From: an uncultured Aquimarina sp.
GTDB lineage: Bacteria; Bacteroidota; Bacteroidia; Flavobacteriales; Flavobacteriaceae
Reading direction: 5' to 3'
Length of the DNA: 64,000 bases
Assembly (NCBI RefSeq): GCF_947496855.1
Contig: NZ_CANMED010000007.1
Span: forward strand, 1-64,000
Positions 1-64,000 of the stretch are shown here, piece by piece. Under the pieces are notes generated by a model. That model was not told where the DNA came from. It did not search any database and worked only from the letters and a program-made list of their open reading frames with translations. Within the stretch, counting starts at the first letter, position 1. Every line of letters starts with the position of its first letter. A program made the translations under genes and the position numbers.

Positions 1-30
1 TTTTCTTATGAACTTCGCTTGTTTCTCAAA

Positions 31-68
31 GCGGGTGCAAATATACAACCAGCTTTTAAAATAACAAA
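31..68 (-). promoter_or_regulatory. Leftward promoter repeat 1
   Basis: On the minus strand this reads TTTG (65-68), 19 nt spacer, TATATTTG (38-45), followed by GCACCCGC. This fits the Bacteroidota consensus TTTG-N19-21-TAnnTTTG exactly. It is the copy nearest the window edge. Confidence 0.6.
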
Positions 69-186
69 ACTTTTTTTTACTTTTTTTTCGAAACTTTCCT
101 GAAACAAAAAAGAAACAAATCTATGAACAAAATTCAAACTCTAATCATTACAATGAACTCTAAAAACATCCCTGTTTTTGCGGCCG

Positions 187-216
187 CAAACATACAACCT
201 ATTTTCATCACAACAA
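187..216 (-). promoter_or_regulatory. Leftward promoter repeat 2
   Basis: On the minus strand TATGTTTG lies at 187-194, with a TTG at 214-216 after a 19-nt spacer, followed by the GCGGCCGC initiation-side block shared with the other copies. Confidence 0.55.
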
Positions 217-313
217 GAATCTTTTTGAACTTTTTTAAAAAAAATCTCTAGCGAAATAAATAACTCAATCTAACTATGAACTTACAAAAAAACTAACCCG
301 TTTTTTGCGGCTG

Positions 314-347
314 CAAACATACAAACCTTTTTTATTCTAACAACAAA
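314..347 (-). promoter_or_regulatory. Leftward promoter repeat 3
   Basis: On the minus strand TATGTTTG lies at 314-321. A TTG (341-343, N19) and a TTTG (344-347, N22) lie upstream. The GCAGCCGC-type block follows, as in the other copies. Confidence 0.55.
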
Positions 348-429
348 AAAATAATTTTTTTTTTAGAATCTTTCTTAGCTAAATCTTCTCTCAATGAACG
401 TAACAAAACAATACCCCGTTTTGCGGGTG

Positions 430-463
430 CAAACATACAAACCTTTATCATTACAACAACAAA
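430..463 (-). promoter_or_regulatory. Leftward promoter repeat 4
   Basis: On the minus strand TATGTTTG lies at 430-437, with TTG at 457-459 (N19) and TTTG at 460-463 (N22). The arrangement is identical to repeat 3, which suggests the copies arose by duplication. Confidence 0.55.
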
Positions 464-565
464 AAATGTTAAGTATTTTTTAATATTTATATAACACTCT
501 ATTAACCCTATTGTTACAAATGAAAAAATATTATTACAACTCAATTTAAACCCTTAGAAAAACTA

Positions 566-2869
566 TTACCCTAACATTTTCTCTATGAAAACAACAATAG
601 ATTTACTAATTGGAGTATTGCTCTTATCTGCATAATGGTTATAAGGAACCAAAACATTGGTTTCCGGAAAGTATGAAGCTATGTTTCCTTGTGGTATATT
701 ATAAGGAACTACTAAGAAATTACAGGCTTTTCTTTCTTTATCATCATATAAGCTTATCATATTAATGACATCAAACTTTTTTAGCTCACGTTTATTCATA
801 TCCTGAACATTCATTAAAACAATGCGTCGCTCATTATAAATCCCACGATAACGATCATCTAAACCATAAATCGTTGTATTAAATTGATCGTGCGAACGAA
901 TTGTCATTAACAATAACTGATCTTTTTTTAAAGTATGCTCCGGTAAATCGCAACAACTAAATTGTGCTTTGCCTTCTGGAAGTTTACTAAAATCTAAATC
1001 TCTTACATTATTAGGTAAATAAAAACCTGAACCTTTTGATCTAACATTTACATCATCGAACCCTTTGATTACTTTTGCTATTTTTTTTCGAATCGATTCA
1101 TAATTTTCGCTAAGTTGTTTCCATTCCACAGGATGTCCTTCGTTAAAATATGCATTCGCAATTCCGCCTATTATTTCTGGCTCACTAACTAGATTGTCCG
1201 AAGCAGGTTCTAGCATCCCTTTAGATTGGTGCACTTTCCCCATACTATTTTCTACAGTAAAATGTCTTGGTTGCCCATCTTTTTTATCCAATTCTGAGCG
1301 CCCTAAAGTTGGCAGTATTAAACTTGTCTTACCTGCAACTAAGTGAGTTCTATTTAACTTCGTACTAATATTGACTGTTAGCTCACAATTCTGTAGTGCT
1401 TCTGCCGTAAATTCTGTATCAGATGCTGCAGACAGAAAATTACCTCCAAGAGCTATAAAGACTTTTGCTTTACCTTTATTCATAGCTTCTATCGCATGCA
1501 CTGTATCTAAGCCTTCTTTATCCGGAGGCGTAAAACCAAAAGTTTTTTTAATCGATTCATTAAGTGCTGGCGAAACATGATGCATAATCCCGACAGTTCG
1601 ATCTCCTTGCACATTACTATGCCCTCTAACTGGGCAGGTTCCTGAGCCTGGTTTACCTAAGCTTCCTTTAAGCAATAATAGGTTAACACATTCCTTTATA
1701 TTATTTACACCATTTTTATGTTGAGTCAGCCCCATCGCCCAACAAATAATAATCTTACTTCTTGTTGCTAATAATTGAACGACCTCATCAATTAAAGACT
1801 CTTCTACCCCACACAATTCTATTAATTCTTTTTCAGAATATTTTTCCAGATCTTTTAGTAACTCATCATATCCTTTCGTATAGGTTGTGATAAATTGGTG
1901 ATCAAACACATCTTTATTATCTTGATCTAAAGTTGCCATTTTTTTTTGAATCACCTTTAACAAGGAAACATCCTGATTTATTTTCACCTGAAGATGTATA
2001 TCTGTTAATGAGGTTCCTGAAGCGAATACTCCTTTAACCTCTTGAGGATTTTTAAATCTTATCAACCCTGCTTCTTCTAAAGGATTGATGCTTATAATCT
2101 TCCCTCCATTCTCTTTGCACTTTTGCAAGGCAGACAACATTCTAGGGTGATTCGTTCCTGGATTTTGACCGATTACCATTACTATTTCTGCCTGATCAAA
2201 ATCTTCTAGTTTCACAGAACCTTTTCCTATTCCTAAAGTTTCGTTTAATGCAACTCCACTAGATTCGTGACACATATTAGAACAATCTGGCATATTATTA
2301 GTCCCAAAAGCCCTTACGAACAAGCCGTATAAAAAAGCCGCTTCATTACTAGATCTTCCAGAAGTATAAAAGATCCCTTCATCTGGAGTATTTAATTCTT
2401 TTAATTTCTCTGCCACTAATTCATATGCTTGCTCCCATGATATTGGCTCGTAATGAATGCTATCCTGCTTTAAAATCATTGGTTCTATTAACCTTCCACT
2501 TTTCCCAATTTGATAATCAGACCAATTAGAGAGCTCTTCTACGGAGTATTTAGCAAAAAAGTCTCTATCCACTTTTTTATTTGTTGCTTCTTCTGCAAGT
2601 GCTTTTGCTCCATTTTCGCAATATTCTCCAAGTTTTGATGGTTTCTCGGGATCCGGCCAAGCACAACCAGGGCAATCAAACCCATCTTTTTGATTCATTT
2701 GAAAAAGACCATTTACAGATTTCACAACACCCATTTCTTTGAACGTATGCTTAAGTGCTACTTTTACTGCAGGAAGTCCAGCGGCGTATTCTGCCGGTTC
2801 CTTTAGCTTGATTCCTGTAAAATTTTTAGGGCCTAAAACGGATATATTTCGCTTCTTTGTAGTACTCAT
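566..2869 (-). CDS. FdhF/YdeP-family molybdopterin oxidoreductase
   Basis: A 767-residue molybdopterin-dependent oxidoreductase of the formate-dehydrogenase-alpha-like YdeP family. CPGCAWP at residues 66-72, with Cys84 shortly after, is the N-terminal cysteine cluster. Cys196/Cys200-His201 (the NMCHE motif) lies where formate dehydrogenases carry the molybdenum ligand. The ING/GQNPGTNHPR-type cofactor segments and a C-terminal MopB-binding domain are present. E. coli YdeP has been tied to acid resistance, but its substrate is unsettled, and I cannot name one here. There is no twin-arginine signal, so it is probably cytoplasmic. No electron-transfer subunit, fdhD or cofactor gene adjoins it. 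It stands alone behind its own promoter. The molybdate importer near 58.4-61.1 kb is a plausible supplier of its metal. Confidence 0.9.
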   Translation of the reverse strand: MSTTKKRNISVLGPKNFTGIKLKEPAEYAAGLPAVKVALKHTFKEMGVVKSVNGLFQMNQKDGFDCPGCAWPDPEKPSKLGEYCENGAKALAEEATNKKVDRDFFAKYSVEELSNWSDYQIGKSGRLIEPMILKQDSIHYEPISWEQAYELVAEKLKELNTPDEGIFYTSGRSSNEAAFLYGLFVRAFGTNNMPDCSNMCHESSGVALNETLGIGKGSVKLEDFDQAEIVMVIGQNPGTNHPRMLSALQKCKENGGKIISINPLEEAGLIRFKNPQEVKGVFASGTSLTDIHLQVKINQDVSLLKVIQKKMATLDQDNKDVFDHQFITTYTKGYDELLKDLEKYSEKELIELCGVEESLIDEVVQLLATRSKIIICWAMGLTQHKNGVNNIKECVNLLLLKGSLGKPGSGTCPVRGHSNVQGDRTVGIMHHVSPALNESIKKTFGFTPPDKEGLDTVHAIEAMNKGKAKVFIALGGNFLSAASDTEFTAEALQNCELTVNISTKLNRTHLVAGKTSLILPTLGRSELDKKDGQPRHFTVENSMGKVHQSKGMLEPASDNLVSEPEIIGGIANAYFNEGHPVEWKQLSENYESIRKKIAKVIKGFDDVNVRSKGSGFYLPNNVRDLDFSKLPEGKAQFSCCDLPEHTLKKDQLLLMTIRSHDQFNTTIYGLDDRYRGIYNERRIVLMNVQDMNKRELKKFDVINMISLYDDKERKACNFLVVPYNIPQGNIASYFPETNVLVPYNHYADKSNTPISKSIVVFIEKMLG

Positions 2870-2903
2870 AATATGCTTGCTATAAAAAGAAAGTGATCAA
2901 TAT

Positions 2904-2935
2904 CAAAGATACGTCTTACTATTTATTTACTACAA
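2904..2935 (-). promoter_or_regulatory. Promoter of the YdeP-like gene
   Basis: TATCTTTG (2904-2911, minus strand) with a TTG at 2933-2935 after 21 nt. It would start transcription about 30 nt before the ATG at 2869, and supports that start. Confidence 0.55.
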
Positions 2936-2979
2936 GACTCATTAAGGATATTAATTACCGCAATACACTAAAATGAATC

Positions 2980-3055
2980 GCACCAGGGATAGTAGTGAAA
3001 ATCCCGCATCCGCTAAAAGCGGAGAGGAATTGTAACGTATAGCTCGCTCAGGTGC
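2980..3055 (+). repeat. Structured dispersed repeat, copy 1 (possible Flavo-1-like RNA)
   Basis: An intergenic element with a closing stem GCACC (2980-2984)/GGTGC (3051-3055), a hairpin GGGAT (2986-2990)/ATCCC (3001-3005) and a hairpin TCCGCT (3009-3014)/AGCGGA (3018-3023). A second copy at 30767-30854 keeps the layout but closes with GCGTC/GACGC, a compensatory change. It resembles the intergenic structured elements common in flavobacteria, perhaps the Flavo-1 class; I could not verify that name. It lies downstream of the porin gene on its non-coding strand. Confidence 0.5.
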
Positions 3056-3060
3056 CCTAA

Positions 3061-5157
3061 TTATAAAAAGAAATTCCAAACCAAGCCAAATCGGATCACC
3101 GCATCACGAGGCGCATATCCTGGAGCAGAAAACTCATTGTTCTGACTAAATGCTTCTCCAAAGTTTTCAACTTTAAAATAGATACGGGTTTGTCTAATTT
3201 TGGCATTAAAAAAGATATCAAACTGAGGAAACCCTCCAAAAGTCTGTGTTGTATCCCCAGCCTCATCTGTCTTATCGACGTCATCAAAATAATCTATTTC
3301 TTCTGGATTTTGCACATAAAATTCTGACAATACGGGATCATACCCGTCTGCATCATACTCAGAATAATACTTAAAGGTAACACCTGCCTGCAAAAACAAT
3401 GCTTTCTTAAACCAATGATCTTGGTAATACACACTATTTCTAGTTACAATATCTGGGACGTTATACACCTCATATTCTCTAGCAACACCTTCGTTATCAA
3501 AAGTACTAGTTGCTCCATTAACATTTTGATACACTATGGTATTATCCAAGCCCAACCAACCAAAATTCAATGTTTGTGTTAGTTTAAACTTTAAAAGATT
3601 TATACTTCCACCAAATTGTTCCGGAACAGTTAAGGAATCCGCATTTTTTGTAAAAAATGTATAATTATCAGTAGTAGTGTAACTAGCTTCTAAATTGGCG
3701 AAATTCTTTACCTTAATATTTGCCTGAATCTTTTGTGTTTCTATGTTTTTGAAGTTTTTTTCCGGATCGGTATTATTATAATTCTGCCAATTATACCCTA
3801 CATAATCACTTTGATACAATAAAAAATTATAGTTTGGCGCTGTAGATTTTGTACTAATACCTAATTGCAATCCATAATCTTTAAGTTGATATCCAGCGGA
3901 AGCATTTATGTAATTACCATCAAAATCACCTGATACGATAGACATACCGTTAGCTGCTAATTGAAACCCTTTGTAGTTCTTTTGATATGCAGCTCCGACA
4001 GAATAAACATTTCCTTTAATCCTATTAGTGATAGTAGTATTAGCATCATCATCTAGACTAACTATTGTATTATATCCATAATTGTAATCAGAAGTTCCTA
4101 CATTCATTCTTAGTTTACCTAACCAGTCATTATTGACATCTAGAAACAACTGATTACTAAAATCTTCAAGCGCCACTTTATCAAATAAAGCTCCTGAGAC
4201 TTCATAAGATTCGCCAAAAAGGTCACTAGCTAAGTCTTGATCAAACTGGAATGACTTATCTGTTATGTCTAAGATATGGCCAATAGAGATATCTGTAACA
4301 CTACTATCTGTTTTCTTAATAATTGAATATCCATGATTGAGATAAAATCTTTTACCAAGTAATATATTTTCTGCGTTTTCAAAATTAACTTCAATCGCTC
4401 CTCTATCAGCAAAATCCGCTGGTTCATTAAACTCTTCTGTATTATTGAGATATTGGTTCAATCCTACTGCAGACAAACCTCCGTTTTCTTCATTTAATAA
4501 ATCTTGCGAAACAAAATGTGTTTTTATTCTATATCGATCATTTTTAGTTTTATAGTTAGCCGTAGCTCTAAAATTACCTGTACTTGTTAATGCGTGTTGA
4601 TATTTACCTAAAGATCGATTCCCTTTATATGCTATAGAGAGATTCAGTCTCGGAGAAGTGTTTGCCGTAAAAAATGCATCCAGCTGCTGTCCCTGTTCAA
4701 AAGTTGTCTTGAAATATATCTCAGTAAGTGGTGTAGGAACATTATAATACTTGATGTCTTCTACTTCCAAGAAGTTAAAATGTCTTGCTCTGGCACCGAA
4801 AAGTGGTAATAAATGATCTTCCTCTTCAACTTTAATAAGACTATTATAAGTTTGTCCCACATTATTTATGGGCTGCAATCCAAAATCATCTCGTCTTAGA
4901 TAATTAAAATTATAATCTCTTTGGATAGTTAATGTAGTATCTACAAATGTGGTGTCATTTTTTAGATCTATGATCCTATAATCAGTGATAGGCGGTTTAC
5001 TCTTAGCCTTTTTAGAACGCGCACTTCTATTCTTAGAAAAATCCGGTCTTTCTTTATTTGTTGTTATACCGCCACCAATCTCTTCTTCATTTCCTTCCTG
5101 AGCAAATGCTAGTGATCCAATAAGAAGTATAATTATAAATACTAAATTCTTTTTCAT
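3061..5157 (-). CDS. Putative outer-membrane porin (PF14121 type)
   Basis: A 698-residue protein with a Sec signal peptide (residues 1-20, ending FAQ) and then a long run of alternating polar and aromatic short segments, typical of an outer-membrane beta-barrel. The final residues (FGLVWNFFL) end on an aromatic/hydrophobic strand, as barrel proteins do. Length and layout match the Bacteroidota 'putative porin' family; the transported solute is unknown. The region after the signal is basic (SRSARSKKAKSK) and precedes the barrel. It is divergent from rnhB, with 170 bp between them, and is not obviously in an operon. A short overlapping reading frame inside its 3' part is a shadow. Confidence 0.8.
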   Translation of the reverse strand: MKKNLVFIIILLIGSLAFAQEGNEEEIGGGITTNKERPDFSKNRSARSKKAKSKPPITDYRIIDLKNDTTFVDTTLTIQRDYNFNYLRRDDFGLQPINNVGQTYNSLIKVEEEDHLLPLFGARARHFNFLEVEDIKYYNVPTPLTEIYFKTTFEQGQQLDAFFTANTSPRLNLSIAYKGNRSLGKYQHALTSTGNFRATANYKTKNDRYRIKTHFVSQDLLNEENGGLSAVGLNQYLNNTEEFNEPADFADRGAIEVNFENAENILLGKRFYLNHGYSIIKKTDSSVTDISIGHILDITDKSFQFDQDLASDLFGESYEVSGALFDKVALEDFSNQLFLDVNNDWLGKLRMNVGTSDYNYGYNTIVSLDDDANTTITNRIKGNVYSVGAAYQKNYKGFQLAANGMSIVSGDFDGNYINASAGYQLKDYGLQLGISTKSTAPNYNFLLYQSDYVGYNWQNYNNTDPEKNFKNIETQKIQANIKVKNFANLEASYTTTDNYTFFTKNADSLTVPEQFGGSINLLKFKLTQTLNFGWLGLDNTIVYQNVNGATSTFDNEGVAREYEVYNVPDIVTRNSVYYQDHWFKKALFLQAGVTFKYYSEYDADGYDPVLSEFYVQNPEEIDYFDDVDKTDEAGDTTQTFGGFPQFDIFFNAKIRQTRIYFKVENFGEAFSQNNEFSAPGYAPRDAVIRFGLVWNFFL

Positions 5158-5176
5158 CTATATAATAAACTGTTGG

Positions 5177-5184
5177 CAAAAATA
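5177..5184 (-). promoter_or_regulatory. Possible -7 element of porin gene
   Basis: TATTTTTG on the minus strand, about 20 nt before the porin ATG. I see no good TTTG at the expected upstream distance, so this is tentative. Confidence 0.35.
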
Positions 5185-5317
5185 TACTTTTTTAACGAAA
5201 GTTAATGGTATGAATTGCCCGTTTTAGCACTAACTCCAATTACACCTTAAATTTACAATTGACATAAGTTTTTTTCTTGATTCTCAAAAATAGTTTTCTG
5301 ATGTTCTGTTCATACAT

Positions 5318-5325
5318 TATCTTCG
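5318..5325 (+). promoter_or_regulatory. Possible -7 element of rnhB
   Basis: TATCTTCG, one base off TAnnTTTG, ends 4 nt before the rnhB ATG. If used, the transcript would be leaderless or nearly so. No clear upstream TTTG is visible. Confidence 0.35.
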
Positions 5326-5329
5326 TAGC

Positions 5330-5932
5330 ATGCTCGAATTAAAATTAAAACCTGATCTCATCGAATGTGGCACTGATGAGGCTGGTCGCGGTTGTCTGGC
5401 AGGTCCTGTAACCGCTGCAGCAATCATACTTCCCGATGACTTTAGCAATGACATCTTAAACGACTCTAAACAACTTAGCGAAGCGAAAAGAAAAACATTG
5501 CGACCACTATTAGAAGACTGTTGTATTACCTATGGTGTTACACATATTTCCATGGAAGAGATTGATAAAATCAATATTTTGAACGCATCTATACTAGGGA
5601 TGCAACAATCTATAGCACAATTAAAACCTCAGCCTGAGCACATATCTGTAGACGGAAACAGGTTTAAACCATATCATAATATACCTTACACCTGCGTTAT
5701 TAGGGGAGATGGTAAATATATGAATATTGCAGCTGCATCTGTTTTAGCAAAAACTTATCGTGATGAATACATGGAAAAGATTCACGAAGAATTTCCGATG
5801 TATAACTGGAAAAAAAACAAAGGATACCCTACAGCAGAGCACCGAGAGGCTATTAGAACATATGGAATTACTAAATATCATCGCAAAACTTTTAGATTAT
5901 TGCCGGAACAGCTTACGCTAGAGTTCAAATAA
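5330..5932 (+). CDS. rnhB: Ribonuclease HII
   Basis: A 200-residue RNase HII, which cuts the RNA strand of RNA-DNA hybrids and excises single ribonucleotides from DNA, in the cytoplasm with Mn2+ or Mg2+. The start of the fold carries the signature D16-E17-A-G-R-G with following LAGPV. SVDGNRF near residue 108 provides the next acidic ligand, and [15 protein letters not shown] the fourth. The basic KYHRKTF near the C-terminus is usual for the family. The length is typical. The gene precedes a lipoprotein gene 144 bp downstream and is divergent from the porin gene. Confidence 0.97.
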
Positions 5933-6076
5933 TTATCTTTGATGCCCCTCCAAGGCACTTTTGAAAATGATATGCGAAATGAAGAGGCTTTTGAAAAATA
6001 ATATTGTTCAAAAGTGAGTTATTAAATAATCAATGCTTGCTTTTATAAAAACAAGAATAAAAAGGAAAACAAACAC

Positions 6077-8545
6077 ATGAAAAAAATAGTTGTAATTCTA
6101 ATTTCCACAATTGTTTTAGCTTGTAACACAACTACCGAAAAACCAAATACACTTATTGATTATATTCCAAAGGATGCTCAGATAATATTAAAAATCAATG
6201 ATCTAGAGCAAACAAGGAATATGCTGAGAGATAATGATTTCTTGAAAACAAATAGTGAAATTGATTTTTTTACGTATTTCAAAAAGCTTCCAATATTAGA
6301 CCAGATTAACCAATCTAAAGGATTGCTTTGTTTTTCTCCCATTGGTAAAAATGATTTTGAGTATACTTATATTTCAAAATTTGACTCTTCTATTATCAAT
6401 AAAGATTCTTTGAACCAAAAAACTATTGAAAACATAAGCTATTCGAACAAAACTATTCATAAAGTAGTTTCTGGCGATGATACTTTTTATGCTACAAAAC
6501 AAGATAGTTTACTGATAGCCTCTTCATCTCAGATATTGATCGAAAACGCAATTAGACAACAAGAAAATAAGATTGCAGTAAGCGAAGATCTCATGAAAGC
6601 GTATGATGTTTCTGCTACTAAAAACCCTATATCTGTTTTACTAAATGGAAAACAACTCAAAGCGATTCATAATTCCATATTACCAAATAAAAATTTATCT
6701 GAATTATCGAATTTCAGCGGATGGATTTCTGTTGATGCTAAGCTGGATCAAAATGCAATGTATATTGATGGTATTGCTATAGAAAAGGATTCATTATCTA
6801 CAACCATTGGTATTTTTGACAATACCATTGCTCAAGAAAATAAGATTGCCAAAATAACTCCCATAACGGCTGATGGATTTATTTCCTTTACTTATGATGA
6901 TTTTTATACCCTGAAAAAGAATTTAGCTTTAGCTCAGGATAGAGAAATAGAAAACATCCCTGACGATCTTGACGAACTGTTATCTGGAGTTTCTGAAATC
7001 GGAATGATTTTTATGGAAAATGAAAAGATGCTAACCTTAACGTCTTTAGTTCCCGAAAACACTTTAGAACATTTGGCGGGATCAGCTTCTGGGTCCTATA
7101 GAAATATTGACATTTTTAGTTACGAAGAGGCTACTACTTTTTCGGGATTACTGAAACCTTTGATCCCTGAATTCGAAGCTAAATTTTATTTTGTTTATGA
7201 AGATCATATTGTATTATCTCCTTCTAAAAATGGTTTACAAACCATTATAGCAAATATCCTTAACAAAACTGTATTACCGGAACAGGCCTACTACTCCAAC
7301 ACCATAGAAAAACTATCGGATGAATCGTCAATACTAATGGTCGGCTCTATAAAACATCTTAAGGGTTATATTGCCGGTAATGTTGAAGAGTCTAAACAAA
7401 AACAATGGATCGAAGCTAAAACAAAAGGATATCCAATAGCAGCTTTACAAGTTATAAAAGAAAATAACTTTGCTCATATTCACGGAGTTTTCCAGAAGAA
7501 TATTAATAAAGGTTCTGCTACCTCAGTAACCCAAACGGCATCTACTTCTTTAGAAAATAAGATATTAAACAGACCTATCCTCTTACAAAATCACAGAACA
7601 AAAGGTATGGATGTTGCTGTACAGGATGTGGACAATAATCTCTATCTAATTTCTGACAAAGGAACTATTTTTTGGAAAAAACAAATTAATGGTGACATTA
7701 TGGGTGATATCCAGCAAATTGACATTTACAAAAATGGAAGACACCAACTCTTATTTAATACAGAAACTACATTATATCTAGTAGATAGAGATGGGAAAGA
7801 CGTGACTTCTTATCCAAAAAAATTCGAAAAATCAATTACACAGCCGTTGTCGTTATTTGATTATGATAAAAACAAACGTTATCGTGTTCTTATTACACAA
7901 GGTAATGAAGTTACCATGTTAGATGCCGAGGGAAAAATTGTTACTGGTTTTGGTTTTAAAGGAACAGAAACCAATCTTATTATGTCACCTAAACACATTC
8001 GTATCGGAAGTAAGGATTACATTCTTATAGCCGAAGAAAGTGGAAAACTAAACATCTTAGATCGTTTAGGAAGAACAAGGGTAGATGTAAAACAGCATAT
8101 AGATTTTTCCACAAATCAATGGGAACAATATCAAAATAAATTTACATCTCTTACTAAAGACGGAAAGCTAATCCAAGTACAATCTGATGGTACCGTATCT
8201 TTAGTAGATAAGGAGCTGAATAAAAATAGTTCTTTAGTTGCTACTAATAAAACATTAGTTACTTTCTCTGAAAACAAATTATCTATTAAAGAGAAAAATT
8301 TAGAACTTGATTTTGGAGTCTACACGAAGCCTCAGATCTTTTACATCAATAATAAAATCTATGTTGCCATTACAGATGTACAATCTAAAAAAGTATATCT
8401 GTATGATAGTAATGCCGAATTATTCCCGAATTTTCCAGTATATGGAAATTCTGTGATCAGTCTTGGCAATATGGATAAAGACCCTAATCTAGAGTTTGCT
8501 GTTCAGGGAGAAGAGAATAGCGTTCTAATTTATCAAATAAACTAA
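6077..8545 (+). CDS. Large lipoprotein with DUF3352-like N-half and beta-propeller C-half
   Basis: An 822-residue lipoprotein: the signal ends in VLAC with the acylated Cys at residue 16. Residues about 25-470 (starting LIDYIPKDAQIILKINDL) resemble the DUF3352 arrangement of tandem domains built on 'protein-cannot-be-zero' motifs. Residues about 495-822 form a WD40/PQQ-like propeller: repeats such as DVDNNLYLISDKGTIFWKK, NTETTLYLVDRDGKD and TMLDAEGKIVTGF have the expected spacing. Function is not known. Position after rnhB is a loose neighbourhood only. It is probably attached to the inner leaflet of the outer membrane or to the inner membrane. Confidence 0.7.
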   Translation: MKKIVVILISTIVLACNTTTEKPNTLIDYIPKDAQIILKINDLEQTRNMLRDNDFLKTNSEIDFFTYFKKLPILDQINQSKGLLCFSPIGKNDFEYTYISKFDSSIINKDSLNQKTIENISYSNKTIHKVVSGDDTFYATKQDSLLIASSSQILIENAIRQQENKIAVSEDLMKAYDVSATKNPISVLLNGKQLKAIHNSILPNKNLSELSNFSGWISVDAKLDQNAMYIDGIAIEKDSLSTTIGIFDNTIAQENKIAKITPITADGFISFTYDDFYTLKKNLALAQDREIENIPDDLDELLSGVSEIGMIFMENEKMLTLTSLVPENTLEHLAGSASGSYRNIDIFSYEEATTFSGLLKPLIPEFEAKFYFVYEDHIVLSPSKNGLQTIIANILNKTVLPEQAYYSNTIEKLSDESSILMVGSIKHLKGYIAGNVEESKQKQWIEAKTKGYPIAALQVIKENNFAHIHGVFQKNINKGSATSVTQTASTSLENKILNRPILLQNHRTKGMDVAVQDVDNNLYLISDKGTIFWKKQINGDIMGDIQQIDIYKNGRHQLLFNTETTLYLVDRDGKDVTSYPKKFEKSITQPLSLFDYDKNKRYRVLITQGNEVTMLDAEGKIVTGFGFKGTETNLIMSPKHIRIGSKDYILIAEESGKLNILDRLGRTRVDVKQHIDFSTNQWEQYQNKFTSLTKDGKLIQVQSDGTVSLVDKELNKNSSLVATNKTLVTFSENKLSIKEKNLELDFGVYTKPQIFYINNKIYVAITDVQSKKVYLYDSNAELFPNFPVYGNSVISLGNMDKDPNLEFAVQGEENSVLIYQIN

Positions 8546-8628
8546 TACCTATTTAAATTTTATAAAGATTCCATGTTGACTTTTTGATTATGTGTCTCAC
8601 TAATGTGAAACAACGTAATTAAAATGTC

Positions 8629-9594
8629 ATGAAAACTTTAAAAATTTTATTCTTATTTCTACTCTCATTATTACAATTTTCTTGTGATACTGATGACGAT
8701 AGTATTCTTACTGGCCCTCCCGCATCAGAATTAACCTTCAATTTAGAAACCAACCAAGATCAAATGGGGGATTTCTTTTGTAATTCTATGGCAGTTTATA
8801 ATGGAAAAGTTTGGTCTACTGGTGGTGATAATAGTTATACGAATGGCATGGAATACAGCGATGATGTATGGACAAGTGCTGATGGTATTGCTTGGGTATC
8901 TGAAGTAGATAATTTAGAACAACAACTTTGTGGACATACCCTTACCGTTTTTGACAACAAACTTTGGCTTATCGGTGGGGAAAACAATTCTGGTGACTGG
9001 CAAAATTATATTGGGAATTCTGATGAAATCTCTAGTACAGCTCCCTTTGGAGCGGTAGCCTACCATCAAACAATCGTTTTTAATAACAGAATGTATGTAA
9101 TTGCTGGTGATCCTATTACAGAAAACACTAAAGTATGGTCTACAGAAGATGGTACGTCTTGGGTAGAAGAAACTGCTAGCGCATTTTCTGGTCGTGTCTG
9201 GCATCGAGCTATTGTTTTAAATAATGCTTTGTATGTATTGGGTGGTGAGAATGTTAGTGGTTCTAAACTTAATGAAATCTGGAGAAGCACTAATGGTCGA
9301 GACTGGACATTACTTACAAATAATACTTCAATTTTTCCTGGTATTAATGGGCATACCGCCACTGTGTATAATAATAAGGTATGGATTATCGGAGGACGAA
9401 CCACTACCGATTTATTTACTAATAATATCTACTACTCATCAGATTTAGAAAATTGGATCAAATATGATGGAGCCAATCCTTTAGATCCTTTAGTTGCTCA
9501 TAGCACTTTATTCTATAACGATGCTCTTTGGGTATTTGGTGGTAGAATCGACGGCGGAGTAACAGGAAAAATATGGAGTATCAAAGAAGACTAA
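8629..9594 (+). CDS. Kelch-repeat lipoprotein
   Basis: A 321-residue lipoprotein with a hydrophobic leader ending FSC (Cys19), followed by an acidic DTDDD stretch of the kind that can route lipoproteins to the surface in Bacteroidota. About five to six Kelch-like blades follow. Each carries a VYNGKVWSTGG, VFDNKLWLIGG, VFNNRMYVIAG, VLNNALYVLGG or VYNNKVWIIGG core, then a W-containing strand (YSDDVWTSADGIAW, EIWRSTNGRDW). The blades should close as a propeller, a common glycan- or protein-binding scaffold; no catalytic site is recognised. It begins a co-directional group with the next two genes, 57 and 24 bp apart. Confidence 0.8.
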   Translation: MKTLKILFLFLLSLLQFSCDTDDDSILTGPPASELTFNLETNQDQMGDFFCNSMAVYNGKVWSTGGDNSYTNGMEYSDDVWTSADGIAWVSEVDNLEQQLCGHTLTVFDNKLWLIGGENNSGDWQNYIGNSDEISSTAPFGAVAYHQTIVFNNRMYVIAGDPITENTKVWSTEDGTSWVEETASAFSGRVWHRAIVLNNALYVLGGENVSGSKLNEIWRSTNGRDWTLLTNNTSIFPGINGHTATVYNNKVWIIGGRTTTDLFTNNIYYSSDLENWIKYDGANPLDPLVAHSTLFYNDALWVFGGRIDGGVTGKIWSIKED

Positions 9595-9651
9595 TATAAC
9601 CATTCTACTTTTTAATTAATCTCAAAAAAGAACAATCTAAACATTTTAACC

Positions 9652-10137
9652 ATGAAAACTATCAGTACATTTCTAATGGTATGGATCGTTATGGCTACTC
9701 AGGCACAATCGATTGATACGAGTGTTATCTCCAATTCTGGGAGCACTAATAGCAATACATCTCATATAATAACTTTTACTATCGGCGAAACCTTTATTGA
9801 AACTATTACCAATTCGGAATCTATTGATCAAGGATTTTGGTCTGGAATTGCGTCTCTAAATGTACTCTCTACAGAAGAGTTCCTGTTTAACAATAGTACA
9901 GTTACGATATATCCCAATCCTGTATCGGATTTTTTTACAATTAGGATTCCTGATGTTAACAGCTACACTATTTCTCTATTCAATCTTAACGGTCAAGAAA
10001 TAATGACTAAAAAACTCAATACTTCACTGTTAGGAAATAGGATTGACATCAGCACATTACCCTATGGAACCTATATCCTAAGGCTTTCGATTCCAGAAAA
10101 CAACGAAAACAAAATATTTAAAATCATTAAAAAATAA
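9652..10137 (+). CDS. Short T9SS type A sorting-domain protein
   Basis: A 161-residue secreted protein. A Sec signal (to TQAQ, about residue 18) precedes a compact domain with ITFTIGE and IDQGFWSG, a motif pair that recurs before type A tails in many Bacteroidota. Residues about 82-161 form the type A C-terminal domain: it starts YPNPVSDFF, continues with YTISLFNLNGQEI and ends with LPYGTYILRL and KIIKK. That tail should direct the protein through the type IX secretion pore and lead to surface attachment or release. The mature domain is only about 60 residues, so the partner is presumably a neighbour; the next gene, 24 bp on, is a candidate. Confidence 0.9.
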   Translation: MKTISTFLMVWIVMATQAQSIDTSVISNSGSTNSNTSHIITFTIGETFIETITNSESIDQGFWSGIASLNVLSTEEFLFNNSTVTIYPNPVSDFFTIRIPDVNSYTISLFNLNGQEIMTKKLNTSLLGNRIDISTLPYGTYILRLSIPENNENKIFKIIKK

Positions 10138-10161
10138 CCTCGCTTAATAAATTTTGAAATC

Positions 10162-11193
10162 ATGAAAAAAATAATAACAAATTTTTTAGTATTCAGTGCA
10201 CTATTACTTTGCACATTATTATCTGCACAAACTGTTCAAAAAAACTTTATTAATTACCAAGGAGTAGCCAGAAGTGCTAGTGGTGATATTCTTGCTGACG
10301 AATCAATTAATATACAAATTGCCCTAAAATTTGGAGCAGCAGATATCGCTGCAAGTTATGTAGAAAACCATACAGTTATTACCAATGCTAATGGTGTATT
10401 TGGATTATTAATAGGAAATGGAGTTCCTGTTACTGGTGACTTCAACACACTTCAATGGGGTGGTATTGCTTCTTATGTAACCGTATCACTTAATGGAGCA
10501 GAAATTGGAACTAATGAATTAATGGCAGTACCGTACGCTATTACATCTGGAGATAACAGATGGTCTGCTAATGGTGATGATATCGAAACCATAAATAGTG
10601 GTAATGTAGGAATCGATAGAACTCCTACTGCTAAGTTAGATGTTAATGGAGATTTAAAATTAGAAAACGGAACCTCTGTTAACGAAATCTCTATGGACGG
10701 AACCCTTGGCAGCAATAGTGATAATGCCGTTCCTACAGAAAGAGCTATAAAAACCTATGTAGATAACGCTACAGCAGTATCTACACCAGTTGTTTTTAAA
10801 GTTAGAGGTAACGGTTTTGCGGTAAAAGATCTAGACGGTGGTACAACTATAGAAACAGATATTTGGGATATCCGAACCTATGATACCAGAAATGCTTTTA
10901 ATACAACTACTAAGAGATATGTAATACCAGAAAGTGGGTATTATTATTTACAGGCAGTAGTTAGACAATCTAATACGGTGACTAATGCCTTTTTTAGAAT
11001 TCATTTTAATGTTGATACGGGTATTAATTATAATCAAATCGTGGATGGTGATGATGTAAAAATTAATGTCAGTGGTATCTATTTCCTTAATGCAGGTCAA
11101 GAAGTATTTGTGAATATAAGGAACTTTAGTTCTGGAACAGATGTACGAATAGACGGAACAGGTAGTTGGTTCGAAGGATATAAAATAAATTAA
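10162..11193 (+). CDS. Secreted tail-fibre-like protein with C1q-like C-terminal domain
   Basis: A 343-residue protein with a Sec signal ending LLSAQ. Residues about 25-130 (NYQGVARSASGDILADESI and NGVFGLLIGNG) match an N-terminal domain common before fibre modules. A GNVGIDRTPTAKLDVNG repeat and an AIKTYVDN coil lead to a final domain of about 135 residues (VVFKVRGNGFAV, YYYLQAVVRQSN, WFEGYKI) that looks like a C1q/TNF-type jelly roll, usually trimeric. No T9SS tail is present, unlike the preceding protein. Three genes in one direction suggest a surface structure made of a Kelch lipoprotein, a T9SS cargo and a fibre. The C1q assignment is by pattern only. Confidence 0.7.
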   Translation: MKKIITNFLVFSALLLCTLLSAQTVQKNFINYQGVARSASGDILADESINIQIALKFGAADIAASYVENHTVITNANGVFGLLIGNGVPVTGDFNTLQWGGIASYVTVSLNGAEIGTNELMAVPYAITSGDNRWSANGDDIETINSGNVGIDRTPTAKLDVNGDLKLENGTSVNEISMDGTLGSNSDNAVPTERAIKTYVDNATAVSTPVVFKVRGNGFAVKDLDGGTTIETDIWDIRTYDTRNAFNTTTKRYVIPESGYYYLQAVVRQSNTVTNAFFRIHFNVDTGINYNQIVDGDDVKINVSGIYFLNAGQEVFVNIRNFSSGTDVRIDGTGSWFEGYKIN

Positions 11194-11230
11194 CCCCCAA
11201 CCTATTTGATTTGTTTAGTTTTTAGTCAAA

Positions 11231-11258
11231 AAAGCCGAAGTATTTATGCTTCGGCTTT
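11231..11258. terminator. Bidirectional terminator overlapping lipB stop
   Basis: AAAGCCGAAG (11231-11240), 8-nt loop, CTTCGGCTTT (11249-11258), then T-rich on both sides. The lipB stop codon (11244-11246) falls in the loop, so the hairpin includes the last codons of lipB and serves the convergent fibre gene as well. Confidence 0.85.
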
Positions 11259-11960
11259 TTGTTGTATCATTTCTGCTTCAAATAGTTTTGTAAAATGTTT
11301 CAGTAATTTTTCTTTTACTTCTGAGACATCTACTTTTTCTACTCCTAATTCTACATTTAATGAAGTGACCGCTTTGTCATTGATTCCACAAGGGATAATA
11401 TTATCAAAATACCCTAGATCTGCGTTTACATTAAATGCAAAACCATGCATGGTAACCCATCTACTTGCTCTTACTCCCATAGCACAAATTTTACGTGCAA
11501 ATGGAGTGCCTACATCTAGCCAAACTCCAGTTTCGCCATCGCTTCTCACTCCTTTAATTCCATATTCTGCTAAGGTAAGCACTACCATTTCTTCCAGAAA
11601 ACGAAGATATTTATGAATATCCGTAAAAAAATTATCCAAATCTAAAATGGGATATCCTACTATTTGTCCAGGACCGTGATAGGTAATATCACCTCCACGA
11701 TTAATTTTATAAAAAGTAGCTCCTTTTTGTTTCAGTTGCTCTTCATTCAACAATAGATTACTAATATCACCACTTTTTCCTAACGTATATACATGAGGAT
11801 GTTCTACAAAAATGAAATAGTTCTGTGTCTCTAAGCCTGCATCTTCTCTTCGGTTCTTGATTTTTGTGTCTAAAATTCCTTTAAATAGCATCTCTTGATA
11901 CTCCCAGGTTTCTTTAAAATCCTTTAGTCCCAGTTCTTGTATTTCTATCTTCTTATTCAT
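11244..11960 (-). CDS. lipB: Octanoyl-[acyl-carrier-protein]-protein N-octanoyltransferase
   Basis: A 238-residue LipB, which moves octanoyl from acyl-carrier protein to lipoyl domains as the first step of lipoate synthesis. The signature GGDITYHGPGQIVGYPILDL and the catalytic region with ARKICAMGVRASRWVTMHG (Cys and Lys of the active site) followed by FNVNADLGYFDNIIPCGI are present, as is the family's usual length. A long N-terminal part (IEQELGLKDFKETWEYQE-type) leads into the fold. The gene is single; TATCTTTG (11966-11973) lies immediately before its start. Its end is within a terminator hairpin. Confidence 0.97.
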   Translation of the reverse strand: MNKKIEIQELGLKDFKETWEYQEMLFKGILDTKIKNRREDAGLETQNYFIFVEHPHVYTLGKSGDISNLLLNEEQLKQKGATFYKINRGGDITYHGPGQIVGYPILDLDNFFTDIHKYLRFLEEMVVLTLAEYGIKGVRSDGETGVWLDVGTPFARKICAMGVRASRWVTMHGFAFNVNADLGYFDNIIPCGINDKAVTSLNVELGVEKVDVSEVKEKLLKHFTKLFEAEMIQQKAEA

Positions 11961-11965
11961 CGCTA

Positions 11966-11973
11966 CAAAGATA
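11966..11973 (-). promoter_or_regulatory. -7 element of lipB
   Basis: TATCTTTG on the minus strand, ending 5 nt before the ATG at 11960. The spacing implies a leaderless or very short leader transcript. No upstream TTTG at 19-21 nt is visible. Confidence 0.45.
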
Positions 11974-12076
11974 CAAGATTAAAAATTGCCTCTACTTCTG
12001 ACTATTGAAGTCCTAATACTTTTTTCAAAATAACCTGAGTTCGATTATTAACGTATTAGATTTAAAAACTGTCAAT

Positions 12077-12190
12077 TCGAGTGTCCGCCTCGGGCGGATG
12101 TATCGAGAATAGGTTTTAAAATCCAAAGCGCTTGTTTTCGATACAAAATTCTTATCAGAATTTCACTCAAACTGACGCACTTTGGATTAG
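12077..12190. repeat. Dispersed intergenic repeat
   Basis: In the 331-bp spacer between lipB and the next gene there is a GC-rich inverted repeat TCCGCC/GGCGGA (around 12089-12104) flanked by TTCGA and TATCGAG, then a stretch reading TTTTCGATACAAAATTCTTA and CACTCAAACTGACGCA. Such strings are common as scattered intergenic repeats in flavobacterial genomes. No gene is visible in the spacer. Confidence 0.45.
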
Positions 12191-12255
12191 TCGAACTTAG
12201 ATTAATATACCTTATTCTGTAAAATATTATCAATTAACATATTGATTTTTAATTC

Positions 12256-12263
12256 TATATTTG
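12256..12263 (+). promoter_or_regulatory. -7 element for the 280-residue secreted protein
   Basis: TATATTTG, 28 nt before the ATG at 12292. I see no convincing upstream TTTG, so only the downstream half is supported. Confidence 0.4.
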
Positions 12264-12291
12264 TGACTTCAAAAATTTAAAAGTCTTCAGA

Positions 12292-13134
12292 ATGAAAAGA
12301 ATACCGTTAATTTTAGTTTGTTTATTCATTACAACACTTGCTTCTGCGCAAAAATTAAAAATCAAAAAAGGAGAAATTTTTATTGACAAAATAAAAGTAG
12401 CCCACATAGAAAAAGTAAAAGGAGATGGTTCTAAATATTATCAGATAAGTGATCTTGAAAAAAAACCTCTTTTTAAAGCACAAGAGATGCTACAATCATC
12501 TTTACTTTTTGGTTCTGATAAAACATTTCCATTTCGTGCTTATTATGGGGATCAGATAGCGGATACTATTGTTATCAATAAAAAAAATTATTGGTTGTCC
12601 GAAAAGCGCGCTATACAATATGCTTTAGAAATTGGAATATTCTCTGCGAATGGTTTTAACCCATCAAAAATTAAAGAAATAGCTTCTCAAACACCTAAAA
12701 GACCTACTTGGATCTTGGAAAGATTAGACGAAGAAAAAGAACTATTAACGGGGAAAGGGCATAAAGTACAAAGAGACTTTAACGATACTGATGTTTTTGT
12801 AAAGTCATATGCTGCTAAAAATGCAATCAGTCAACTTAATAAAAGTATGGTTAATCAAATGAAATTTGATATTTATCAAGGTAGTAAGGATGGGGATCAC
12901 ATTTTAATTGGTAGTGCTATTTACGAAAACGGAACAGTAAAAGGAGAATACTTATTTGTTTTTAATACTAAAAAAGTGCCTGTAGGCTCTTATAACAAAG
13001 CTACTTTTAAGATTTATGACCTTAACGAAGAACAAGGATTGTTAGCTCACGATCTTGGTTCATTAAGCGCAGACAAACGAAAAAATACCGTTCGCGATAT
13101 GGTCATAAAATTAATTAGAAAAGGAGTATTATAA
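12292..13134 (+). CDS. Secreted protein of unknown function
   Basis: A 280-residue protein I do not recognise. A Sec signal peptide (residues 1-19, ending ASAQ) is clear. The mature part is basic and has no transmembrane segment. It opens with short strands (LKIKKGEIFIDKIKVAHIEKV), continues with a DKTFPFRAYYGDQIADTIV stretch, and closes with a YLFVFNTKKVPVGSYNKATFKIYDL region and an end rich in Lys/Arg. It has no lipobox. It is a single gene followed by a strong terminator; the flanking genes are unrelated. Its location is likely periplasmic. Confidence 0.7.
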   Translation: MKRIPLILVCLFITTLASAQKLKIKKGEIFIDKIKVAHIEKVKGDGSKYYQISDLEKKPLFKAQEMLQSSLLFGSDKTFPFRAYYGDQIADTIVINKKNYWLSEKRAIQYALEIGIFSANGFNPSKIKEIASQTPKRPTWILERLDEEKELLTGKGHKVQRDFNDTDVFVKSYAAKNAISQLNKSMVNQMKFDIYQGSKDGDHILIGSAIYENGTVKGEYLFVFNTKKVPVGSYNKATFKIYDLNEEQGLLAHDLGSLSADKRKNTVRDMVIKLIRKGVL

Positions 13135-13160
13135 CATTAATAAAAATGAACCTTAAAAGA

Positions 13161-13188
13161 AAAGCGGTTTACTTTAATAAACCGCTTT
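13161..13188. terminator. Bidirectional terminator
   Basis: AAAGCGGTTT (13161-13170), 8-nt loop, AAACCGCTTT (13179-13188), then T-rich. It sits between two convergent genes. Confidence 0.8.
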
Positions 13189-13192
13189 CTTT

Positions 13193-13945
13193 TTATTTCT
13201 CTAACTCTACCTCTACATCCAATACAGTAGGGTCTTCCATATACTCTAAAAAACCGACTTCTAATGTAAAGCTTTTTCCGTCTTGACTAAACATCGCTTT
13301 TTCAGATGATATTTTTTTTATCTTTTTCGGAAAATGATAATTGATTTTATATTTAGAACTAGCCAAAAACATCTTCATTTGCTCCAAACTATCTAAGCTC
13401 ATTTTTAGTTTCTCTTCATCTAAAATTTCTGTAACTCTTTTAAACTTATTCTCCGTATAAGAATAGATAACTTTTGTAGGATCTTCTCCATTAGAACTTG
13501 TTAATGGACTTCCTGCAGGACTCGCTTTTTTCTGATTACCGATAGTAGAGGCAGTTTTAAAACTATTAAACACATCTCCTAACTCTTCTACTTTTTTGAA
13601 TTCTGAATATAAATCGAATTTCATTTCTTTGGACTGAGTATTCATCAGCATATGCATCTTGAAGCTCTCCAATTTTTTTAGTTTTTGCTGCTCTTCTGCG
13701 GACAACTTAGAGATACTATCTTTTTTCTCCTCCAGGAAGTCTTTAAAAACTAATGTAGAATCAATTATTTCCTCCTTCCCTTCCGTTATTTTATCTCCTC
13801 CGATTTGCATGATTTCGGAACCATCAAAATTAAAAGATATTTTTCCACTTCCGTCTTCGTTGATATGTAAATCTTCAGAAAATTGGCATCCTACTAATAG
13901 AATTGTTACTAAAAATGTTTGTACTAACAAGGAAACTTTTTTCAT
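13193..13945 (-). CDS. Lipoprotein of unknown function
   Basis: A lipoprotein of about 250 residues. I place the start at the ATG at 13945 because it gives a normal signal (MKKVSLL...LLVGC, with acylated Cys20); a longer reading would start at a TTG at 13969. After the signal, LHINEDGSGKISFNFDGSEIMQIGG is followed by a helical, charged middle part (EEKKDSISKLSAEEQQKLKKL) and a C-terminal beta-rich part ending VELEK. This resembles the DUF-type flavobacterial lipoproteins beginning with an acidic 'L-I-N-E-D-G-S' motif; I recognise no function. It lies 40 bp downstream of the small YqaE gene in the same direction and may be co-transcribed with it. Confidence 0.75.
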   Translation of the reverse strand: MKKVSLLVQTFLVTILLVGCQFSEDLHINEDGSGKISFNFDGSEIMQIGGDKITEGKEEIIDSTLVFKDFLEEKKDSISKLSAEEQQKLKKLESFKMHMLMNTQSKEMKFDLYSEFKKVEELGDVFNSFKTASTIGNQKKASPAGSPLTSSNGEDPTKVIYSYTENKFKRVTEILDEEKLKMSLDSLEQMKMFLASSKYKINYHFPKKIKKISSEKAMFSQDGKSFTLEVGFLEYMEDPTVLDVEVELEK

Positions 13946-13985
13946 ACATTTGGTTTTTTTCAATTTCAAAAAATTGATTTAAAAA

Positions 13986-14144
13986 TTATTTATTGGGATT
14001 GTTAATGATTACTAATGCTGCTATTACGCCTGGCACCCATCCACACAAGGTTAATAAAAGTACGATTATAATTGATCCGCATCCTTTGTCTAAAACTGCT
14101 AGCGGCGGAAAAAAAATCGACAACAAAACTCTCCAAATACTCAT
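13986..14144 (-). CDS. YqaE/Pmp3 family small membrane protein
   Basis: A 52-residue protein on the minus strand: start ATG at 14144, stop TAA at 13986-13988. It begins MSIWRVLLSIFFPPLAVLDKG and continues CGSIIIVLLLTLCGWVPGVI with a final AALVIINNPNK. Two hydrophobic segments separated by the DKG turn and the FPPLAV motif mark the UPF0057 (YqaE/Pmp3) family, small stress-linked inner-membrane proteins whose yeast relative affects membrane potential. The plus-strand reading frame across the same bases is not credible. It precedes the lipoprotein gene by 40 bp in the same direction. Confidence 0.85.
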   Translation of the reverse strand: MSIWRVLLSIFFPPLAVLDKGCGSIIIVLLLTLCGWVPGVIAALVIINNPNK

Positions 14145-14263
14145 AAACAAAAATAAATTAAATAATATAATTATAGGTAGTGTTATATCTCATTATGTTA
14201 CACCCTATCTTAAAATTATTTTTATCTTGGGATAGTTTCTAAAAAAAAGTTAGACATTATTAT

Positions 14264-15328
14264 ATGAAATGGATAAAAACTATTCTATGTATCTCTTTCT
14301 TGATTTGTTCTCCTGCACTGTGGAGTCAGTATAAATTTTCTGGTTATGTAGAAAACGATACTAAAGACAATACTATTTATTTATCACTCATAGAAGATTA
14401 TAGGAAAATGTCTGGCATCTATCCCGAACAAATCATCCAAAAAGTATATCCGGATTCTACAGGGTATTTTGTATTTATAGAGAATAATCTTCCTTCTCAG
14501 AATCGAATATATCGGATCCATACTGAAAACTGTTTCGAAGAAGACAAAGAGGCTATTCACTTTAACGGGATTTGCCTAAACAGTAAAGAAATTCTTTTTA
14601 TTGCGAAAAATGAAGATACAATCTCACTACCTTTTACTATCGAAGAAGAAGTATTTTGCGAAGTAGTTTCTACAAACGAGCGAAGTAACTCCTTTCTTAA
14701 GGTGGATTCTATTATAGAGAACATGAGGTATGCTTTTAGTTCTTATAGAAGTGAAGCGAACAGAAAAGTAAATTCTAAAAAATGGTTCAACACCTTGCAA
14801 GAATATGGCAAAAACCAAAACGAACCCTTAACAGAATTATATATTTATTCATTTCTATCTAACAAATCCAATAATCTATATACGTATTACTTACAGGATT
14901 TAAAACAGAATACCTATTATGATGCCTTACTAGACCGATTAAAGAACAGGTATCCTAACAGTCCATATGTTCAACAATACAATACGGAACTAGCTGCAGA
15001 TAAATTTTCTGTAGAAATCACCTCCAAAGAAACCTCGTCATACTGGTTATGGATCATAATTTCGTTATTAATTCTATCTGGATTGTTGAATGTCTTTCAA
15101 TTTCAGAAATTAAGAAAACATAAGAATTCGTATCTACTAACCGAAAAAAAACTCACTCAACAAGAGAGAAAAATATTGGATTTAATTCTACAGGATAAGA
15201 CCAATAAAGAAATTGCTTCCTTACTCTTTTTGAGTGTAAGCACTATAAAAACACATATTAACAACTTATATAAAAAAATAGATGCAGAAAGCCGTGACGA
15301 GTTGAAAACACTATATAAGAATAAATGA
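14264..15328 (+). CDS. Membrane-anchored LuxR-type transcriptional regulator
   Basis: A 354-residue regulator with an unusual layout. A signal peptide (residues 1-21, ending LWSQ) is followed by an extracytoplasmic part of about 235 residues of unknown fold. A transmembrane segment (about 259-280, YWLWIIISLLILSGLLNVFQF) leads to a short basic/coiled stretch and a C-terminal LuxR/GerE helix-turn-helix (about 297-350; TNKEIASLLFLSVSTIKTHINNLYKKI). The HTH is thus cytoplasmic and the sensor part periplasmic. This one-component arrangement is known in Bacteroidota (often with TPR or propeller sensors), but I do not recognise this sensor domain. No partner gene is obvious. Confidence 0.85.
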   Translation: MKWIKTILCISFLICSPALWSQYKFSGYVENDTKDNTIYLSLIEDYRKMSGIYPEQIIQKVYPDSTGYFVFIENNLPSQNRIYRIHTENCFEEDKEAIHFNGICLNSKEILFIAKNEDTISLPFTIEEEVFCEVVSTNERSNSFLKVDSIIENMRYAFSSYRSEANRKVNSKKWFNTLQEYGKNQNEPLTELYIYSFLSNKSNNLYTYYLQDLKQNTYYDALLDRLKNRYPNSPYVQQYNTELAADKFSVEITSKETSSYWLWIIISLLILSGLLNVFQFQKLRKHKNSYLLTEKKLTQQERKILDLILQDKTNKEIASLLFLSVSTIKTHINNLYKKIDAESRDELKTLYKNK

Positions 15329-15480
15329 TTTCTATTATTTTTTTCTAATCAAATATAAATTTCCATCGGGGGTCTAGTCCCTTTTTCCACCTCACTTTCA
15401 TTGTTTTTTTATTCACATGTCTCGAGTTTTGGTTCATAATCAAAATTCAAAATCATTAATAACTAAAACATTTTAAAGAC

Positions 15481-15972
15481 ATGAAAAAAGCAAACACATT
15501 TTTAATAGTATCTATGATAGCCTTAGGTTTTATGATTTCTTGTACTCATCAACCTAAAGAGAATAGTGCTGCAACAACAATCGCAATGAAAGCTAATCAG
15601 AATTCGGCGACCGAAATCGCAGTTCCTATAATGACTTTTACAGAAACTGAATTTGATTTTGGCACCGTTACCGAAGGAGATATTCTAAAACACACATTCT
15701 CTTTTACCAATACAGGTAATGCGCCTCTGGTAATTGTGAATGCCAAAGGAAGTTGTGGTTGTACAGTTTCTGATTGGCCTAAAGAACCTATCGCTCCTGG
15801 TGAAACTAAAGAAATGCAAGTTGCTTTTAACACCAATGGTAAGCCCAATGTACAAAACAAGCAAGTAACCATCACCACCAATACAGCTCCTGGAAAACAT
15901 ATTCTAAAAATTAAAGCTATGGTGACTCCTAAGGTTAAAAATGCCGCAAGTGGAGTTCCAATAAGCAAATAA
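15481..15972 (+). CDS. DUF1573 lipoprotein
   Basis: A 163-residue lipoprotein with lipobox MISC (Cys21). Residues about 50-155 are the DUF1573 beta-sandwich: FDFGTVTEGDILKHTFSFTN, then VNAKGSCGCTV (the conserved Cys-Gly-Cys motif), IAPGETKEMQVAFNTN and VTITTNTAPGKHILKIKA. DUF1573 proteins are abundant, mostly periplasmic or surface-located in Bacteroidota, with no firm function. The CGCT pair could bind a metal or form a disulfide. The gene lies alone, 130 bp before the next gene. Confidence 0.85.
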   Translation: MKKANTFLIVSMIALGFMISCTHQPKENSAATTIAMKANQNSATEIAVPIMTFTETEFDFGTVTEGDILKHTFSFTNTGNAPLVIVNAKGSCGCTVSDWPKEPIAPGETKEMQVAFNTNGKPNVQNKQVTITTNTAPGKHILKIKAMVTPKVKNAASGVPISK

Positions 15973-16101
15973 AATTCTAAAAAAAACTTTGCTACTTACC
16001 CAACCTGAGTGTTATAAATATGATACAGTTTCAACATTTACAGCACTTAGGTTAAAACAGGTTTTCTTTCTAAAAATTCTTAATCCTATTATTCTACAAC
16101 A

Positions 16102-16986
16102 ATGAAAAAAACACTACTAACATTCATTTTTCTAATTATTACTGTTCCTACATTTTCACAGACATTCAATCAAGAAATCTTTAATACCAAAGGAACCGCA
16201 AGTCTTACCGGAAAAATCAATTTCGAAAAACTAAACACAGTTCCTTATAACGAATGGTTTTCTAAAAATTATGAATCCTACGTGCCCAAAGAAAATATTA
16301 TCAGTGATATCAAAACCAACATGCAAGCGTATACAATCAAGATTTTTATGGGTACTTGGTGTGGAGATAGTAAAAGAGAGGTGCCAAAATTTTATAAAAT
16401 ATTAAGTGAAACTAATTTCCCACTAAATAGACTGACTACTATCGCAGTAGAAGGTGATCGAGAGCATTATAAGCAAAGTGTAGGAGGCGAACAAGAAGGT
16501 TTAAACATTCATAGAGTACCTACTTTTATTTTTTATAAAAATGGCAAAGAGGTAAATCGTATTGTGGAATCTCCAAAAACAACCATCGAAGAAGATATTA
16601 AAGATATTCTATCCAGAAATTACACCCCAAACTATGCTTCTGTAACTAAAATGAATACGATCATTGAAACACTAGGAACTGATTACATATCCCAAAATTC
16701 TGAAAACCTGGTCAATGAATTCACTACTATTTCTAAAAGTTTATATGAATTAAACACGTATGCTAATGTTTTGTTTTTTGCTGGCAAAGAAAAAGAAGCT
16801 ATAGAAATATTGAAATTTAATATAGTACTATTCCCTAAAGAAGCTGACGCTTATGTGAGTTTAGCTAATAAATTGGTAACTACAGAAAACATATCTGATG
16901 CTATAAGTAGTTATGAGCATTCTTTAAAATTTCAAAAAAATGAGAAAATAAATATTAAAATACAACAGCTAAAAAAATCTCTTTAG
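16102..16986 (+). CDS. Periplasmic thioredoxin-fold protein with C-terminal TPR
   Basis: A 294-residue exported protein (signal ending FSQ at about residue 19). A thioredoxin-like domain covers residues about 70-175: TIKIFMGTWCGDSKREVPKF, then VEGDREHY and the cis-proline strand HRVPTFIFYKNGKEV. The active-site motif is W86-C87-G-D-S90, that is CxxS, with a single cysteine, so ordinary dithiol reduction is not expected; a monothiol or isomerase-type role is possible. Residues about 190-294 are helical TPR-like (EKEAIEILKFNIVLFPKEADAYVSLANKL). The closest known layout is a TlpA-like thioredoxin family protein. Confidence 0.8.
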   Translation: MKKTLLTFIFLIITVPTFSQTFNQEIFNTKGTASLTGKINFEKLNTVPYNEWFSKNYESYVPKENIISDIKTNMQAYTIKIFMGTWCGDSKREVPKFYKILSETNFPLNRLTTIAVEGDREHYKQSVGGEQEGLNIHRVPTFIFYKNGKEVNRIVESPKTTIEEDIKDILSRNYTPNYASVTKMNTIIETLGTDYISQNSENLVNEFTTISKSLYELNTYANVLFFAGKEKEAIEILKFNIVLFPKEADAYVSLANKLVTTENISDAISSYEHSLKFQKNEKINIKIQQLKKSL

Positions 16987-17387
16987 TAAATATTAATTTC
17001 TAATAAGAGAGTATGAAAACTTAATGTCAATCTGAGATATCCAATAAAATTTTATTTCGTATTCAAATTGACGTATTACATCCGTCCCCAACCCTTCCTT
17101 AAAAGGAAGGGAGTAAAATCCCCTCACCTCGGCGAGAAGATTTAGAGAGATGTTTTACAATATATTATGAGACATATAGCTCCGAGCCTGTCGAAGACAT
17201 ATAGAATCAACATAATAAAAACTTCGACTCCACTGAATATAACATTTTCAAATTTCCACGTAACATAGAAACAAAATACCTTTAACAAAAATGAGACCTG
17301 TCAGGTTTTAAAAACCTGACAGGTCTCATTATATTTTTTTGTTGAGTAAAGTCCAATCATAAAGACTTGGAAGTTTGTGATCGTTTT
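16987..17387. other. Gene-free repeat-rich spacer
   Basis: This 400-bp spacer has no gene. It contains the imperfect palindrome CTTCCTTAAAAGGAAG (about 17100-17116), a GAGCCTGTCGAAGACATATAGA segment and a perfect 41-bp palindrome near its right end, listed separately. All look like scattered intergenic repeats. Confidence 0.5.
17290..17330. repeat. Perfect 41-bp palindromic repeat
   Basis: Two 20-bp arms, 17290-17309 and 17311-17330, are exact reverse complements about one central A. The core GACCTGTCAGGTTTT is a palindrome type scattered through flavobacterial genomes. It is followed by a T run, so it could act as a terminator for both flanking genes, which converge here. Confidence 0.75.
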
Positions 17388-18566
17388 CTAAAAAGAAGTG
17401 ATTTCTTCCGTTACAGGTTTCATCTCTAGATGTCTTTTGATTTTTCGTTTAATTTCTGGCATTGGATTACGATATTTTTGTAATGGAATAAGTTGCTTAA
17501 ATCCGTATATATCATCACCACCTTTGCCACCATCGCGATTACTAGCAAAATATCCCATGTTATTTTCTTCACTGATGATAAAAGTAAAATCATCTTGAGA
17601 GCTATTAATAGGTGCTCCCATATTATAAACTGCCCAGTTTGTTTGTTCATCAGGTAAAACCATAAAAATATCCAAACCTCCAAAACCTACGTGCCCATCA
17701 CTCGCAAAAAACAATGTCCCTTTATCACTTACATACGGAAACGTTTCTCTACCTGCAGAGTTTATTAAACCTCCCAGGTTTTCTGGAGTTCCATAACTAC
17801 CGTCTTCGTTTATTGCTACTGCGTAAATATCAGATTTACCATAACTGCCTGGCATATCACTGGCAAAATACAAGAATTTCCCATCAGGTGACAATGCAGG
17901 ATGTGCTGTAGAGTACTCATCACTATTAAATGGTAATTCTTCTACGTTTTTCCATTTACCATTATCATAATCCGCTTTGTATATTTTTAAAAGCACGCAG
18001 CCTTTTGCGTTTCTTTTGTATTTTCTTTTAGAATAATTATTTCTGGTAAAGTATACCGTTTTTCCATCCAGACTAAAAGCTGCCGAAGATTCATGAAATT
18101 TCGTATTCACATCACCTTTTAATCTCGAAATTCCTTTATTAGGTATATTCTTGCTAGTGGTATATAAATCTAGAAAAGGTTCATTAGTATTTTCCTGAAG
18201 TATGACAGACAGAGATTTTCTATTTCGAGAAGAAGCAAATACGAGTTCTCCTTTATAAAAACTGGGCGCATAATCAGAATTTTTAGAGTTTATCCGTAAG
18301 GATTCTACTATAAAATTTGACGTATCATCATAAGTAGTTATAGATCGACCAGACAGAAAATCATAGACTTTCAGTTTTTTTGGATCTTCAGAAATGGTTG
18401 ACACATTAGCTACATCTGTAGCTATATTTAGATATACACTGGCTGTTTCTACAAAAGCATAGTCATATCGAGTTTCATTAGCAATTGCTAATGGCTTTTG
18501 TTGAGAAAATGTTGAATTCAGAAAAAAGAAAAAAACCAGCCCCAAAAGGTTTTTTTGCAATGTCAT
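17388..18566 (-). CDS. PD40 (WD40-like) beta-propeller protein lacking the OmpA domain
   Basis: A 392-residue exported protein (signal ending TFSQ, about residue 22). Residues about 90-370 carry PD40 blades: SPSFYKGELVFASSRNRK, FSLDGKTVYFTRNNYSK, LSPDGKFLYFASDMPGSYG, VSDKGTLFFASDGHVGFGGLDIF, EENNMGYFASNRDGGKGGDDIYGF. These are the blades found in OmpA-family T9SS-associated proteins (PorE-like). The usual carboxypeptidase-like and OmpA domains are missing: it ends about 30 residues after the propeller (KRKIKRHLEMK...). So either it is a stand-alone propeller or a shortened member. It has no nearby SprF or adhesin gene. Confidence 0.8.
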   Translation of the reverse strand: MTLQKNLLGLVFFFFLNSTFSQQKPLAIANETRYDYAFVETASVYLNIATDVANVSTISEDPKKLKVYDFLSGRSITTYDDTSNFIVESLRINSKNSDYAPSFYKGELVFASSRNRKSLSVILQENTNEPFLDLYTTSKNIPNKGISRLKGDVNTKFHESSAAFSLDGKTVYFTRNNYSKRKYKRNAKGCVLLKIYKADYDNGKWKNVEELPFNSDEYSTAHPALSPDGKFLYFASDMPGSYGKSDIYAVAINEDGSYGTPENLGGLINSAGRETFPYVSDKGTLFFASDGHVGFGGLDIFMVLPDEQTNWAVYNMGAPINSSQDDFTFIISEENNMGYFASNRDGGKGGDDIYGFKQLIPLQKYRNPMPEIKRKIKRHLEMKPVTEEITSF

Positions 18567-18907
18567 TGGTTACTTTTTTGTTTATCTTATACAACGTAAA
18601 CGAAACTAATGTATACTATAAAGCCCTCTTGTTTATGGTATTATCATAAACAAATGTTATTATACTTTATAAAAGTTACGATAATGCTATCCCCATAGCG
18701 CTAATTGTACTCAATTTGTGTTATATCACACAATGTACTGATCCTTAATAAAATAAAGTGTTAAAAATATAGAAAATAGTTTACAATCTTATTTTTGTTA
18801 TCAACAATACAAATCGAACATTCATATTTCCCTCTTTAGCTGTAAGAGGTTTATTGTATGTAGCGTTATTGTCTTATCCTGAAATAGGTTTACACAAAAG
18901 TGTGAAA

Positions 18908-19234
18908 ATGTATAAACTTTTTTTAGGACGAGACACGGCACCCGAAAGGATTCGGGCGCTAGCGATCATTCATACTAGCGCCATCCGGGACATTGTCGGG
19001 AAGTATGAACGTAATGAGATGAAGCCATCTATTGAGACTGCAAGAAGATTGGCTAATGCTCTTAATGTTACTCTTGATTATTTAGTAGGTGATAGTGATA
19101 CTACGGTGTTTGATAAAGATATCACTAAACGTATTGAAGATATTATTGATATGGGTAGTGAGGATAAAAATGCACTCTTTAAAATTATTGATGCTTATAT
19201 ACGTGACTTTAAAGCTAAAAAAGCATATTCTTAA
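18908..19234 (+). pseudogene. Decayed XRE-type HTH regulator
   Basis: From the ATG at 18908 this reads 108 residues. The second half is a normal XRE family HTH: VGKYERNEMKPSIETARRLA (residues about 32-51), then LNVTLDYLVGDSDTTVFDKDI and a C-terminal helix ending DFKAKKAYS. The N-terminal half lacks a recognisable helix 1 and helix 2. In their place there is a GC-rich stretch (18941-18982) built of two hairpins. The frame stays open, so it is a regulator fragment or degraded gene. A longer start (TTG at 18854) does not restore the missing part. It marks the left end of the Rhs island. Confidence 0.5.
18941..18982. repeat. GC-rich double hairpin inside HTH remnant
   Basis: CCCGAA/TTCGGG (18941-18946/18951-18956, 4-nt loop) is followed directly by GGCGCTAG/CTAGCGCC (18955-18962/18975-18982, 12-nt loop). 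The stretch is far more GC-rich than its surroundings and sits where the first helices of an HTH should be encoded. It may be an inserted repeat. Confidence 0.5.
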
Positions 19235-19241
19235 ACAAAAA

Positions 19242-19269
19242 AACCAGCCACAAGTCAATGTAACTGGTT
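19242..19269 (+). terminator. Weak terminator
   Basis: AACCAG (19242-19247) pairs with CTGGTT (19264-19269), followed by TCTTTACTTTT, just after the HTH remnant. The stem is only 6 bp. Confidence 0.3.
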
Positions 19270-19330
19270 CTTTACTTTTATAATTCTTCTTTGATCATCA
19301 CCCTAAGTCAGGAGACTTTGCGGAGCTGGG

Positions 19331-19765
19331 CTACTTCTTGAATATACATTTTATGATGACATCATTAGTCATTTTTGTAAAACTTTTATTATCAGATTTT
19401 ATATTCAAAGTAAAGCCATTTTGAGTAGAATCTTTTATTTTTAATTTATACTTTCTATCATTTTTCAATTGAGTAGAAATTTCTTTTAATTTAAAAGTCT
19501 CTAATACATTATTTTCGCTATCATACATATACATCATTAAAGGCTCTTCTTTATTTGAAAACAAGTATTGATTTGCGGAAAGCTGTAAACTTATGTTATT
19601 AGCGTTAATAGAATCTTTTCCAAGGAAATTATTAATATCCTTTTTATCACCTTTAAAATAACACTTAAACTCTTTCATATCAGAATTTTGAGTAATGTTT
19701 TTTGATTTTACACAACAGAAAGAAAGAAAAGAACCTACTATTAAGATATAAATAATATTTTTCAT
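19331..19765 (-). CDS. Small lipoprotein, candidate immunity protein for the Rhs toxin
   Basis: A 144-residue lipoprotein (hydrophobic leader, cysteines at about 17-18 in SFLSFCC). The mature part is Lys/Asn-rich with short strands (KEFKCYFKGDKKDINNFL, YLFSNKEEPLMMYMYDSENN, GFTLNIKSDNKSFTKMTND) and one or two further cysteines. I recognise no family. It starts 3 nt after the stop of the Rhs gene on the same strand, the position of an immunity gene, and as a lipoprotein it would face the periplasm, where a wall-acting toxin would be met. Its role is inferred from place alone. Confidence 0.6.
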   Translation of the reverse strand: MKNIIYILIVGSFLSFCCVKSKNITQNSDMKEFKCYFKGDKKDINNFLGKDSINANNISLQLSANQYLFSNKEEPLMMYMYDSENNVLETFKLKEISTQLKNDRKYKLKIKDSTQNGFTLNIKSDNKSFTKMTNDVIIKCIFKK

Positions 19766-19768
19766 TTA

Positions 19769-22700
19769 TTAATTTTTATTATAATAAGGATTATTTGTAC
19801 CACCTACAGGAGTAGGTGCATACGGAAGTGCATCTCCAGCTTTTTTAGCATCATCTACCTTGAAAGTAAAATGATTTTGACCTGCCTTTTGAATAATGTT
19901 TTGAACACCTGTCCCTGATTTGTTTTTAAGAACAACCACAGAAAAGTGTCTCTCATCTGCAACTACCGCTTTTGACATATTATCAACATGTTTTTGTAAT
20001 TTAGGATCATTTATTATTCCATCAATTTGAACTTTTGATTTACCTTGTGCTTTCAAGTTTTTTCTTATTTGAGAAATAAGGTACTTTTTAGTTTTAGGCT
20101 CACTATTTAACCTATAATGAATAATCGTCCCAATTTTAGAAGATGATTCTGATACAGAAGTATAATTATTCTTTAAAATTGATGCTAAATTTTCAATATT
20201 ATTATTATTAGGATTATCCCATTGACTTTTAATCGTCTTATCACTTCCACAAGCAAAATTTGCACAATTCCATCTATCTTGTTTACCAGCAACTTCATTA
20301 ATTGCTCCGTTAATTGCTTTAACTTCTTCTAAATTTCCTAATCCAAAAGAATCACCTTCATTAATCGCCGTATTTCCTAATTCAGAATGTGCACTTAAAA
20401 TATCCTTTTCACTTATTCCAAGCTGCGTGCTTAACGATTCTAAATTGTCTCCTTCTTCAGCAGTAAAACTTAATGCATAACTAGTATTTCCTTGCTTATC
20501 TGTATTCGTAACAATATTAACAATCCACAAACCATTAGGGTCTGTATAAATAAGAGGGTTATTACCACCGTAGTTGAAAGGTGAAAGGTCATAATAAAAC
20601 TCACTAACAGGATCAGGATTCATCCATCTACCTAATGTGGGATCATAATTTCTAGCACCATAATCTACCCAATCAAGACCTAATTCATTCTGTTCTTCCT
20701 TACCGTTATATCCGTATGGATGCTCAGAAACTATGGTGTTGTTGTATCCTTTATGTTGTAGTCCAAAGGGATAATAATTCTTCTCTTGTAGTATTTCCAT
20801 TGCCAGATCTCCATCTCCGTCAACATCTGCATCATTTCTAAGCACATCTATATGACCATCATTATCCTTATCGGAGTAAGACAGTCTAATGTTTCCTAAG
20901 TGATCTTTATATTGATATACATACTGATATCCTTGGCTAAGATTATTCTGGTTTATAGGTTCTATATATCCTTCGGGATGGTTAAAGAACTTTAGTACTT
21001 TTTCATCAGAATTATTAGGTCCCGGAGGTAATCCTATGGAATAATTACTTTCATAGATATAATTTCCTGCATATTCGGTAGTATTACTAGATGGATAGTT
21101 TGTGACTACTTTTCTCAATTTAGTTCCCGTGGCATCATATACATACTCAATACGTTTCTGTTGGGTCGGTATACGAGATACAAACTCAATCCTTTCGGGT
21201 AAGTTTAAGTGATTATAGGTAATACTAGAAATTTCTTTATTGTTATCTTTTATCATATTTCCATTATCATCATAAAGATAATCATTATCTGTATTATTTC
21301 CGTCAATAAAACCTTCGTTCTTATTACCACTATCAGTTACTTTGTTTAGTTTATTACCATCATCGTATACATAGGTAAGGTTGTCCATCACATTATCAGT
21401 ACCTGTCTGATCATACCTTATAAGGGTAGCTATATTACCATTTTTATCATATTCTATATCTCTTACATCATAAGATCTACGAAAAGCCTCAGTAAGAGAT
21501 TCGTTAAACCTTAAATAACTATCCTTTATCCTATTTAAAGCGTCATATTCATACGCATAGGATCTTTTAGTATTATCATTAGCAGTTTTCCATATGGTTT
21601 GCGAGATATTTCCATTATATAATGTAGATACATCATAACGTCCTTCTAATTGATTATAATTAATCTTAAAAGAAAATAAATCATTACCTATATTATCGAC
21701 ATCATTAATTTCTTTTAACCATCCTCTTACATTGTAGGTATAATCAACATCTTGTAATCCGCCACCTACTTCTTTAGAAGCTAATTGTCCTAACTCATCA
21801 TAGCTATTCGCTACGATTTGTTCTTCTGCTTGATTGTTGATCGTTTGTTTTTGATCTAACAATCTACCCATATGATCGTATGTAAACGTATCTATGGTTA
21901 CAATCGGTGTATTCACATCTTTGATATGGGTAGTTTTGGTTTCTAACACCTTGCCTGCAAAATCGAATTTACTTTCTATAATATCTATTGTATTAAGATA
22001 TTCATTGGTACTATGTACATAGATTGGCCTTGCTTTTTGATCATAATAGGTTACAGTGGTAATCCAATAACTGGTACCTAATACGCGTACTTTGGATCCA
22101 GTAGCTACTCCTTTTACATTGGTATCGATAGTTTGTTCCAAAGAAGTACCTGGATTGGTCGCATTATGATCAAAGGTGTAATTGTCGTAGTAGTTTATAG
22201 TCAGTAGATCTCCTCCACCAGGAAATGTGTTATTACTATAATATAATCTAATTCCATTTACCAGTATAGAAGTTGTATTTGTTTTGTATTCATACTCAGG
22301 TAAATTATCATTATCAAGATTGTTTTGTAAACCTGCTCTAGTAGTATCCCAAGGAAATTTCTCAATTCCTGTAAACACTGCTCTTCCAAAAGCATCGTAC
22401 TTAGTGTAGAGCCAATCTCGCTGTGGTCGCTGTACAGCATCTTGAGTAAGAATAGGTTGGTCTAATTTGTTATATATAATATATTCCCATCCTTTACCAG
22501 GGATTTTCTTTTCGACTAATCGATTACGGTAATCATATATATATTGATAACATAGTTCTGCTAGTTCTTCCGGAGACACATCGTCCGTAACATCTACTTT
22601 TGGTGGGATTACATAGGTTAGGTTCCCAAAATCATCATATACATAATAGGTATCGTGTACCACAGAGTTTGCTGAGTCTGCCGAAGCATAGGTTCTTTTT

Positions 22701-23635
22701 AGGATCACTCGTCCTAACTTGTCTTTATACTCTTTAGTTGTATGATCATCTGTATGTGTTTGATTTGGTTGCCAATTTTCATCTTTGGTAATCGTTACAT
22801 AAAGCTCGTTGGGATCATAGAATCCGTCTTTTACCAAGATAGGGAGTTCTGTATTATTTTCATGAAAGTTCACCTTAAAATACACCACCTCATCCGCTTC
22901 ATTAGTAGTCCAATCAAATTTAATGGTATGATCGGTGTCTACAGCATCATTAGCTTTCCAGGCTTTTCCTGGTGCTCCTTGTTCCAAAACACGGTTTAAA
23001 GGTGATGGTTCAAAAATACTTTCGGAATAGGCATTGACATCGGCTTCTGCCATTACTATGAAGTCATCCTCGTACTTAGTTTGATAATAGTTATTTATGT
23101 CATCCGTAATATTTACAGCATTATAACTTCCCAACGCACCGCTTTGTCTCTCAAAAGGCAGGTATTGTTTCGCTTGTCTCCCATACTCATCATAGCCGAT
23201 ATGGGTGACGATGTCTTTCTTGTCAGGAGAGGCTTTGATCCCTATTTGTTGTTTAGCACGACCTAACCCATCAAAATAGGTAATACCCTCGATGACGTCG
23301 CTATTGTTTTTGATTCCAGTTGATGGATTTAACAATTGTGATTCTGTGATCGGCACCTGAAAGGTTCTTGTAAACACATAATTTTCATCTGTATCTAAGA
23401 TACTGGGAATATATGCATCAGCAGAAATTGTAGCAGTAAAAACCGTTCCGGGTTGTATCCAGGTAGTGGGTTTAATAGTGATCGCTTGACCCGCCTTTAC
23501 ATTCAGTAATGCCGGATCACTGGATGCATTGATAGTTTCATCTTCTATGGTAACTGTATCTGCTACCTGGGCAGTTGTAGTCATTCCTACTAGAACTAGT
23601 AGGATTCTTATACTATGTTTTATACTATTTTTCAT
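19769..23635 (-). CDS. DUF6443 Rhs/YD-repeat protein with C-terminal LysM-like and Cys-His domain (candidate toxin)
   Basis: A 1288-residue exported protein (signal ending TTTAQ, about residue 23). DUF6443 (TYFDGLGRAKQQIGIK, GYDEYGRQAKQYLPF) covers the N-part. YD repeats follow (YDYDDFGNLTYV-type, YVYDDGNKLNKVTD, YDYDNGNMIKDNN-like). The Rhs core (QYVYQYKDHLGNIRLSYSD, YDYGARNYDPTLGRWMNPDP, FNYGGNNPLIYTDPNG) ends at residue 1035. The tail of 253 residues is distinct. Residues about 1057-1102 (EEGDNLESLSTQLGISEKDI, INEGDSFGLGN) look LysM-like. After that, W-N-Cys1124-A-N-F-A and later R-His1230-F-S-V-V-V with a following Gly/Asn-rich strand resemble a papain-like CHAP/NlpC peptidase or amidase. 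The peptidase call is inferred from the motif pair. Confidence 0.75.
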   Translation of the reverse strand: MKNSIKHSIRILLVLVGMTTTAQVADTVTIEDETINASSDPALLNVKAGQAITIKPTTWIQPGTVFTATISADAYIPSILDTDENYVFTRTFQVPITESQLLNPSTGIKNNSDVIEGITYFDGLGRAKQQIGIKASPDKKDIVTHIGYDEYGRQAKQYLPFERQSGALGSYNAVNITDDINNYYQTKYEDDFIVMAEADVNAYSESIFEPSPLNRVLEQGAPGKAWKANDAVDTDHTIKFDWTTNEADEVVYFKVNFHENNTELPILVKDGFYDPNELYVTITKDENWQPNQTHTDDHTTKEYKDKLGRVILKRTYASADSANSVVHDTYYVYDDFGNLTYVIPPKVDVTDDVSPEELAELCYQYIYDYRNRLVEKKIPGKGWEYIIYNKLDQPILTQDAVQRPQRDWLYTKYDAFGRAVFTGIEKFPWDTTRAGLQNNLDNDNLPEYEYKTNTTSILVNGIRLYYSNNTFPGGGDLLTINYYDNYTFDHNATNPGTSLEQTIDTNVKGVATGSKVRVLGTSYWITTVTYYDQKARPIYVHSTNEYLNTIDIIESKFDFAGKVLETKTTHIKDVNTPIVTIDTFTYDHMGRLLDQKQTINNQAEEQIVANSYDELGQLASKEVGGGLQDVDYTYNVRGWLKEINDVDNIGNDLFSFKINYNQLEGRYDVSTLYNGNISQTIWKTANDNTKRSYAYEYDALNRIKDSYLRFNESLTEAFRRSYDVRDIEYDKNGNIATLIRYDQTGTDNVMDNLTYVYDDGNKLNKVTDSGNKNEGFIDGNNTDNDYLYDDNGNMIKDNNKEISSITYNHLNLPERIEFVSRIPTQQKRIEYVYDATGTKLRKVVTNYPSSNTTEYAGNYIYESNYSIGLPPGPNNSDEKVLKFFNHPEGYIEPINQNNLSQGYQYVYQYKDHLGNIRLSYSDKDNDGHIDVLRNDADVDGDGDLAMEILQEKNYYPFGLQHKGYNNTIVSEHPYGYNGKEEQNELGLDWVDYGARNYDPTLGRWMNPDPVSEFYYDLSPFNYGGNNPLIYTDPNGLWIVNIVTNTDKQGNTSYALSFTAEEGDNLESLSTQLGISEKDILSAHSELGNTAINEGDSFGLGNLEEVKAINGAINEVAGKQDRWNCANFACGSDKTIKSQWDNPNNNNIENLASILKNNYTSVSESSSKIGTIIHYRLNSEPKTKKYLISQIRKNLKAQGKSKVQIDGIINDPKLQKHVDNMSKAVVADERHFSVVVLKNKSGTGVQNIIQKAGQNHFTFKVDDAKKAGDALPYAPTPVGGTNNPYYNKN

Positions 23636-23642
23636 CCTTTAC

Positions 23643-26600
23643 TTAGTTTTTGTAGTTATACTGGTTTTCTGATAGAATATTACCATCCTGATCTTTTACG
23701 AATTTTAAACGGTTGAACTCGTCATAGTGATAGATCATTGTATACCCTCGAGGATCGGTCATACTGGTAACACCAATTAGTGGGTCATAGGTGTATGATG
23801 TAATCATAGGAGTTTGAACAAAATACCCATCTTCTCTTAATGTATTAAACATATCGCGTAAATCATCTTCTTCTGTATCCGTATCTTCATTATCAGATGC
23901 AGACTTTATTTGATTGATCAGGTTTCTGGTAACTGTTAACATATTAGCATAAGAAGCATTCTCGATCTTTGCTATTGGATATTGGTCATTATATCCCCAG
24001 ATATATATTATATGTGTGTTATCAGCTTTTGAAACTTCTAAGGGATTACCATAATCATCATAGCTATAGTATTGGATTCGATCTTCTAATCCATCTTCAT
24101 TTTTAGAAGATTTTATATATTCTGTACTTATAATATCATTGCTCCAGTTACGATAAGTGGTTTGTTGTTTAGATAACTGAAAATCACTTTTAGTAACCGT
24201 TATCTCCAATGGTGCAGCCAATCTGTTTTTAATTATCAAATCATTATTTATAGCGCTATTTAATGTATAAGGATATTCATAACTAGTTATATAGGATTCA
24301 TTCCTACTATCGATTACTTCTTTTTCTTTTATATGCCCTTGAGGGTTCATATAGTCATAGTTTTTAATACTGATAAGGTTAGAATTGTTTAAAAATTCTG
24401 TGTTCTTTTCGGTAGTTAACCATTCACGATCTATATTATTTCCAAAGACGGTACTGTTACTGGTATATCCATTAGAACCAGAAGTATTATTGGCAGCAAT
24501 AATACCAATACTAAGAGCATAGACACGTTGATTTATTCCAGTAAGAGAGGTTCCATTACCATCAAAGTCATAGGTGTATTCTTTTGAAGAAATAGGATTT
24601 GAAGACGAATTATTATAAACTTCTTCTGTTAATGGTTTTCCATTTTTAAATTCTTTGTTATCCACATCCAAAAAAGGAAACGTTAAGCTTTGCTCTACAG
24701 GACTGCATACGAATGTTTTTTTAGTATATCCTAAATAGTTGTTGCTATTCCCTTTAATTCTTTCAACGACCGTATCATAAAAAATATGTGAGCCCATAAA
24801 ATATCCTAGTGGCACATTACTACTGCTAGAATACACATCATAAACAGCACTGCAAATGCCATTTCCTATCGCACCATTTACTGAAGACATTCTATATTCC
24901 GTAATGTTACGTTTTCTAAATAACTTACCATAACTCTTGCCATTTGTATCTTCATAAATGAATTCCTTTTCTGTACATTCTGAACTGTTATTATTTGGAC
25001 AGTTCTTAATTTTAGAAATTCTAATTCCGGCAGTTTCTGTTATTACGGCAGATGTTACTTCCTTAGATACGGAAGCAGATGCAATTATAATATCTCCAGT
25101 TGTATAGGCAACGCCAAAATTTTCTACTTCTACTTTAAGTTCATATGTTCCTGGTCTTAATTTATATCGTCTGTTTAATGTTTTTTGTCCTGGCGAAAAG
25201 TGTGTTGGACCACCAATAGAACGATATACTGTATCGCATCCGCTACCGTCACCAGGAGGACCGCTATAACATTCAATATCAGCACAACCTACATTAGAAC
25301 CATTAATCTTACTTAACGAAGCCCTCGCTATTCCTGGTATAGAATTCCCCAATATGCCACCATCATCGGCAATCTTTCTTACATTCAAGTTAACTGAAAT
25401 ATGCTGAAGGCCTTCCTCTACGGTAAAAGTCAATTTGTCCGTCTTATAATTGGTACCTTGATTTTGTTCTTGCCAATTTAAACTAACATTTTTTGATCCA
25501 ACAAATTGTAATTCAGCATTTTGACAGGTATACGGAATAGGGTTAGAAATAGCATCTACCGAATTAAGCTGATATTCAATTTCTGAAGAGCCTTTTGTAG
25601 GGTAGGTGATTTTTTTAAGAGCTCCCATTCTTGTTTTCTCAAAGTCTGGTTTTCTGCCTCCAAATACATCATAGGTATTATAAGAGTTAATTAAAAAATT
25701 ATTAGGGTTTGAGTTATAATAGCCCCAAAAGTCCTGCTCATAAAAAGGTATGACATCGGGAGGAGATGTATAATAATCAAAACTGTAAAAATTCTTATTG
25801 TCGTTATTAATTCTAACCTCAGTTAAAAGTTTTCTGGTTTTATCAAGGTTATCAAAATATAAATCATATGTATTTATAACTTTGTTGTTTTGGTTAAGGA
25901 CACGTATTCTATCAAGATGTGATAAATACTTATTTTTATTACTATTATTATCTGAAAGGGTTATAATTGTATTATCAAATTCTATTTTTCCTTTCGGAAA
26001 CACAATGTTCTTTATGATTTTAGAAGTTATTTGATAATTACGTGTTGAAGTTGTTAATGGGCTACTCGAACAATTTGAGTCTCCAGAAACCCATTGTCTA
26101 AAACTTTGTGATTTTGTACTTTGATAATGTACAGTAACATCGTAATTAAATGTTAGCTCTTCATTATTAATCAATATTACTTTGGATAATTTCCAACCAG
26201 ATGTATAGCCATTATGCATTGAGCCCGCAATTTCATTTAAAGAAATAGGTTGCGTACGAGTGGTGGTTTCTTTTTCCTGGAAAAAATATTGAATACCATT
26301 GTCATCGGTAATTTTTATACCTTGATTAAATGAAAAATCATTATTTATAAGTTCAATTTTATATGGTTTATAGGGCTTTATTACAGGTTTTCTATTTTCA
26401 TCAAAATAGAAGGTAACACTCATGTTTCCAACATTTGCAATAAATCTATCAGGTTGTAAATCAATAAGGTTTTCTGATGCTAGCTGATTAACATAACTTT
26501 TTCTTTGCGGAGTTAATTGATTATTAATGTAAGGGATTACTATGTTTTCTCCTGTCATTTGACTCCCTATATATCCAGCAGGATCTTCATCTGGACGTCC

Positions 26601-26927
26601 TTTCATTTGTCTAGTGATCATTCCCCCAGCACTTAAATTCCATCCTATTCCTAAATGCCCAGGTATTTGATCTACAACTAAACCATTATGCTGATAATTC
26701 ACAGAAACGGGTAGTTGAAAGCCAACTTCTTCAATAGTATATATGGGAACAGAAAAGCTAGCCATTCCTACTGATAAATTAACTGGTATTTCACCGAATC
26801 GACCTAAATTAGACGCTTCGGGAGAAGCAGGAAAAATTTTGGGAATATCGTTTGGATCTTGGGAAAATAATAGACTACTAATTAGTAGTAGTGCTAATGT
26901 AATTAATAGGCTAGATGATTTTTTCAT
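23643..26927 (-). CDS. Large Rhs/YD-repeat surface protein
   Basis: A 1094-residue exported protein (signal ending LLFSQ). The start domain (SPEASNLGRFGEIPVNLSVG, FQLPVSVNYQHNGLVVDQIP, HLGIGWNLSAGGMITRQMKG) is typical of Bacteroidota Rhs proteins related to SpvB-type shells. The middle part is beta-rich with several Cys-containing stretches (NVGCADIECYSGPPGDGSGC). YD repeats occupy the C-terminal quarter (YYSYDDYGNPLEVSK, YHYDEFNRLKFVKDQDGN). It has no toxin-like tail of its own. It lies 7 nt upstream of the DUF6443 Rhs gene; such pairs are common in Bacteroidota, and the second protein carries the variable end. Whether both are exported by T9SS or otherwise is unclear: there is no T9SS tail. 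Confidence 0.8.
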   Translation of the reverse strand: MKKSSSLLITLALLLISSLLFSQDPNDIPKIFPASPEASNLGRFGEIPVNLSVGMASFSVPIYTIEEVGFQLPVSVNYQHNGLVVDQIPGHLGIGWNLSAGGMITRQMKGRPDEDPAGYIGSQMTGENIVIPYINNQLTPQRKSYVNQLASENLIDLQPDRFIANVGNMSVTFYFDENRKPVIKPYKPYKIELINNDFSFNQGIKITDDNGIQYFFQEKETTTRTQPISLNEIAGSMHNGYTSGWKLSKVILINNEELTFNYDVTVHYQSTKSQSFRQWVSGDSNCSSSPLTTSTRNYQITSKIIKNIVFPKGKIEFDNTIITLSDNNSNKNKYLSHLDRIRVLNQNNKVINTYDLYFDNLDKTRKLLTEVRINNDNKNFYSFDYYTSPPDVIPFYEQDFWGYYNSNPNNFLINSYNTYDVFGGRKPDFEKTRMGALKKITYPTKGSSEIEYQLNSVDAISNPIPYTCQNAELQFVGSKNVSLNWQEQNQGTNYKTDKLTFTVEEGLQHISVNLNVRKIADDGGILGNSIPGIARASLSKINGSNVGCADIECYSGPPGDGSGCDTVYRSIGGPTHFSPGQKTLNRRYKLRPGTYELKVEVENFGVAYTTGDIIIASASVSKEVTSAVITETAGIRISKIKNCPNNNSSECTEKEFIYEDTNGKSYGKLFRKRNITEYRMSSVNGAIGNGICSAVYDVYSSSSNVPLGYFMGSHIFYDTVVERIKGNSNNYLGYTKKTFVCSPVEQSLTFPFLDVDNKEFKNGKPLTEEVYNNSSSNPISSKEYTYDFDGNGTSLTGINQRVYALSIGIIAANNTSGSNGYTSNSTVFGNNIDREWLTTEKNTEFLNNSNLISIKNYDYMNPQGHIKEKEVIDSRNESYITSYEYPYTLNSAINNDLIIKNRLAAPLEITVTKSDFQLSKQQTTYRNWSNDIISTEYIKSSKNEDGLEDRIQYYSYDDYGNPLEVSKADNTHIIYIWGYNDQYPIAKIENASYANMLTVTRNLINQIKSASDNEDTDTEEDDLRDMFNTLREDGYFVQTPMITSYTYDPLIGVTSMTDPRGYTMIYHYDEFNRLKFVKDQDGNILSENQYNYKN

Positions 26928-27000
26928 TGATATAACAGTTTAGTTAAGAAATAATATTGAATGGAAATACTTAGCACTTTTTTAAAAGATAAGAAATAAG

Positions 27001-28209
27001 TTACCTTTCTAAAGTTGTCAACAGAGCTTCTAATTTTGATAATCTATCTTCTAAATTGATATTTTTTATTTTTAAATTTTCAATGACTTCTTTAGATGAT
27101 TTGGTTTCACTTTTAAAATGTTTTAATTCTTTCTCCTGAGCAATTGCGTAAAGCGTCAGTTCCTCAATTTTCTCTAAAAGTTTCGCATTCATTGCTCCTA
27201 ATTGGATACCATTCTCAGCTACTTCTGTGGCTGATGGGATGTTGATTAAATGACCTTTGGTAGCAATATGATCTTCTACCTGTTGCAGGGTAGGTAGCTT
27301 ATAATCTTCTTTAAACACATAATCTGCCCAGCCGATTAGGTCTACTTTTACTTCTTTGGTATGGATATTACCGTTTACGGCTAATTTGGCATCTGGAGTT
27401 GTGGTGCCGATACCAATATTACCGTTAAACATATTTGCAAACATAAAAGAGGTTTCTAAAAGTTCACTATTAGTATATTCTAATTTGGTTCCAGGTTTTT
27501 CTCTAAGAAAATAGGTACCTTCATCTTGGTAAATAATCCCACCTATATCATTATAGGTCCCCTCTGGACGCACCCATTTTTTCAGGGTTTGATTCCACTT
27601 TGCAGGACCACGATGTCCTGTAAGCCAATCATCTCTTAACCACCCATTATCTGCAGTAGAAACAGTCAATCCAATTGTAGTTTTTCTAAATTGAACTCCC
27701 CCAGAAACGTGTAATTTAGCTCCAGCAGTTGGCGTCGATACACCAATCCCAACATTACCTGCAGTATTTACTATAAATCGACTTCCATTAGATCCGACTT
27801 GAAAAATACCATCTGTTCTCATAACTCCTGTATTATGATAGAAATTTTTATCTCCATAGGTCCTAATCCATGAACTATCCGACATATAAAATCCACCACC
27901 AAAGCCAAAACGTAGGCTTTTAGCTATTTGAAAATCTCCTAAAGTATTCAATGCTGCCACGGGAGTAACACCAGCAACTCCCCAAGTCCAACCTCTACCA
28001 GCATTATTACTCATATTCATTTTAATACTATAATCAGTTACGGGACCATATTTGTTCTCGGCCGCGTTACCCATATGGATTTTGTAAGTATCACTATTCC
28101 AGAAACGCAATCCGTTGCCGTTACCGGCAGTTACATTATATTGGGTTTGCTGTGCAAAGCCTATACCTGTCACAAAACCGACTAAGAGTATGATTAATAA
28201 ATTTTTCAT
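27001..28209 (-). CDS. Tail-fibre-like secreted protein, copy A
   Basis: A 402-residue exported protein (signal ending GFAQ). It has fibre modules (GNVGIGVSTPTAGAKLHVSG, GNIGIGTTTPDAKLAVNG) and the common Bacteroidota C-terminal module (KEVKVDLIGWADYVFKEDY, VEDHIATKGHLINIPSATEV, IQLGAMNAKLLEKIEELTLY), then a coiled coil. It is one of three tandem paralogues. Its C-terminal module agrees with copy B in part and differs in part, so it is a mosaic. It is 73 bp upstream of the first Rhs gene in the same direction. The N-terminal half, unique to this copy, probably determines specificity or anchoring. No T9SS tail is seen. Confidence 0.75.
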   Translation of the reverse strand: MKNLLIILLVGFVTGIGFAQQTQYNVTAGNGNGLRFWNSDTYKIHMGNAAENKYGPVTDYSIKMNMSNNAGRGWTWGVAGVTPVAALNTLGDFQIAKSLRFGFGGGFYMSDSSWIRTYGDKNFYHNTGVMRTDGIFQVGSNGSRFIVNTAGNVGIGVSTPTAGAKLHVSGGVQFRKTTIGLTVSTADNGWLRDDWLTGHRGPAKWNQTLKKWVRPEGTYNDIGGIIYQDEGTYFLREKPGTKLEYTNSELLETSFMFANMFNGNIGIGTTTPDAKLAVNGNIHTKEVKVDLIGWADYVFKEDYKLPTLQQVEDHIATKGHLINIPSATEVAENGIQLGAMNAKLLEKIEELTLYAIAQEKELKHFKSETKSSKEVIENLKIKNINLEDRLSKLEALLTTLER

Positions 28210-28214
28210 ATTGT

Positions 28215-29237
28215 TTATTTATTGTTTATTAGTTGATTTAATTTTTCTTCTAGTTTATTAATTCTTAAACTTTGTGATTTTAGAGCTGTTATCTGATCTT
28301 CTTGTTTAATCAGTTTTTTCTCCTGCTCCTTCAGCTTCTTCTCCTGCGCAATCGTATACAAAGTCAGTTCTTCGATTTTCTCCAAAAGTTTGGCATTCAT
28401 TTTACCTAATTGGATGCCATTTTCTGCTACTTCTGTTGCAGATGGGATGTTGATCAAGTGTCCATTTTTAATAATATGATCTTCTACCTGTTGCAGGGTA
28501 GGTAGCTTATAATCTTCTTTAAACACATAATCTGCCCAACCGATTAAGTCTACTTTTACTTCTTTGGTGTGGATGTTTCCGTTTACGGCTAGTTTGGCGT
28601 CTGGGGTAGTTGTGCCGATTCCAATATTTCCAAGTTTATTTATAACCATGTCACTTTCTTGATGATTATTTACTCGGAACTCCATCTTATCGGTATTATG
28701 ATAATATTGCATTCCTCCAACAAAATCATCATCAGTATCAGAGAAACCATAATAGCCTATCTTAGTATTAGGTGACAATAAGTTCATCATTGTGTGATCA
28801 TCATCTTCTAAAGTTAATTCAGAATATCCATGCACCGTTCCACCTGAGCTACCATTTACAATATGAAGTTTTGAATTTGGATTTATTGTTCCAATACCTA
28901 CATTACCATTTGCACCTACTTGAAATAAGGTGGCTCCACTTTGTACTGTAGCCCCATATCCTTTTCTTTTAACCTGAAAAGCATTTTTTTCCGTATTTCC
29001 ATACATCCATACAACTGGAGAAATTTGACTAGAGCCCGTGACAATACCAAATCCACCTTGCGCCTGATTGGTATCATCCGTTCCTTCCTGAGCTCCTGCA
29101 AATTGCATCAATGTGCCAGTACCATTTCCAATGGTCATTACTCCATTATTCTGTGCATCAGTATCTAAACTTTGCGCAATAATACTCGATGTAAACAAAA
29201 AGCTTACTATAGAAATTCTAATTATCTTTTCAATCAT
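28215..29237 (-). CDS. Tail-fibre-like secreted protein, copy B
   Basis: A 340-residue exported protein with a signal ending SIIAQ. The N-terminal half (NGVMTIGNGTGTLMQFAGAQ, GYSELTLEDDDHTMMNLLSP) is unlike its neighbours. The C-terminal half is the shared module (GNIGIGTTTPDAKLAVNG, WADYVFKEDYKLPTLQQVED, IKNGHLINIPSATEVAENG) and then a Lys/Gln-rich coiled coil. About 273 bp of the module match copy C with three mismatches. It starts 2 nt after the copy C stop and its own stop lies 5 nt before copy A, so the three are surely co-transcribed. Confidence 0.75.
   Translation of the reverse strand: MIEKIIRISIVSFLFTSSIIAQSLDTDAQNNGVMTIGNGTGTLMQFAGAQEGTDDTNQAQGGFGIVTGSSQISPVVWMYGNTEKNAFQVKRKGYGATVQSGATLFQVGANGNVGIGTINPNSKLHIVNGSSGGTVHGYSELTLEDDDHTMMNLLSPNTKIGYYGFSDTDDDFVGGMQYYHNTDKMEFRVNNHQESDMVINKLGNIGIGTTTPDAKLAVNGNIHTKEVKVDLIGWADYVFKEDYKLPTLQQVEDHIIKNGHLINIPSATEVAENGIQLGKMNAKLLEKIEELTLYTIAQEKKLKEQEKKLIKQEDQITALKSQSLRINKLEEKLNQLINNK
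28333..28605 (-). repeat. Duplicated C-terminal module, copy B
   Basis: This stretch aligns without gaps to 29337-29609. By eye I count three mismatches in 273 bp, clustered where CTGTTGCA in this copy meets TTGTTCTA in the other (read on the plus strand). This suggests recent duplication or gene conversion. Confidence 0.75.
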
Positions 29238-29239
29238 AA

Positions 29240-30265
29240 TTACTTCGTTTTTAAAAGGGTATTTAATTTTTGTTCCAAGTCATTGATCTTGGTATTTTGT
29301 TTTTTGAGGACTTCTATTTCTTTTTGTTGAGTGTTTAGCTTCTTCTCCTGCGCAATCGTATACAAAGTCAGTTCTTCGATTTTCTCCAAAAGTTTGGCAT
29401 TCATTTTACCTAATTGGATGCCATTTTCTGCTACTTCTGTTGCAGATGGGATGTTGATCAAGTGTCCATTTTTAATAATATGATCTTCTACTTGTTCTAG
29501 GGTAGGTAGCTTATAATCTTCTTTAAACACATAATCTGCCCAACCGATTAAGTCTACTTTTACTTCTTTGGTGTGGATGTTTCCGTTTACGGCTAGTTTG
29601 GCGTCTGGGTTGGTGGTGCCGATGCCCAAATCACCTTCGATATACTGATTTCCAATACTATGAACTACTCTTGCCCAAGTTCCGCTACCTTCTTTATTGG
29701 TACTTCTGAAATACATTTTTGGGTGCACAGAATTATTCTTTACCACAATTTGACCGTTATATTTATAATCAGGATTATTCGAACTATGATTCATGTTAAT
29801 TCCCCAAAACCATTGATTTGGTTCAGGAACATTAGTGGCATTATAACTTTGGTAGAAACCGCTTCGCCATAGCGTATTCCAATCTGATGTATCATTAGGA
29901 TCTGCCAATAGTAACTTATCGCTTTTAATGGTTCCTTTAACATCTAATTTTGCACCTGGAGAAGTAGTTCCAATACCAACATTACCTCCTGATGTCGGGA
30001 ACATTATTATATTACCGGTTCCTGTTCTTAAAGTAAGATCCCTATTATTATATGTAAATATTGAAAAATCATTCCCATCACCATAATCGACACTTGTATT
30101 ATTCCACATAAAACCTGCCTTATAATCTGATGGAGTTCCAAATCTTAAAAAACTATAAGGGTTTCCACTTCCTAGTTTTGGATTTATATATCCTAAATCT
30201 GCTGTTTGCCCAAAAACACTAATACTTAACACTAACACACACAGAAATAACAATGACTTTCTCAT
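29240..30265 (-). CDS. Tail-fibre-like secreted protein, copy C
   Basis: A 341-residue exported protein with a signal ending VFGQ. Its N-terminal half (YINPKLGSGNPYSFLRFGTP, GNDFSIFTYNNRDLTLRTG, GNVGIGTTSPGAKLDVKG) is distinct, with a 'NHSSNNPDYKYNGQIVVKNN'-type pyocin-knob-like stretch that could be a trimerised fibre domain. The C-terminal module is nearly identical in DNA to copy B. It is the first gene of the leftward train that runs through the Rhs genes to the lipoprotein, so the promoter should lie in the 720-bp spacer to its right; no clear TAnnTTTG is visible there for this strand. Confidence 0.75.
   Translation of the reverse strand: MRKSLLFLCVLVLSISVFGQTADLGYINPKLGSGNPYSFLRFGTPSDYKAGFMWNNTSVDYGDGNDFSIFTYNNRDLTLRTGTGNIIMFPTSGGNVGIGTTSPGAKLDVKGTIKSDKLLLADPNDTSDWNTLWRSGFYQSYNATNVPEPNQWFWGINMNHSSNNPDYKYNGQIVVKNNSVHPKMYFRSTNKEGSGTWARVVHSIGNQYIEGDLGIGTTNPDAKLAVNGNIHTKEVKVDLIGWADYVFKEDYKLPTLEQVEDHIIKNGHLINIPSATEVAENGIQLGKMNAKLLEKIEELTLYTIAQEKKLNTQQKEIEVLKKQNTKINDLEQKLNTLLKTK
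29337..29609 (-). repeat. Duplicated C-terminal module, copy C
   Basis: Partner of the near-identical block at 28333-28605, offset by exactly 1004 bp with no indels. Confidence 0.75.
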
Positions 30266-30766
30266 ACTTATAAAAAATTGATATAATTAAAAATTGTAGT
30301 AAAACGCTTCTAAATTTCCAATTAGATGCTGTTTTATAATAGATAGTGTCATGAGGTCTACTTATGTTACTATCAAAATTCAATTTTTTTTAAAAAATTT
30401 GAAAGTTTACGTTTTAGCTGTGTATTATCACCCTTCGGCTACGTTACCATTGACATATTTTATAAATAGCTGTATTTTCAATATTTAAAACTCCTTCCCT
30501 TGAAGGAATGTTGGGATAGGTGTTTGCTTAAAAACATCCTCCTCGATCCTCCTTCTTAGGAGGAAGTAGAAGCTACAGATACAACAAATGTTAGTTTAAT
30601 CACTGGATAAAATTTTTATTGGATGTCTCAGTATGACAGCTCACCCTTCGACTACGCTCAGGGTTCGGATAGGTTCAGGGTTCGAGAATTGAGGGCTGAG
30701 GCACTCGAAGCCCGGTTCATATCAGGGTTCGAGAACCTCACCCTTCGCAGATTATACGTTAGATAT

Positions 30767-30854
30767 GCGTCAGGGATAGTAAAGGAAATCCCGCAGCCCG
30801 ATCCGCTGTGGCGGAGAGGTGCGAGGAATTGTATTGGATAGCCCGCCAGGACGC
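30767..30854 (+). repeat. Structured dispersed repeat, copy 2 (possible Flavo-1-like RNA)
   Basis: Closing stem GCGTC (30767-30771)/GACGC (30850-30854), hairpin GGGAT/ATCCC and hairpin CCGC/GCGG in the same order as at 2980-3055. The closing stem differs in sequence from copy 1 but still pairs. Confidence 0.5.
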
Positions 30855-30933
30855 CCTAATTCATAGAAAATTAATTTTTGTCGTGTGTTAGGATATTCTT
30901 ACATGCGATTGCACTAACTATACTAAAAATCAA

Positions 30934-30964
30934 TTGAAAGATTATAGCATACTTCGTATCTTTG
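30934..30964 (+). promoter_or_regulatory. lysS promoter
   Basis: TTG (30934-30936), 20-nt spacer, TATCTTTG (30957-30964), leaving about a 15-nt leader before the ATG at 30986. Good match to the Bacteroidota consensus. Confidence 0.65.
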
Positions 30965-30985
30965 CACGCTTAAAACGGCAGCATT

Positions 30986-32677
30986 ATGCAATTATCAGAA
31001 CAAGAACTTGTAAGAAGAGAGAAACTAAAATCTTTACGTGACTTAGGTATTAATCCATATCCAGCGGCTTTATTTCCGGTAGATCATACTTCTGAGGATG
31101 TCAAACAGCAATACGAAGAAGGAAAAAAGGTAATCATAGCCGGGAGATTGATGTCCAGACGTATACAAGGGAAAGCTTCTTTTGCAGAGTTGCAAGATTC
31201 TAATGGCCGTATACAGGTATATTTTAATAGAGATGAAATCTGTACTGGTGATGAAAAGACCAAGTACAATGAGATTTATAAAAAACTATTAGACATAGGA
31301 GACTTTATTGGTGTCGAAGGAGAACTTTTTACCACTCAAGTTGGTGAAAAAACAGTAATGGTAAAAGATTTTACTTTATTAAGTAAAACACTAAAACCTT
31401 TACCTCAACCCAGAACTGATGTTGATGGTAATGTACATGATGCTTTTACGGATCCAGAATTGAGATACCGTCAGCGTTATGTAGATCTAATAGTAAATCC
31501 ACAGGTTAAAGATGTATTTATAAAAAGAACAAAGCTTTTTAACGCGATGCGTGAGTTTTTTAATACCAAAGGGTATTTTGAAGTAGAAACACCAATTCTA
31601 CAACCAATTCCTGGTGGTGCCTCTGCGCGTCCTTTTATAACACATCATAATTCCTTAGATATTCCGTTATATATGCGTATCGCTAACGAGCTATATCTAA
31701 AGCGATTAATTGTAGGTGGTTTTGAAGGAGTGTATGAGTTTTCTAAAAACTTCAGAAATGAAGGGATGGATAGAACTCACAATCCTGAGTTTACCGCTAT
31801 GGAAATCTATGTAGCTTATAAAGACTACAACTGGATGATGGAGTTTACAGAAAATCTGGTAGAACATTGTGCGATTGCGGTAAATAAAACTACAGATGCT
31901 ACTTTTGGAGAACATAAAATAAACTTCAAAACCCCATATGCTCGTGTAACCATGACTGATTCTATCAAACATTTTACAGGATTTGATATTACTGGTAAAT
32001 CTGAAGACGAAATTCGAGAAGCTGCAAAAGGAATGGGTATCGATGTGGATGAAACCATGGGTAAAGGAAAATTGATCGATGAGATTTTTGGAGAAAAATG
32101 TGAAGGAAACTATATACAACCCACCTTTATTACGGATTATCCAAAAGAGATGAGCCCTTTATGTAAAGAACATAGGGATAACCCAGAACTTACAGAACGT
32201 TTTGAGCTAATGGTTTGTGGTAAAGAGATTGCCAATGCATATTCTGAGCTTAATGATCCAATTGATCAGCGAGAACGTTTTGAAGTGCAGTTAAAATTAA
32301 GTGAAAAAGGAGATGATGAGGCTATGTTTATCGATGATGACTTTATCAGAGCCTTAGAGTATGGTATGCCACCAACTTCTGGAATGGGAATTGGCATGGA
32401 TCGATTGATTATGTATCTAACCAATAATCAATCGATACAAGAAGTATTATTCTTCCCACAAATGAGACCCGAAAAAAAGGCAGTAGAATTGAATGATAAT
32501 GAGAAAGCAATTTTTGAGGTTATCAAAAAAGAACAAAGCATGGCTTTAGCAGACCTTAAAACAGCTTCTGGTTTAAGTAATAAAGCTTGGGATAAAGGAA
32601 TGAAAGGTCTTTCTAAACTTGGACTTACTAAAGTTACCAAAACAGATGATAGTCTGATTGTAGAGGTGACTGAGTAA
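30986..32677 (+). CDS. lysS: Lysine-tRNA ligase, class II
   Basis: A 563-residue class II lysyl-tRNA synthetase that charges tRNA-Lys with lysine. The N-terminal OB anticodon-binding domain spans about 50-150 (IIAGRLMSRRIQGKASFAEL). The catalytic core shows motif 2 (FRNEGMDRTHNPEFTAMEIY) and motif 3 (GMGIGMDRLIMYLTN), with the conserved PQMRPEKK after it. A C-terminal extension of about 60 residues (AIFEVIKKEQSMALADLK...VEVTE) lengthens it beyond the 500-residue bacterial form; such extensions are common in flavobacterial LysRS. It is a single gene between its own promoter and a strong terminator. Confidence 0.98.
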   Translation: MQLSEQELVRREKLKSLRDLGINPYPAALFPVDHTSEDVKQQYEEGKKVIIAGRLMSRRIQGKASFAELQDSNGRIQVYFNRDEICTGDEKTKYNEIYKKLLDIGDFIGVEGELFTTQVGEKTVMVKDFTLLSKTLKPLPQPRTDVDGNVHDAFTDPELRYRQRYVDLIVNPQVKDVFIKRTKLFNAMREFFNTKGYFEVETPILQPIPGGASARPFITHHNSLDIPLYMRIANELYLKRLIVGGFEGVYEFSKNFRNEGMDRTHNPEFTAMEIYVAYKDYNWMMEFTENLVEHCAIAVNKTTDATFGEHKINFKTPYARVTMTDSIKHFTGFDITGKSEDEIREAAKGMGIDVDETMGKGKLIDEIFGEKCEGNYIQPTFITDYPKEMSPLCKEHRDNPELTERFELMVCGKEIANAYSELNDPIDQRERFEVQLKLSEKGDDEAMFIDDDFIRALEYGMPPTSGMGIGMDRLIMYLTNNQSIQEVLFFPQMRPEKKAVELNDNEKAIFEVIKKEQSMALADLKTASGLSNKAWDKGMKGLSKLGLTKVTKTDDSLIVEVTE

Positions 32678-32702
32678 ACTTTTTTAGTGAAGTCAGAAAT
32701 TA

Positions 32703-32733
32703 AAAAACGCAACCTTTTTCAGGTTGCGTTTTT
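32703..32733. terminator. Terminator of lysS
   Basis: AAAAACGCAACCT (32703-32715), 5-nt loop, AGGTTGCGTTTTT (32721-32733). It also works in the other direction, for the convergent phosphatase gene. Confidence 0.9.
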
Positions 32734-32760
32734 ACTGCTTACTTATAAACAAAAACATTT

Positions 32761-34491
32761 TTAGCTATACGTAACTGTTTTCCCAGTAGTCACGATATAA
32801 TTTTCTGCAGCAATGGTATTAATAAAATTCCATTGTGCTTCACTGCTATTTGGTGTAAAGGTAACTTGTAAAAACCCTCTTTGTGTAGCATCCATATATT
32901 GTAAGTCATCTATTAATAGTTTCAAGGCTTCCTGAAAACCAGTTGCTTGATTTGCATCAACTCCTAAAAATCCTTCAAAACCAGGAGACGAGACCGAAGA
33001 TGTAGCGAACTCCACTCCTATTTCTTTACCATTCGCATCTTTTAACTCGCTATACCAAGCATTATGTGTATCACCAGCCAAACAAACTGTTTTCTTTCCT
33101 CCCAACATTGCAAAAAGCTGTTCTCTCTCCATAAGATAACCATCCCAAGCATCTAAGTTATAAGGAATAACTGTTTGTACCCTTGCAATCTCCTCTGGTG
33201 TAAGTGTTGAATCCCCAGATAAAAGTCTGGACTTGATCGTTGTCAGTTCTGTTAACACTGTTTGAAAAGCAGCAGCTGTATCTGGAGTTGCGCTTCCTAA
33301 CGCTCCTATTTCTGCCACAAGCCTTCCTATTAAAATTAAAAGCTCTGCAGGCATAAACATCTTACCCATTAATACTTGCTGGCCTAATACTTGCCAATTA
33401 GCACTACTTGCCGAAACTGCTCCAGACAACCAACTTAGCTGTTCTGATCCTAGTAAAGCTCTACTAGGATCCTGAAGTGCTGTCTGAAAAGCAACAGCAT
33501 CCAATCCTGTAGTTGGACTAAAGAAATCATCATAAGAAAGCTGTTTATCTCTACCAATAATTCGTGTATCCAGCATATGTAAACTTAGTACACTCCCAAA
33601 ATTAAATGATCGGTAGATCTTTGATGGATCTGTCGATCGCAATGGTAAAAATTCGCTATATACTTGTATTGCCGTTTGTTTTCTGGTTTCATAAGAACCT
33701 TCAGAATCTTGATGGTTCTCTGCGCCATCTTTATACGCATCATTGGTAACTTCGTGGTCATCCCACACACAGATAAATGGTTTTTTCTGATGTGCTAATT
33801 GTAGTTGAGCATCACTTCTATATTGCTTATACCTCTCTCGATAATCTGTAAGCGATATAATTTCATTTGCAGGTGTATGAACTCTATCCAAGGCTACAGT
33901 ATTCTCATTAGTTCCATACTCTCCTTCTCCATACTCATAGATATAATCTCCTAAATGAACTATTACATCCGCCTCAGAATTAGCCATTGCTCCATACACA
34001 TTAAATAAACCAGCTGCAAAATTTGCACAAGAACAAACGGCCAACTTTACATCAGCTACCGTGTCACCCATTGCAGGAAGTGTAATCGTCTCGCCAATTA
34101 CAGAAGTAGTTTGAGTTTCTAATTCAAAAAATCGATAATAAAACTTACTATTAGAAGGTAATTCTTGAACATCAATTGCAACCGTATAATCTCTATCAAC
34201 TCCTGTTACAAACTCACCGCTTCGTACTACATGGTCAAAATTTTGATCTGAAGCAATTTGCCAATTAATTGTAATATTCGAGTTACCAGAATCAGGAGTA
34301 AATCGTGTCCATATAATAACTTTAGAATCCGTAGGATCAAAACTTGCTAGCCCTTCAAAGAAATTATCAGTATTAAGATCTGGAATGCTTACATCCATAT
34401 CGTCATCGTTATTACAACTGATATACATCGGAGCAATCATAAAGCCTCCTGCAACTAACAAGGATTTTTCAAAAAAATTTCTTCTGTTCAT
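32761..34491 (-). CDS. PhoD-type alkaline phosphatase (metallophosphatase)
   Basis: A 576-residue exported phosphatase of the alkaline phosphatase D family. The N-terminus has the twin-arginine motif RRNFFEKSLLVAGG and then YISC, a possible lipobox (Cys26) followed by NNDDD, so a Tat-exported lipoprotein is likely. A Fn3-like lead domain (about 45-150) is followed by the metal-binding core: VHLGDYIYEYGEG, WDDHEVTND, and near the end LAGDTHNAW. PhoD enzymes use Ca2+/Fe3+ and act on phosphate mono- and diesters, including teichoic acids, in the periplasm or outside. It has no pho-like neighbour. Confidence 0.9.
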   Translation of the reverse strand: MNRRNFFEKSLLVAGGFMIAPMYISCNNDDDMDVSIPDLNTDNFFEGLASFDPTDSKVIIWTRFTPDSGNSNITINWQIASDQNFDHVVRSGEFVTGVDRDYTVAIDVQELPSNSKFYYRFFELETQTTSVIGETITLPAMGDTVADVKLAVCSCANFAAGLFNVYGAMANSEADVIVHLGDYIYEYGEGEYGTNENTVALDRVHTPANEIISLTDYRERYKQYRSDAQLQLAHQKKPFICVWDDHEVTNDAYKDGAENHQDSEGSYETRKQTAIQVYSEFLPLRSTDPSKIYRSFNFGSVLSLHMLDTRIIGRDKQLSYDDFFSPTTGLDAVAFQTALQDPSRALLGSEQLSWLSGAVSASSANWQVLGQQVLMGKMFMPAELLILIGRLVAEIGALGSATPDTAAAFQTVLTELTTIKSRLLSGDSTLTPEEIARVQTVIPYNLDAWDGYLMEREQLFAMLGGKKTVCLAGDTHNAWYSELKDANGKEIGVEFATSSVSSPGFEGFLGVDANQATGFQEALKLLIDDLQYMDATQRGFLQVTFTPNSSEAQWNFINTIAAENYIVTTGKTVTYS

Positions 34492-34511
34492 TGTGTGTAT
34501 TTATTTTTCAT

Positions 34512-34519
34512 CAAAAATA
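34512..34519 (-). promoter_or_regulatory. Possible -7 element of phosphatase gene
   Basis: TATTTTTG on the minus strand, about 20 nt before the ATG at 34491. No clear upstream partner is visible. Confidence 0.3.
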
Positions 34520-34639
34520 TTTTACCACAATAAACCCGATGTTATCCCTTCTTTAAATAAAGATCAAACTATTTTACTATTATCTAAAAAAGTTAATCAT
34601 AACATAATACTCTTTTAAAAAATTAACTCAAAAAGAAAA

Positions 34640-35638
34640 TCATTCCACCCAAGGACAATAACACGCATACTTTTTCGATCTACAAGAAAAGTCAATTCCT
34701 AATGTTATTTGATGAAAACCACCATTATTAAACGTTATGGGATTAGATTGATATGAATAGGTATATGCGAACATGTATTTCCCGAAATTAACTCCAACAA
34801 AAGGAGTTACATAATTTAGACTCTGACTTTGTATTTCAGAATTTTCTACAAAATCTATAGAGTCAAAACTTCTTCTGTAGGATAATCCTCCCCATAGCTT
34901 TCCAAATTCCATATCACTATACACCTTCATATTAAAGTCAATACTTGATTGCTGTACACCATCTCTATGAGAATACAATATAGATGGTTCATATGAAAAA
35001 GTTTTTCCTGGACGGTCAAAAACATATCCAACAGATACTAAATAATTTCTTAAATTATTAACTACTTGTAGATCATTATTAACCCCAGAGTTTTCTAAAA
35101 GATTCTTTACCGTAACATGGGTATAAAAGTTATATAGATTGTATGAAAACCCGACATCTATATTAAATTCACTTTCACTTATAGATCCAGGTCCTACTAG
35201 AGGATCATTCGGATCAAATCTGGTTTGATCCAATCTGTATTGAATAACTCCTGCACTTAAACCAAATGATAGCTGATTTAAGTCTACTTCGCTTCTAGAA
35301 AACATCAAATGATGCGCATAGGTTACATACCCTCCTGTTTGAGAAGAAAATCCATTTTTATCATTATAGACAATCGCACCAATTCCTGATTGAGAATCAC
35401 CAATTCTTCCATTATATGCCGCGGTATACAACCCTGGACTATCTTCTTCTCCAACCCAGTTTCTACGACCGGTTAATCTAACTTGAGAACAGTTAGCTGC
35501 TCCTGCCATGGATGGATGTAATAGGTAATAATTATCAGTGAGATAATCTGAATATATAGACAATCCTTCTTGAGCATTTCCTGATGTTATAAACAACAAC
35601 ATCATTATTGCTGTTAGACTTATTTTTGTAAATTTCAT
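34640..35638 (-). CDS. PorP/SprF-family T9SS outer-membrane protein
   Basis: A 332-residue outer-membrane protein. I start it at the ATG at 35638 because this gives a normal signal (MKFTKISLTAIMM...SGNAQ); a longer reading would begin at 35674, where its ATG shares one base with the upstream stop (TAATG). After the signal, YSDYLTDNYYLLHPSMAGAA and LTGRRNW are the hallmark of the family, followed by barrel strands. PorP/SprF proteins help the T9SS handle type B adhesins, and SprF is known to be needed for SprB. The upstream gene is such an adhesin, so a dedicated pair is likely. Confidence 0.9.
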   Translation of the reverse strand: MKFTKISLTAIMMLLFITSGNAQEGLSIYSDYLTDNYYLLHPSMAGAANCSQVRLTGRRNWVGEEDSPGLYTAAYNGRIGDSQSGIGAIVYNDKNGFSSQTGGYVTYAHHLMFSRSEVDLNQLSFGLSAGVIQYRLDQTRFDPNDPLVGPGSISESEFNIDVGFSYNLYNFYTHVTVKNLLENSGVNNDLQVVNNLRNYLVSVGYVFDRPGKTFSYEPSILYSHRDGVQQSSIDFNMKVYSDMEFGKLWGGLSYRRSFDSIDFVENSEIQSQSLNYVTPFVGVNFGKYMFAYTYSYQSNPITFNNGGFHQITLGIDFSCRSKKYACYCPWVE

Positions 35639-35673
35639 CTTACTTGTTTTGAAATAGAAAAAGATTGCTTCCA

Positions 35674-38600
35674 TTATCGTTTTAGTGTAAAGTGTCTTCT
35701 ATATGTTGCTGATCCATCTTTGAATTCTGCTAAGAACCAATAATCAGTAGCTGGAAGCGGTTTTCCTCCATAGATACCATCCCATTTAGTATCCTTATTT
35801 AATTGCTGAAGAAGTCTTCCATATCTATCAAAAATATAGATATCCATCTCTGGAGTATCTGCATTTCCAACAACTCCCCATTGATCATTGGATCCATCAT
35901 TATTTGGGGTAAAGAACGTAGGAAATCCAACTACAAAAATAGACGCTGTTATAGATCCACATCCATTGACATCTAACGCCGTAACTTCATGTAGTCCAAG
36001 AGACACATTCGTGAATACATTACTATCTTGAGGATTTCCATTGTCGAGTATATATTCATAAACACCATCTCCAACAACCGAAGCTATAATATCACTACTA
36101 TCTGAAAATGATCCTGCAGACAATCGAAGGTCTAAACTTTCTGGATCGTTAACGCCAGTGATTGCAACTTCTGAGCTTCCTGAACAGGTAGATACTACAT
36201 CTGTATAGACAACGGTATATGCTCCTGCTTGTGTTGCATCATAAAGAGATTGTGTAGCTCCTGGAATCACAGTTCCTTCATAACTCCACTGAAATGAAAA
36301 ATCTGTGTTACTTAATTCTGTATCGATTGTAAAAGAAGTTACAGTAGTTGGTCCTAAACATATCGTTCCTGTTTCTATTTCTAATTCTTCAATACTTGTT
36401 ATTTCTACGAAAAACTGCACTTCATTTTCGCAACTATTGCTGTCGATTTCCCTTAGAAAAACAGTTTGACTTTCTTGTATACTATCTCCTGCATTTAGTT
36501 GCGTTCCTCCACCGCCAGAAGCGGTATGATAGCTCTGCCCATTTTGTAATGCTGGCAATGTATAACTTTCGCAAAAACGATCTCCAGGATTTACTGGTGC
36601 CACAGGATTAGGTAATGAATTGATTGTAATATCCAGTACTTCTTCATCAAAACAATTTGGCGTTGTTCCTGTTTCTGCATAGACATAAATCACCTGACTT
36701 ACATCAATAATATCACCAGAATTTAATTGAGTTCCTGCTCCATTTATTTCTGTAAAATAATTCCCGATTGTCAATGTTGGTAATTCATAAGATTCACAAG
36801 CGGAAATAGGATCTAAAGGATCTATATCTGGGATATCGAGAATTTGGTATAAAACCTCTATACGGTCACTAGCACAGTTTTCTGTAGTATCAAAAGCTTC
36901 TACATTATATATATAATCTCCCACTGCTGTATCTGTAGGAGTAAATGTTGTACTATTCGCACTTAATGGATTTCCATTTTCATCATACCAGTTTGCTGTC
37001 TGACCTGGCAATACATCCACCGATAACACTGGTGTTGCAGAACCTACACATATACTTTCGTTACTTGGATTTGTAGGTTCTACAATATCTGGACAATTAC
37101 AATCCGGTGCCGTAACTACCAGAGTCTCTTCACAAGAAGTATTGGCTGGATTAGTAGCTGTTATTGTAATATCTACTCCATCTGTAATTCCTGTGATCAT
37201 TGAATTCACCAGATCAACAGTTCCTTCATTAACGGGATCCACTGAAATATCCCAAGTCCCATTAGTAGTAAAGGATACATCATAGGTAGCTCTATCGGCA
37301 GCGCAGTTTGTAGCTCCAAACGTTAAAGTGGGCACTGTGCTAATAGTAACATTTATTACAGCTGTATCTGTACATCCATTGCTTGTGACTGTATATGTGT
37401 AGTCTCCCTCAATATTTGCATTGGCAGAAATAGCACCCCCTGGAATAACTGTATTCGTTTGATCTGTCCAAACACCTCCAGCATCTTCTCCTGTTAATTC
37501 ATCGAATAAGTCTATAATCATGTTATCTCCTTCACATAAAGCAACCGGTACTGGAGGCATATCGTTAGGCTCTCCTGCTTCTGGCGAAGCCGTTACTGTA
37601 ATTATAACATCTACCAGATCACTCGCACACATTCCTACAGGTTCATAAGCTTCTACTCTAAATATGTTATCTCCTAATACCAACTCAGTTATTAAAGGTG
37701 TAAAAGTGTCGGTATCTTGGGCTCTTGCTATAGGAGTTACTCCATCGGCTAAATACCAACGTCCTTCTAGACCCGACGCAAGTGTAACGGTTACAGAAGG
37801 CAAAGGCATTGCATCTATACAAGTTGTTACTGATGTTGCAGGAGCTACTGGCTCCTCTATATCTGGACATTGACACGTATCATCGATTGTGACGTCTATT
37901 AGGTATCTAACAGGTGGACATCCTACGGATAATACCGGAAGTGTATAAATATATATTCCATCCAAGATACCTGCTACACTAGGATCTAATGTTCCTAAAT
38001 GACCTCCCGTAAGAATAGTACCAGTTGCAGGAACACTCCAAGTTCCCGTCGTTAATGTTCCCATTGGTAATTCATCAAATAAATTCAAGGGATCACAGAC
38101 TGTAATAGTAAGTGGATCTATATCCACATCTCCTATTTCTTCCCTCCAATCTCTTTCTTCTGTCAAAGGGTTATGATTATTTGGAAAATCGGTAGGAACT
38201 GTTCCGGCGTTATTTGCATTTGTTTGTACGGTCACCCTATCCAGTACAACGATATCAAACGCATCATCCAACCCATCACCATCATCATCTGCTCCACTAG
38301 CAATTATATCAGAGATTCCATCTTGATCAGCATCATACCCCTCAACAGTATCATCCAAACAATCACCACTTACCGGATCCGAGTTTGTATCTATATAATC
38401 GGGTGCTGCTGTAGTATTAGAATTTTCAGGTGTTATCGCAGAGCCATTTGTATCATAACTATCATCAACTCCATTAAAATCTCCATCTATACCGCTTGGT
38501 CTAACATAACCAGCAGTAGACTGCCCCTCTATATTATCAATAATACCGTCACCATCGGCATCAATATCAAGGAAATTTTGATTTGAGTCACTATCAGAAT

Positions 38601-40050
38601 TGATTACATTATGTGCTATCGTAGTAGACGTTCCATCCGTGTTAATCGCTCCATCAAAACGTCCATCTCTATTTACATCAGCAGCAGCATTTCCTGATTC
38701 TACAATATCATAAATACCATCATTGTCAGCATCTAAATCCTGAGAGTTAGGTATTCCATCTCGATCGAAATCACAACCTGTGGTAGAAAGGAAAATATTA
38801 TCAATCCCAATATCATTACCATTACCATCTATGTTTTGTCTATTAATTACTCTTATGGTTACTACCGTAACTCCAGGATCTGGTGTAAATACATCTTCCA
38901 CTAAGTTCCAAACATCTGTACCATTTGCTATTTCTCCTGAATCTTCACTAAAAATCGCGACCCCTGTGTTTTGATCCACTACTTCTATTGTTAAATTAGC
39001 GGGGCGTTCTCCCATATTATTATTTAAACTAGCAATAGACATACTAAAAGTATATTCTATACCTGGAGTAACTGGTAAATTATCCGCTACAAAAATAGGG
39101 GCATCAGCGAATACACTGGATTTCATATTTATAGCTAAATATCTACCATCTATATCTCCATTGGCGTCTTCTTCGCCAATAAGATCTGTTGACAAAAATG
39201 TCGCATCAAAACCACCAGCTGTTCTGAAATATGTGGAAGTCGCTACATTATATTCTCCATCGTTACTTATATCTTGTGGCAAACCTGGTTGATATGTCAG
39301 ACCTAAACCTTCGGCATATCGACTCCTAGTAGGGCCTCCAAAACCGAAATCTTCCTCTAAAACAAAAATAGGAGTTATTGTCGCGGCAGTGCAAAAGCCA
39401 TCTTCTATTATATCCGGAATCCCATCATTATCATCATCGTCATCATCAACGTTTGAAACACCATCATTATCTGTATCATTATCTTCACAAGGTCTAACCG
39501 TAATAACTGCATTTACAGTCGGGCAAGAGCCACTTCCTCCAACTGTATACGTAAACGCCCCTCCATTTGGATCAGAAGTATCGTATGTATCAATCCCATT
39601 TTCCCATGTTCCTCCTGGGTCTGGCCCCCCATCTAATTCATCGAACAAATTAATAATACCTGTTCTACCACATAAAAATATTGTTGTGTTGAGACCTGGG
39701 TTTCCTGGATCTTCTGTTTGTATTGTGATTCTTTCTTGTGCAAATCCACCACCACCAGATACCTGAACTTCAAGCGTAACAGGTTGCTGTAATGCATCGA
39801 AAACAAGGAAAGTTCCATCATCTCCTGTTTCTCTTTTTAATTCTTGTCCCGTATTTACATTCCTCCATACATATAGATAGGCATCATTTGGCGGACTTGC
39901 AATAGCATTAATTTGGATCCTTGAACCTCTACATATTGAAGTAGGTCCGCCACCATCAACCTCTAAAACAAGGTTAGATTGTGAATATATTAAATTAGAT
40001 AGAAGAAAAATCAATAATAATTGCGCCCTTAAGTATGTCTTTGTGCTCAC
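35674..40050 (-). CDS. Giant T9SS type B adhesin-like surface protein
   Basis: A 1458-residue secreted protein with a signal ending IYSQ (about residue 24). An Ig-like N-part is followed by acidic calcium-binding TSP3-type repeats (DTDNDGVSNVDDDDDDNDG, DRDGIPNSQDLDADNDGI, DADGDGIIDNIEG, DADQDGISDII) and then several Ig/PKD-like domains, each with cysteines (CQCPDIEEPVAPATS and CNCPDIVEPTNPSN). The last about 85 residues are the gliding-motility-type C-terminal domain: FFTPNNDGSNDQWGV, IYIFDRYGRLLQQL, WDGIYGGKPLPATDYW. It should be exported by T9SS and shown on the surface, perhaps as an adhesin. Confidence 0.92.
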   Translation of the reverse strand: MSTKTYLRAQLLLIFLLSNLIYSQSNLVLEVDGGGPTSICRGSRIQINAIASPPNDAYLYVWRNVNTGQELKRETGDDGTFLVFDALQQPVTLEVQVSGGGGFAQERITIQTEDPGNPGLNTTIFLCGRTGIINLFDELDGGPDPGGTWENGIDTYDTSDPNGGAFTYTVGGSGSCPTVNAVITVRPCEDNDTDNDGVSNVDDDDDDNDGIPDIIEDGFCTAATITPIFVLEEDFGFGGPTRSRYAEGLGLTYQPGLPQDISNDGEYNVATSTYFRTAGGFDATFLSTDLIGEEDANGDIDGRYLAINMKSSVFADAPIFVADNLPVTPGIEYTFSMSIASLNNNMGERPANLTIEVVDQNTGVAIFSEDSGEIANGTDVWNLVEDVFTPDPGVTVVTIRVINRQNIDGNGNDIGIDNIFLSTTGCDFDRDGIPNSQDLDADNDGIYDIVESGNAAADVNRDGRFDGAINTDGTSTTIAHNVINSDSDSNQNFLDIDADGDGIIDNIEGQSTAGYVRPSGIDGDFNGVDDSYDTNGSAITPENSNTTAAPDYIDTNSDPVSGDCLDDTVEGYDADQDGISDIIASGADDDGDGLDDAFDIVVLDRVTVQTNANNAGTVPTDFPNNHNPLTEERDWREEIGDVDIDPLTITVCDPLNLFDELPMGTLTTGTWSVPATGTILTGGHLGTLDPSVAGILDGIYIYTLPVLSVGCPPVRYLIDVTIDDTCQCPDIEEPVAPATSVTTCIDAMPLPSVTVTLASGLEGRWYLADGVTPIARAQDTDTFTPLITELVLGDNIFRVEAYEPVGMCASDLVDVIITVTASPEAGEPNDMPPVPVALCEGDNMIIDLFDELTGEDAGGVWTDQTNTVIPGGAISANANIEGDYTYTVTSNGCTDTAVINVTISTVPTLTFGATNCAADRATYDVSFTTNGTWDISVDPVNEGTVDLVNSMITGITDGVDITITATNPANTSCEETLVVTAPDCNCPDIVEPTNPSNESICVGSATPVLSVDVLPGQTANWYDENGNPLSANSTTFTPTDTAVGDYIYNVEAFDTTENCASDRIEVLYQILDIPDIDPLDPISACESYELPTLTIGNYFTEINGAGTQLNSGDIIDVSQVIYVYAETGTTPNCFDEEVLDITINSLPNPVAPVNPGDRFCESYTLPALQNGQSYHTASGGGGTQLNAGDSIQESQTVFLREIDSNSCENEVQFFVEITSIEELEIETGTICLGPTTVTSFTIDTELSNTDFSFQWSYEGTVIPGATQSLYDATQAGAYTVVYTDVVSTCSGSSEVAITGVNDPESLDLRLSAGSFSDSSDIIASVVGDGVYEYILDNGNPQDSNVFTNVSLGLHEVTALDVNGCGSITASIFVVGFPTFFTPNNDGSNDQWGVVGNADTPEMDIYIFDRYGRLLQQLNKDTKWDGIYGGKPLPATDYWFLAEFKDGSATYRRHFTLKR

Positions 40051-40439
40051 GATGGTTAAGTTTTGAGTATGGTAATAAAATCCGTATTCTATTTCGATTA
40101 GGGTGGGAGGATCGTTAAAATAGAATACCGAAAAGAAGATAACGCACTATTGAATATAATATTTTCGAGTCTTAAAAATATTCGACATAGTGTATCTAAA
40201 AATCGTTATGATTCCACTAATAGACTTTTAACTTATTTTTTTGACAAAAAATCCTACAAAAGATTTAATTATGACCAGGATAGTTTGGTTTTAAAGGGTA
40301 AATTACTCATTTTGTTTCCACCTTTTTCACTTCATAATTTATTGATTATTTCTACATCACAATCAATAAAAAATTATCAACACATCGATCCAATTACGGT
40401 TAATCAGTAATTTAATTTTTGGATAAAGCAATAATCTCC
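40051..40439. other. Spacer between divergent genes
   Basis: About 390 bp separate the adhesin gene and the SPOR gene. It is A/T-rich and holds one plus-strand frame of about 86 codons (40150-40410) with no recognisable domain; I do not accept it as a gene. No terminator or known regulatory motif apart from the SPOR promoter is seen. Confidence 0.4.
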
Positions 40440-40447
40440 TATCTTTG
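40418..40447 (+). promoter_or_regulatory. Promoter of SPOR gene
   Basis: TTTG (40418-40421), 18-nt spacer, TATCTTTG (40440-40447). This lies over a possible TTG start at 40445 and rules that start out, in favour of the ATG at 40469. Confidence 0.6.
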
Positions 40448-40468
40448 AACATATTAAAACCACAAATC

Positions 40469-41086
40469 ATGCCTTATATTAGTGATGACGAACTATTGGA
40501 TTTCCAAGTTCAAATAGATGAAGCTAAAGAAGAAAAACGTGTTTCCAATTACACTCACACTAAAGCACTTAGAGACGAGGAAGAAAATTCCAGAAAGTTT
40601 AAAATTGCCACCATTATTTTAGGAATTATTGCTCTTTTGGGAGTTGCAGGAACGGTATATTTTATGAAATTTAACACCTCTGACGGGATGATTTCTAAAA
40701 GTGAGTCTAATAAACAGTCTGTAATGCTTAAGAATAAAATCACAGAACTAGAAGAAACGATCAAGAACTTATCGATGGATCAAGAGATCAATGCTTCGGA
40801 AAATGAAATGGACAATGAACAAGAGAAAGCATCGTTGCAAGACGAGTTAATATACGCAGTACAAATTGGAGCTTTTGAGGAAAAAGATTTATCGTTATAC
40901 TCGGATAAGTTTGTGAATTTCAAAGAAATAAAAGCAGGTAGTTTTAATAAATATGCGCTTGGTAATTTCGCTTCATTGTCTGAGGCTAAAAAATTTCGCA
41001 GAGAATTAGTTCGTTTAGGTTTTAGAGGTGCTTTTATTGCTTCTTATCAAAGTGGAAAACGTATAAAAATTGAAGAAGCTTGGTAA
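40469..41086 (+). CDS. SPOR-domain inner-membrane protein
   Basis: A 205-residue protein with an N-terminal cytoplasmic part of about 48 residues (MPYISDDELLDFQVQIDEAK), a transmembrane helix at about 49-67 (IATIILGIIALLGVAGTVYFM), a coiled linker and a C-terminal SPOR domain (about 135-205; YAVQIGAFEEKDLSLYSDKF, YALGNFASLSEAKKF, GAFIASYQSGKRI). SPOR domains bind denuded peptidoglycan, often at the septum. The start at the ATG is chosen because an upstream TTG falls inside the promoter. It is convergent with the DUF6515 gene. Confidence 0.88.
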   Translation: MPYISDDELLDFQVQIDEAKEEKRVSNYTHTKALRDEEENSRKFKIATIILGIIALLGVAGTVYFMKFNTSDGMISKSESNKQSVMLKNKITELEETIKNLSMDQEINASENEMDNEQEKASLQDELIYAVQIGAFEEKDLSLYSDKFVNFKEIKAGSFNKYALGNFASLSEAKKFRRELVRLGFRGAFIASYQSGKRIKIEEAW

Positions 41087-41101
41087 TACCAGTTCTTAAA
41101 T

Positions 41102-41147
41102 AAAAATTCCTCGAGATTTTATTTTATAAAAACCTAAAGGAATTTTT
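41102..41147. terminator. Probable terminator
   Basis: AAAAATTCCT (41102-41111) pairs with AGGAATTTTT (41138-41147) over a long loop of about 26 nt. A/T-rich and weaker than the other terminators here. Confidence 0.45.
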
Positions 41148-41181
41148 CTTAACTAAACTAACCAACTCAATCTAAAATTTA

Positions 41182-41526
41182 TTATGTGTTTACCACTACA
41201 TAGCTCCTGCCGGATTTTTTGTAGTATACTCCTTTGTGCTTGTAATATCTTACTCCTTTTACCTTAACCGATTTATATCCTGTAGGTAATACATTTATAC
41301 GTGCACCAACAGGTGCCATAACGGTCACATATCTTCTATTCTTTTTTATATACCAAACTCCTCCACTTCTGTAATACTTCACATTATTATGAACTACAAT
41401 CCTCGGTTTATGCACTTTAGCTACTACTACCTGATTCACTGGGTGCACTCTTACTGCAGTTGCACAAGACGCCGTTAGTGTAGACAATAAAATACCAAAT
41501 ACAAATGTTCTCAATAATGCCTTCAT
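41182..41526 (-). CDS. DUF6515 lipoprotein
   Basis: A 114-residue small exported protein. The leader ends TASC (Cys21), a lipobox. The remainder is strongly basic with repeated Y/V strands: KYYRSGGVWYIKKNRRYVTV, APVGARINVLPTGYKSVKV, YYKHKGVYYKKSGRSYVVV. This pattern (a YYRSGGVWY box, an 'APVGARI-LP-GYK' box, a YYKHKG box) is that of the DUF6515 family of small envelope proteins in flavobacteria; no function is known. It is last in the run of five leftward genes that starts with yiaA. Confidence 0.8.
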   Translation of the reverse strand: MKALLRTFVFGILLSTLTASCATAVRVHPVNQVVVAKVHKPRIVVHNNVKYYRSGGVWYIKKNRRYVTVMAPVGARINVLPTGYKSVKVKGVRYYKHKGVYYKKSGRSYVVVNT

Positions 41527-41598
41527 AATAATTATCCTTTTTGTTATTCGTTAATATGACTATTGTTATCAAAAAAGGTTTAATCTTAATCCATAATT

Positions 41599-42150
41599 TT
41601 ATTTCTCTACATACTCTTGTATAGGAATATCATTTATGAATACATCTTTAAGAACTACATCATCATCCTTAATATATACTAACGCATATACATTATTAGA
41701 TAAGTTTCTCCTATTAGCTTTAGCATATGCCAGCTCCGCATCATATGCTTTAGTCTCTTCCATATAAAAAGTATTAAAAGGCAATTGAAAGTTCACTTTA
41801 CCTTTGTAATAATAGGTTACTCGAGCGGTCACATAATCGGTTTCGGATTGTAAAAGTGTTTTGCTGATTTGAGAGACTTCTGCGAAACCTTCACTATCAT
41901 TTTTAAGATAAATATAAATCTCTTCTCCTACCACATATGTAGAATCTTCTGTATTAAAATGATCCATATCATAGTGCAGTTTAATGTACTTACCTCTAAA
42001 AGGATCCGTTGGATCAATAGGCCTTGTTTTAAACCTATAGGCTACTCCAGAAATTATTGTACTCTCACTATCCATAACCATTTGGATAGGCACAAAAATT
42101 TGAGCCAACGCTACTATAATAAATAGTATAAATAAATAGATGATTTTCAT
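41599..42150 (-). CDS. GDYXXLXY-domain membrane protein
   Basis: A 183-residue protein with one N-terminal hydrophobic segment (about 1-22, IYLFILFIIVALAQIFVPIQ). The motif FRGKYIKLHYDMDH near residue 50 matches the GDYXXLXY family (PF14345), here with Gly-Lys-Tyr instead of Gly-Asp-Tyr. The ORF start overlaps the stop of the DUF2157 gene by the four bases ATGA, so they are translationally coupled. These two domains often occur as a pair or a fusion; their function is unknown. Confidence 0.85.
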   Translation of the reverse strand: MKIIYLFILFIIVALAQIFVPIQMVMDSESTIISGVAYRFKTRPIDPTDPFRGKYIKLHYDMDHFNTEDSTYVVGEEIYIYLKNDSEGFAEVSQISKTLLQSETDYVTARVTYYYKGKVNFQLPFNTFYMEETKAYDAELAYAKANRRNLSNNVYALVYIKDDDVVLKDVFINDIPIQEYVEK

Positions 42151-43442
42151 TTCAGTATATTTTTAGTGTGTTTGATTTTTTGTTGTCTTTTTAGCATTAT
42201 ATAATTGGCCATAAAAAATCCAATACCTACAATAACAAATAACAGTCCTCGAATTACAAAACTCATATCCGTATCAAAAAATCTACATGTTATTAGTATA
42301 GAAACAATTAAGAATCCATAATTAAGAATCCCAAAATTAAATCTAGCAGCACCTATCTTAATAGCTAGAATTCCTAAAATAAACACCAGTACATTTGTTA
42401 AGATCATTGGCAATGTAATCATACCAGAAAGTAGGAAGAACAATCCCCAAAATACTATAAATGAAACTTGAAAAAGATTGATCGATCGGATTCCTTTTTT
42501 AACAACAGTAAATACCAAAATAGCAATAGCTATAACTCCTAAAAACAATGAAGTATAGAATTCTTGAGAGGCATACATAGTGGTATCATACATTTCTCCC
42601 CAAGGCCATCTGAATGTAAATATCATTAGCAAAATAATAGTTCCTAATGAACCTAAAATTAGATATCCATTTCTTAGTGTTCTTAATTCTTTAAACACGG
42701 GTAATCTTCCTATATTATAGAATATTCCAAAAAGGGTCATATACATAACAAAACCTAATTCCTCATTACCTTTTACAAATGCTGCCAAGCCAACGGTAAT
42801 ACTTGCTGGTATGACCCAACTAAAAATTGTTGTTGTATTACTGAGTAGTTTATGCTTTATTAGTAACCAATAATGAGGTATGATTGCTAAAATAAAGCCA
42901 GCATATAACCATGGTGTACTCCTATTTCTATAACTCCAACCAACTTCTGTCGCATAATAAGCACTGGATAAGACAATAAGTAAGGCAACCGCGTGGGATC
43001 TAAGCAAATATATTAATGGCAAACAAAGTATAATCCAGGTGCGCAAAAAAGAACCTAAATCGCCAGATATATTATAAATCTGACTCACTAAAGATATACT
43101 GGCGCCAATGGCAAAAAACAAGAAGGTTCCCGAGGCTTCTTTCCAGGTACCGCTTTTATTTTTTAGAATAGAAAAACCTACTACACATTGCCCTATTAAC
43201 AATGGAATAAATGCTAACATTGTTTTTGTCATTCTCGAGAAATCATCCCAATTATGAGCTAGCATCAGTATAATACCTGATCCTACAAGCAATGCTCCAA
43301 AAACTCCAAATATGGTAAATAACCTATTAGGTTTAGCAGCCTGCTTCTCATCATAATATAGCGATATCTTATCTGAAATCTCAGATGAGATCACTTGATC
43401 TCTGACCAATTCTTTTAATTCTTTATTAAATTTTGAACTCAT
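42147..43442 (-). CDS. DUF2157 polytopic membrane protein
   Basis: A 431-residue protein with a short N-terminal cytoplasmic part (LVRDQVISSEISDKISLYYDEK) and about 12 hydrophobic segments. The N-part and membrane start match the DUF2157 family. It is usually encoded next to or fused with the GDYXXLXY protein, and the two here overlap by 4 nt (42147-42150). No function is established; it is probably an inner-membrane protein. Confidence 0.87.
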   Translation of the reverse strand: MSSKFNKELKELVRDQVISSEISDKISLYYDEKQAAKPNRLFTIFGVFGALLVGSGIILMLAHNWDDFSRMTKTMLAFIPLLIGQCVVGFSILKNKSGTWKEASGTFLFFAIGASISLVSQIYNISGDLGSFLRTWIILCLPLIYLLRSHAVALLIVLSSAYYATEVGWSYRNRSTPWLYAGFILAIIPHYWLLIKHKLLSNTTTIFSWVIPASITVGLAAFVKGNEELGFVMYMTLFGIFYNIGRLPVFKELRTLRNGYLILGSLGTIILLMIFTFRWPWGEMYDTTMYASQEFYTSLFLGVIAIAILVFTVVKKGIRSINLFQVSFIVFWGLFFLLSGMITLPMILTNVLVFILGILAIKIGAARFNFGILNYGFLIVSILITCRFFDTDMSFVIRGLLFVIVGIGFFMANYIMLKRQQKIKHTKNILK

Positions 43443-43470
43443 ATTTTGATATTTATTGGCACTAATTTTT

Positions 43471-43743
43471 TTAAAAAAATATCAATTCCCATTTCCAATA
43501 TATTATCAGTATTACGATTGCTATTGGTAATTGAAAAACTAAATTAATTCTTCTGTTTTTTATTAATATCTGCATTATGAAATTCATCATAAATACTGGT
43601 ATTGAAAATAAAGTAATTATTATACCTACTAAATAACCCCAACCTTCTTCTCCCGAGTCTTGCAAAAAAACATATACTCCTGTAAACAAAACAAATAGAC
43701 CTGTTATAACAAGAGGCGTAATTGTATTTTTAATTTCTTTCAT
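43471..43743 (-). CDS. Small membrane protein
   Basis: A 90-residue protein with three hydrophobic segments (about 9-27, 36-57 and 69-90). It begins MKEIKNTITPLVITGLFVLF and has a short Asp/Glu turn (DSGEEGWGYL). It is 28 bp upstream of the DUF2157 gene, so probably co-transcribed. I do not recognise a family. Confidence 0.55.
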   Translation of the reverse strand: MKEIKNTITPLVITGLFVLFTGVYVFLQDSGEEGWGYLVGIIITLFSIPVFMMNFIMQILIKNRRINLVFQLPIAIVILIIYWKWELIFF

Positions 43744-43806
43744 TATAAATTTGTTAAAAAAAGACAGCTACAGCTATGCAGCTGCCTTCTCTAATCATCA
43801 AAACAA

Positions 43807-43830
43807 GGAACTACACAGTTGCAGTTCCTC
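43807..43830 (-). terminator. Terminator after yiaA-like gene
   Basis: AGGAACT (43807-43813) pairs with AGTTCCT (43824-43830) over a 10-nt loop. On the minus strand it is followed by TTGTTTT. The stem is short. Confidence 0.4.
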
Positions 43831-43849
43831 CTTTTGATTTGCTCTCCAA

Positions 43850-44326
43850 TTACACTTCTTTTGCTTCAATGAATTTTTTATCTCTGGTATTTTTTTGCAC
43901 CGCGATGGCAGCGAATAAACTAAGCGTAAATGACATCCCGTAGAATCCTTTTTCACTAAGGTCTAAATTCGCATTCCACAATCCTATAATCAATAGCACA
44001 ATAGATGCTAAAGCGGCAAACCAACTGATTCCGTAATAGATTTCTGTAACCTGTAATCCCTCTAGTTTATCCCGTACATTTTTCTGTACTGATACTGCCG
44101 AGAATAAACCAAATAATAAAATAGTGAAATAATACCCTTTCTCATTCAGTAGCATTTCTGCATTCCACAAACCAGTACAGAATGAAACCATACCTGCAAA
44201 CAATGCTACCCAAGAAGCACTTATAAATGCTGATGTTGGTTTTTGATCGTATACTTTGATTTCTTTTTTATCGATGTTGTCTTTACTAATTTCTTCTACT
44301 ACATCGTTACTAAACTTATAATCCAT
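43850..44326 (-). CDS. YiaA/YiaB-family inner-membrane protein
   Basis: A 158-residue protein with two tandem YiaAB domains, each a pair of hydrophobic helices with a W-N-A/G motif (first: FCTGLWNAEMLLNEKGYYFT and SAVSVQKNVRDK; second: LIIGLWNANLDLSEKGFYGM and AAIAVQKNTRDK). The duplication is visible: LWNAxxxLxEKGFY and AVQKNxRDK recur about 70 residues apart. It is an inner-membrane protein of unknown function with four membrane spans. It starts the leftward group and is divergent from the next gene. Confidence 0.9.
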   Translation of the reverse strand: MDYKFSNDVVEEISKDNIDKKEIKVYDQKPTSAFISASWVALFAGMVSFCTGLWNAEMLLNEKGYYFTILLFGLFSAVSVQKNVRDKLEGLQVTEIYYGISWFAALASIVLLIIGLWNANLDLSEKGFYGMSFTLSLFAAIAVQKNTRDKKFIEAKEV

Positions 44327-44436
44327 AATAATTTATTTTGATGATTAAATTTTTATTTCAATTGTTTGTTTTGAACAGGACAAATTTGCAACGACTTGAT
44401 CAGTTAAAAAATTCATTATTTACAAAAAACTTATGA

Positions 44437-44444
44437 TATATTTG
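44437..44444 (+). promoter_or_regulatory. Possible promoter of the 498-residue gene
   Basis: TATATTTG, about 60 nt before the ATG at 44507, leaving a long leader. No clear TTTG is present at the usual distance. Confidence 0.35.
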
Positions 44445-44506
44445 TAATTCCTAACTATATTATTCAATATTTATAGTATTTTTAAGCCATATATACTTAT
44501 GATATA

Positions 44507-46003
44507 ATGAATACAATTTCTTCTATAATCGCTACCTTATCCATTGAAGAAAAGAGAAAATTTATTAGTAATCTCAAACAAAGGAATAAAAGAAGTGATA
44601 CTAAAAACATTCAATTATTTAAACTTTTAGACACTGCACCAGACAGTAAAGACATAGACCTACAGTTATATGGCAAAAGGGCAAAGGGTGCTTTTCATGC
44701 GCTTTGCAAAAGATTGCATGATAGCCTAATTGATTTTATTGCTACTAAAAGTTTTGAAAGTGAAACATCTGAAGAGATGGAAATACTGAAACTACTACTA
44801 GCAAGTAGAATTTTCTTTGAACAAAAACAATATAAGATTGCTTTAAAAACCATAAAGAAGGCAGAATTAAAAGCTAAAACATATGATCTGTTTAGCATAC
44901 TACACGAGATTTATTATACCAAAATTCAATATGCTCATGTAGATCTAAACATATCTTTAGAAAATTTAATTAAGGATTTTAAGAACAATCAAAAGTTATT
45001 ACAACAGGAGGAAAACTTAAACCTTTTTTACGCTAATATTCAGAACAAACTCTCTCAAAATCGAAGTAATATCGCTCAAGCCATTCGGGATTCTCTAGAC
45101 GATTTTGATCTTTCGATTACAAGCGATTTAACTTTTAGATCATTATTCAAAATACTCGAAATTATAAATCAAGCAGCAAATGCAGCTCGTAATTTTCATT
45201 CGATTCTTTCTTTTGTAGAAAAGACATACCAACAAATTGAGTCAAAAGAGCAATTTACTGATAAACACCTATTCTACCATATTCAGATATTATACTATGT
45301 TGCTAATTCTTATTTTAGAAATAAAAACTTTGTCACATCGCAAGAATACCTAGAAAAAATGGAGTTACAGATGGCAAAACAAAGAGGGAAGTATTTCAGA
45401 AGATTTCTCCCTCAACTTCAACTCCTAAAAACTCTGAATGATAACTATACTGGCGAAGCAGAAAACGCAATATTATGTTTAGAAAACTTTGACTTTAGTA
45501 AGACAAAAGATCAAACTTCTTATATTTTGGATCTAAAGTTAACCCTAATTGTATTCTATTTCCAGCAATCTCGATGCAAGGAAGCACTAAAGCTACTCAA
45601 TGAATTACATCATAGTGACACCTGGTATACAGAAAAAGCAGGAATCATCTGGGTGATTAAAAAAAACCTTACCGAAATATTATTACATATTGAACTTGAT
45701 CATATGGACATAGTAGAATCGAGAGTAAAAGGATTTAGAAAAAAGCATCGTAGTTATCTTAAAAACAATAATGAAACAAGAGTTCTGGAGTTTTTATCAT
45801 TAACTATGAGCTTTTACTTACACAGCGACACTATAAATACAGAGGAATTTTTAACTAAAATCAAAAGTTCGCTAATCCAAAACAGTCCTGAACAGGAAGA
45901 TATTTTTACGATGAGTTTTTATGCCTGGTTAAAAGCAAGGGTATTAAGATCCAATTTATATCAAACTACGCTAGAAGTTGTAGTTCCATCCAACAAAACC
46001 TAA
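44507..46003 (+). CDS. Helical repeat protein of unknown function
   Basis: A 498-residue soluble, Lys-rich, almost wholly helical protein with no signal peptide. The first part (IIATLSIEEKRKFISNLKQ) is followed by helix pairs of TPR or related type (KQYKIALKTIKKAELKAKTY, LFYHIQILYYVANSYFRNKN, LLKTLNDNYTGEAENAILCL). I recognise no family function, though similar proteins occur in flavobacteria. Its stop overlaps the stop of the convergent membrane gene by four bases. Confidence 0.6.
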   Translation: MNTISSIIATLSIEEKRKFISNLKQRNKRSDTKNIQLFKLLDTAPDSKDIDLQLYGKRAKGAFHALCKRLHDSLIDFIATKSFESETSEEMEILKLLLASRIFFEQKQYKIALKTIKKAELKAKTYDLFSILHEIYYTKIQYAHVDLNISLENLIKDFKNNQKLLQQEENLNLFYANIQNKLSQNRSNIAQAIRDSLDDFDLSITSDLTFRSLFKILEIINQAANAARNFHSILSFVEKTYQQIESKEQFTDKHLFYHIQILYYVANSYFRNKNFVTSQEYLEKMELQMAKQRGKYFRRFLPQLQLLKTLNDNYTGEAENAILCLENFDFSKTKDQTSYILDLKLTLIVFYFQQSRCKEALKLLNELHHSDTWYTEKAGIIWVIKKNLTEILLHIELDHMDIVESRVKGFRKKHRSYLKNNNETRVLEFLSLTMSFYLHSDTINTEEFLTKIKSSLIQNSPEQEDIFTMSFYAWLKARVLRSNLYQTTLEVVVPSNKT

Positions 46004-47298
46004 TTACCGATTTCGGGAACGCTCCCTAACCTTTTACCTATCTCATTTAGCAGTAATATAACCAAAACAGGAATCATCCATTGATGATATATCATATACC
46101 GACCAATACTATGCAATACAATACATACCAAAATGATATTACTAAAAGTCAACAACATCCATATAAATACTAGTAAAGCCAATTTATCCTTATACTTCAC
46201 CCAAAAACATAAAGAACCTATTAGAAGCAAGAGAGACAACCATATCATATAAAACCCTCCAAAAGCGTGTTCCACATTCTTATAAAAAAGGTCTAAACAT
46301 TTCCAGAAATTATTAACTAATAAAGGTAACCATATATTCATCAATATTTTATCATTTGCAATCAATGCTTCGTGAGAATTAGGATTGTACGGCATTAAAA
46401 ACTTTCGCCCTTCTTCAGAAATTACTCCATAAGATATATTCACAAAATTGATATCAAAATGGTGAAACACATTATCATTAAACGGAACATAAAAATCATC
46501 GAGTAATTTGCGATCCACAGCAATTTTGTACATATGTTTATAATATTCCTGAATTTCGGGATCATCATAAATCTTATAATCCTCTGCATCAGCTACAAAA
46601 AAAGGCATAATTGTCAATAAAAGTCCAGTGCCCGAAACATTTACGTACTTATCATGAACCACATAATTGAAAGTTTTCTGAAACAAGGATATCATCATTG
46701 GAAACAGTACTATTATAATGATTGGAATTGCAAATTTTCTAAAATTTTTAGTAGTATACCATTGATAACCAAAAACCAATAATAATACTGGAACGATAAA
46801 GAAAAACTGTGTTCGTACTAGCATTCCTATCAAAACACTAGATAATAGGTAAATGATTACTCTTTTATCGTTTGAAAAAAGATATTGAATCAAAAATGCT
46901 GTTATTATCAAAAAACATGGATACGCTAAACCTTGAGTTACAATTCGGTTTACGGTCAAATATTCAGGGATAAAAATGGGAGCTAACAGAATGACATCAA
47001 CTAAAATCAATAATCTCTTATCCACCTTAAACACCTTGTCTATAATTTTAACTAAATATATACAGGAGGCAAATCCTAAAACTAATTGAATACATACGAT
47101 AACAGGATAATAATGATCCTCTCCAAATAACTTTCGAAAAACGAACAAAAAAGTACCATATCCTGGTGGTGCAATTAATGAAAATCCTACATAACTAATC
47201 GTATCAGGTTCTATCACTACTCCAACCCAAATGACATACACACTAACTAGCACGTATAAAACTATTCTGTGTAGTTGATTCGATAAAATATATTGCAT
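46000..47298 (-). CDS. Polytopic membrane protein, GT-C glycosyltransferase-like
   Basis: A 432-residue protein with about 10 hydrophobic segments. After the first helix there is EPDTISYVGFS, an acidic first-loop motif of the kind found in GT-C transferases, then APPGYGTFLFVFRKLFG, another family-like loop. A long extracytoplasmic loop of about 120 residues follows the middle helices (YKIYDDPEIQEYYKHMYKIA). This layout fits lipid-linked sugar transferases (PMT or ArnT-like superfamily), but the donor and acceptor are unknown. It is a single gene convergent with the helical repeat protein. Confidence 0.65.
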   Translation of the reverse strand: MQYILSNQLHRIVLYVLVSVYVIWVGVVIEPDTISYVGFSLIAPPGYGTFLFVFRKLFGEDHYYPVIVCIQLVLGFASCIYLVKIIDKVFKVDKRLLILVDVILLAPIFIPEYLTVNRIVTQGLAYPCFLIITAFLIQYLFSNDKRVIIYLLSSVLIGMLVRTQFFFIVPVLLLVFGYQWYTTKNFRKFAIPIIIIVLFPMMISLFQKTFNYVVHDKYVNVSGTGLLLTIMPFFVADAEDYKIYDDPEIQEYYKHMYKIAVDRKLLDDFYVPFNDNVFHHFDINFVNISYGVISEEGRKFLMPYNPNSHEALIANDKILMNIWLPLLVNNFWKCLDLFYKNVEHAFGGFYMIWLSLLLLIGSLCFWVKYKDKLALLVFIWMLLTFSNIILVCIVLHSIGRYMIYHQWMIPVLVILLLNEIGKRLGSVPEIGN

Positions 47299-47437
47299 AT
47301 GTTACTGTACTATTTGGAGACTAAAAGTAATTCAATTATTCTAATTCTTATAACATTCTGAATCTTGAATCTTAATTCTAAATATTTCATAAATAGGCTT
47401 TAACTTTCCTTTCACTTCTGCGCCAGCGTTATTTCTT

Positions 47438-47445
47438 TATCTTCG
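47438..47445 (+). promoter_or_regulatory. Possible -7 element of metalloprotease gene
   Basis: TATCTTCG, one base from TAnnTTTG, 19 nt before the ATG at 47465. Upstream half not clear. Confidence 0.35.
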
Positions 47446-47464
47446 ACCGATAAAAAAATAACTC

Positions 47465-49960
47465 ATGCGTAAAAGTACTCTATATCTATTACTAATAGTG
47501 GTAGTTACATTTTCTAATTGTTCAGCTTTTCAAAATAAAAAAGGAAAAACTTCTTCGACTGCAACTGCAACTGCAAAAAAACCTGGCAAAGAAAAAAATG
47601 CTATTAAACCATATAGCGAGGTCATTACTAAAAAAGCTAAAAGTGATCAGGGCCTGTTTACAGTTCATAATATAGAAGATAAGTATTTTTATGAAATACC
47701 TGATTCTTTGTTCAACAGAGAAATGTTGATGGTTACCAGAATTGCTAAGACCGCCACAGGTATTGGCTTTGGTGGTGGTAAACAAAACACCCAAGTACTT
47801 AGATGGCAAAGAAAAAACAAACAAGTGTTACTTCGTGTGGTATCGCATCAGATCTACGCAGCAGATTCTTTACCGATTCATGAAGCCGTAGAGAATTCTA
47901 ATTTCGAGCCTGTATTATTTTCTTTTCCGATCAAAGCATTTCATAAGGATTCTGTAAACAATGCTATAGTTATTGATGTTACAGACTTATTTAAAAAAGA
48001 TGTGAAAGCGCTTGGATTTCCTGCTTCCAGAAGAAAACAATATAAGATTACACGATTAGATGCTAGCTTATCTTACATAGATTCTATTAGAAGTTACCCA
48101 CTTAATATAGAAACGAGACACGTAAAAACTTATAACGCTGGGGAGCCTCCTTCTAATGCCAGTACAGGAACAATTTCTTTGGAAATGAGTAATTCTATGA
48201 TTTTACTTCCAGAAACACCTATGAAACGTAGAATATTTGATCAACGTGTTGGATGGTTTGCTAGAGGTCAAACGGATTATGGACTAGAGGCACAAGAAAG
48301 TAAAACGATACGTTATTTAGACCGGTGGAGACTCGAAGTACGAGATGAAGATGTTGAGAAATTTAACAGTGGAGAATTAGTAGTTCCTAAAAAACAGATT
48401 GTGTACTATATCGATCGAGCTACACCAGAAAAATGGAGGAAATATATTAAACAAGGTATAGAAGACTGGCAAGTAGCTTTTGAAGAAGCTGGTTTTAAAG
48501 AAGCAATCATTGCCAAAGATCCTCCTACCAAAGAAGAAGATCCGGATTGGAGTCCTGAAGATGCACGCTACTCAGTTGTTCGTTATTTAGCTTCCCCAAT
48601 ACCAAATGCTAATGGCCCGCACGTAAGTGATCCAAGATCAGGAGAAATTCTAGAAAGCGATATTAACTGGTATCATAATGTAATGTCGTTACTACGTAAC
48701 TGGTTTTTTGTGCAAACAGCAGCGATCAATCCAGATGCACAAGGAGTAGCTTTTAAAGACGAAGTTATGGGGAGGTTAATTAGATTTGTATCTTCTCATG
48801 AGGTAGGTCACACCTTAGGGTTACCACATAATATGGGAAGTAGTGTCGCATATCCTGTAGAATCTCTTCGTGATCCCGAGTTTACTAAAAAATATGGAAC
48901 AGCACCATCAATTATGGATTACGCTCGTTTCAACTACGTTGCGCAACCGGGCGATGGTGATGTGGCGCTCATGCCAGAAATAGGAATTTACGATAAACAC
49001 GCCATCAGATGGGGGTACCGACCAATTCTTGGAACTACAGCAGAAGAAGAAAAGAAAACCTTAGATAGCTGGATTTTAAAACATGCGGATGATCCTAAAT
49101 ATCGCTTTGGGAGACAGCAATTTGGTGTAATCGACCCTAGTTCACAAACAGAAGATCTTGGCGATGATGCTGTAAAAGCGAGTACTTATGGTATTGCCAA
49201 TTTAAAAAGAATTGTACCCAATCTAATTAAATGGACTGCAGAAGACGGTAAAAACTATAGTGACTTAGAAACAATGTATCGACAAGTACTAAGTCAATAT
49301 AACCGATATATGGGACACGTTGCTTCTAATATCGGTGGTGTTTATGAGTATTATAAAACTTATGATCAAGAAGGAGCAGTATACACGCATGTAACTAAGA
49401 AAAACCAAAAACGTGCAATGGTATTTATACAAGAACAATTATTTGTTACTCCAGATTGGTTATTAGATGCTACTATTTTTAATAAAATAGAATCTGCAGG
49501 TAGCGTAGAACGTGTGCGTAGTTTTCAGACAAGAACACTAAATAACCTACTAGATCAAGGAAGAATGGCTAGATTGATAGAAAACGAAGCTTTGAATACC
49601 AAAAACGCATATACGCTAATTGATATGATGACGGAACTACGATTAGGTGTCTGGAAAGAACTAAGAACAGGAGCAGCAATCGATGTATATCGTCGTAATC
49701 TTCAACGAGCATATATGGAGCGGTTAGATTTTTTAATGACCAAAGAACAAGCTCCAATTCCTCCAAATTTCAGACGCTTTGTAAGAAGAACCAATGTAGA
49801 TGTTTCACAAAGTGATATCAGACCAATTGTTAGAGCAGAGTTAAAAAACTTACAGAGAGACCTCAGAAATGCCATAGGTAGGACCTCTGATAGAATGACG
49901 CGTTATCACTTACAAGATGCTGTAGAGAGAATTTCATTAATACTCGATCCAAAAAACTAG
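47465..49960 (+). CDS. Zinc metalloprotease lipoprotein (DUF5117/DUF5118/DUF4953)
   Basis: An 831-residue lipoprotein with lipobox FSNC (Cys19) and then a Lys/Thr-rich linker. The N-terminal DUF5118/DUF5117-type domains (about 45-290: EVITKKAKSDQGLFTVHNIE, YFYEIPDSLFNREMLMVTR, VGWFARGQTDYGLEAQ) lead to the catalytic DUF4953 domain. H445-E446-V-G-H449-TLGLP-H455 fits the metzincin HExxHxxGxxH zinc site, and SIMDYARFNYVAQPGDGD afterwards fits the Met-turn. The C-terminal part (about 590-831) is helical. These proteins sit in the periplasm or on the surface, with unknown substrate. It is followed by its own terminator. Confidence 0.92.
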   Translation: MRKSTLYLLLIVVVTFSNCSAFQNKKGKTSSTATATAKKPGKEKNAIKPYSEVITKKAKSDQGLFTVHNIEDKYFYEIPDSLFNREMLMVTRIAKTATGIGFGGGKQNTQVLRWQRKNKQVLLRVVSHQIYAADSLPIHEAVENSNFEPVLFSFPIKAFHKDSVNNAIVIDVTDLFKKDVKALGFPASRRKQYKITRLDASLSYIDSIRSYPLNIETRHVKTYNAGEPPSNASTGTISLEMSNSMILLPETPMKRRIFDQRVGWFARGQTDYGLEAQESKTIRYLDRWRLEVRDEDVEKFNSGELVVPKKQIVYYIDRATPEKWRKYIKQGIEDWQVAFEEAGFKEAIIAKDPPTKEEDPDWSPEDARYSVVRYLASPIPNANGPHVSDPRSGEILESDINWYHNVMSLLRNWFFVQTAAINPDAQGVAFKDEVMGRLIRFVSSHEVGHTLGLPHNMGSSVAYPVESLRDPEFTKKYGTAPSIMDYARFNYVAQPGDGDVALMPEIGIYDKHAIRWGYRPILGTTAEEEKKTLDSWILKHADDPKYRFGRQQFGVIDPSSQTEDLGDDAVKASTYGIANLKRIVPNLIKWTAEDGKNYSDLETMYRQVLSQYNRYMGHVASNIGGVYEYYKTYDQEGAVYTHVTKKNQKRAMVFIQEQLFVTPDWLLDATIFNKIESAGSVERVRSFQTRTLNNLLDQGRMARLIENEALNTKNAYTLIDMMTELRLGVWKELRTGAAIDVYRRNLQRAYMERLDFLMTKEQAPIPPNFRRFVRRTNVDVSQSDIRPIVRAELKNLQRDLRNAIGRTSDRMTRYHLQDAVERISLILDPKN

Positions 49961-49987
49961 TAAACAATACTAAATGTAATTATACTT

Positions 49988-50015
49988 AAAACCATAGCAC
50001 CCCTGTTATGGTTTT
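49988..50015 (+). terminator. Terminator of metalloprotease gene
   Basis: AAAACCATA (49988-49996) pairs with TATGGTTTT (50007-50015) and is followed by T's. Confidence 0.8.
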
Positions 50016-50083
50016 TTTATGTCTAAGATTTTTCATTACTTTTAATTTTATAATCTAGAGATATTCAAAAAACGAAAAACCAT

Positions 50084-50611
50084 ATGTTGATTCAAGAACA
50101 CGTCATAGAATGGAGAACTCATTTTTTGAGTATAAAAAAAGAGCTTGAAAACACATTATTTGGATTAGACCTAAATATTGAACATGTTGGAAGTACATCA
50201 GTTTTAGGACTAGCATCCAAACCTATTATTGATATCGACATTATCTATAAGGAAGACTCTGAATTCGAAAAGATAAAAACAAGATTATCCAGCATTGGAT
50301 ATTTTCATAACGGAAATCAAGGAATTCCGGAACGAGAAGTTTTCAAAAGAAATCAAGCTGTTCAAAATAAAATATTAGATAATTTAGCACACCACCTTTA
50401 TGTATGCCCAAAAGACAGTAAAGAATTACAAAGACATCTGCAATTTAGAAATCATTTAAGAAACAATGAGGCGGCTAAATTAAGATCCCAAAATCTTAAA
50501 TACGAACTAGCTAAAAAGGCCAATCAAAACAAAAAAACATATACAACTCTTAAAGAAATATTTGCAACAGAATTTATCAATTCTATCATTGATCAAGAGA
50601 AAAAAACATAA
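50084..50611 (+). CDS. GrpB-family nucleotidyltransferase-like protein
   Basis: A 175-residue cytoplasmic protein of the GrpB/DUF UPF0157 family. LNIEHVGSTSVLGLASKPII then DIDIIYKEDSEF is the nucleotidyltransferase-fold signature: the HVGSTSV pattern followed by two acidic residues (IDIDI). The later HHLYVCPKDSKELQRHLQFR is the family's second conserved block. The reaction is unknown for most members. No partner gene is adjacent. It has no obvious promoter in the 60-bp gap after the terminator. Confidence 0.92.
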   Translation: MLIQEHVIEWRTHFLSIKKELENTLFGLDLNIEHVGSTSVLGLASKPIIDIDIIYKEDSEFEKIKTRLSSIGYFHNGNQGIPEREVFKRNQAVQNKILDNLAHHLYVCPKDSKELQRHLQFRNHLRNNEAAKLRSQNLKYELAKKANQNKKTYTTLKEIFATEFINSIIDQEKKT

Positions 50612-50863
50612 AGTATCAAAAGAGTATGTAAACACTAATCATACTAAATATTTCATAATCAATATTTTATTTGTCTTACACATACTTATTTTCTACAAGT
50701 AAACTTGACGATTAAAGTCCAAAAAATACGTTAATTATGGTAAAACCATAAAAAAACAATGCATTTTTGAAAGAATAGTACTACAATTAAATGATTTTTA
50801 TTCAAAATATTTGTATTTTGCAGACTTAAAACGCATTTAATCTGTTTCCCCAAAATAGAATAT

Positions 50864-52840
50864 ATGAAAAAAACTACTCTTATTATTAGCCTATGTATAC
50901 TACTCAGTTCTTATTCTTTTTCCCAACAGAAATCTTTAGATAGTATACTTATTAATGTCAAAACTCAGAAAGATTCTGTCGTTTTTGATGAAGCAATGAA
51001 ACACTTCAAAAAACTGTGGGTACAAGGAAAGTTTGAAACCGCATTATCCTATGAAGATAAGTTACTATGTATTTCTAAAAAAATACATCATAACAGAGGA
51101 ATTGGAGATATATACACCCAAATTGGAAACATCTATAATTATACACAAAAACACATAAAAGCATTTCATAATTATGATAAAGGGATTATATACTACAAAA
51201 TAGCTAATTATGATAGAGGTCTAGCTATTATAAATAATAACAAATCCACAATAGAACAAGGAAGAGGAAACTCAGAACAAGCTATACACTATATCATGAA
51301 GGCTAACTTATATTTTGAAAAAATAAAAGATGGCTTGGTTTTATCTAGCACTTATAATAACCTGGCCAATATTTACTCGGATATTAACAATTTAGAATTA
51401 GCAGAAAAATATTATAAAAAAGCAATAGCACTTAAGAAAAAACATAACTCAAAAAAACTAGGTGCATCTCTCAATAATTTAGCCTTAGTCTATATCGCTC
51501 AAAAAAGAATGGATAGTGCAGAAATATTGACTAAAGAATCTTTAAAAATTAGTAAGAAAAATAACAGTACCCTAAGTGAATCTTTAGCATATAATCGATT
51601 AGCATCTTTAGCTCTAAATAAGAAAGAATATCAGAAATCAAAAAAATACTACGATTCTTCACATCAGGTTGCAGTAAAAGCACAAAACACCAAAGTTGCG
51701 GCCAACACGAAGCAACAATTGGCATTCATCGCAATCAAAACTAAAAAGTATGAAGAAGCTGAACGTCTTTTAACAGAAGCTCGCGAAGAATTAATAAAGT
51801 TAAAAACCAAACCTCTTTTACTTACTAATTATAAATATTCTGCAACACTAGATTCTGCAAGAAATAATTTCACAAAAGCCTTTGTTTGGCAAAAAAAATA
51901 CCAGAAAATCGCTGATCAAAACTCAACTGATGAGACTTTAGAAAAAGTAGCACAAGCAGAAGCACGTTTTAAATCAGAATTGGAGCAACTGAAACTTCTT
52001 GAAGCAAAAGAAAAAACAGAATTACAAACCAGAGAGGAATTATATAGGTATCGAATATTTACTTTTATCAGTTTAGGAGTTTCGGTTCTTATATTCATAT
52101 TTTTAATTTTTATTGTAAAAACACGTAGAGAACGAAAAAGATATATAAAAGAACTAAACGAGTCTAATCAGGTCAAAAACAAATTATTCTCTATCATTTC
52201 ACATGATCTTAAAAATGAAATTCATGGTCTTGATGGCACATTAAATTTACTAAAAGAAGATGCTATTTCTACGGAAGAGTTTCAGGAAATTATTCCCTTA
52301 CTCGCTAACAAGACACATCAAACTTCGATAATGCTAAATAATTTGTTGAACTGGTCTAAATCACAAATGAAAGAATTGAATGCTAAACCAACCGAATTTA
52401 ATATTAAAGATGTAATCCATAGCAAATTCACATTTTTCGAACCTAAAGCAGAGCTTAAAGAGATCAAACTAGAGAATCTATTAGATTCCACTATAGTGTT
52501 TGCCGACAAGGACATGTTTTCTATTGTATCACAAAATTTAATAGCTAACGCAATTAAATTTTGTAAACCTGGGGATTCAATTACCCTGCATTCTGAAGAA
52601 AAGGAAAAACATTATGAGATTAGTTTTGAAGATACCGGGGTTGGTATACCTAAAGAAAATCTGGGTAAACTTTTTGCAGAAGATACTTTTACCACAGAAG
52701 GTACGCAACAAGAAACAGGTACTGGACTTGGGCTAAAAATTTGCAAGGAACTTATAGAGCTTAATAAAGGTGAGATAAAGGTAAAAAGTATTCTTGGAAA
52801 AGGTAGTACTTTTTGTATTACATTACCAAAAGCATCCTAG
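50864..52840 (+). CDS. TPR-containing membrane sensor histidine kinase
   Basis: A 658-residue kinase. A Sec signal (ending YSFSQ, about residue 21) is followed by a periplasmic TPR array (about 45-360, e.g. LGASLNNLALVYIAQKRMDS and YQKSKKYYDSSHQVAVKAQN), then a coiled coil, a transmembrane segment (about 396-418, FTFISLGVSVLIFIFLIFIV) and the cytoplasmic kinase core. HisKA has H447 in SHDLKNEIHGLDGTLNL. The ATPase shows the N box (NLIANAIKFCKPGD), G1 (EDTGVGIPKENLGKLF) and G2 (TGTGLGLKICKELIELNKG). No cognate response regulator gene lies nearby, so it is an orphan kinase or acts on a distant regulator. Confidence 0.92.
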   Translation: MKKTTLIISLCILLSSYSFSQQKSLDSILINVKTQKDSVVFDEAMKHFKKLWVQGKFETALSYEDKLLCISKKIHHNRGIGDIYTQIGNIYNYTQKHIKAFHNYDKGIIYYKIANYDRGLAIINNNKSTIEQGRGNSEQAIHYIMKANLYFEKIKDGLVLSSTYNNLANIYSDINNLELAEKYYKKAIALKKKHNSKKLGASLNNLALVYIAQKRMDSAEILTKESLKISKKNNSTLSESLAYNRLASLALNKKEYQKSKKYYDSSHQVAVKAQNTKVAANTKQQLAFIAIKTKKYEEAERLLTEAREELIKLKTKPLLLTNYKYSATLDSARNNFTKAFVWQKKYQKIADQNSTDETLEKVAQAEARFKSELEQLKLLEAKEKTELQTREELYRYRIFTFISLGVSVLIFIFLIFIVKTRRERKRYIKELNESNQVKNKLFSIISHDLKNEIHGLDGTLNLLKEDAISTEEFQEIIPLLANKTHQTSIMLNNLLNWSKSQMKELNAKPTEFNIKDVIHSKFTFFEPKAELKEIKLENLLDSTIVFADKDMFSIVSQNLIANAIKFCKPGDSITLHSEEKEKHYEISFEDTGVGIPKENLGKLFAEDTFTTEGTQQETGTGLGLKICKELIELNKGEIKVKSILGKGSTFCITLPKAS

Positions 52841-52901
52841 GTAGAAAAGTTCAAAAGTTTTATGATTAAAAGCTTAATTCTGGTCTTAATAGAACATATA
52901 C

Positions 52902-52930
52902 AAAAGCCGATCTAGATATGATCGGCTTTT
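52902..52930. terminator. Bidirectional terminator
   Basis: AAAAGCCGATC (52902-52912), 7-nt loop, GATCGGCTTTT (52920-52930), with T runs on both strands. It lies between the convergent kinase and hemL genes and serves both. Confidence 0.9.
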
Positions 52931-52935
52931 TATTT

Positions 52936-54222
52936 TCACAAACTTTCTGCTGTGATGGCAACAGCCTTTATAGTCGCATCTAGATCGTCATAAGTTAATG
53001 CCTCGGTGATAAACCAAGTCTCAAATGCACTTGGAGCAATATAAACACCTTGATTTAGTAATCCGTGAAAGAATTTCTTAAACGTATCATTATTACCTTC
53101 TGCAGCACTTTCAAAATCAACAACAGGATTTTCAGAAAAATGAACTGAAATCATGGATCCAATTCTATTGATAGTATGTACTACATTTTTATCTTCTAAA
53201 ACCTTTTCTATTCCTTTATGTAAATACTCAGTCTTTTTCGCGATGCTATCGAAGATATTTGCATTCTCATGTAACTCGGTTAACATAGCCAATCCTGCAG
53301 CCATAGCTAATGGATTACCGCTTAAGGTTCCTGCTTGATATACTGGTCCTAAAGGTGCTAAATGATTCATGATTTCTTCTCTAGCAGCAAAAGCACCTAC
53401 TGGAAGGCCGCCTCCGATTACTTTACCAAAAGTCACAATATCAGCGTTCACTCCTAGCAATTCCTGTACCCCACCTTTTGCTAATCTAAATCCTGTCATT
53501 ACCTCATCAAAAATCAATAAAATATTGTGAGTATCACAAAGAGATCGCAGCCCTTCCAAAAAACCTTTAACTGGTGGAATACATCCCATATTACCTGCTA
53601 CAGGTTCTATGATGATGCAAGCAATCTCTCCCTTATTAGAGTTAATAATACTTTCTACATTTTCCAAGTCATTATATCTGGCAAGCAATGTGTCTTTTGC
53701 AGTGCCATCTGTAACTCCGGGACTATTAGGACTTCCAAAGGTCACTGCTCCACTACCCGCTTGAATCAAAAATGAATCACTGTGTCCGTGATAACAACCT
53801 GCAAATTTTATTATTTTATCTTTTTTGGTAACCCCTCTTGCTAATCTAACGGCACTCATACAAGCTTCTGTTCCAGAATTAACAAATCGAATCTTATCAA
53901 TATTAGGCACCATAGCTACCGCTAGCTCAGCTATTTTAGTTTCAATCTCAGTTGGCATTCCAAAACTCGTTCCTTTTTTTGCTTTTTCAACCACAGCATT
54001 TACAACAGGTGGATGCGCATGACCAAGAATCATTGGACCCCAAGAGTTGATATAATCTATTAATCGATTTCCATCTTCATCATATAAATAGGCACCTTTT
54101 GCCTCTTTTACGAAAACTGGATCTCCTCCTACTGCTTTAAACGCACGAACTGGTGAGTTAACTCCTCCGGGAATTACTTTTTGAGCCTCCGCAAAAAGAG
54201 CACTACTTCTTTTATAAATCAT
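52936..54222 (-). CDS. hemL: Glutamate-1-semialdehyde 2,1-aminomutase
   Basis: A 428-residue PLP-dependent enzyme that converts glutamate-1-semialdehyde to 5-aminolevulinate, the C5 entry to tetrapyrrole synthesis. Motifs: [18 protein letters not shown] at the start, then [40 protein letters not shown] and the lysine-containing [18 protein letters not shown], where the Lys should bind PLP. Length is typical. It is last in a leftward group with three other genes (gaps of 10, 1 and 6 nt). Confidence 0.98.
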
Positions 54223-54228
54223 ATTGGA

Positions 54229-55104
54229 TTAAAATTCTTCAGAATTATCATCAGGTTCTTCCACTTTTAGAACTTGCCCGATGGCAATTGCATTATCTTT
54301 TAAATTATTATACGCTTTTAATTCTGTTACTTTTAGATTGTACCTTCTAGATATCGAATATAAGGTATCCCCTTTCTGAACAACGTGTTCTCCTTTTTCT
54401 CCTTTGGAAACTATTGGTTGTTTTTGTTTTTTGGGCTTTTTAGGTTTTTTAACTACGTATTTTTTTCCTAAAACCTCAGCGTCATATTTATCTAACTTAT
54501 ATCTTTCTACAATACTTATAAGTTTAGCCGGATACTTTTTATCTGTAGCATATCCAGCTGCACGCAATCCATAAGCCCAAGACTTATAATCGTCTTGTTT
54601 ATAAGTGAAAAGCTTTGCATAGCGCTTTCTATTTTTTAGAAACAAAGAATGATCTCTAAACGATTGACTTGCTTTTTCGTATTTCCTAAAACATTCCTGA
54701 GAGCGATCGTCATCGTGGTATACTCTATCTCCAGTCCAGTCGTGGCATTTTATTCCAAAATGATTATTTGCTTTTCCTGTGAGTTCACCATAACCAGCAC
54801 CAGACTCTAAGATTCCCTGAGCTAATGTAATACTTGCCGGGATACCATACTCAGTCATCTCATGCTTAGCAATACCCTCATATTCAAATATATAATTCTG
54901 AACCTTTTCTTTATAAGAAACTGCATTAAGTGGTTTTTTGATTTCTTTTTTTGGTTCTTTTACTTCTTTTACTTCTCTACTTATCTCCGTTTTTCTTGAA
55001 GAAGGAGTGTGAGCTCTTTTAGTAGTCCTTACCTTTTTACTACCACCACAAGAAATCAAAAGTGCAGTGACACAAAACAATATTATAATTTTCCTCACGT
55101 CCAT
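54229..55104 (-). CDS. Lipoprotein glucosaminidase with LysM (peptidoglycan hydrolase)
   Basis: A 291-residue lipoprotein with lipobox LLISC (Cys19). The catalytic domain (about 66-205) has QNYIFEYEGIAKHEMTEYGI, then TLAQGILESGAGYGELTGKA, the usual glutamate of GH73-type glucosaminidases, and NNHFGIKCHDW. A basic Pro-Lys linker precedes one LysM at about 238-285 (HVVQKGDTLYSISRRYNLKV). It should cleave the glucosaminyl bonds of peptidoglycan from the outer-membrane side. It overlaps nothing but lies 1 nt from the desulfhydrase-like gene, so they are co-transcribed with hemL. Confidence 0.92.
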   Translation of the reverse strand: MDVRKIIILFCVTALLISCGGSKKVRTTKRAHTPSSRKTEISREVKEVKEPKKEIKKPLNAVSYKEKVQNYIFEYEGIAKHEMTEYGIPASITLAQGILESGAGYGELTGKANNHFGIKCHDWTGDRVYHDDDRSQECFRKYEKASQSFRDHSLFLKNRKRYAKLFTYKQDDYKSWAYGLRAAGYATDKKYPAKLISIVERYKLDKYDAEVLGKKYVVKKPKKPKKQKQPIVSKGEKGEHVVQKGDTLYSISRRYNLKVTELKAYNNLKDNAIAIGQVLKVEEPDDNSEEF

Positions 55105-55105
55105 A

Positions 55106-56050
55106 TCAAATTGTAATAAGCGGGAGCTTCTTTTTACTTAACTTTTTATTCATACCCAAAATACCTTGTAAACCTCCAGTATGAATGGCTAAAATACGAG
55201 TATTTTTTGTAAAAGTCCCGTTCTGAATACTATCAAAAAGACCATACAACATCTTTCCTGTGTAAATAGGATCCAATGCTATATTCTGCTCTTGTTTGAA
55301 TGTATTAATAAACTCAATTAAGGTTGAATTTATTTTACCATACCCCCCAAAATGATACTCTTTTGTCAAACTCCAATTTGTTTTATGAGTGTATTTCTTA
55401 ATTTCATCAGAAAGAAAATCCCCTTTTAAAGCAGGAAACCCAATTATATTCTGATGCGTTAAACTTGCATTAATAATTCCAGAAATTGTTCCACCGGTTC
55501 CAATGGCGCAGCATATATAGTCAAACATCCCATCATCAGTTGTTAGAATTTCTTCACATCCTCGTACTGCTAAATCATTAGTTCCTCCTTCGGGAACACA
55601 ATAAAACAAGCCAAATTCTCTTTTTAATGATTCCAAAAAGTACTCCGATGTTTTTTGTTTGTAATCGTTTCTACTAACAAACTTTAATTTCATACCATTA
55701 TCCGAAGCAAACCTAAGTGTATCATTTTCTGATAACGTACGATCTAAATCTTTTGCTAACTCATCTCCTCTGATCACACCAATAGAATGTAACCCAACTA
55801 GTTTTCCTGCTGCCGCTGTTGCTGCTATATGGTTACTATAAGCACCACCAAAAGTAAGAATGGTATCACAACCTTTTCTTTTAGCTTCCAATAGATTGTA
55901 TTTCAATTTTCTAAACTTATTACCAGAAATGTGTTCGTGAATAAGATCTTCACGTTTTATATATAAAGATACTTTAGCCTCTTTTAGAATAGGGTGAAGT
56001 ATTTCTTCATTTTTTGATTCTCTTACTTCAGAAGAAAAAAAACCCATCAT
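55106..56050 (-). CDS. 1-aminocyclopropane-1-carboxylate deaminase / D-cysteine desulfhydrase family protein
   Basis: A 314-residue PLP enzyme of the ACC deaminase/D-cysteine desulfhydrase family (fold type II). SGNKFRKLKYNLLEAKRKG has the PLP lysine; LTFGGAYSNHIAATAAAGKL follows with the substrate-binding block; CVPEGGTNDLAVRG and AIGTGGTISGIINA fill the phosphate-binding loop. Which of the two reactions it runs cannot be told from sequence alone, though D-cysteine desulfhydrase is more frequent in this phylum. It is the second gene of the hemL operon. Confidence 0.85.
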   Translation of the reverse strand: MMGFFSSEVRESKNEEILHPILKEAKVSLYIKREDLIHEHISGNKFRKLKYNLLEAKRKGCDTILTFGGAYSNHIAATAAAGKLVGLHSIGVIRGDELAKDLDRTLSENDTLRFASDNGMKLKFVSRNDYKQKTSEYFLESLKREFGLFYCVPEGGTNDLAVRGCEEILTTDDGMFDYICCAIGTGGTISGIINASLTHQNIIGFPALKGDFLSDEIKKYTHKTNWSLTKEYHFGGYGKINSTLIEFINTFKQEQNIALDPIYTGKMLYGLFDSIQNGTFTKNTRILAIHTGGLQGILGMNKKLSKKKLPLITI

Positions 56051-56060
56051 AAATTATAAA

Positions 56061-56387
56061 TTATAAATATTTAATAAAACTCCAAAGTTTTCGATTCTTT
56101 AGATAGGAAAGTTCTGTTTCCATTTCGTATGCTTCTCGTTCAAAAGAAATATTTCGATAAGCTACCTGAGAATTTCTATATTGAAGCAATCGAATAATAT
56201 ATTCCGTAAAGTAGACGAAATAAAACGGGATCACCAATAATTCTGCTTGCTGCCTTAGATGAATTCTTTCGTGATTTATAAAAACCTCATCATCCTTTAG
56301 ATAGTGATCTTTTACCACAATAAAAGGCCAAAGTGCGATTCCCACAAAATGACGACCTATCAAATATTTGTTAACTACAATTGGCAT
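56061..56387 (-). CDS. Small M56/BlaR1-like membrane protein
   Basis: A 108-residue protein that I start at the ATG at 56387 (MPIVVNKYLIGRHF). A hydrophobic segment precedes FINHERIHLRQQAELLVIPF, a HExxH-like box (here HERIH), and a second membrane segment (FYFVYFTEYIIRL) follows; then AYRNISFEREAYEME, where an Arg-Glu-Ala motif could supply the third ligand. This layout is that of the small flavobacterial zinc-protease-like membrane proteins related to the BlaR1 peptidase domain. An alternative start 12 codons upstream is less likely. First gene of the hemL operon. Confidence 0.65.
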   Translation of the reverse strand: MPIVVNKYLIGRHFVGIALWPFIVVKDHYLKDDEVFINHERIHLRQQAELLVIPFYFVYFTEYIIRLLQYRNSQVAYRNISFEREAYEMETELSYLKNRKLWSFIKYL

Positions 56388-56410
56388 CTTACCGCAAGAT
56401 AGTATTTTTG
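56381..56410 (+). promoter_or_regulatory. Divergent promoter region, DUF5522 side
   Basis: TTG (56381-56383), 19-nt spacer, TATTTTTG (56403-56410), ending 2 nt before the first ATG at 56413. This implies a leaderless transcript. It overlaps the start of the divergent hemL-operon gene at 56387. Confidence 0.5.
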
Positions 56411-56412
56411 TA

Positions 56413-56586
56413 ATGATGAACAACCCAAAAAAAATACTAAAACCTGAGGAAGGAGATTACTATCTTACTCCTGAAGGGTATCGATGTTTTACGGAACAAT
56501 ACCATCTAAAAAGAGGATATTGTTGTGAGAGTGGCTGTAGGCATTGCCCTTATGGCTACGATAAAAAGACAAACAAGTACACCTAG
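56413..56586 (+). CDS. DUF5522 small cysteine-rich protein
   Basis: A protein of about 57 residues, starting at 56413 or 56416 (ATGATG). It reads MMNNPKKILKPEEGDYYLTP, then EGYRCFTEQYHLKRGYCCES and GCRHCPYGYDKK. A Cys-Cys-x(3)-Cys-x(2)-Cys cluster with nearby His fits the DUF5522 family of short, often metal-associated proteins. The longer frame back to 56368 would run through the promoter and the divergent gene, so I reject it. Its function is unknown. Confidence 0.8.
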   Translation: MMNNPKKILKPEEGDYYLTPEGYRCFTEQYHLKRGYCCESGCRHCPYGYDKKTNKYT

Positions 56587-56669
56587 AGTAGTCTTATAGT
56601 ACTCATGGTATGATTGTTGTGCATATTTTATTGAAAAAAAATATTGTTAAACATACAAAACACAGGACT

Positions 56670-57200
56670 ATGAAATTTTACTCTCTTTTATCGCTAATCC
56701 TTATTATAACACTTAGTTCCTGCTCCAGTGTTCGGGTAGCTTCTGATTATGATAAGCAAACTAATTTTACTACATATAAAAGCTATGCATTTTATAAACC
56801 AGGAATTGATAAAGCCGAAATTAGCGATCTAGACAAAAAACGCATCTTACGAGCTATAGAGGCAGATATGTCTGCAAAAGGGTTTACTAAATCTCAAAAC
56901 CCGGATGTATTAGTTAGTATTTTTACGAAGACCAAAGAAAATATAAATGTATATCAAAACAATTTTGGATTTGGTTATGGATGGGGATGGAATCCTTGGT
57001 TCTGGGGAGCAGGACAAAATACTGTTTCCAGAACTACAGAAGGCACTTTATATATCGACTTGATCGATGCCTCAAAAAAAGAATTGATATGGCAAGGCAT
57101 GGGAACGGCAGCTCTCACCAAAAAAGTAGATAGAAAACAAGAAAAAATGAATCAGATTGTAACCGCTATAATGGAAAAATATCCTCCAGAAACAAAATAG
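56670..57200 (+). CDS. DUF4136 lipoprotein
   Basis: A 176-residue lipoprotein, started at the ATG at 56670 because that gives a normal signal with LSSC (Cys17 of MKFYSLLSLILIITLSSC). The mature part has DYDKQTNFTTYKSYAFYKPG, RAIEADMSAKGFTKSQNPDV and a glycine-aromatic stretch (NNFGFGYGWGWNPWFWG) typical of DUF4136, followed by TEGTLYIDLIDASKKELIW. It is a periplasmic or surface lipoprotein of unknown role. Its end is followed by a strong terminator. Confidence 0.88.
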   Translation: MKFYSLLSLILIITLSSCSSVRVASDYDKQTNFTTYKSYAFYKPGIDKAEISDLDKKRILRAIEADMSAKGFTKSQNPDVLVSIFTKTKENINVYQNNFGFGYGWGWNPWFWGAGQNTVSRTTEGTLYIDLIDASKKELIWQGMGTAALTKKVDRKQEKMNQIVTAIMEKYPPETK

Positions 57201-57226
57201 TTACTCTAATGTTTTATAACACCATA

Positions 57227-57250
57227 AGCCTTTCCTTAAACGGAAAGGCT
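57227..57250 (+). terminator. Terminator of DUF4136 gene
   Basis: AGCCTTTCC (57227-57235), 6-nt loop, GGAAAGGCT (57242-57250), followed by ATTTTTTA. Confidence 0.85.
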
Positions 57251-57291
57251 ATTTTTTACGTACATTTATAGTAAACTTGACCAATAAAAAT

Positions 57292-57897
57292 ATGCGTAAT
57301 TTTCTTCTAGGTGCATTAATTGCTGCATTTATCGCTTTAGGTATTAGCTATTTTATAACTCAATCTAAAACTCAAAAAACTGAAATACAATCTTCTGACC
57401 TTATTTTAGATCAAATAAAAAATGTCGGCAAGCTAGTGGTTACCGAAGGGCATTTCTCTGAAGTCATCACTTATAAGGATGCTAAAAAATATTATCTTGA
57501 TATTCTTAAAGCGGAGAAAAAAGCTATTGTCGTCGTTAATGCTAGTGTAATGGTTTCTTATGATTTAAATATGATAGAGCATACAATAGATACATCTAAT
57601 AAAACTGTTACGATTACTAACATTCCAGAGGCTGAAATCAATATAAATCCCGATATTAAATATCATGATCTGGAAGAAGATTTTTTTAATCAATTTAATC
57701 CGGAAGATCATAATCTTATTCGAAAAGAAGTTATTCGCCAACTTAACAAAAAGATTGAAGCTTCTACCTTAAAAGCAAATGCCGAGAATCGTTTAATAAG
57801 CGAACTACAGAAAATATATATTCTTACCAATTCTTTAGGTTGGAAATTGGTATACAAGGGTAGTTCAATTACTGATTCTAAACAGTTATTGCCTTAA
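57292..57897 (+). CDS. DUF4230 protein
   Basis: A 201-residue protein started at the ATG at 57292 (MRNFLLGALIAAF); a TTG five codons upstream is less likely. One N-terminal hydrophobic segment (about 3-22) anchors it. Residues about 35-190 follow the DUF4230 pattern: DQIKNVGKLVVTEGHFSEVI, DAKKYYLDILKAEKKAIVVV, then INPDIKYHDLEEDFFNQFNP and the C-terminal LQKIYILTNSLGWKLVYKGS. The family is periplasm-facing and of unknown role. Its end overlaps the end of the convergent DUF2867 gene by 20 bp. Confidence 0.85.
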   Translation: MRNFLLGALIAAFIALGISYFITQSKTQKTEIQSSDLILDQIKNVGKLVVTEGHFSEVITYKDAKKYYLDILKAEKKAIVVVNASVMVSYDLNMIEHTIDTSNKTVTITNIPEAEININPDIKYHDLEEDFFNQFNPEDHNLIRKEVIRQLNKKIEASTLKANAENRLISELQKIYILTNSLGWKLVYKGSSITDSKQLLP

Positions 57898-58402
57898 TTG
57901 TACTTTTTAGCATCACAGGAACTATTATTCTATGAAATGGTTTTACTGGTAAAAAATATAAGTTTCCAAACCAATTATTAAATACAACGGTGGTAGAAAT
58001 GATTAGGTGTTTTTTATCAGATATCGCTTGGTCTAACAAAAGAGAAACTCTAAAGTTAAGATGACGATCATCTTCTCCTAAAACTATTTCGTTATCCGAT
58101 CTATCAAACACTTTAAAAATCCCTACTTGTTCCCCTATCTGTCCTTTAAAATTCTGTAATAATTCCTTTTTACTCTTGGTCTTATCTCCTGTTTTTAGTC
58201 CAAAAACCGAAACAATCTTATTTCTCAGTGTAAATAATTTACCAATCCATCCCGGAGAGGTAGAAAAAAAGGCTTTGGAAATAATGAGAATATCTATTGT
58301 ATTGTCTTTGTCCACAAACTCACCTTTAAAACTATCTGAATAATCATAAGTCTCTCTCGATAGTAATGACTTGTATGGAATTCCTACTTTCTGAACTTTC
58401 AT
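57878..58402 (-). CDS. DUF2867 protein
   Basis: A 174-residue protein. I start it at the ATG at 58402, one nt after the modC stop. It reads MKVQKVGIPYKSLLSRETYD, has FVDKDNTIDILIISKAFFST, then GWIGKLFTLRNKIVSVFGLK and, near the end, TTVVFNNWFGNLYFLPVKPF. These match DUF2867 (StAR-like or polyketide-cyclase-like fold in some predictions); the role is unknown. It is the last gene of the molybdate operon, so a link with molybdenum handling is conceivable but not shown. Confidence 0.85.
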   Translation of the reverse strand: MKVQKVGIPYKSLLSRETYDYSDSFKGEFVDKDNTIDILIISKAFFSTSPGWIGKLFTLRNKIVSVFGLKTGDKTKSKKELLQNFKGQIGEQVGIFKVFDRSDNEIVLGEDDRHLNFRVSLLLDQAISDKKHLIISTTVVFNNWFGNLYFLPVKPFHRIIVPVMLKSTIKAITV

Positions 58403-58403
58403 A

Positions 58404-59282
58404 CTACTTCTCAATTTTTAAAAGAACAGGATTAAAAGCTTTAGAAGCAACAATAACCTTATCTCCAATTCCTAAATCAGTGATTTCTGATTCTTGAGCA
58501 ATTATTTTTACAACATTATTACCTATGAGAACAGTAACAATATAGACTACTTCTTCTTGCTTTATAGCAATAACTTCTCCTGTAAACTGAAACTTACCAC
58601 TGAGTTTGTCATTAGTAAAAATAGCTGACGGATCACCTTTTTTACTGATTTCACCCTCCTCAAGACAGTATATTTCATCAGACATTTTTATGATTTCTCC
58701 AACATCATGACTTACCAAAATTGTGGTGAGTCCATACTTTCTATGTACTTTTAGAATGTAATCCTGTAACTTAGATCGCATTTTAATATCCAGTGCAGAA
58801 AGTGGTTCATCAAGCAGTAAAATTTCGGGTTTACGAACCAGCGCTCTCGCCAATGCCACTCTTTGTTGTTGACCTCCAGATAATGTTTCAGGTTTTCTAT
58901 GTTGTAATTCCTCTAACTCCACTATAGTGATCAATTCTTCGATAATTAGTTTATCTTGCCCTTTTTCTAATGCAAACGCTAGATTTTTACGTACTGTCAT
59001 ATTAGGAAACAACGCATAATCCTGAAATACATATCCTATTTTACGTTGTTGTGGAGTACAATTGATTTTTTTTTCGGTATCTAACCAAACTTTTTTATCA
59101 ATTATAATTTGTCCTTTATCTGCGGATAATAATCCTGCTAATATCCTAAGAGTAGATGTTTTTCCAGCACCAGAAGAACCATATAAAGTAACGAATTGTC
59201 CCTTCTTGATATTCAGCTGAATATCAAGAAGCATCTTTCCGTTAGCAGTACTAAGTGTTTTACGAATATGAGCCTCTATCAT
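58404..59282 (-). CDS. modC: Molybdate ABC transporter ATP-binding protein
   Basis: A 292-residue ATPase, started at the ATG at 59282 whose first bases overlap the modB stop (ATGA); a TTG two codons upstream is rejected. It energises molybdate import. Walker A is GSSGAGKTST; Q loop YVFQDYALFPNMTVRKNLAF; signature LSGGQQQRVALARALVRKP; Walker B ILLLDEPLSALD; switch His in TILVSHDVGEI. A C-terminal TOBE/Mop-like domain (about 235-290: AIKQEEVVYIVTVLIGNNVV) fits ModC. Its own membrane subunit precedes it and the DUF2867 gene follows. Confidence 0.96.
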   Translation of the reverse strand: MIEAHIRKTLSTANGKMLLDIQLNIKKGQFVTLYGSSGAGKTSTLRILAGLLSADKGQIIIDKKVWLDTEKKINCTPQQRKIGYVFQDYALFPNMTVRKNLAFALEKGQDKLIIEELITIVELEELQHRKPETLSGGQQQRVALARALVRKPEILLLDEPLSALDIKMRSKLQDYILKVHRKYGLTTILVSHDVGEIIKMSDEIYCLEEGEISKKGDPSAIFTNDKLSGKFQFTGEVIAIKQEEVVYIVTVLIGNNVVKIIAQESEITDLGIGDKVIVASKAFNPVLLKIEK

Positions 59283-59953
59283 TTCCAAAACCTTTTTAGA
59301 TATCCTCCATTAATCAAATACACTGATAACAATACAATGAAAGTTATAATGATTAAAATCAGGGAATATGTATGTGCATTACTATAATTTAATGCTTCTA
59401 CCTCGTCATAAATAGCAATAGAAACCACTTTTGTCTTTTCTGGAATGTTTCCGCCGATCATTAGAACTACACCGAATTCTCCAACAGTATGTGCAAAAGC
59501 TAACACAATTCCTGTTAGTAAAGAAGGTTTTATATTAGGCAATAACACTTTACCCAGTGTTTTTATTTTTGATTTACCCAATATATATGAAGCCTCTGTT
59601 AGTGAAGCTGGCAAACTTGTCAAACCAGATTGAATAGGATTCACCATAAAAGGCAAACTATAAATAACAGATCCTATAACCAATCCCGAGAACGAAAAAA
59701 TCAATCGGATTCCAAACCAATCTTGCAGCCAACTACCAAAAGTATTTCCTGGACTAAGAGCAATTAATAAATAAAAACCCAAAACAGTGGGCGGTAATAC
59801 CAAAGGCATACTCACTAAAGTTTCTACAATCGGTTTGATTCGGGATTTAGAATACGCTAACCAATAAGCTAAGGGAATAGAAACTACTAATAGAATCATT
59901 GTAGTTACCAAAGCAAGCTTAACTGTTAATATGATCGGGCTCCAATCCATCAT
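59279..59953 (-). CDS. modB: Molybdate ABC transporter permease
   Basis: A 224-residue inner-membrane subunit with about five to six transmembrane helices. The ABC-permease cytoplasmic loop (EAA motif) is seen in EASYILGKSKIKTLGKVLLP. VLPPTVLGFYLLIALSPG and PFMVNPIQSGLTSLPASL are conserved blocks of the ModB/CysU type. The ATG at 59953 overlaps the stop of the Mop gene (ATGA). Length is typical for ModB. It pairs with modC. Confidence 0.96.
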   Translation of the reverse strand: MMDWSPIILTVKLALVTTMILLVVSIPLAYWLAYSKSRIKPIVETLVSMPLVLPPTVLGFYLLIALSPGNTFGSWLQDWFGIRLIFSFSGLVIGSVIYSLPFMVNPIQSGLTSLPASLTEASYILGKSKIKTLGKVLLPNIKPSLLTGIVLAFAHTVGEFGVVLMIGGNIPEKTKVVSIAIYDEVEALNYSNAHTYSLILIIITFIVLLSVYLINGGYLKRFWK

Positions 59954-60351
59954 CTGGAAATCATAATTTCGTTTACTTTAATCATAGCAATTATTTCTTG
60001 ATTTTCCGTTAACGCAAGCTCGTCCAATGCTTCAGTAGTAATAATAGCAATGATATCTCCTATCTCTGAATTCAATGTTAATCTACTTAACAACACTCCT
60101 TTTTTGATCTTCTTAATAATAGCTTTGATTTTATTTTGAATACTTATCGAATTGGTATCTTCTTTACTTATGATCACCTCTGTTTCTTTAAACAAAACTT
60201 CTACAACATTTTCTATCTTTAAGTAAGAAGCTGTTTCAGGAGTTTCTACCAAAATAGTTTTGAGTTCGATATGCTCGTTTATTCGAATAGAAACCATCGA
60301 TAAACTTTCGTTTACCAGTATATCTGATATATGTCCTGAGAGAATATTCAT
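59950..60351 (-). CDS. Di-Mop molybdate-binding protein
   Basis: A 133-residue cytoplasmic protein with two tandem Mop (TOBE-like) domains: residues 1-63 (MNILSGHISDILVNESLSMV, then EVLFKETEVIIS) and about 72-133 (KIKKGVLLSRLTLNSEIGDI, then ITTEALDELALTENQEIIAM). Mop domains oligomerise and bind molybdate or tungstate. In most organisms such domains are fused to ModE or ModC, or are single-domain molbindins, so a stand-alone di-Mop gene between modA and modB is notable. It may store or sense molybdate. It starts on the TAATG shared with the modA stop. Confidence 0.88.
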   Translation of the reverse strand: MNILSGHISDILVNESLSMVSIRINEHIELKTILVETPETASYLKIENVVEVLFKETEVIISKEDTNSISIQNKIKAIIKKIKKGVLLSRLTLNSEIGDIIAIITTEALDELALTENQEIIAMIKVNEIMISR

Positions 60352-61139
60352 TATTCAGTTACTAAATATCCGAAATCTTCCAGTATTTCTTTAGCTTCCT
60401 TCGAAAAAAGAAAATTGTAAAATTGTTGAGTGCCCTCGAAATCCTTATTTTCTGTTTTAATCATAACAACTCCTTGTTTAATTGGCAGATATTTCTTTTC
60501 ATCCAATGCTACCCAATGTCCTTTACCTTTCATTTTAGAAGATAATACCACAGATTTTGCGGTAAAACCAATCTCCAAAGATTTTGAGGTAATAAACTGA
60601 TTGGTTTGCGCAATACTTTCTCCATATACTAATTTCTCTTTAACCTTATTATAAATATTATAACTCTCTAATACTTCTACTGCTGCCTGACCATAGGGTG
60701 CGGTTTTAGGATTTGCCAAAGCAATGTGCTGTAAACTCTTATTAGTTAATATTGTTATAGAAGGTTGTATACTGTCATGCATAGACCACAATACCAATTG
60801 ACCATATCCATAGACTTTAGGAGGATAAACGGCCAAATCGCTTGCATGAATTTCTTCTGGATATTTCATATTAGCAGAAACAAAAATATCATATGGAGCG
60901 CCTTCTTTTATCTGTGCTGTTAATTTACCAGAAGAACTTATGACAAGTTTGCATTGTATTCCAGTTTGTTTTGTAAATGCTTTAGAAATTTTGGCTATCG
61001 AAAACTGCATATTAGCAGCTGCGGCAATCGTGATTACATCTCTTTCAGAATCTTTGCATCCAGAGAGTGTTAAAAAAACCGCAATAAGCATTGCAGTTTT
61101 CTTACTTATTCTTTTTATGTATCTTTTATAAAATACCAA
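60351..61139 (-). CDS. modA: Molybdate ABC transporter substrate-binding lipoprotein
   Basis: A 262-residue lipoprotein that captures molybdate (or tungstate) in the periplasm and delivers it to ModB. The leader ends TLSGC (Cys28). Motifs include TIAAAANMQFSIAKISKAFT, LVISSSGKLTAQIKEGAPYD and IFVSANMKYPEEI, the N-lobe ligand loop and dibasic region, and then VYGYGQLVLWSMHDS. I keep the TTG start at 61139 because it gives a signal with a basic n-region (KRYIKRISKK); the first ATG, 16 codons in, would leave an unusually short signal. First gene of the operon. Confidence 0.93.
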   Translation of the reverse strand: MVFYKRYIKRISKKTAMLIAVFLTLSGCKDSERDVITIAAAANMQFSIAKISKAFTKQTGIQCKLVISSSGKLTAQIKEGAPYDIFVSANMKYPEEIHASDLAVYPPKVYGYGQLVLWSMHDSIQPSITILTNKSLQHIALANPKTAPYGQAAVEVLESYNIYNKVKEKLVYGESIAQTNQFITSKSLEIGFTAKSVVLSSKMKGKGHWVALDEKKYLPIKQGVVMIKTENKDFEGTQQFYNFLFSKEAKEILEDFGYLVTE

Positions 61140-61177
61140 GTTACATTTATAACATTAATATTTTGTAAGGTAAAAAA

Positions 61178-62023
61178 TTACTCTATTCTAATCGAAAAAT
61201 TATCCACAAAAAGTTCTAAATCTTCAGCCGTTGCATTAGCAGTAGCTCCGATCTGTACTCTTTCGTAAAAAGTAGGTTCCTGTAAATTAAAATCGATTCC
61301 GTTTTGAGCAAAAACTTCTCTAAAAATTGCTGCATTTGGCATATTCATACCATTACTTGCGATAACTTCATTGTCATTTACTATAAGCTTGTTCATTCCA
61401 TCTTCATTGTCAGATAAAGTTAGTTCCCATTGCACAGAAACCCATTCGTTTCTAGGGAATTGAAATGTTGTTTGCGTTAGTGTACTTGCAGAAATTTTTC
61501 CTCGCTCTATAGACAAATAATCATTTCCTCCAGACATTTTTAACCGAACTCCCGGACATTGGTTATCGCCATCAGAAGATGGATCAGCATCTACTAAAGG
61601 ATCCCAGCAAGAGCAACATTCTAGATCAATCAAAAAAAGATTTTCGATGTTAGCAGTTGAGTTAAGATAGAAATCCGCCTGAATGGTAACTTTATCGCCT
61701 AAAAAAGCATTAAACCCGCCCTTCTCAATATCCATTTTTGACAGTAGATTATCTGATTTAAAAGCAACTATTCTCAATGAACTATTTCCTTCTGAGAGCA
61801 TAGTATTAGAGATTGTAATCTCATTTATTTGATCTGAAGGGTTTGATTGCTGAAAGTTAGACCACCTGCTATTATCTGAAAGAATAAGAGCATCAACACT
61901 ATTACTTTGAGTTTCGAATCCGTCTTCAAACAAAAAGGATGGAGTAGTTTCTATCAAAGTATCGTCGTTACTGGAACAACCGAAACAAAATACAGAGATA
62001 ATTACAACATATGTTAATCGCAT
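61178..62023 (-). CDS. Lipoprotein with predicted jelly-roll (glycan-lyase- or LamG-like) fold
   Basis: A 281-residue lipoprotein with lipobox CFGC (Cys16). It begins ETTPSFLFEDGFETQSNS, a phrase typical of glycan-lyase and CBM-type jelly-roll domains, and has EGNSSLRIVAFKSDNLLSKM and NEWVSVQWELTLSDNED (W-V-x-V-Q-W), the pattern of concanavalin-like sandwiches of heparin-lyase or LamG type. A Cys-rich stretch (LIDLECCSCWDPL, DNQCPG) is unusual and may bind a metal. I do not assign enzymatic activity. It is 38 bp upstream of modA, same strand. Confidence 0.6.
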   Translation of the reverse strand: MRLTYVVIISVFCFGCSSNDDTLIETTPSFLFEDGFETQSNSVDALILSDNSRWSNFQQSNPSDQINEITISNTMLSEGNSSLRIVAFKSDNLLSKMDIEKGGFNAFLGDKVTIQADFYLNSTANIENLFLIDLECCSCWDPLVDADPSSDGDNQCPGVRLKMSGGNDYLSIERGKISASTLTQTTFQFPRNEWVSVQWELTLSDNEDGMNKLIVNDNEVIASNGMNMPNAAIFREVFAQNGIDFNLQEPTFYERVQIGATANATAEDLELFVDNFSIRIE

Positions 62024-62059
62024 ATAAAATTAAAGTTTTGCTGTCAAATTATTGTATTA

Positions 62060-62665
62060 TTAATCACAATCGATATTTAAATACACCTCTTTCAGCTGAT
62101 TCCAAATGGGGTGATTTATTTCTTTAGGAGATAAGTAAAACCAAACCAAATGTTTTTTTCTAGCATTACAATATTCATATTTGATATTTGCATTTAATGT
62201 AATCATATCCTTAGCAAAAAATTCATCATAAAGTTTTATTGAGCCTTTGTAATGTTTATCTTCAATTTTTCTCATCGAAGATTGTGTCTCAGGAATGTCT
62301 TTAAAGAAACTAAAATTCATAATAGCTCCAGTATTCATAAGTCCGTCAAAATAAATATTCATTATGCTTTCTAATACCTCCTCATTTAATGTTGGATCTT
62401 CTTCTAAGACCCATAGAAAAACATAAGAAAAATAATCCTCATTATTTGTTTCTCCCCAACCTGGTGCAAATCGAATATGTTCTTCTCCTTTATAATCTAA
62501 ATCTCCTGCAAATATTAACGGAAATTCTAATACTTCGCTGCGCCAACTGCTTTTTGCTTCCAGAACATTTCCTATGTCGTTATGTAATCTAAAGTAAAGA
62601 TACCCCGCTCCTATCGCGATTATTACTATTAAAATGAGTAGTGCTTTTAGAATTTTTTTTAGCAT
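62060..62665 (-). CDS. Membrane-anchored protein of unknown function
   Basis: A 201-residue protein with a single N-terminal helix (about 3-25, KILKALLILIVIIAIGAGYL) that is likely an anchor, then a globular part: FAGDLDYKGEEHIRFAPGWG, EDYFSYVFLWVLEEDPTLNE and CNARKKHLVWFYLSPKEI. I recognise no family. It is upstream of the lipoprotein gene in the same direction, 36 bp away, and may be co-transcribed with it. Confidence 0.6.
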   Translation of the reverse strand: MLKKILKALLILIVIIAIGAGYLYFRLHNDIGNVLEAKSSWRSEVLEFPLIFAGDLDYKGEEHIRFAPGWGETNNEDYFSYVFLWVLEEDPTLNEEVLESIMNIYFDGLMNTGAIMNFSFFKDIPETQSSMRKIEDKHYKGSIKLYDEFFAKDMITLNANIKYEYCNARKKHLVWFYLSPKEINHPIWNQLKEVYLNIDCD

Positions 62666-62719
62666 AACAATAGTATATTAGAGTTCTTTTCATTCTTAGG
62701 CCTTATTCACTTTTCTAAA

Positions 62720-63175
62720 CTAAACGTCTAGCATTCTTCTATGATAGTTTATTTGTCCTAAATGATAGGTTAAATGTGTAGTTAGGTGTATCAGGAACCT
62801 CAATGTACTTGGGTTCTTATCCATCAGTATTCTGGGATATTCTTTTTGTAGATCTTCTTGTGTTAATTTATCCAAGGAATTTTGTACAATCGGCATCACT
62901 TCATTTATCATAAATATCAGTTGAGATCTATGCACGTTTTTTAACGAAAATTCTTTGTCTCTCTCTCTAACATATCTAGTATTACCAAATTCTGCTCCTA
63001 TATATGTATTTAGGTTACCCACAAGATGTAAACAAAGGTTTCCTGCAGAATTACTGATCTCTTTTGTTTCGACCCATAAAATTTCTTCTTTAGAATAAGC
63101 ATTTACTTCTGCTTTCAATTTTTTCAAATCTCTATCAAAGATTGTTTTCAAGACGGCTATAATTGAATCACCCAT
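62720..63175 (-). CDS. DinB-like protein (DUF1572)
   Basis: A 151-residue four-helix DinB/YfiT-type protein. The likely metal-binding histidines are in CLHLVGNLNTYIGAEFGNT (first) and LTTHLTYHLGQINYHRRM (second and third). Such proteins are thiol- or metal-dependent transferases, with many of unknown substrate. It has an ATG at 63175 and is a single gene, convergent with nothing nearby; it is divergent from ssb, 240 bp away. Confidence 0.88.
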   Translation of the reverse strand: MGDSIIAVLKTIFDRDLKKLKAEVNAYSKEEILWVETKEISNSAGNLCLHLVGNLNTYIGAEFGNTRYVRERDKEFSLKNVHRSQLIFMINEVMPIVQNSLDKLTQEDLQKEYPRILMDKNPSTLRFLIHLTTHLTYHLGQINYHRRMLDV

Positions 63176-63329
63176 ACGTTTGTATATACAGTTTTATTAA
63201 TATTTCTAAGGTATAAATTTTTTAATCAAAACTAAATTTTTTAATCACTAACAAACGACTACAAATGTTTACAAATGTTTACAACCGAAAATAAACACTT
63301 CCTAACCGAATATGATTAGTGTGCTGATC

Positions 63330-63337
63330 TAGGTTTG
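63330..63337 (+). promoter_or_regulatory. Possible -7 element of ssb
   Basis: TAGGTTTG fits TAnnTTTG but lies about 80 nt before the ATG at 63416 and lacks a clear upstream partner. Two direct copies of ACAAATGTTT lie further upstream (about 63262-63283). Confidence 0.35.
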
Positions 63338-63415
63338 CAGTGTCGAAACATAAGAACTTGATACTATTTACTGTTTAATCTACCTGTTACAGACAGGCTC
63401 TTAAAAATTAAAATT

Positions 63416-63748
63416 ATGAACACGCTTAAAAACAAAGTACAGTTAATTGGAAACTTAGGACAAGAACCAGAAATTCTAAATTTAGACTCTGGCAAAAAGC
63501 TTGCAAAATTCTCTATCGCTACTAATGATTATTATTATAACAAAGCAGGCGATAAAGTAACCGATACCCAGTGGCACAATATTGTCGCTTGGGGAAAAAC
63601 TGCAGAAATCATCGAGAAATATGTAAATAAAGGACAGGAAGTAGCTATAGAAGGTAAACTAACTTCTCGTAGTTATGATGATAATGAAGGTATTAAAAGA
63701 TATATCACCGAAGTTGTATGCAGTGAATTTCTGATGTTGGGAAAGTAA
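63416..63748 (+). CDS. ssb: Short single-stranded DNA-binding protein
   Basis: A 110-residue protein made of one OB fold: MNTLKNKVQLIGNLGQEPEI, GKKLAKFSIATNDYYYNKAG, TDTQWHNIVAWGKTAEIIEK and GKLTSRSYDDNEGIKRYITE. It binds and protects single-stranded DNA during replication and repair. It ends right after the fold (EVVCSEFLMLGK) and lacks the acidic C-terminal tip (usual in the main bacterial SSB) that docks partner proteins. It may be a secondary SSB, or the tail may be dispensable in this lineage; a second, longer ssb elsewhere would favour the first view. Confidence 0.93.
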   Translation: MNTLKNKVQLIGNLGQEPEILNLDSGKKLAKFSIATNDYYYNKAGDKVTDTQWHNIVAWGKTAEIIEKYVNKGQEVAIEGKLTSRSYDDNEGIKRYITEVVCSEFLMLGK

Positions 63749-63790
63749 AGAAGCAATAGATAAAACTGCAATATCAAAAAAAAATATTTT

Positions 63791-63840
63791 AAAAATAGAC
63801 ATCTATTGATTACTACTATTTTCTTTAGATGTCTATTTTT
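63791..63840 (+). terminator. Terminator of ssb
   Basis: AAAAATAGACATCTA (63791-63805), 20-nt loop, TAGATGTCTATTTTT (63826-63840), followed by more T's. The right 160 bp to the end hold no gene. Confidence 0.8.
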
Positions 63841-64000
63841 TATTACTTCCATTCATATCACCTATATAATGTTTTATTTTTCATTTCAGTATCCCCTGAA
63901 TTTAAAAACAAGAACCTAATTTCGTTGTCGCCTAAAGTAACTTAAAAGAGATTCTTACAGTTTGTAGATCTAAAATTTATTATTTTTAGAAAAATTCAAC

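What the first reader, a model, noticed from the sequence alone, without database searches (positions are those of the whole stretch)
27001..30265. Three tandem fibre genes with near-identical C-terminal modules
The C-terminal module of copies B and C agrees over 273 bp with about three mismatches and no indel, at a 1004-bp offset, while their N-terminal halves are unrelated. Copy A shares some stretches (such as the CTGTTGCAGGG variant) with B and differs elsewhere, like a mosaic. This looks like domain shuffling with gene conversion, with the N-terminal half as the variable part.
Basis: seen in the sequence. Interest (0 to 1): 0.6.

Follow-up and report, generated by a model that had tools for sequence, protein, structure and literature searches.

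The report
Shuffled fibre genes beside RHS toxin
Three neighbouring genes of a marine bacterium (probably Aquimarina) encode secreted fibre-like proteins that share one near-constant end but carry interchangeable front pieces, and relatives show those pieces, and a toxin-like gene behind them, being swapped at the shared sequences, so the bacterium can probably re-assort what its surface fibres bind.

Summary
Genes A, B and C share a ~102-codon C-terminal module. In its 273-bp core B and C differ at 3 positions (fourfold sites 1/32; A/B 12/32). Heads, bodies and coiled-coil tails are not alignable between copies at DNA level.

The N-terminal parts are chains of beads, each opened by a GxVGIGT motif, and the same beads recur in other orders in relatives: one G017 gene is A's head plus C's body; B is a G028 gene minus one bead. 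Most joins lie in the motif or the module, though not all. Exchange also runs past the fibres: from A's module through most of RHS1 the window is 95% identical to a locus that relatives carry beside leuB. This genome's leu site holds no fibre or RHS gene, and its copy of the relatives' lysS-type RHS pair lies elsewhere, without a fibre.

Inferred function: Sec-exported trimeric adhesin fibres, whose constant module helps the trimer fold and doubles as a homology anchor for recombination. Nearest known: Bdellovibrio MAT fibres, with reversed polarity. No Pfam or NCBIfam family covers the module; the S74 catalytic pair is mostly absent. New variant of a known kind.

The parts
29987..30265 (-). 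fibre C, leader and head (aa 1-93)
   Evidence: leader followed by Gln; relative of the head of G022_C8_9365, 66% over 110 aa
29636..29986 (-). fibre C, body bead opened by GNVGIGTTSP
   Evidence: motif positions; with the module, 29340-29989 is 86.5% nt to G017:C4 gene 2 over 650 bp
29333..29635 (-). fibre C, constant module
29240..29332 (-). fibre C, coiled-coil tail and stop
   Evidence: long helix in the models
28908..29237 (-). fibre B, leader and head (aa 1-110)
   Evidence: aa 1-131 is 84% aa and 89% nt to G028_C8_8890
28632..28907 (-). fibre B, body bead; one bead fewer than the G028 relative
28326..28631 (-). fibre B, constant module; core 28333-28605 differs from C at 3 of 273 positions
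28215..28325 (-). fibre B, coiled-coil tail and stop
27760..28209 (-). fibre A, leader and head (aa 1-150); aa 1-100 matches G017_C4_9556
   Evidence: 72% aa; the match ends near aa 97-100, not at a GIGT motif
27424..27759 (-). fibre A, body bead opened by GNVGIGVSTP
   Evidence: aa 138-262 is 80% aa to G025_C1c_8566
27118..27423 (-). fibre A, constant module with a B-identical 66-bp patch (27265-27330)
   Evidence: groups with leu-site modules, 89/95
27001..27117 (-). fibre A, coiled-coil tail and stop, shared with leu-site fibres
   Evidence: 96.5% nt to G006_C1b, 93.9% to G017_C11
23952..27423 (-). stretch 95.1% identical to the G006 leu-site locus (A module, A tail, most of RHS1)
   Evidence: fine profile
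23643..26927 (-). RHS1, YD/RHS-repeat protein with leader
   Evidence: PF05593 25.4 bits over the cut-off of 22
19769..23635 (-). RHS2, DUF6443 and RHS core with a variable C-terminal tip (about aa 1036-1288)
   Evidence: TIGR03696 60.3 bits over the cut-off of 32.5; tip unalignable to relatives
19331..19765 (-). 144-aa ORF 3 bp behind RHS2; candidate immunity protein, possible lipoprotein leader by eye
   Evidence: no family over its cut-off

Best explanation
A, B and C are Sec-exported fibre proteins: leader, a chain of beta-rich beads each opened by a GxVGIGTTxP capping motif, one constant C-terminal module, and a coiled-coil tail. SHOWN by sequence: heads, beads, modules and tails have separate histories; most joins between differently related stretches lie in the bead motif or in the module; the B and C modules became near-identical recently; the stretch from A's module through most of RHS1 is of a type that relatives carry at another chromosomal site. 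INFERRED: ordinary homologous recombination (gene conversion, unequal crossover, uptake of DNA from other Aquimarina) uses the motif and the module as anchors, so in-frame fibres with new binding parts, and new fibre-RHS pairings, arise without a dedicated recombinase. INFERRED: the module is a trimerisation cap that plays the part of the S74 chaperone, mostly without self-cleavage; the beads and head bind surfaces; RHS2 with its variable tip is a polymorphic-toxin-like partner.
For: B/C core 3 of 273 mismatches against 12/32 and 13/32 fourfold differences to A; B and C sister at 100/99. Chimeras: G017_C4_9556 = A head (72% aa) + C body (91% aa); B = G028_C8_8890 minus one bead. Internal ends of 114 N-terminal segments fall in the motif in 58% and 61% of cases against 22% and 23% for random positions, maximum of 1000 null sets 34%. 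Linked end-of-gene plus next-head stretches shared with G017:C4 and G028:C8. Cassette: 95.1% over 3474 columns to G006's leu-site locus against 84.6% for the lysS flank; RHS1 fourfold 0.12-0.13 against 0.31-0.44 for flanking genes of the same genomes; leu site here without fibre or RHS; lysS-type RHS1 elsewhere in this genome at 93% aa. Export: leader plus Gln in 74 of 76 fibres against 129 of 442 other ORFs, by a home-made rule. Fibre nature: similarity to solved Bdellovibrio fibre Bd2133, E 6.7e-7; module+tail model pLDDT 89.7 with a 63-residue helix.
Against: Alignments extend into a conserved motif, which inflates motif-end counts. Not all joins are at the motif: the match of A's head to G017, G022 and G015 ends near aa 97-100, some 50 residues before A's motif. 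Homogenisation is not universal: orthologous arrays G001:C10 and G002:C1 keep distinct modules (62-67% within, 87-94% between), and 31 of 63 fibres in multi-fibre regions have their nearest module in the same region. A's module is only 87% identical to the G006 leu-site module and dips to 77% in the middle, so the exact 5' crossover is unclear; the grouping of A with leu-site modules (89/95) is below the starred level. High identity ends near residue 900 of RHS1. RHS is not a constant partner: 18 of 41 stretches. Trimer, surface location and binding are untested; the full-length model of C is poor (pLDDT 67.4, pTM 0.34).
Confidence: 0.65

Rival explanations
1. B and C arose by a recent tandem duplication and then diverged quickly outside the module under selection; no conversion or shuffling took part.
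For: Tandem arrays with varying copy number at the lysS site: 3 here, 3 in G028, 2 in G017, 1 in G006.
Against: Heads of B and C have different relatives in other species at 66-84% aa, and similarity stops within a few bases at the motif and the module end; fast divergence from one ancestor would not produce this.
Confidence: 0.07
2. The genes are phage tail fibres of a prophage or a phage-tail-like particle.
For: Tail-fibre PHROGs match all three proteins, best E 1.7e-6, 2.1e-8 and 9.3e-9.
Against: The matches centre on the bead motif; the module has no match in 50,697 phage records and no confirmed one in viral contigs; leaders indicate Sec export; none of 17 scanned window proteins (of 53 ORFs of 120 aa or more) is a phage structural or integrase family.
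Confidence: 0.04
3. A shufflon-like or retroelement-driven system with its own enzyme makes the variation.
For: Weak Shufflon_N hit in A, 20.6 bits under the cut-off of 27.5; constant and variable parts.
Against: The constant part is C-terminal; copies are direct; no inverted repeat of 25 nt or more in 24000-34000; no recombinase or reverse transcriptase among 17 scanned window proteins of 53 ORFs. The rest of the genome was not searched for such enzymes.
Confidence: 0.04
4. The fibres are structural, gliding or matrix proteins, and RHS genes are bystanders at shared insertion hot spots.
For: 23 of 41 stretches show no RHS match (some are cut by contig ends); other arrays sit beside OmpH-like and ~1850-aa unknown proteins or proteases with a T9SS sorting tail.
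Against: In the window the spacing C-B-A-RHS1-RHS2-144 aa is 2, 5, 73, 7 and 3 bp, and A's tail goes with RHS1.
Confidence: 0.2

Closest known systems
Mosaic adhesive trimer (MAT) fibres of Bdellovibrio (PMC10769870; abstract and sections 10, 12 and 16 seen)
   Same: Sec-leader fibres, beta-helix segments with the same capping-loop motif, exchanged parts, several genes per genome
   Different: MAT has a conserved ~130-aa N-terminal domain and a variable C-terminal tip; here the N-terminus varies and the C-terminal module is constant. MAT proteins are typically about 1,000 aa, these are 340-402 aa
Peptidase S74 / intramolecular chaperone (PF13884)
   Same: C-terminal, directly behind the capping motif; D34 aligns with the Asp of SDxxxK; weak fold match to MyRF ICA
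   Different: No PF13884 match; Ser and Lys occur together in 9 of 82 members
Rhs C-terminal tip displacement (PMC2935791; abstract seen)
   Same: Homologous recombination joins constant cores to variable parts; lateral transfer
   Different: Here a fibre module upstream of the RHS gene lies at the border of the exchanged stretch
Polymorphic toxins of Bacteroidetes (PMC3482391 and PMC7073777; passages seen)
   Same: Leader, RHS repeats, variable C-terminal tip, small gene behind
   Different: Tip and small protein match no family over its cut-off; the passages seen describe no fibre array like this

Membership tests
MAT superfamily | Capping-loop beta-helix segments | tested here: met
   By sequence: phmmer of B to Bd2133 E 6.7e-7 over 126 residues; Foldseek aligns only the capping loop, 22-28 columns, no E under 0.5
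MAT superfamily | Conserved ~130-aa N-terminal domain after the leader | tested here: not met
   N-terminal parts of A, B and C are unlike each other
MAT superfamily | Trimer on the cell surface | not testable with these tools
   Only single-chain models were possible
Peptidase S74 (PF13884) | Match to the family model | tested here: not met
   No hit in A, B, C, in 82 modules at E 0.01 or in this genome
Peptidase S74 (PF13884) | SDxxxK catalytic motif | tested here: not met
   Ser 27, Lys 28, both 9 of 82; Asp 82 of 82; A, B and C have Ala there
Peptidase S74 (PF13884) | Chaperone fold | tested here: inconclusive
   MyRF ICA Z 2.8, rmsd 3.6, 90 residues, the only one of 35 chains with Z 2 or more; Foldseek E 1.7; hhalign to 24 S74 domains prob 94% but only 38 columns, mostly the capping motif
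RHS polymorphic toxin (RHS2) | RHS repeat-associated core | tested here: met
   TIGR03696 60.3 bits, cut-off 32.5
RHS polymorphic toxin (RHS2) | Variable C-terminal tip | tested here: met
   Alignments to relatives stop near residue 1035-1055; last windows 19-24% aa
RHS polymorphic toxin (RHS2) | Toxic tip with immunity protein | not testable with these tools
   No family over its cut-off for the tip or the 144-aa protein
Phage tail fibre | Part of a phage or prophage | tested here: not met
   17 of 53 window ORFs scanned
Shufflon | Inverted repeats and recombinase at the locus | tested here: not met
   (no inverted repeats of 25 nt or more in 24000-34000); no recombinase in 17 of 53 window ORFs
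eCIS tail fibre | Located in an eCIS cluster | not tested
   No eCIS search was run; the leaders speak against it

The most novel reading that the evidence does not exclude
A two-level recombination platform: one constant, mostly non-catalytic chaperone-like module is both the folding cap of a secreted trimeric fibre and the homology anchor through which bacteria swap target-recognition beads on one side and RHS toxin cassettes on the other, between fixed chromosomal slots (lysS, leu), giving Bacteroidota a recombinase-free, evolvable targeting-plus-toxin repertoire.
Probability: 0.35. Interest if true: 0.7.

Novelty: new variant of a known kind. Interest (0 to 1): 0.5.

Why it matters
The module occurs in 36 of 56 searched genomes, this one included, with up to 10 fibre genes in a 16-kb locus, yet no Pfam or NCBIfam model covers it. 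The arrangement suggests how a bacterium could re-assort surface-binding specificities with ordinary recombination, ties fibre evolution to polymorphic-toxin evolution at shared sites, and gives a motif by which bead libraries can be cut and compared. It makes a claim testable: that fibre and RHS specificities are inherited as exchangeable pairs.

Tried and rejected
Rejected: Shufflon_N, AFOR_N and DUF3450 hits in the fibres (all below cut-off); tail-fibre PHROGs as proof of phage origin (they centre on the bead motif); promoter and terminator scan (22 found, 16.1 expected; 3 found, 2.7 expected), uninformative.

Led nowhere: nucleotide-level junction count over all fibre HSPs is dominated by module-only matches and says only that similarity usually starts and stops at the module. 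NCBIfam on four ~1850-2055-aa neighbours of other arrays and Pfam on one: no family. RHS2 tip in Pfam and PDB: nothing over cut-off. PADLOC on four window proteins: nothing. The first S74 extraction read the wrong strand for most loci (hhalign prob 7-15%) and was redone (24 of 30 loci usable). Full-length model of C is low confidence and was not searched. Viral structure library: 0 of 292 hits at E 0.001, though several top rows are named Peptidase S74. VIA second look: apart from MyRF ICA no chain reached Z 2.

Four-gene test, G016:C5 against G012:C18: N-termini pair between species (84% and 82% aa) while modules are more alike within G016 (81% nt) than between orthologues (73% and 72%). Within G012 they are not (70%), and the tree puts a third species' module inside the G016 pair, so it is not used as proof.

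Dropped before counts: one module domain under 100 bits (the G000:C3 copy with an in-frame stop) was left out, 77 of 78 kept; 79 of the 80 named loci went into alignment A2 with the three window modules (L130 left out); one fibre cut by its region's end was left out of the leader count (76 of 77). The 41 stretches were chosen from the best hits, not at random; one search's own match list was itself cut.

Papers: PMC10769870 abstract and three sections; PMC3482391, PMC8213781, PMC12923769 and PMC7073777 passages; PMC5837995 and PMC2935791 abstract and outline. Other papers were seen in search listings alone.
Full report
WHAT IS THERE. On the minus strand lie three ORFs in the order C (29240-30265), B (28215-29237), A (27001-28209), then RHS1 (23643-26927), RHS2 (19769-23635) and a 144-aa ORF (19331-19765). 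Gaps are 2, 5, 73, 7 and 3 bp, so one operon is likely. A, B, C, RHS1 and RHS2 each begin with a hydrophobic leader followed by a small residue and Gln, as do 74 of 76 related fibres against 129 of 442 other ORFs, by a home-made rule; this fits the Bacteroidetes Q-rule (PMC5837995, abstract). Upstream lie a lysyl-tRNA-synthetase-like gene (called lysS here; Pfam class II D/K/N), a PhoD-like phosphatase and PorP/SprF.

THE OBSERVATION. Confirmed to the base. B and C differ at 3 of 273 core positions at offset 1004, and 8 of their 13 differences in 303 sit in the first 26 nt. N-terminal parts of B and C, and of A and B, give no BLAST hit; the tails are also unrelated.

THE FRONT PARTS ARE BEADS. 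I collected 77 module-bearing genes from 40 of 41 stretches of this genome and relatives of its genus; the stretches were chosen from the best hits and are not a random sample. Motifs G-x-[LIVFM]-G-[IVL]-G are spaced 62-178 residues, 107 of 113 spacings at most 120. Beads recur in new orders. G017_C4_9556 is A's head (72% aa, residues 1-100) joined to C's body (91% aa, 85% nt). B equals G028_C8_8890 with one motif-to-motif bead missing. G022_C8_9365 joins a relative of C's head (66%) to a relative of B's body (60%). Relatives of beads of A, B and C occur together in one Croceivirga locus, L086. Of 114 N-terminal segments at 50% identity or more, internal ends fall in the motif in 58% and 61% of cases against 22% and 23% for random positions. 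In the window array several DNA matches start within 0-4 bp of a motif start: 27423, 28907, 29986-29990. Others do not: three matches of A's head end at 27918-27923, before any motif. Alignments also stretch into a conserved motif, so the counts show that switches lie in or near it, not the exact base.

LINKED STRETCHES. Window 27918-28562 (part of B's module, B's tail, A's head) matches one continuous stretch of G017:C4 at 78.7%, and 28850-29571 (part of C's module, C's tail, B's head) one of G028:C8 at 87%. Part of the module, the tail and the next head thus travel together, as expected if crossovers occur within modules of neighbouring genes. Copy number at this site is 3 here, 3 in G028, 2 in G017 and 1 in G006.

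THE CASSETTE. From 27423, the motif of A's module, to 23952 the window is 95.1% identical over 3474 columns to L070, a G006 locus downstream of leuB; the lysS-side flank is 84.6% identical to G006's own lysS site over 8185 columns (gene identities). RHS1 fourfold divergence is 0.12 (G006) and 0.13 (G017) against 0.37-0.44 for genes beside the window array and 0.31-0.41 for leu-region genes compared with the same genomes; the last ~150-200 residues of RHS1 are more diverged. G006 and G017 also differ less in RHS1 (0.13) than in lysS or leuB (0.25, 0.24), so this gene seems to move among species. A's tail is 96.5% nt identical to G006's leu-site tail, its module 87%, its N-terminal part unrelated; A's module groups with the leu-site modules at 89/95, short of the starred level. 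Inside A's module the identity to L070 dips to 77% in the middle, where the B-like patch ends. This genome's leu site shows no fibre and no RHS in 20 kb (L172), while G006, G017, G028, G025 and G009 have both there. The lysS-site RHS1 of G006 and G017 has a 93% aa homologue here on contig C8, with no fibre gene in that 20-kb stretch. Near-identical RHS1 DNA (96-97% over about 3 kb) was found in 2 of the 51 other Aquimarina-genus genomes searched. RHS2 is less alike, 58-92% aa by window over most of its length, and its last ~240 residues are unalignable. The simplest history is capture of a leu-type RHS cassette into the lysS-site fibre array by recombination in or near the fibre module; direction, donor and exact 5' crossover are inferred.

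NOT ALWAYS HOMOGENISED. The orthologous three-gene arrays of G001:C10 and G002:C1 keep distinct modules, 62-67% within and 87-94% between. In all, 31 of 63 fibres in multi-fibre regions have their nearest module in the same region; B/C is the most similar of 51 same-region pairs (95.7%, next 92.3%).

THE MODULE. In 82 sequences 18 positions are invariant, D34 among them. No Pfam family matches more than 1 of the 82 and no NCBIfam family more than 4 at E 0.01. AF2 on module plus tail has pLDDT 89.7 and pTM 0.65: two short strands of the capping motif, two short helices, then a 63-residue helix. Structural resemblance is limited to the capping loop of Bdellovibrio fibres and, weakly, the MyRF ICA domain (Z 2.8, 90 residues); that MyRF ICA is an S74-type chaperone is recalled. 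D34 aligns with the Asp of the S74 SDxxxK motif in a short profile alignment that is mostly capping motif (38 columns, prob 94%). Ser and Lys occur together in 9 of 82. I propose, as inference, an S74-like cap without self-cleavage in most members; membership is not claimed. This genome has no PF13884 match, while 27 of 91 searched genomes do.

SPREAD. 36 of 56 searched genomes, own included, carry the module; the own genome has 8 copies. Of 80 named loci 77 gave a fibre ORF and 40 hold two or more, up to 10. Plasmids: 8 records of 72,556, one Persicobacter plasmid with 18 places. Phages: none in 50,697 records, none confirmed in viral contigs. RHS matches accompany fibres in 18 of 41 stretches, two of them weak (L046 at 41 bits, L062 cut by the contig end at 60 bits), and a crude RHS pattern in 13 of 80 named loci.

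COMPARISON. MAT fibres of Bdellovibrio (PMC10769870) share the capping motif and exchange of parts, but there the N-terminus is constant and the tip varies; here the polarity is reversed. Rhs tip displacement (PMC2935791, abstract) is the closest recombination precedent. Paper searches listed no paper that I recognised as describing such a fibre array in Bacteroidota; the library lacks most subscription papers, so this is weak evidence.

VERDICT. Observation confirmed; interpretation right in kind and extended to beads, linked stretches and an RHS cassette. The evolutionary mechanism is well supported, the biochemical function inferred. New variant of a known kind.

Noticed in passing
window 30206-30443: The first ~20 codons of C plus ~175 bp upstream are 83-88% identical to the starts of first fibre genes at both lysS and leu sites of relatives: a conserved leader or promoter region shared across sites.
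   Followed up: no
L171 (CP012864.1 10256-50558): A Persicobacter plasmid of 110 kb holds 18 places matching the module; 12 fibre ORFs in the 40 kb fetched.
   Followed up: partly
G000:C3:1861 (L007, L060) and G010:C198:38460: Module copies interrupted by an in-frame TAA, probably decayed fibres.
   Followed up: no
L041 776-7634, L038, L050, L051, L066, L073: Fibre arrays in line with ~177-aa (OmpH-like in L041), ~200-aa and ~1830-1910-aa genes; the four large proteins (1845-2055 aa) scanned match no NCBIfam family and the one scanned no Pfam family.
   Followed up: partly
L047 11374-12777, L048 6375-8558, L077 12492-14777: Fibre arrays directly followed by proteases (S8 or M43) with a T9SS sorting tail.
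   Followed up: no
plasmid hits H5 (Haliovirga abyssi) and H8 (Leisingera sp. M527): Module relatives at 46-47% identity in genera that, recalled and not checked, lie outside Bacteroidota.
   Followed up: no
G000:C8, L173 2498-10054: A second RHS pair of the lysS-site type of relatives, with no fibre gene in the 20-kb stretch.
   Followed up: partly
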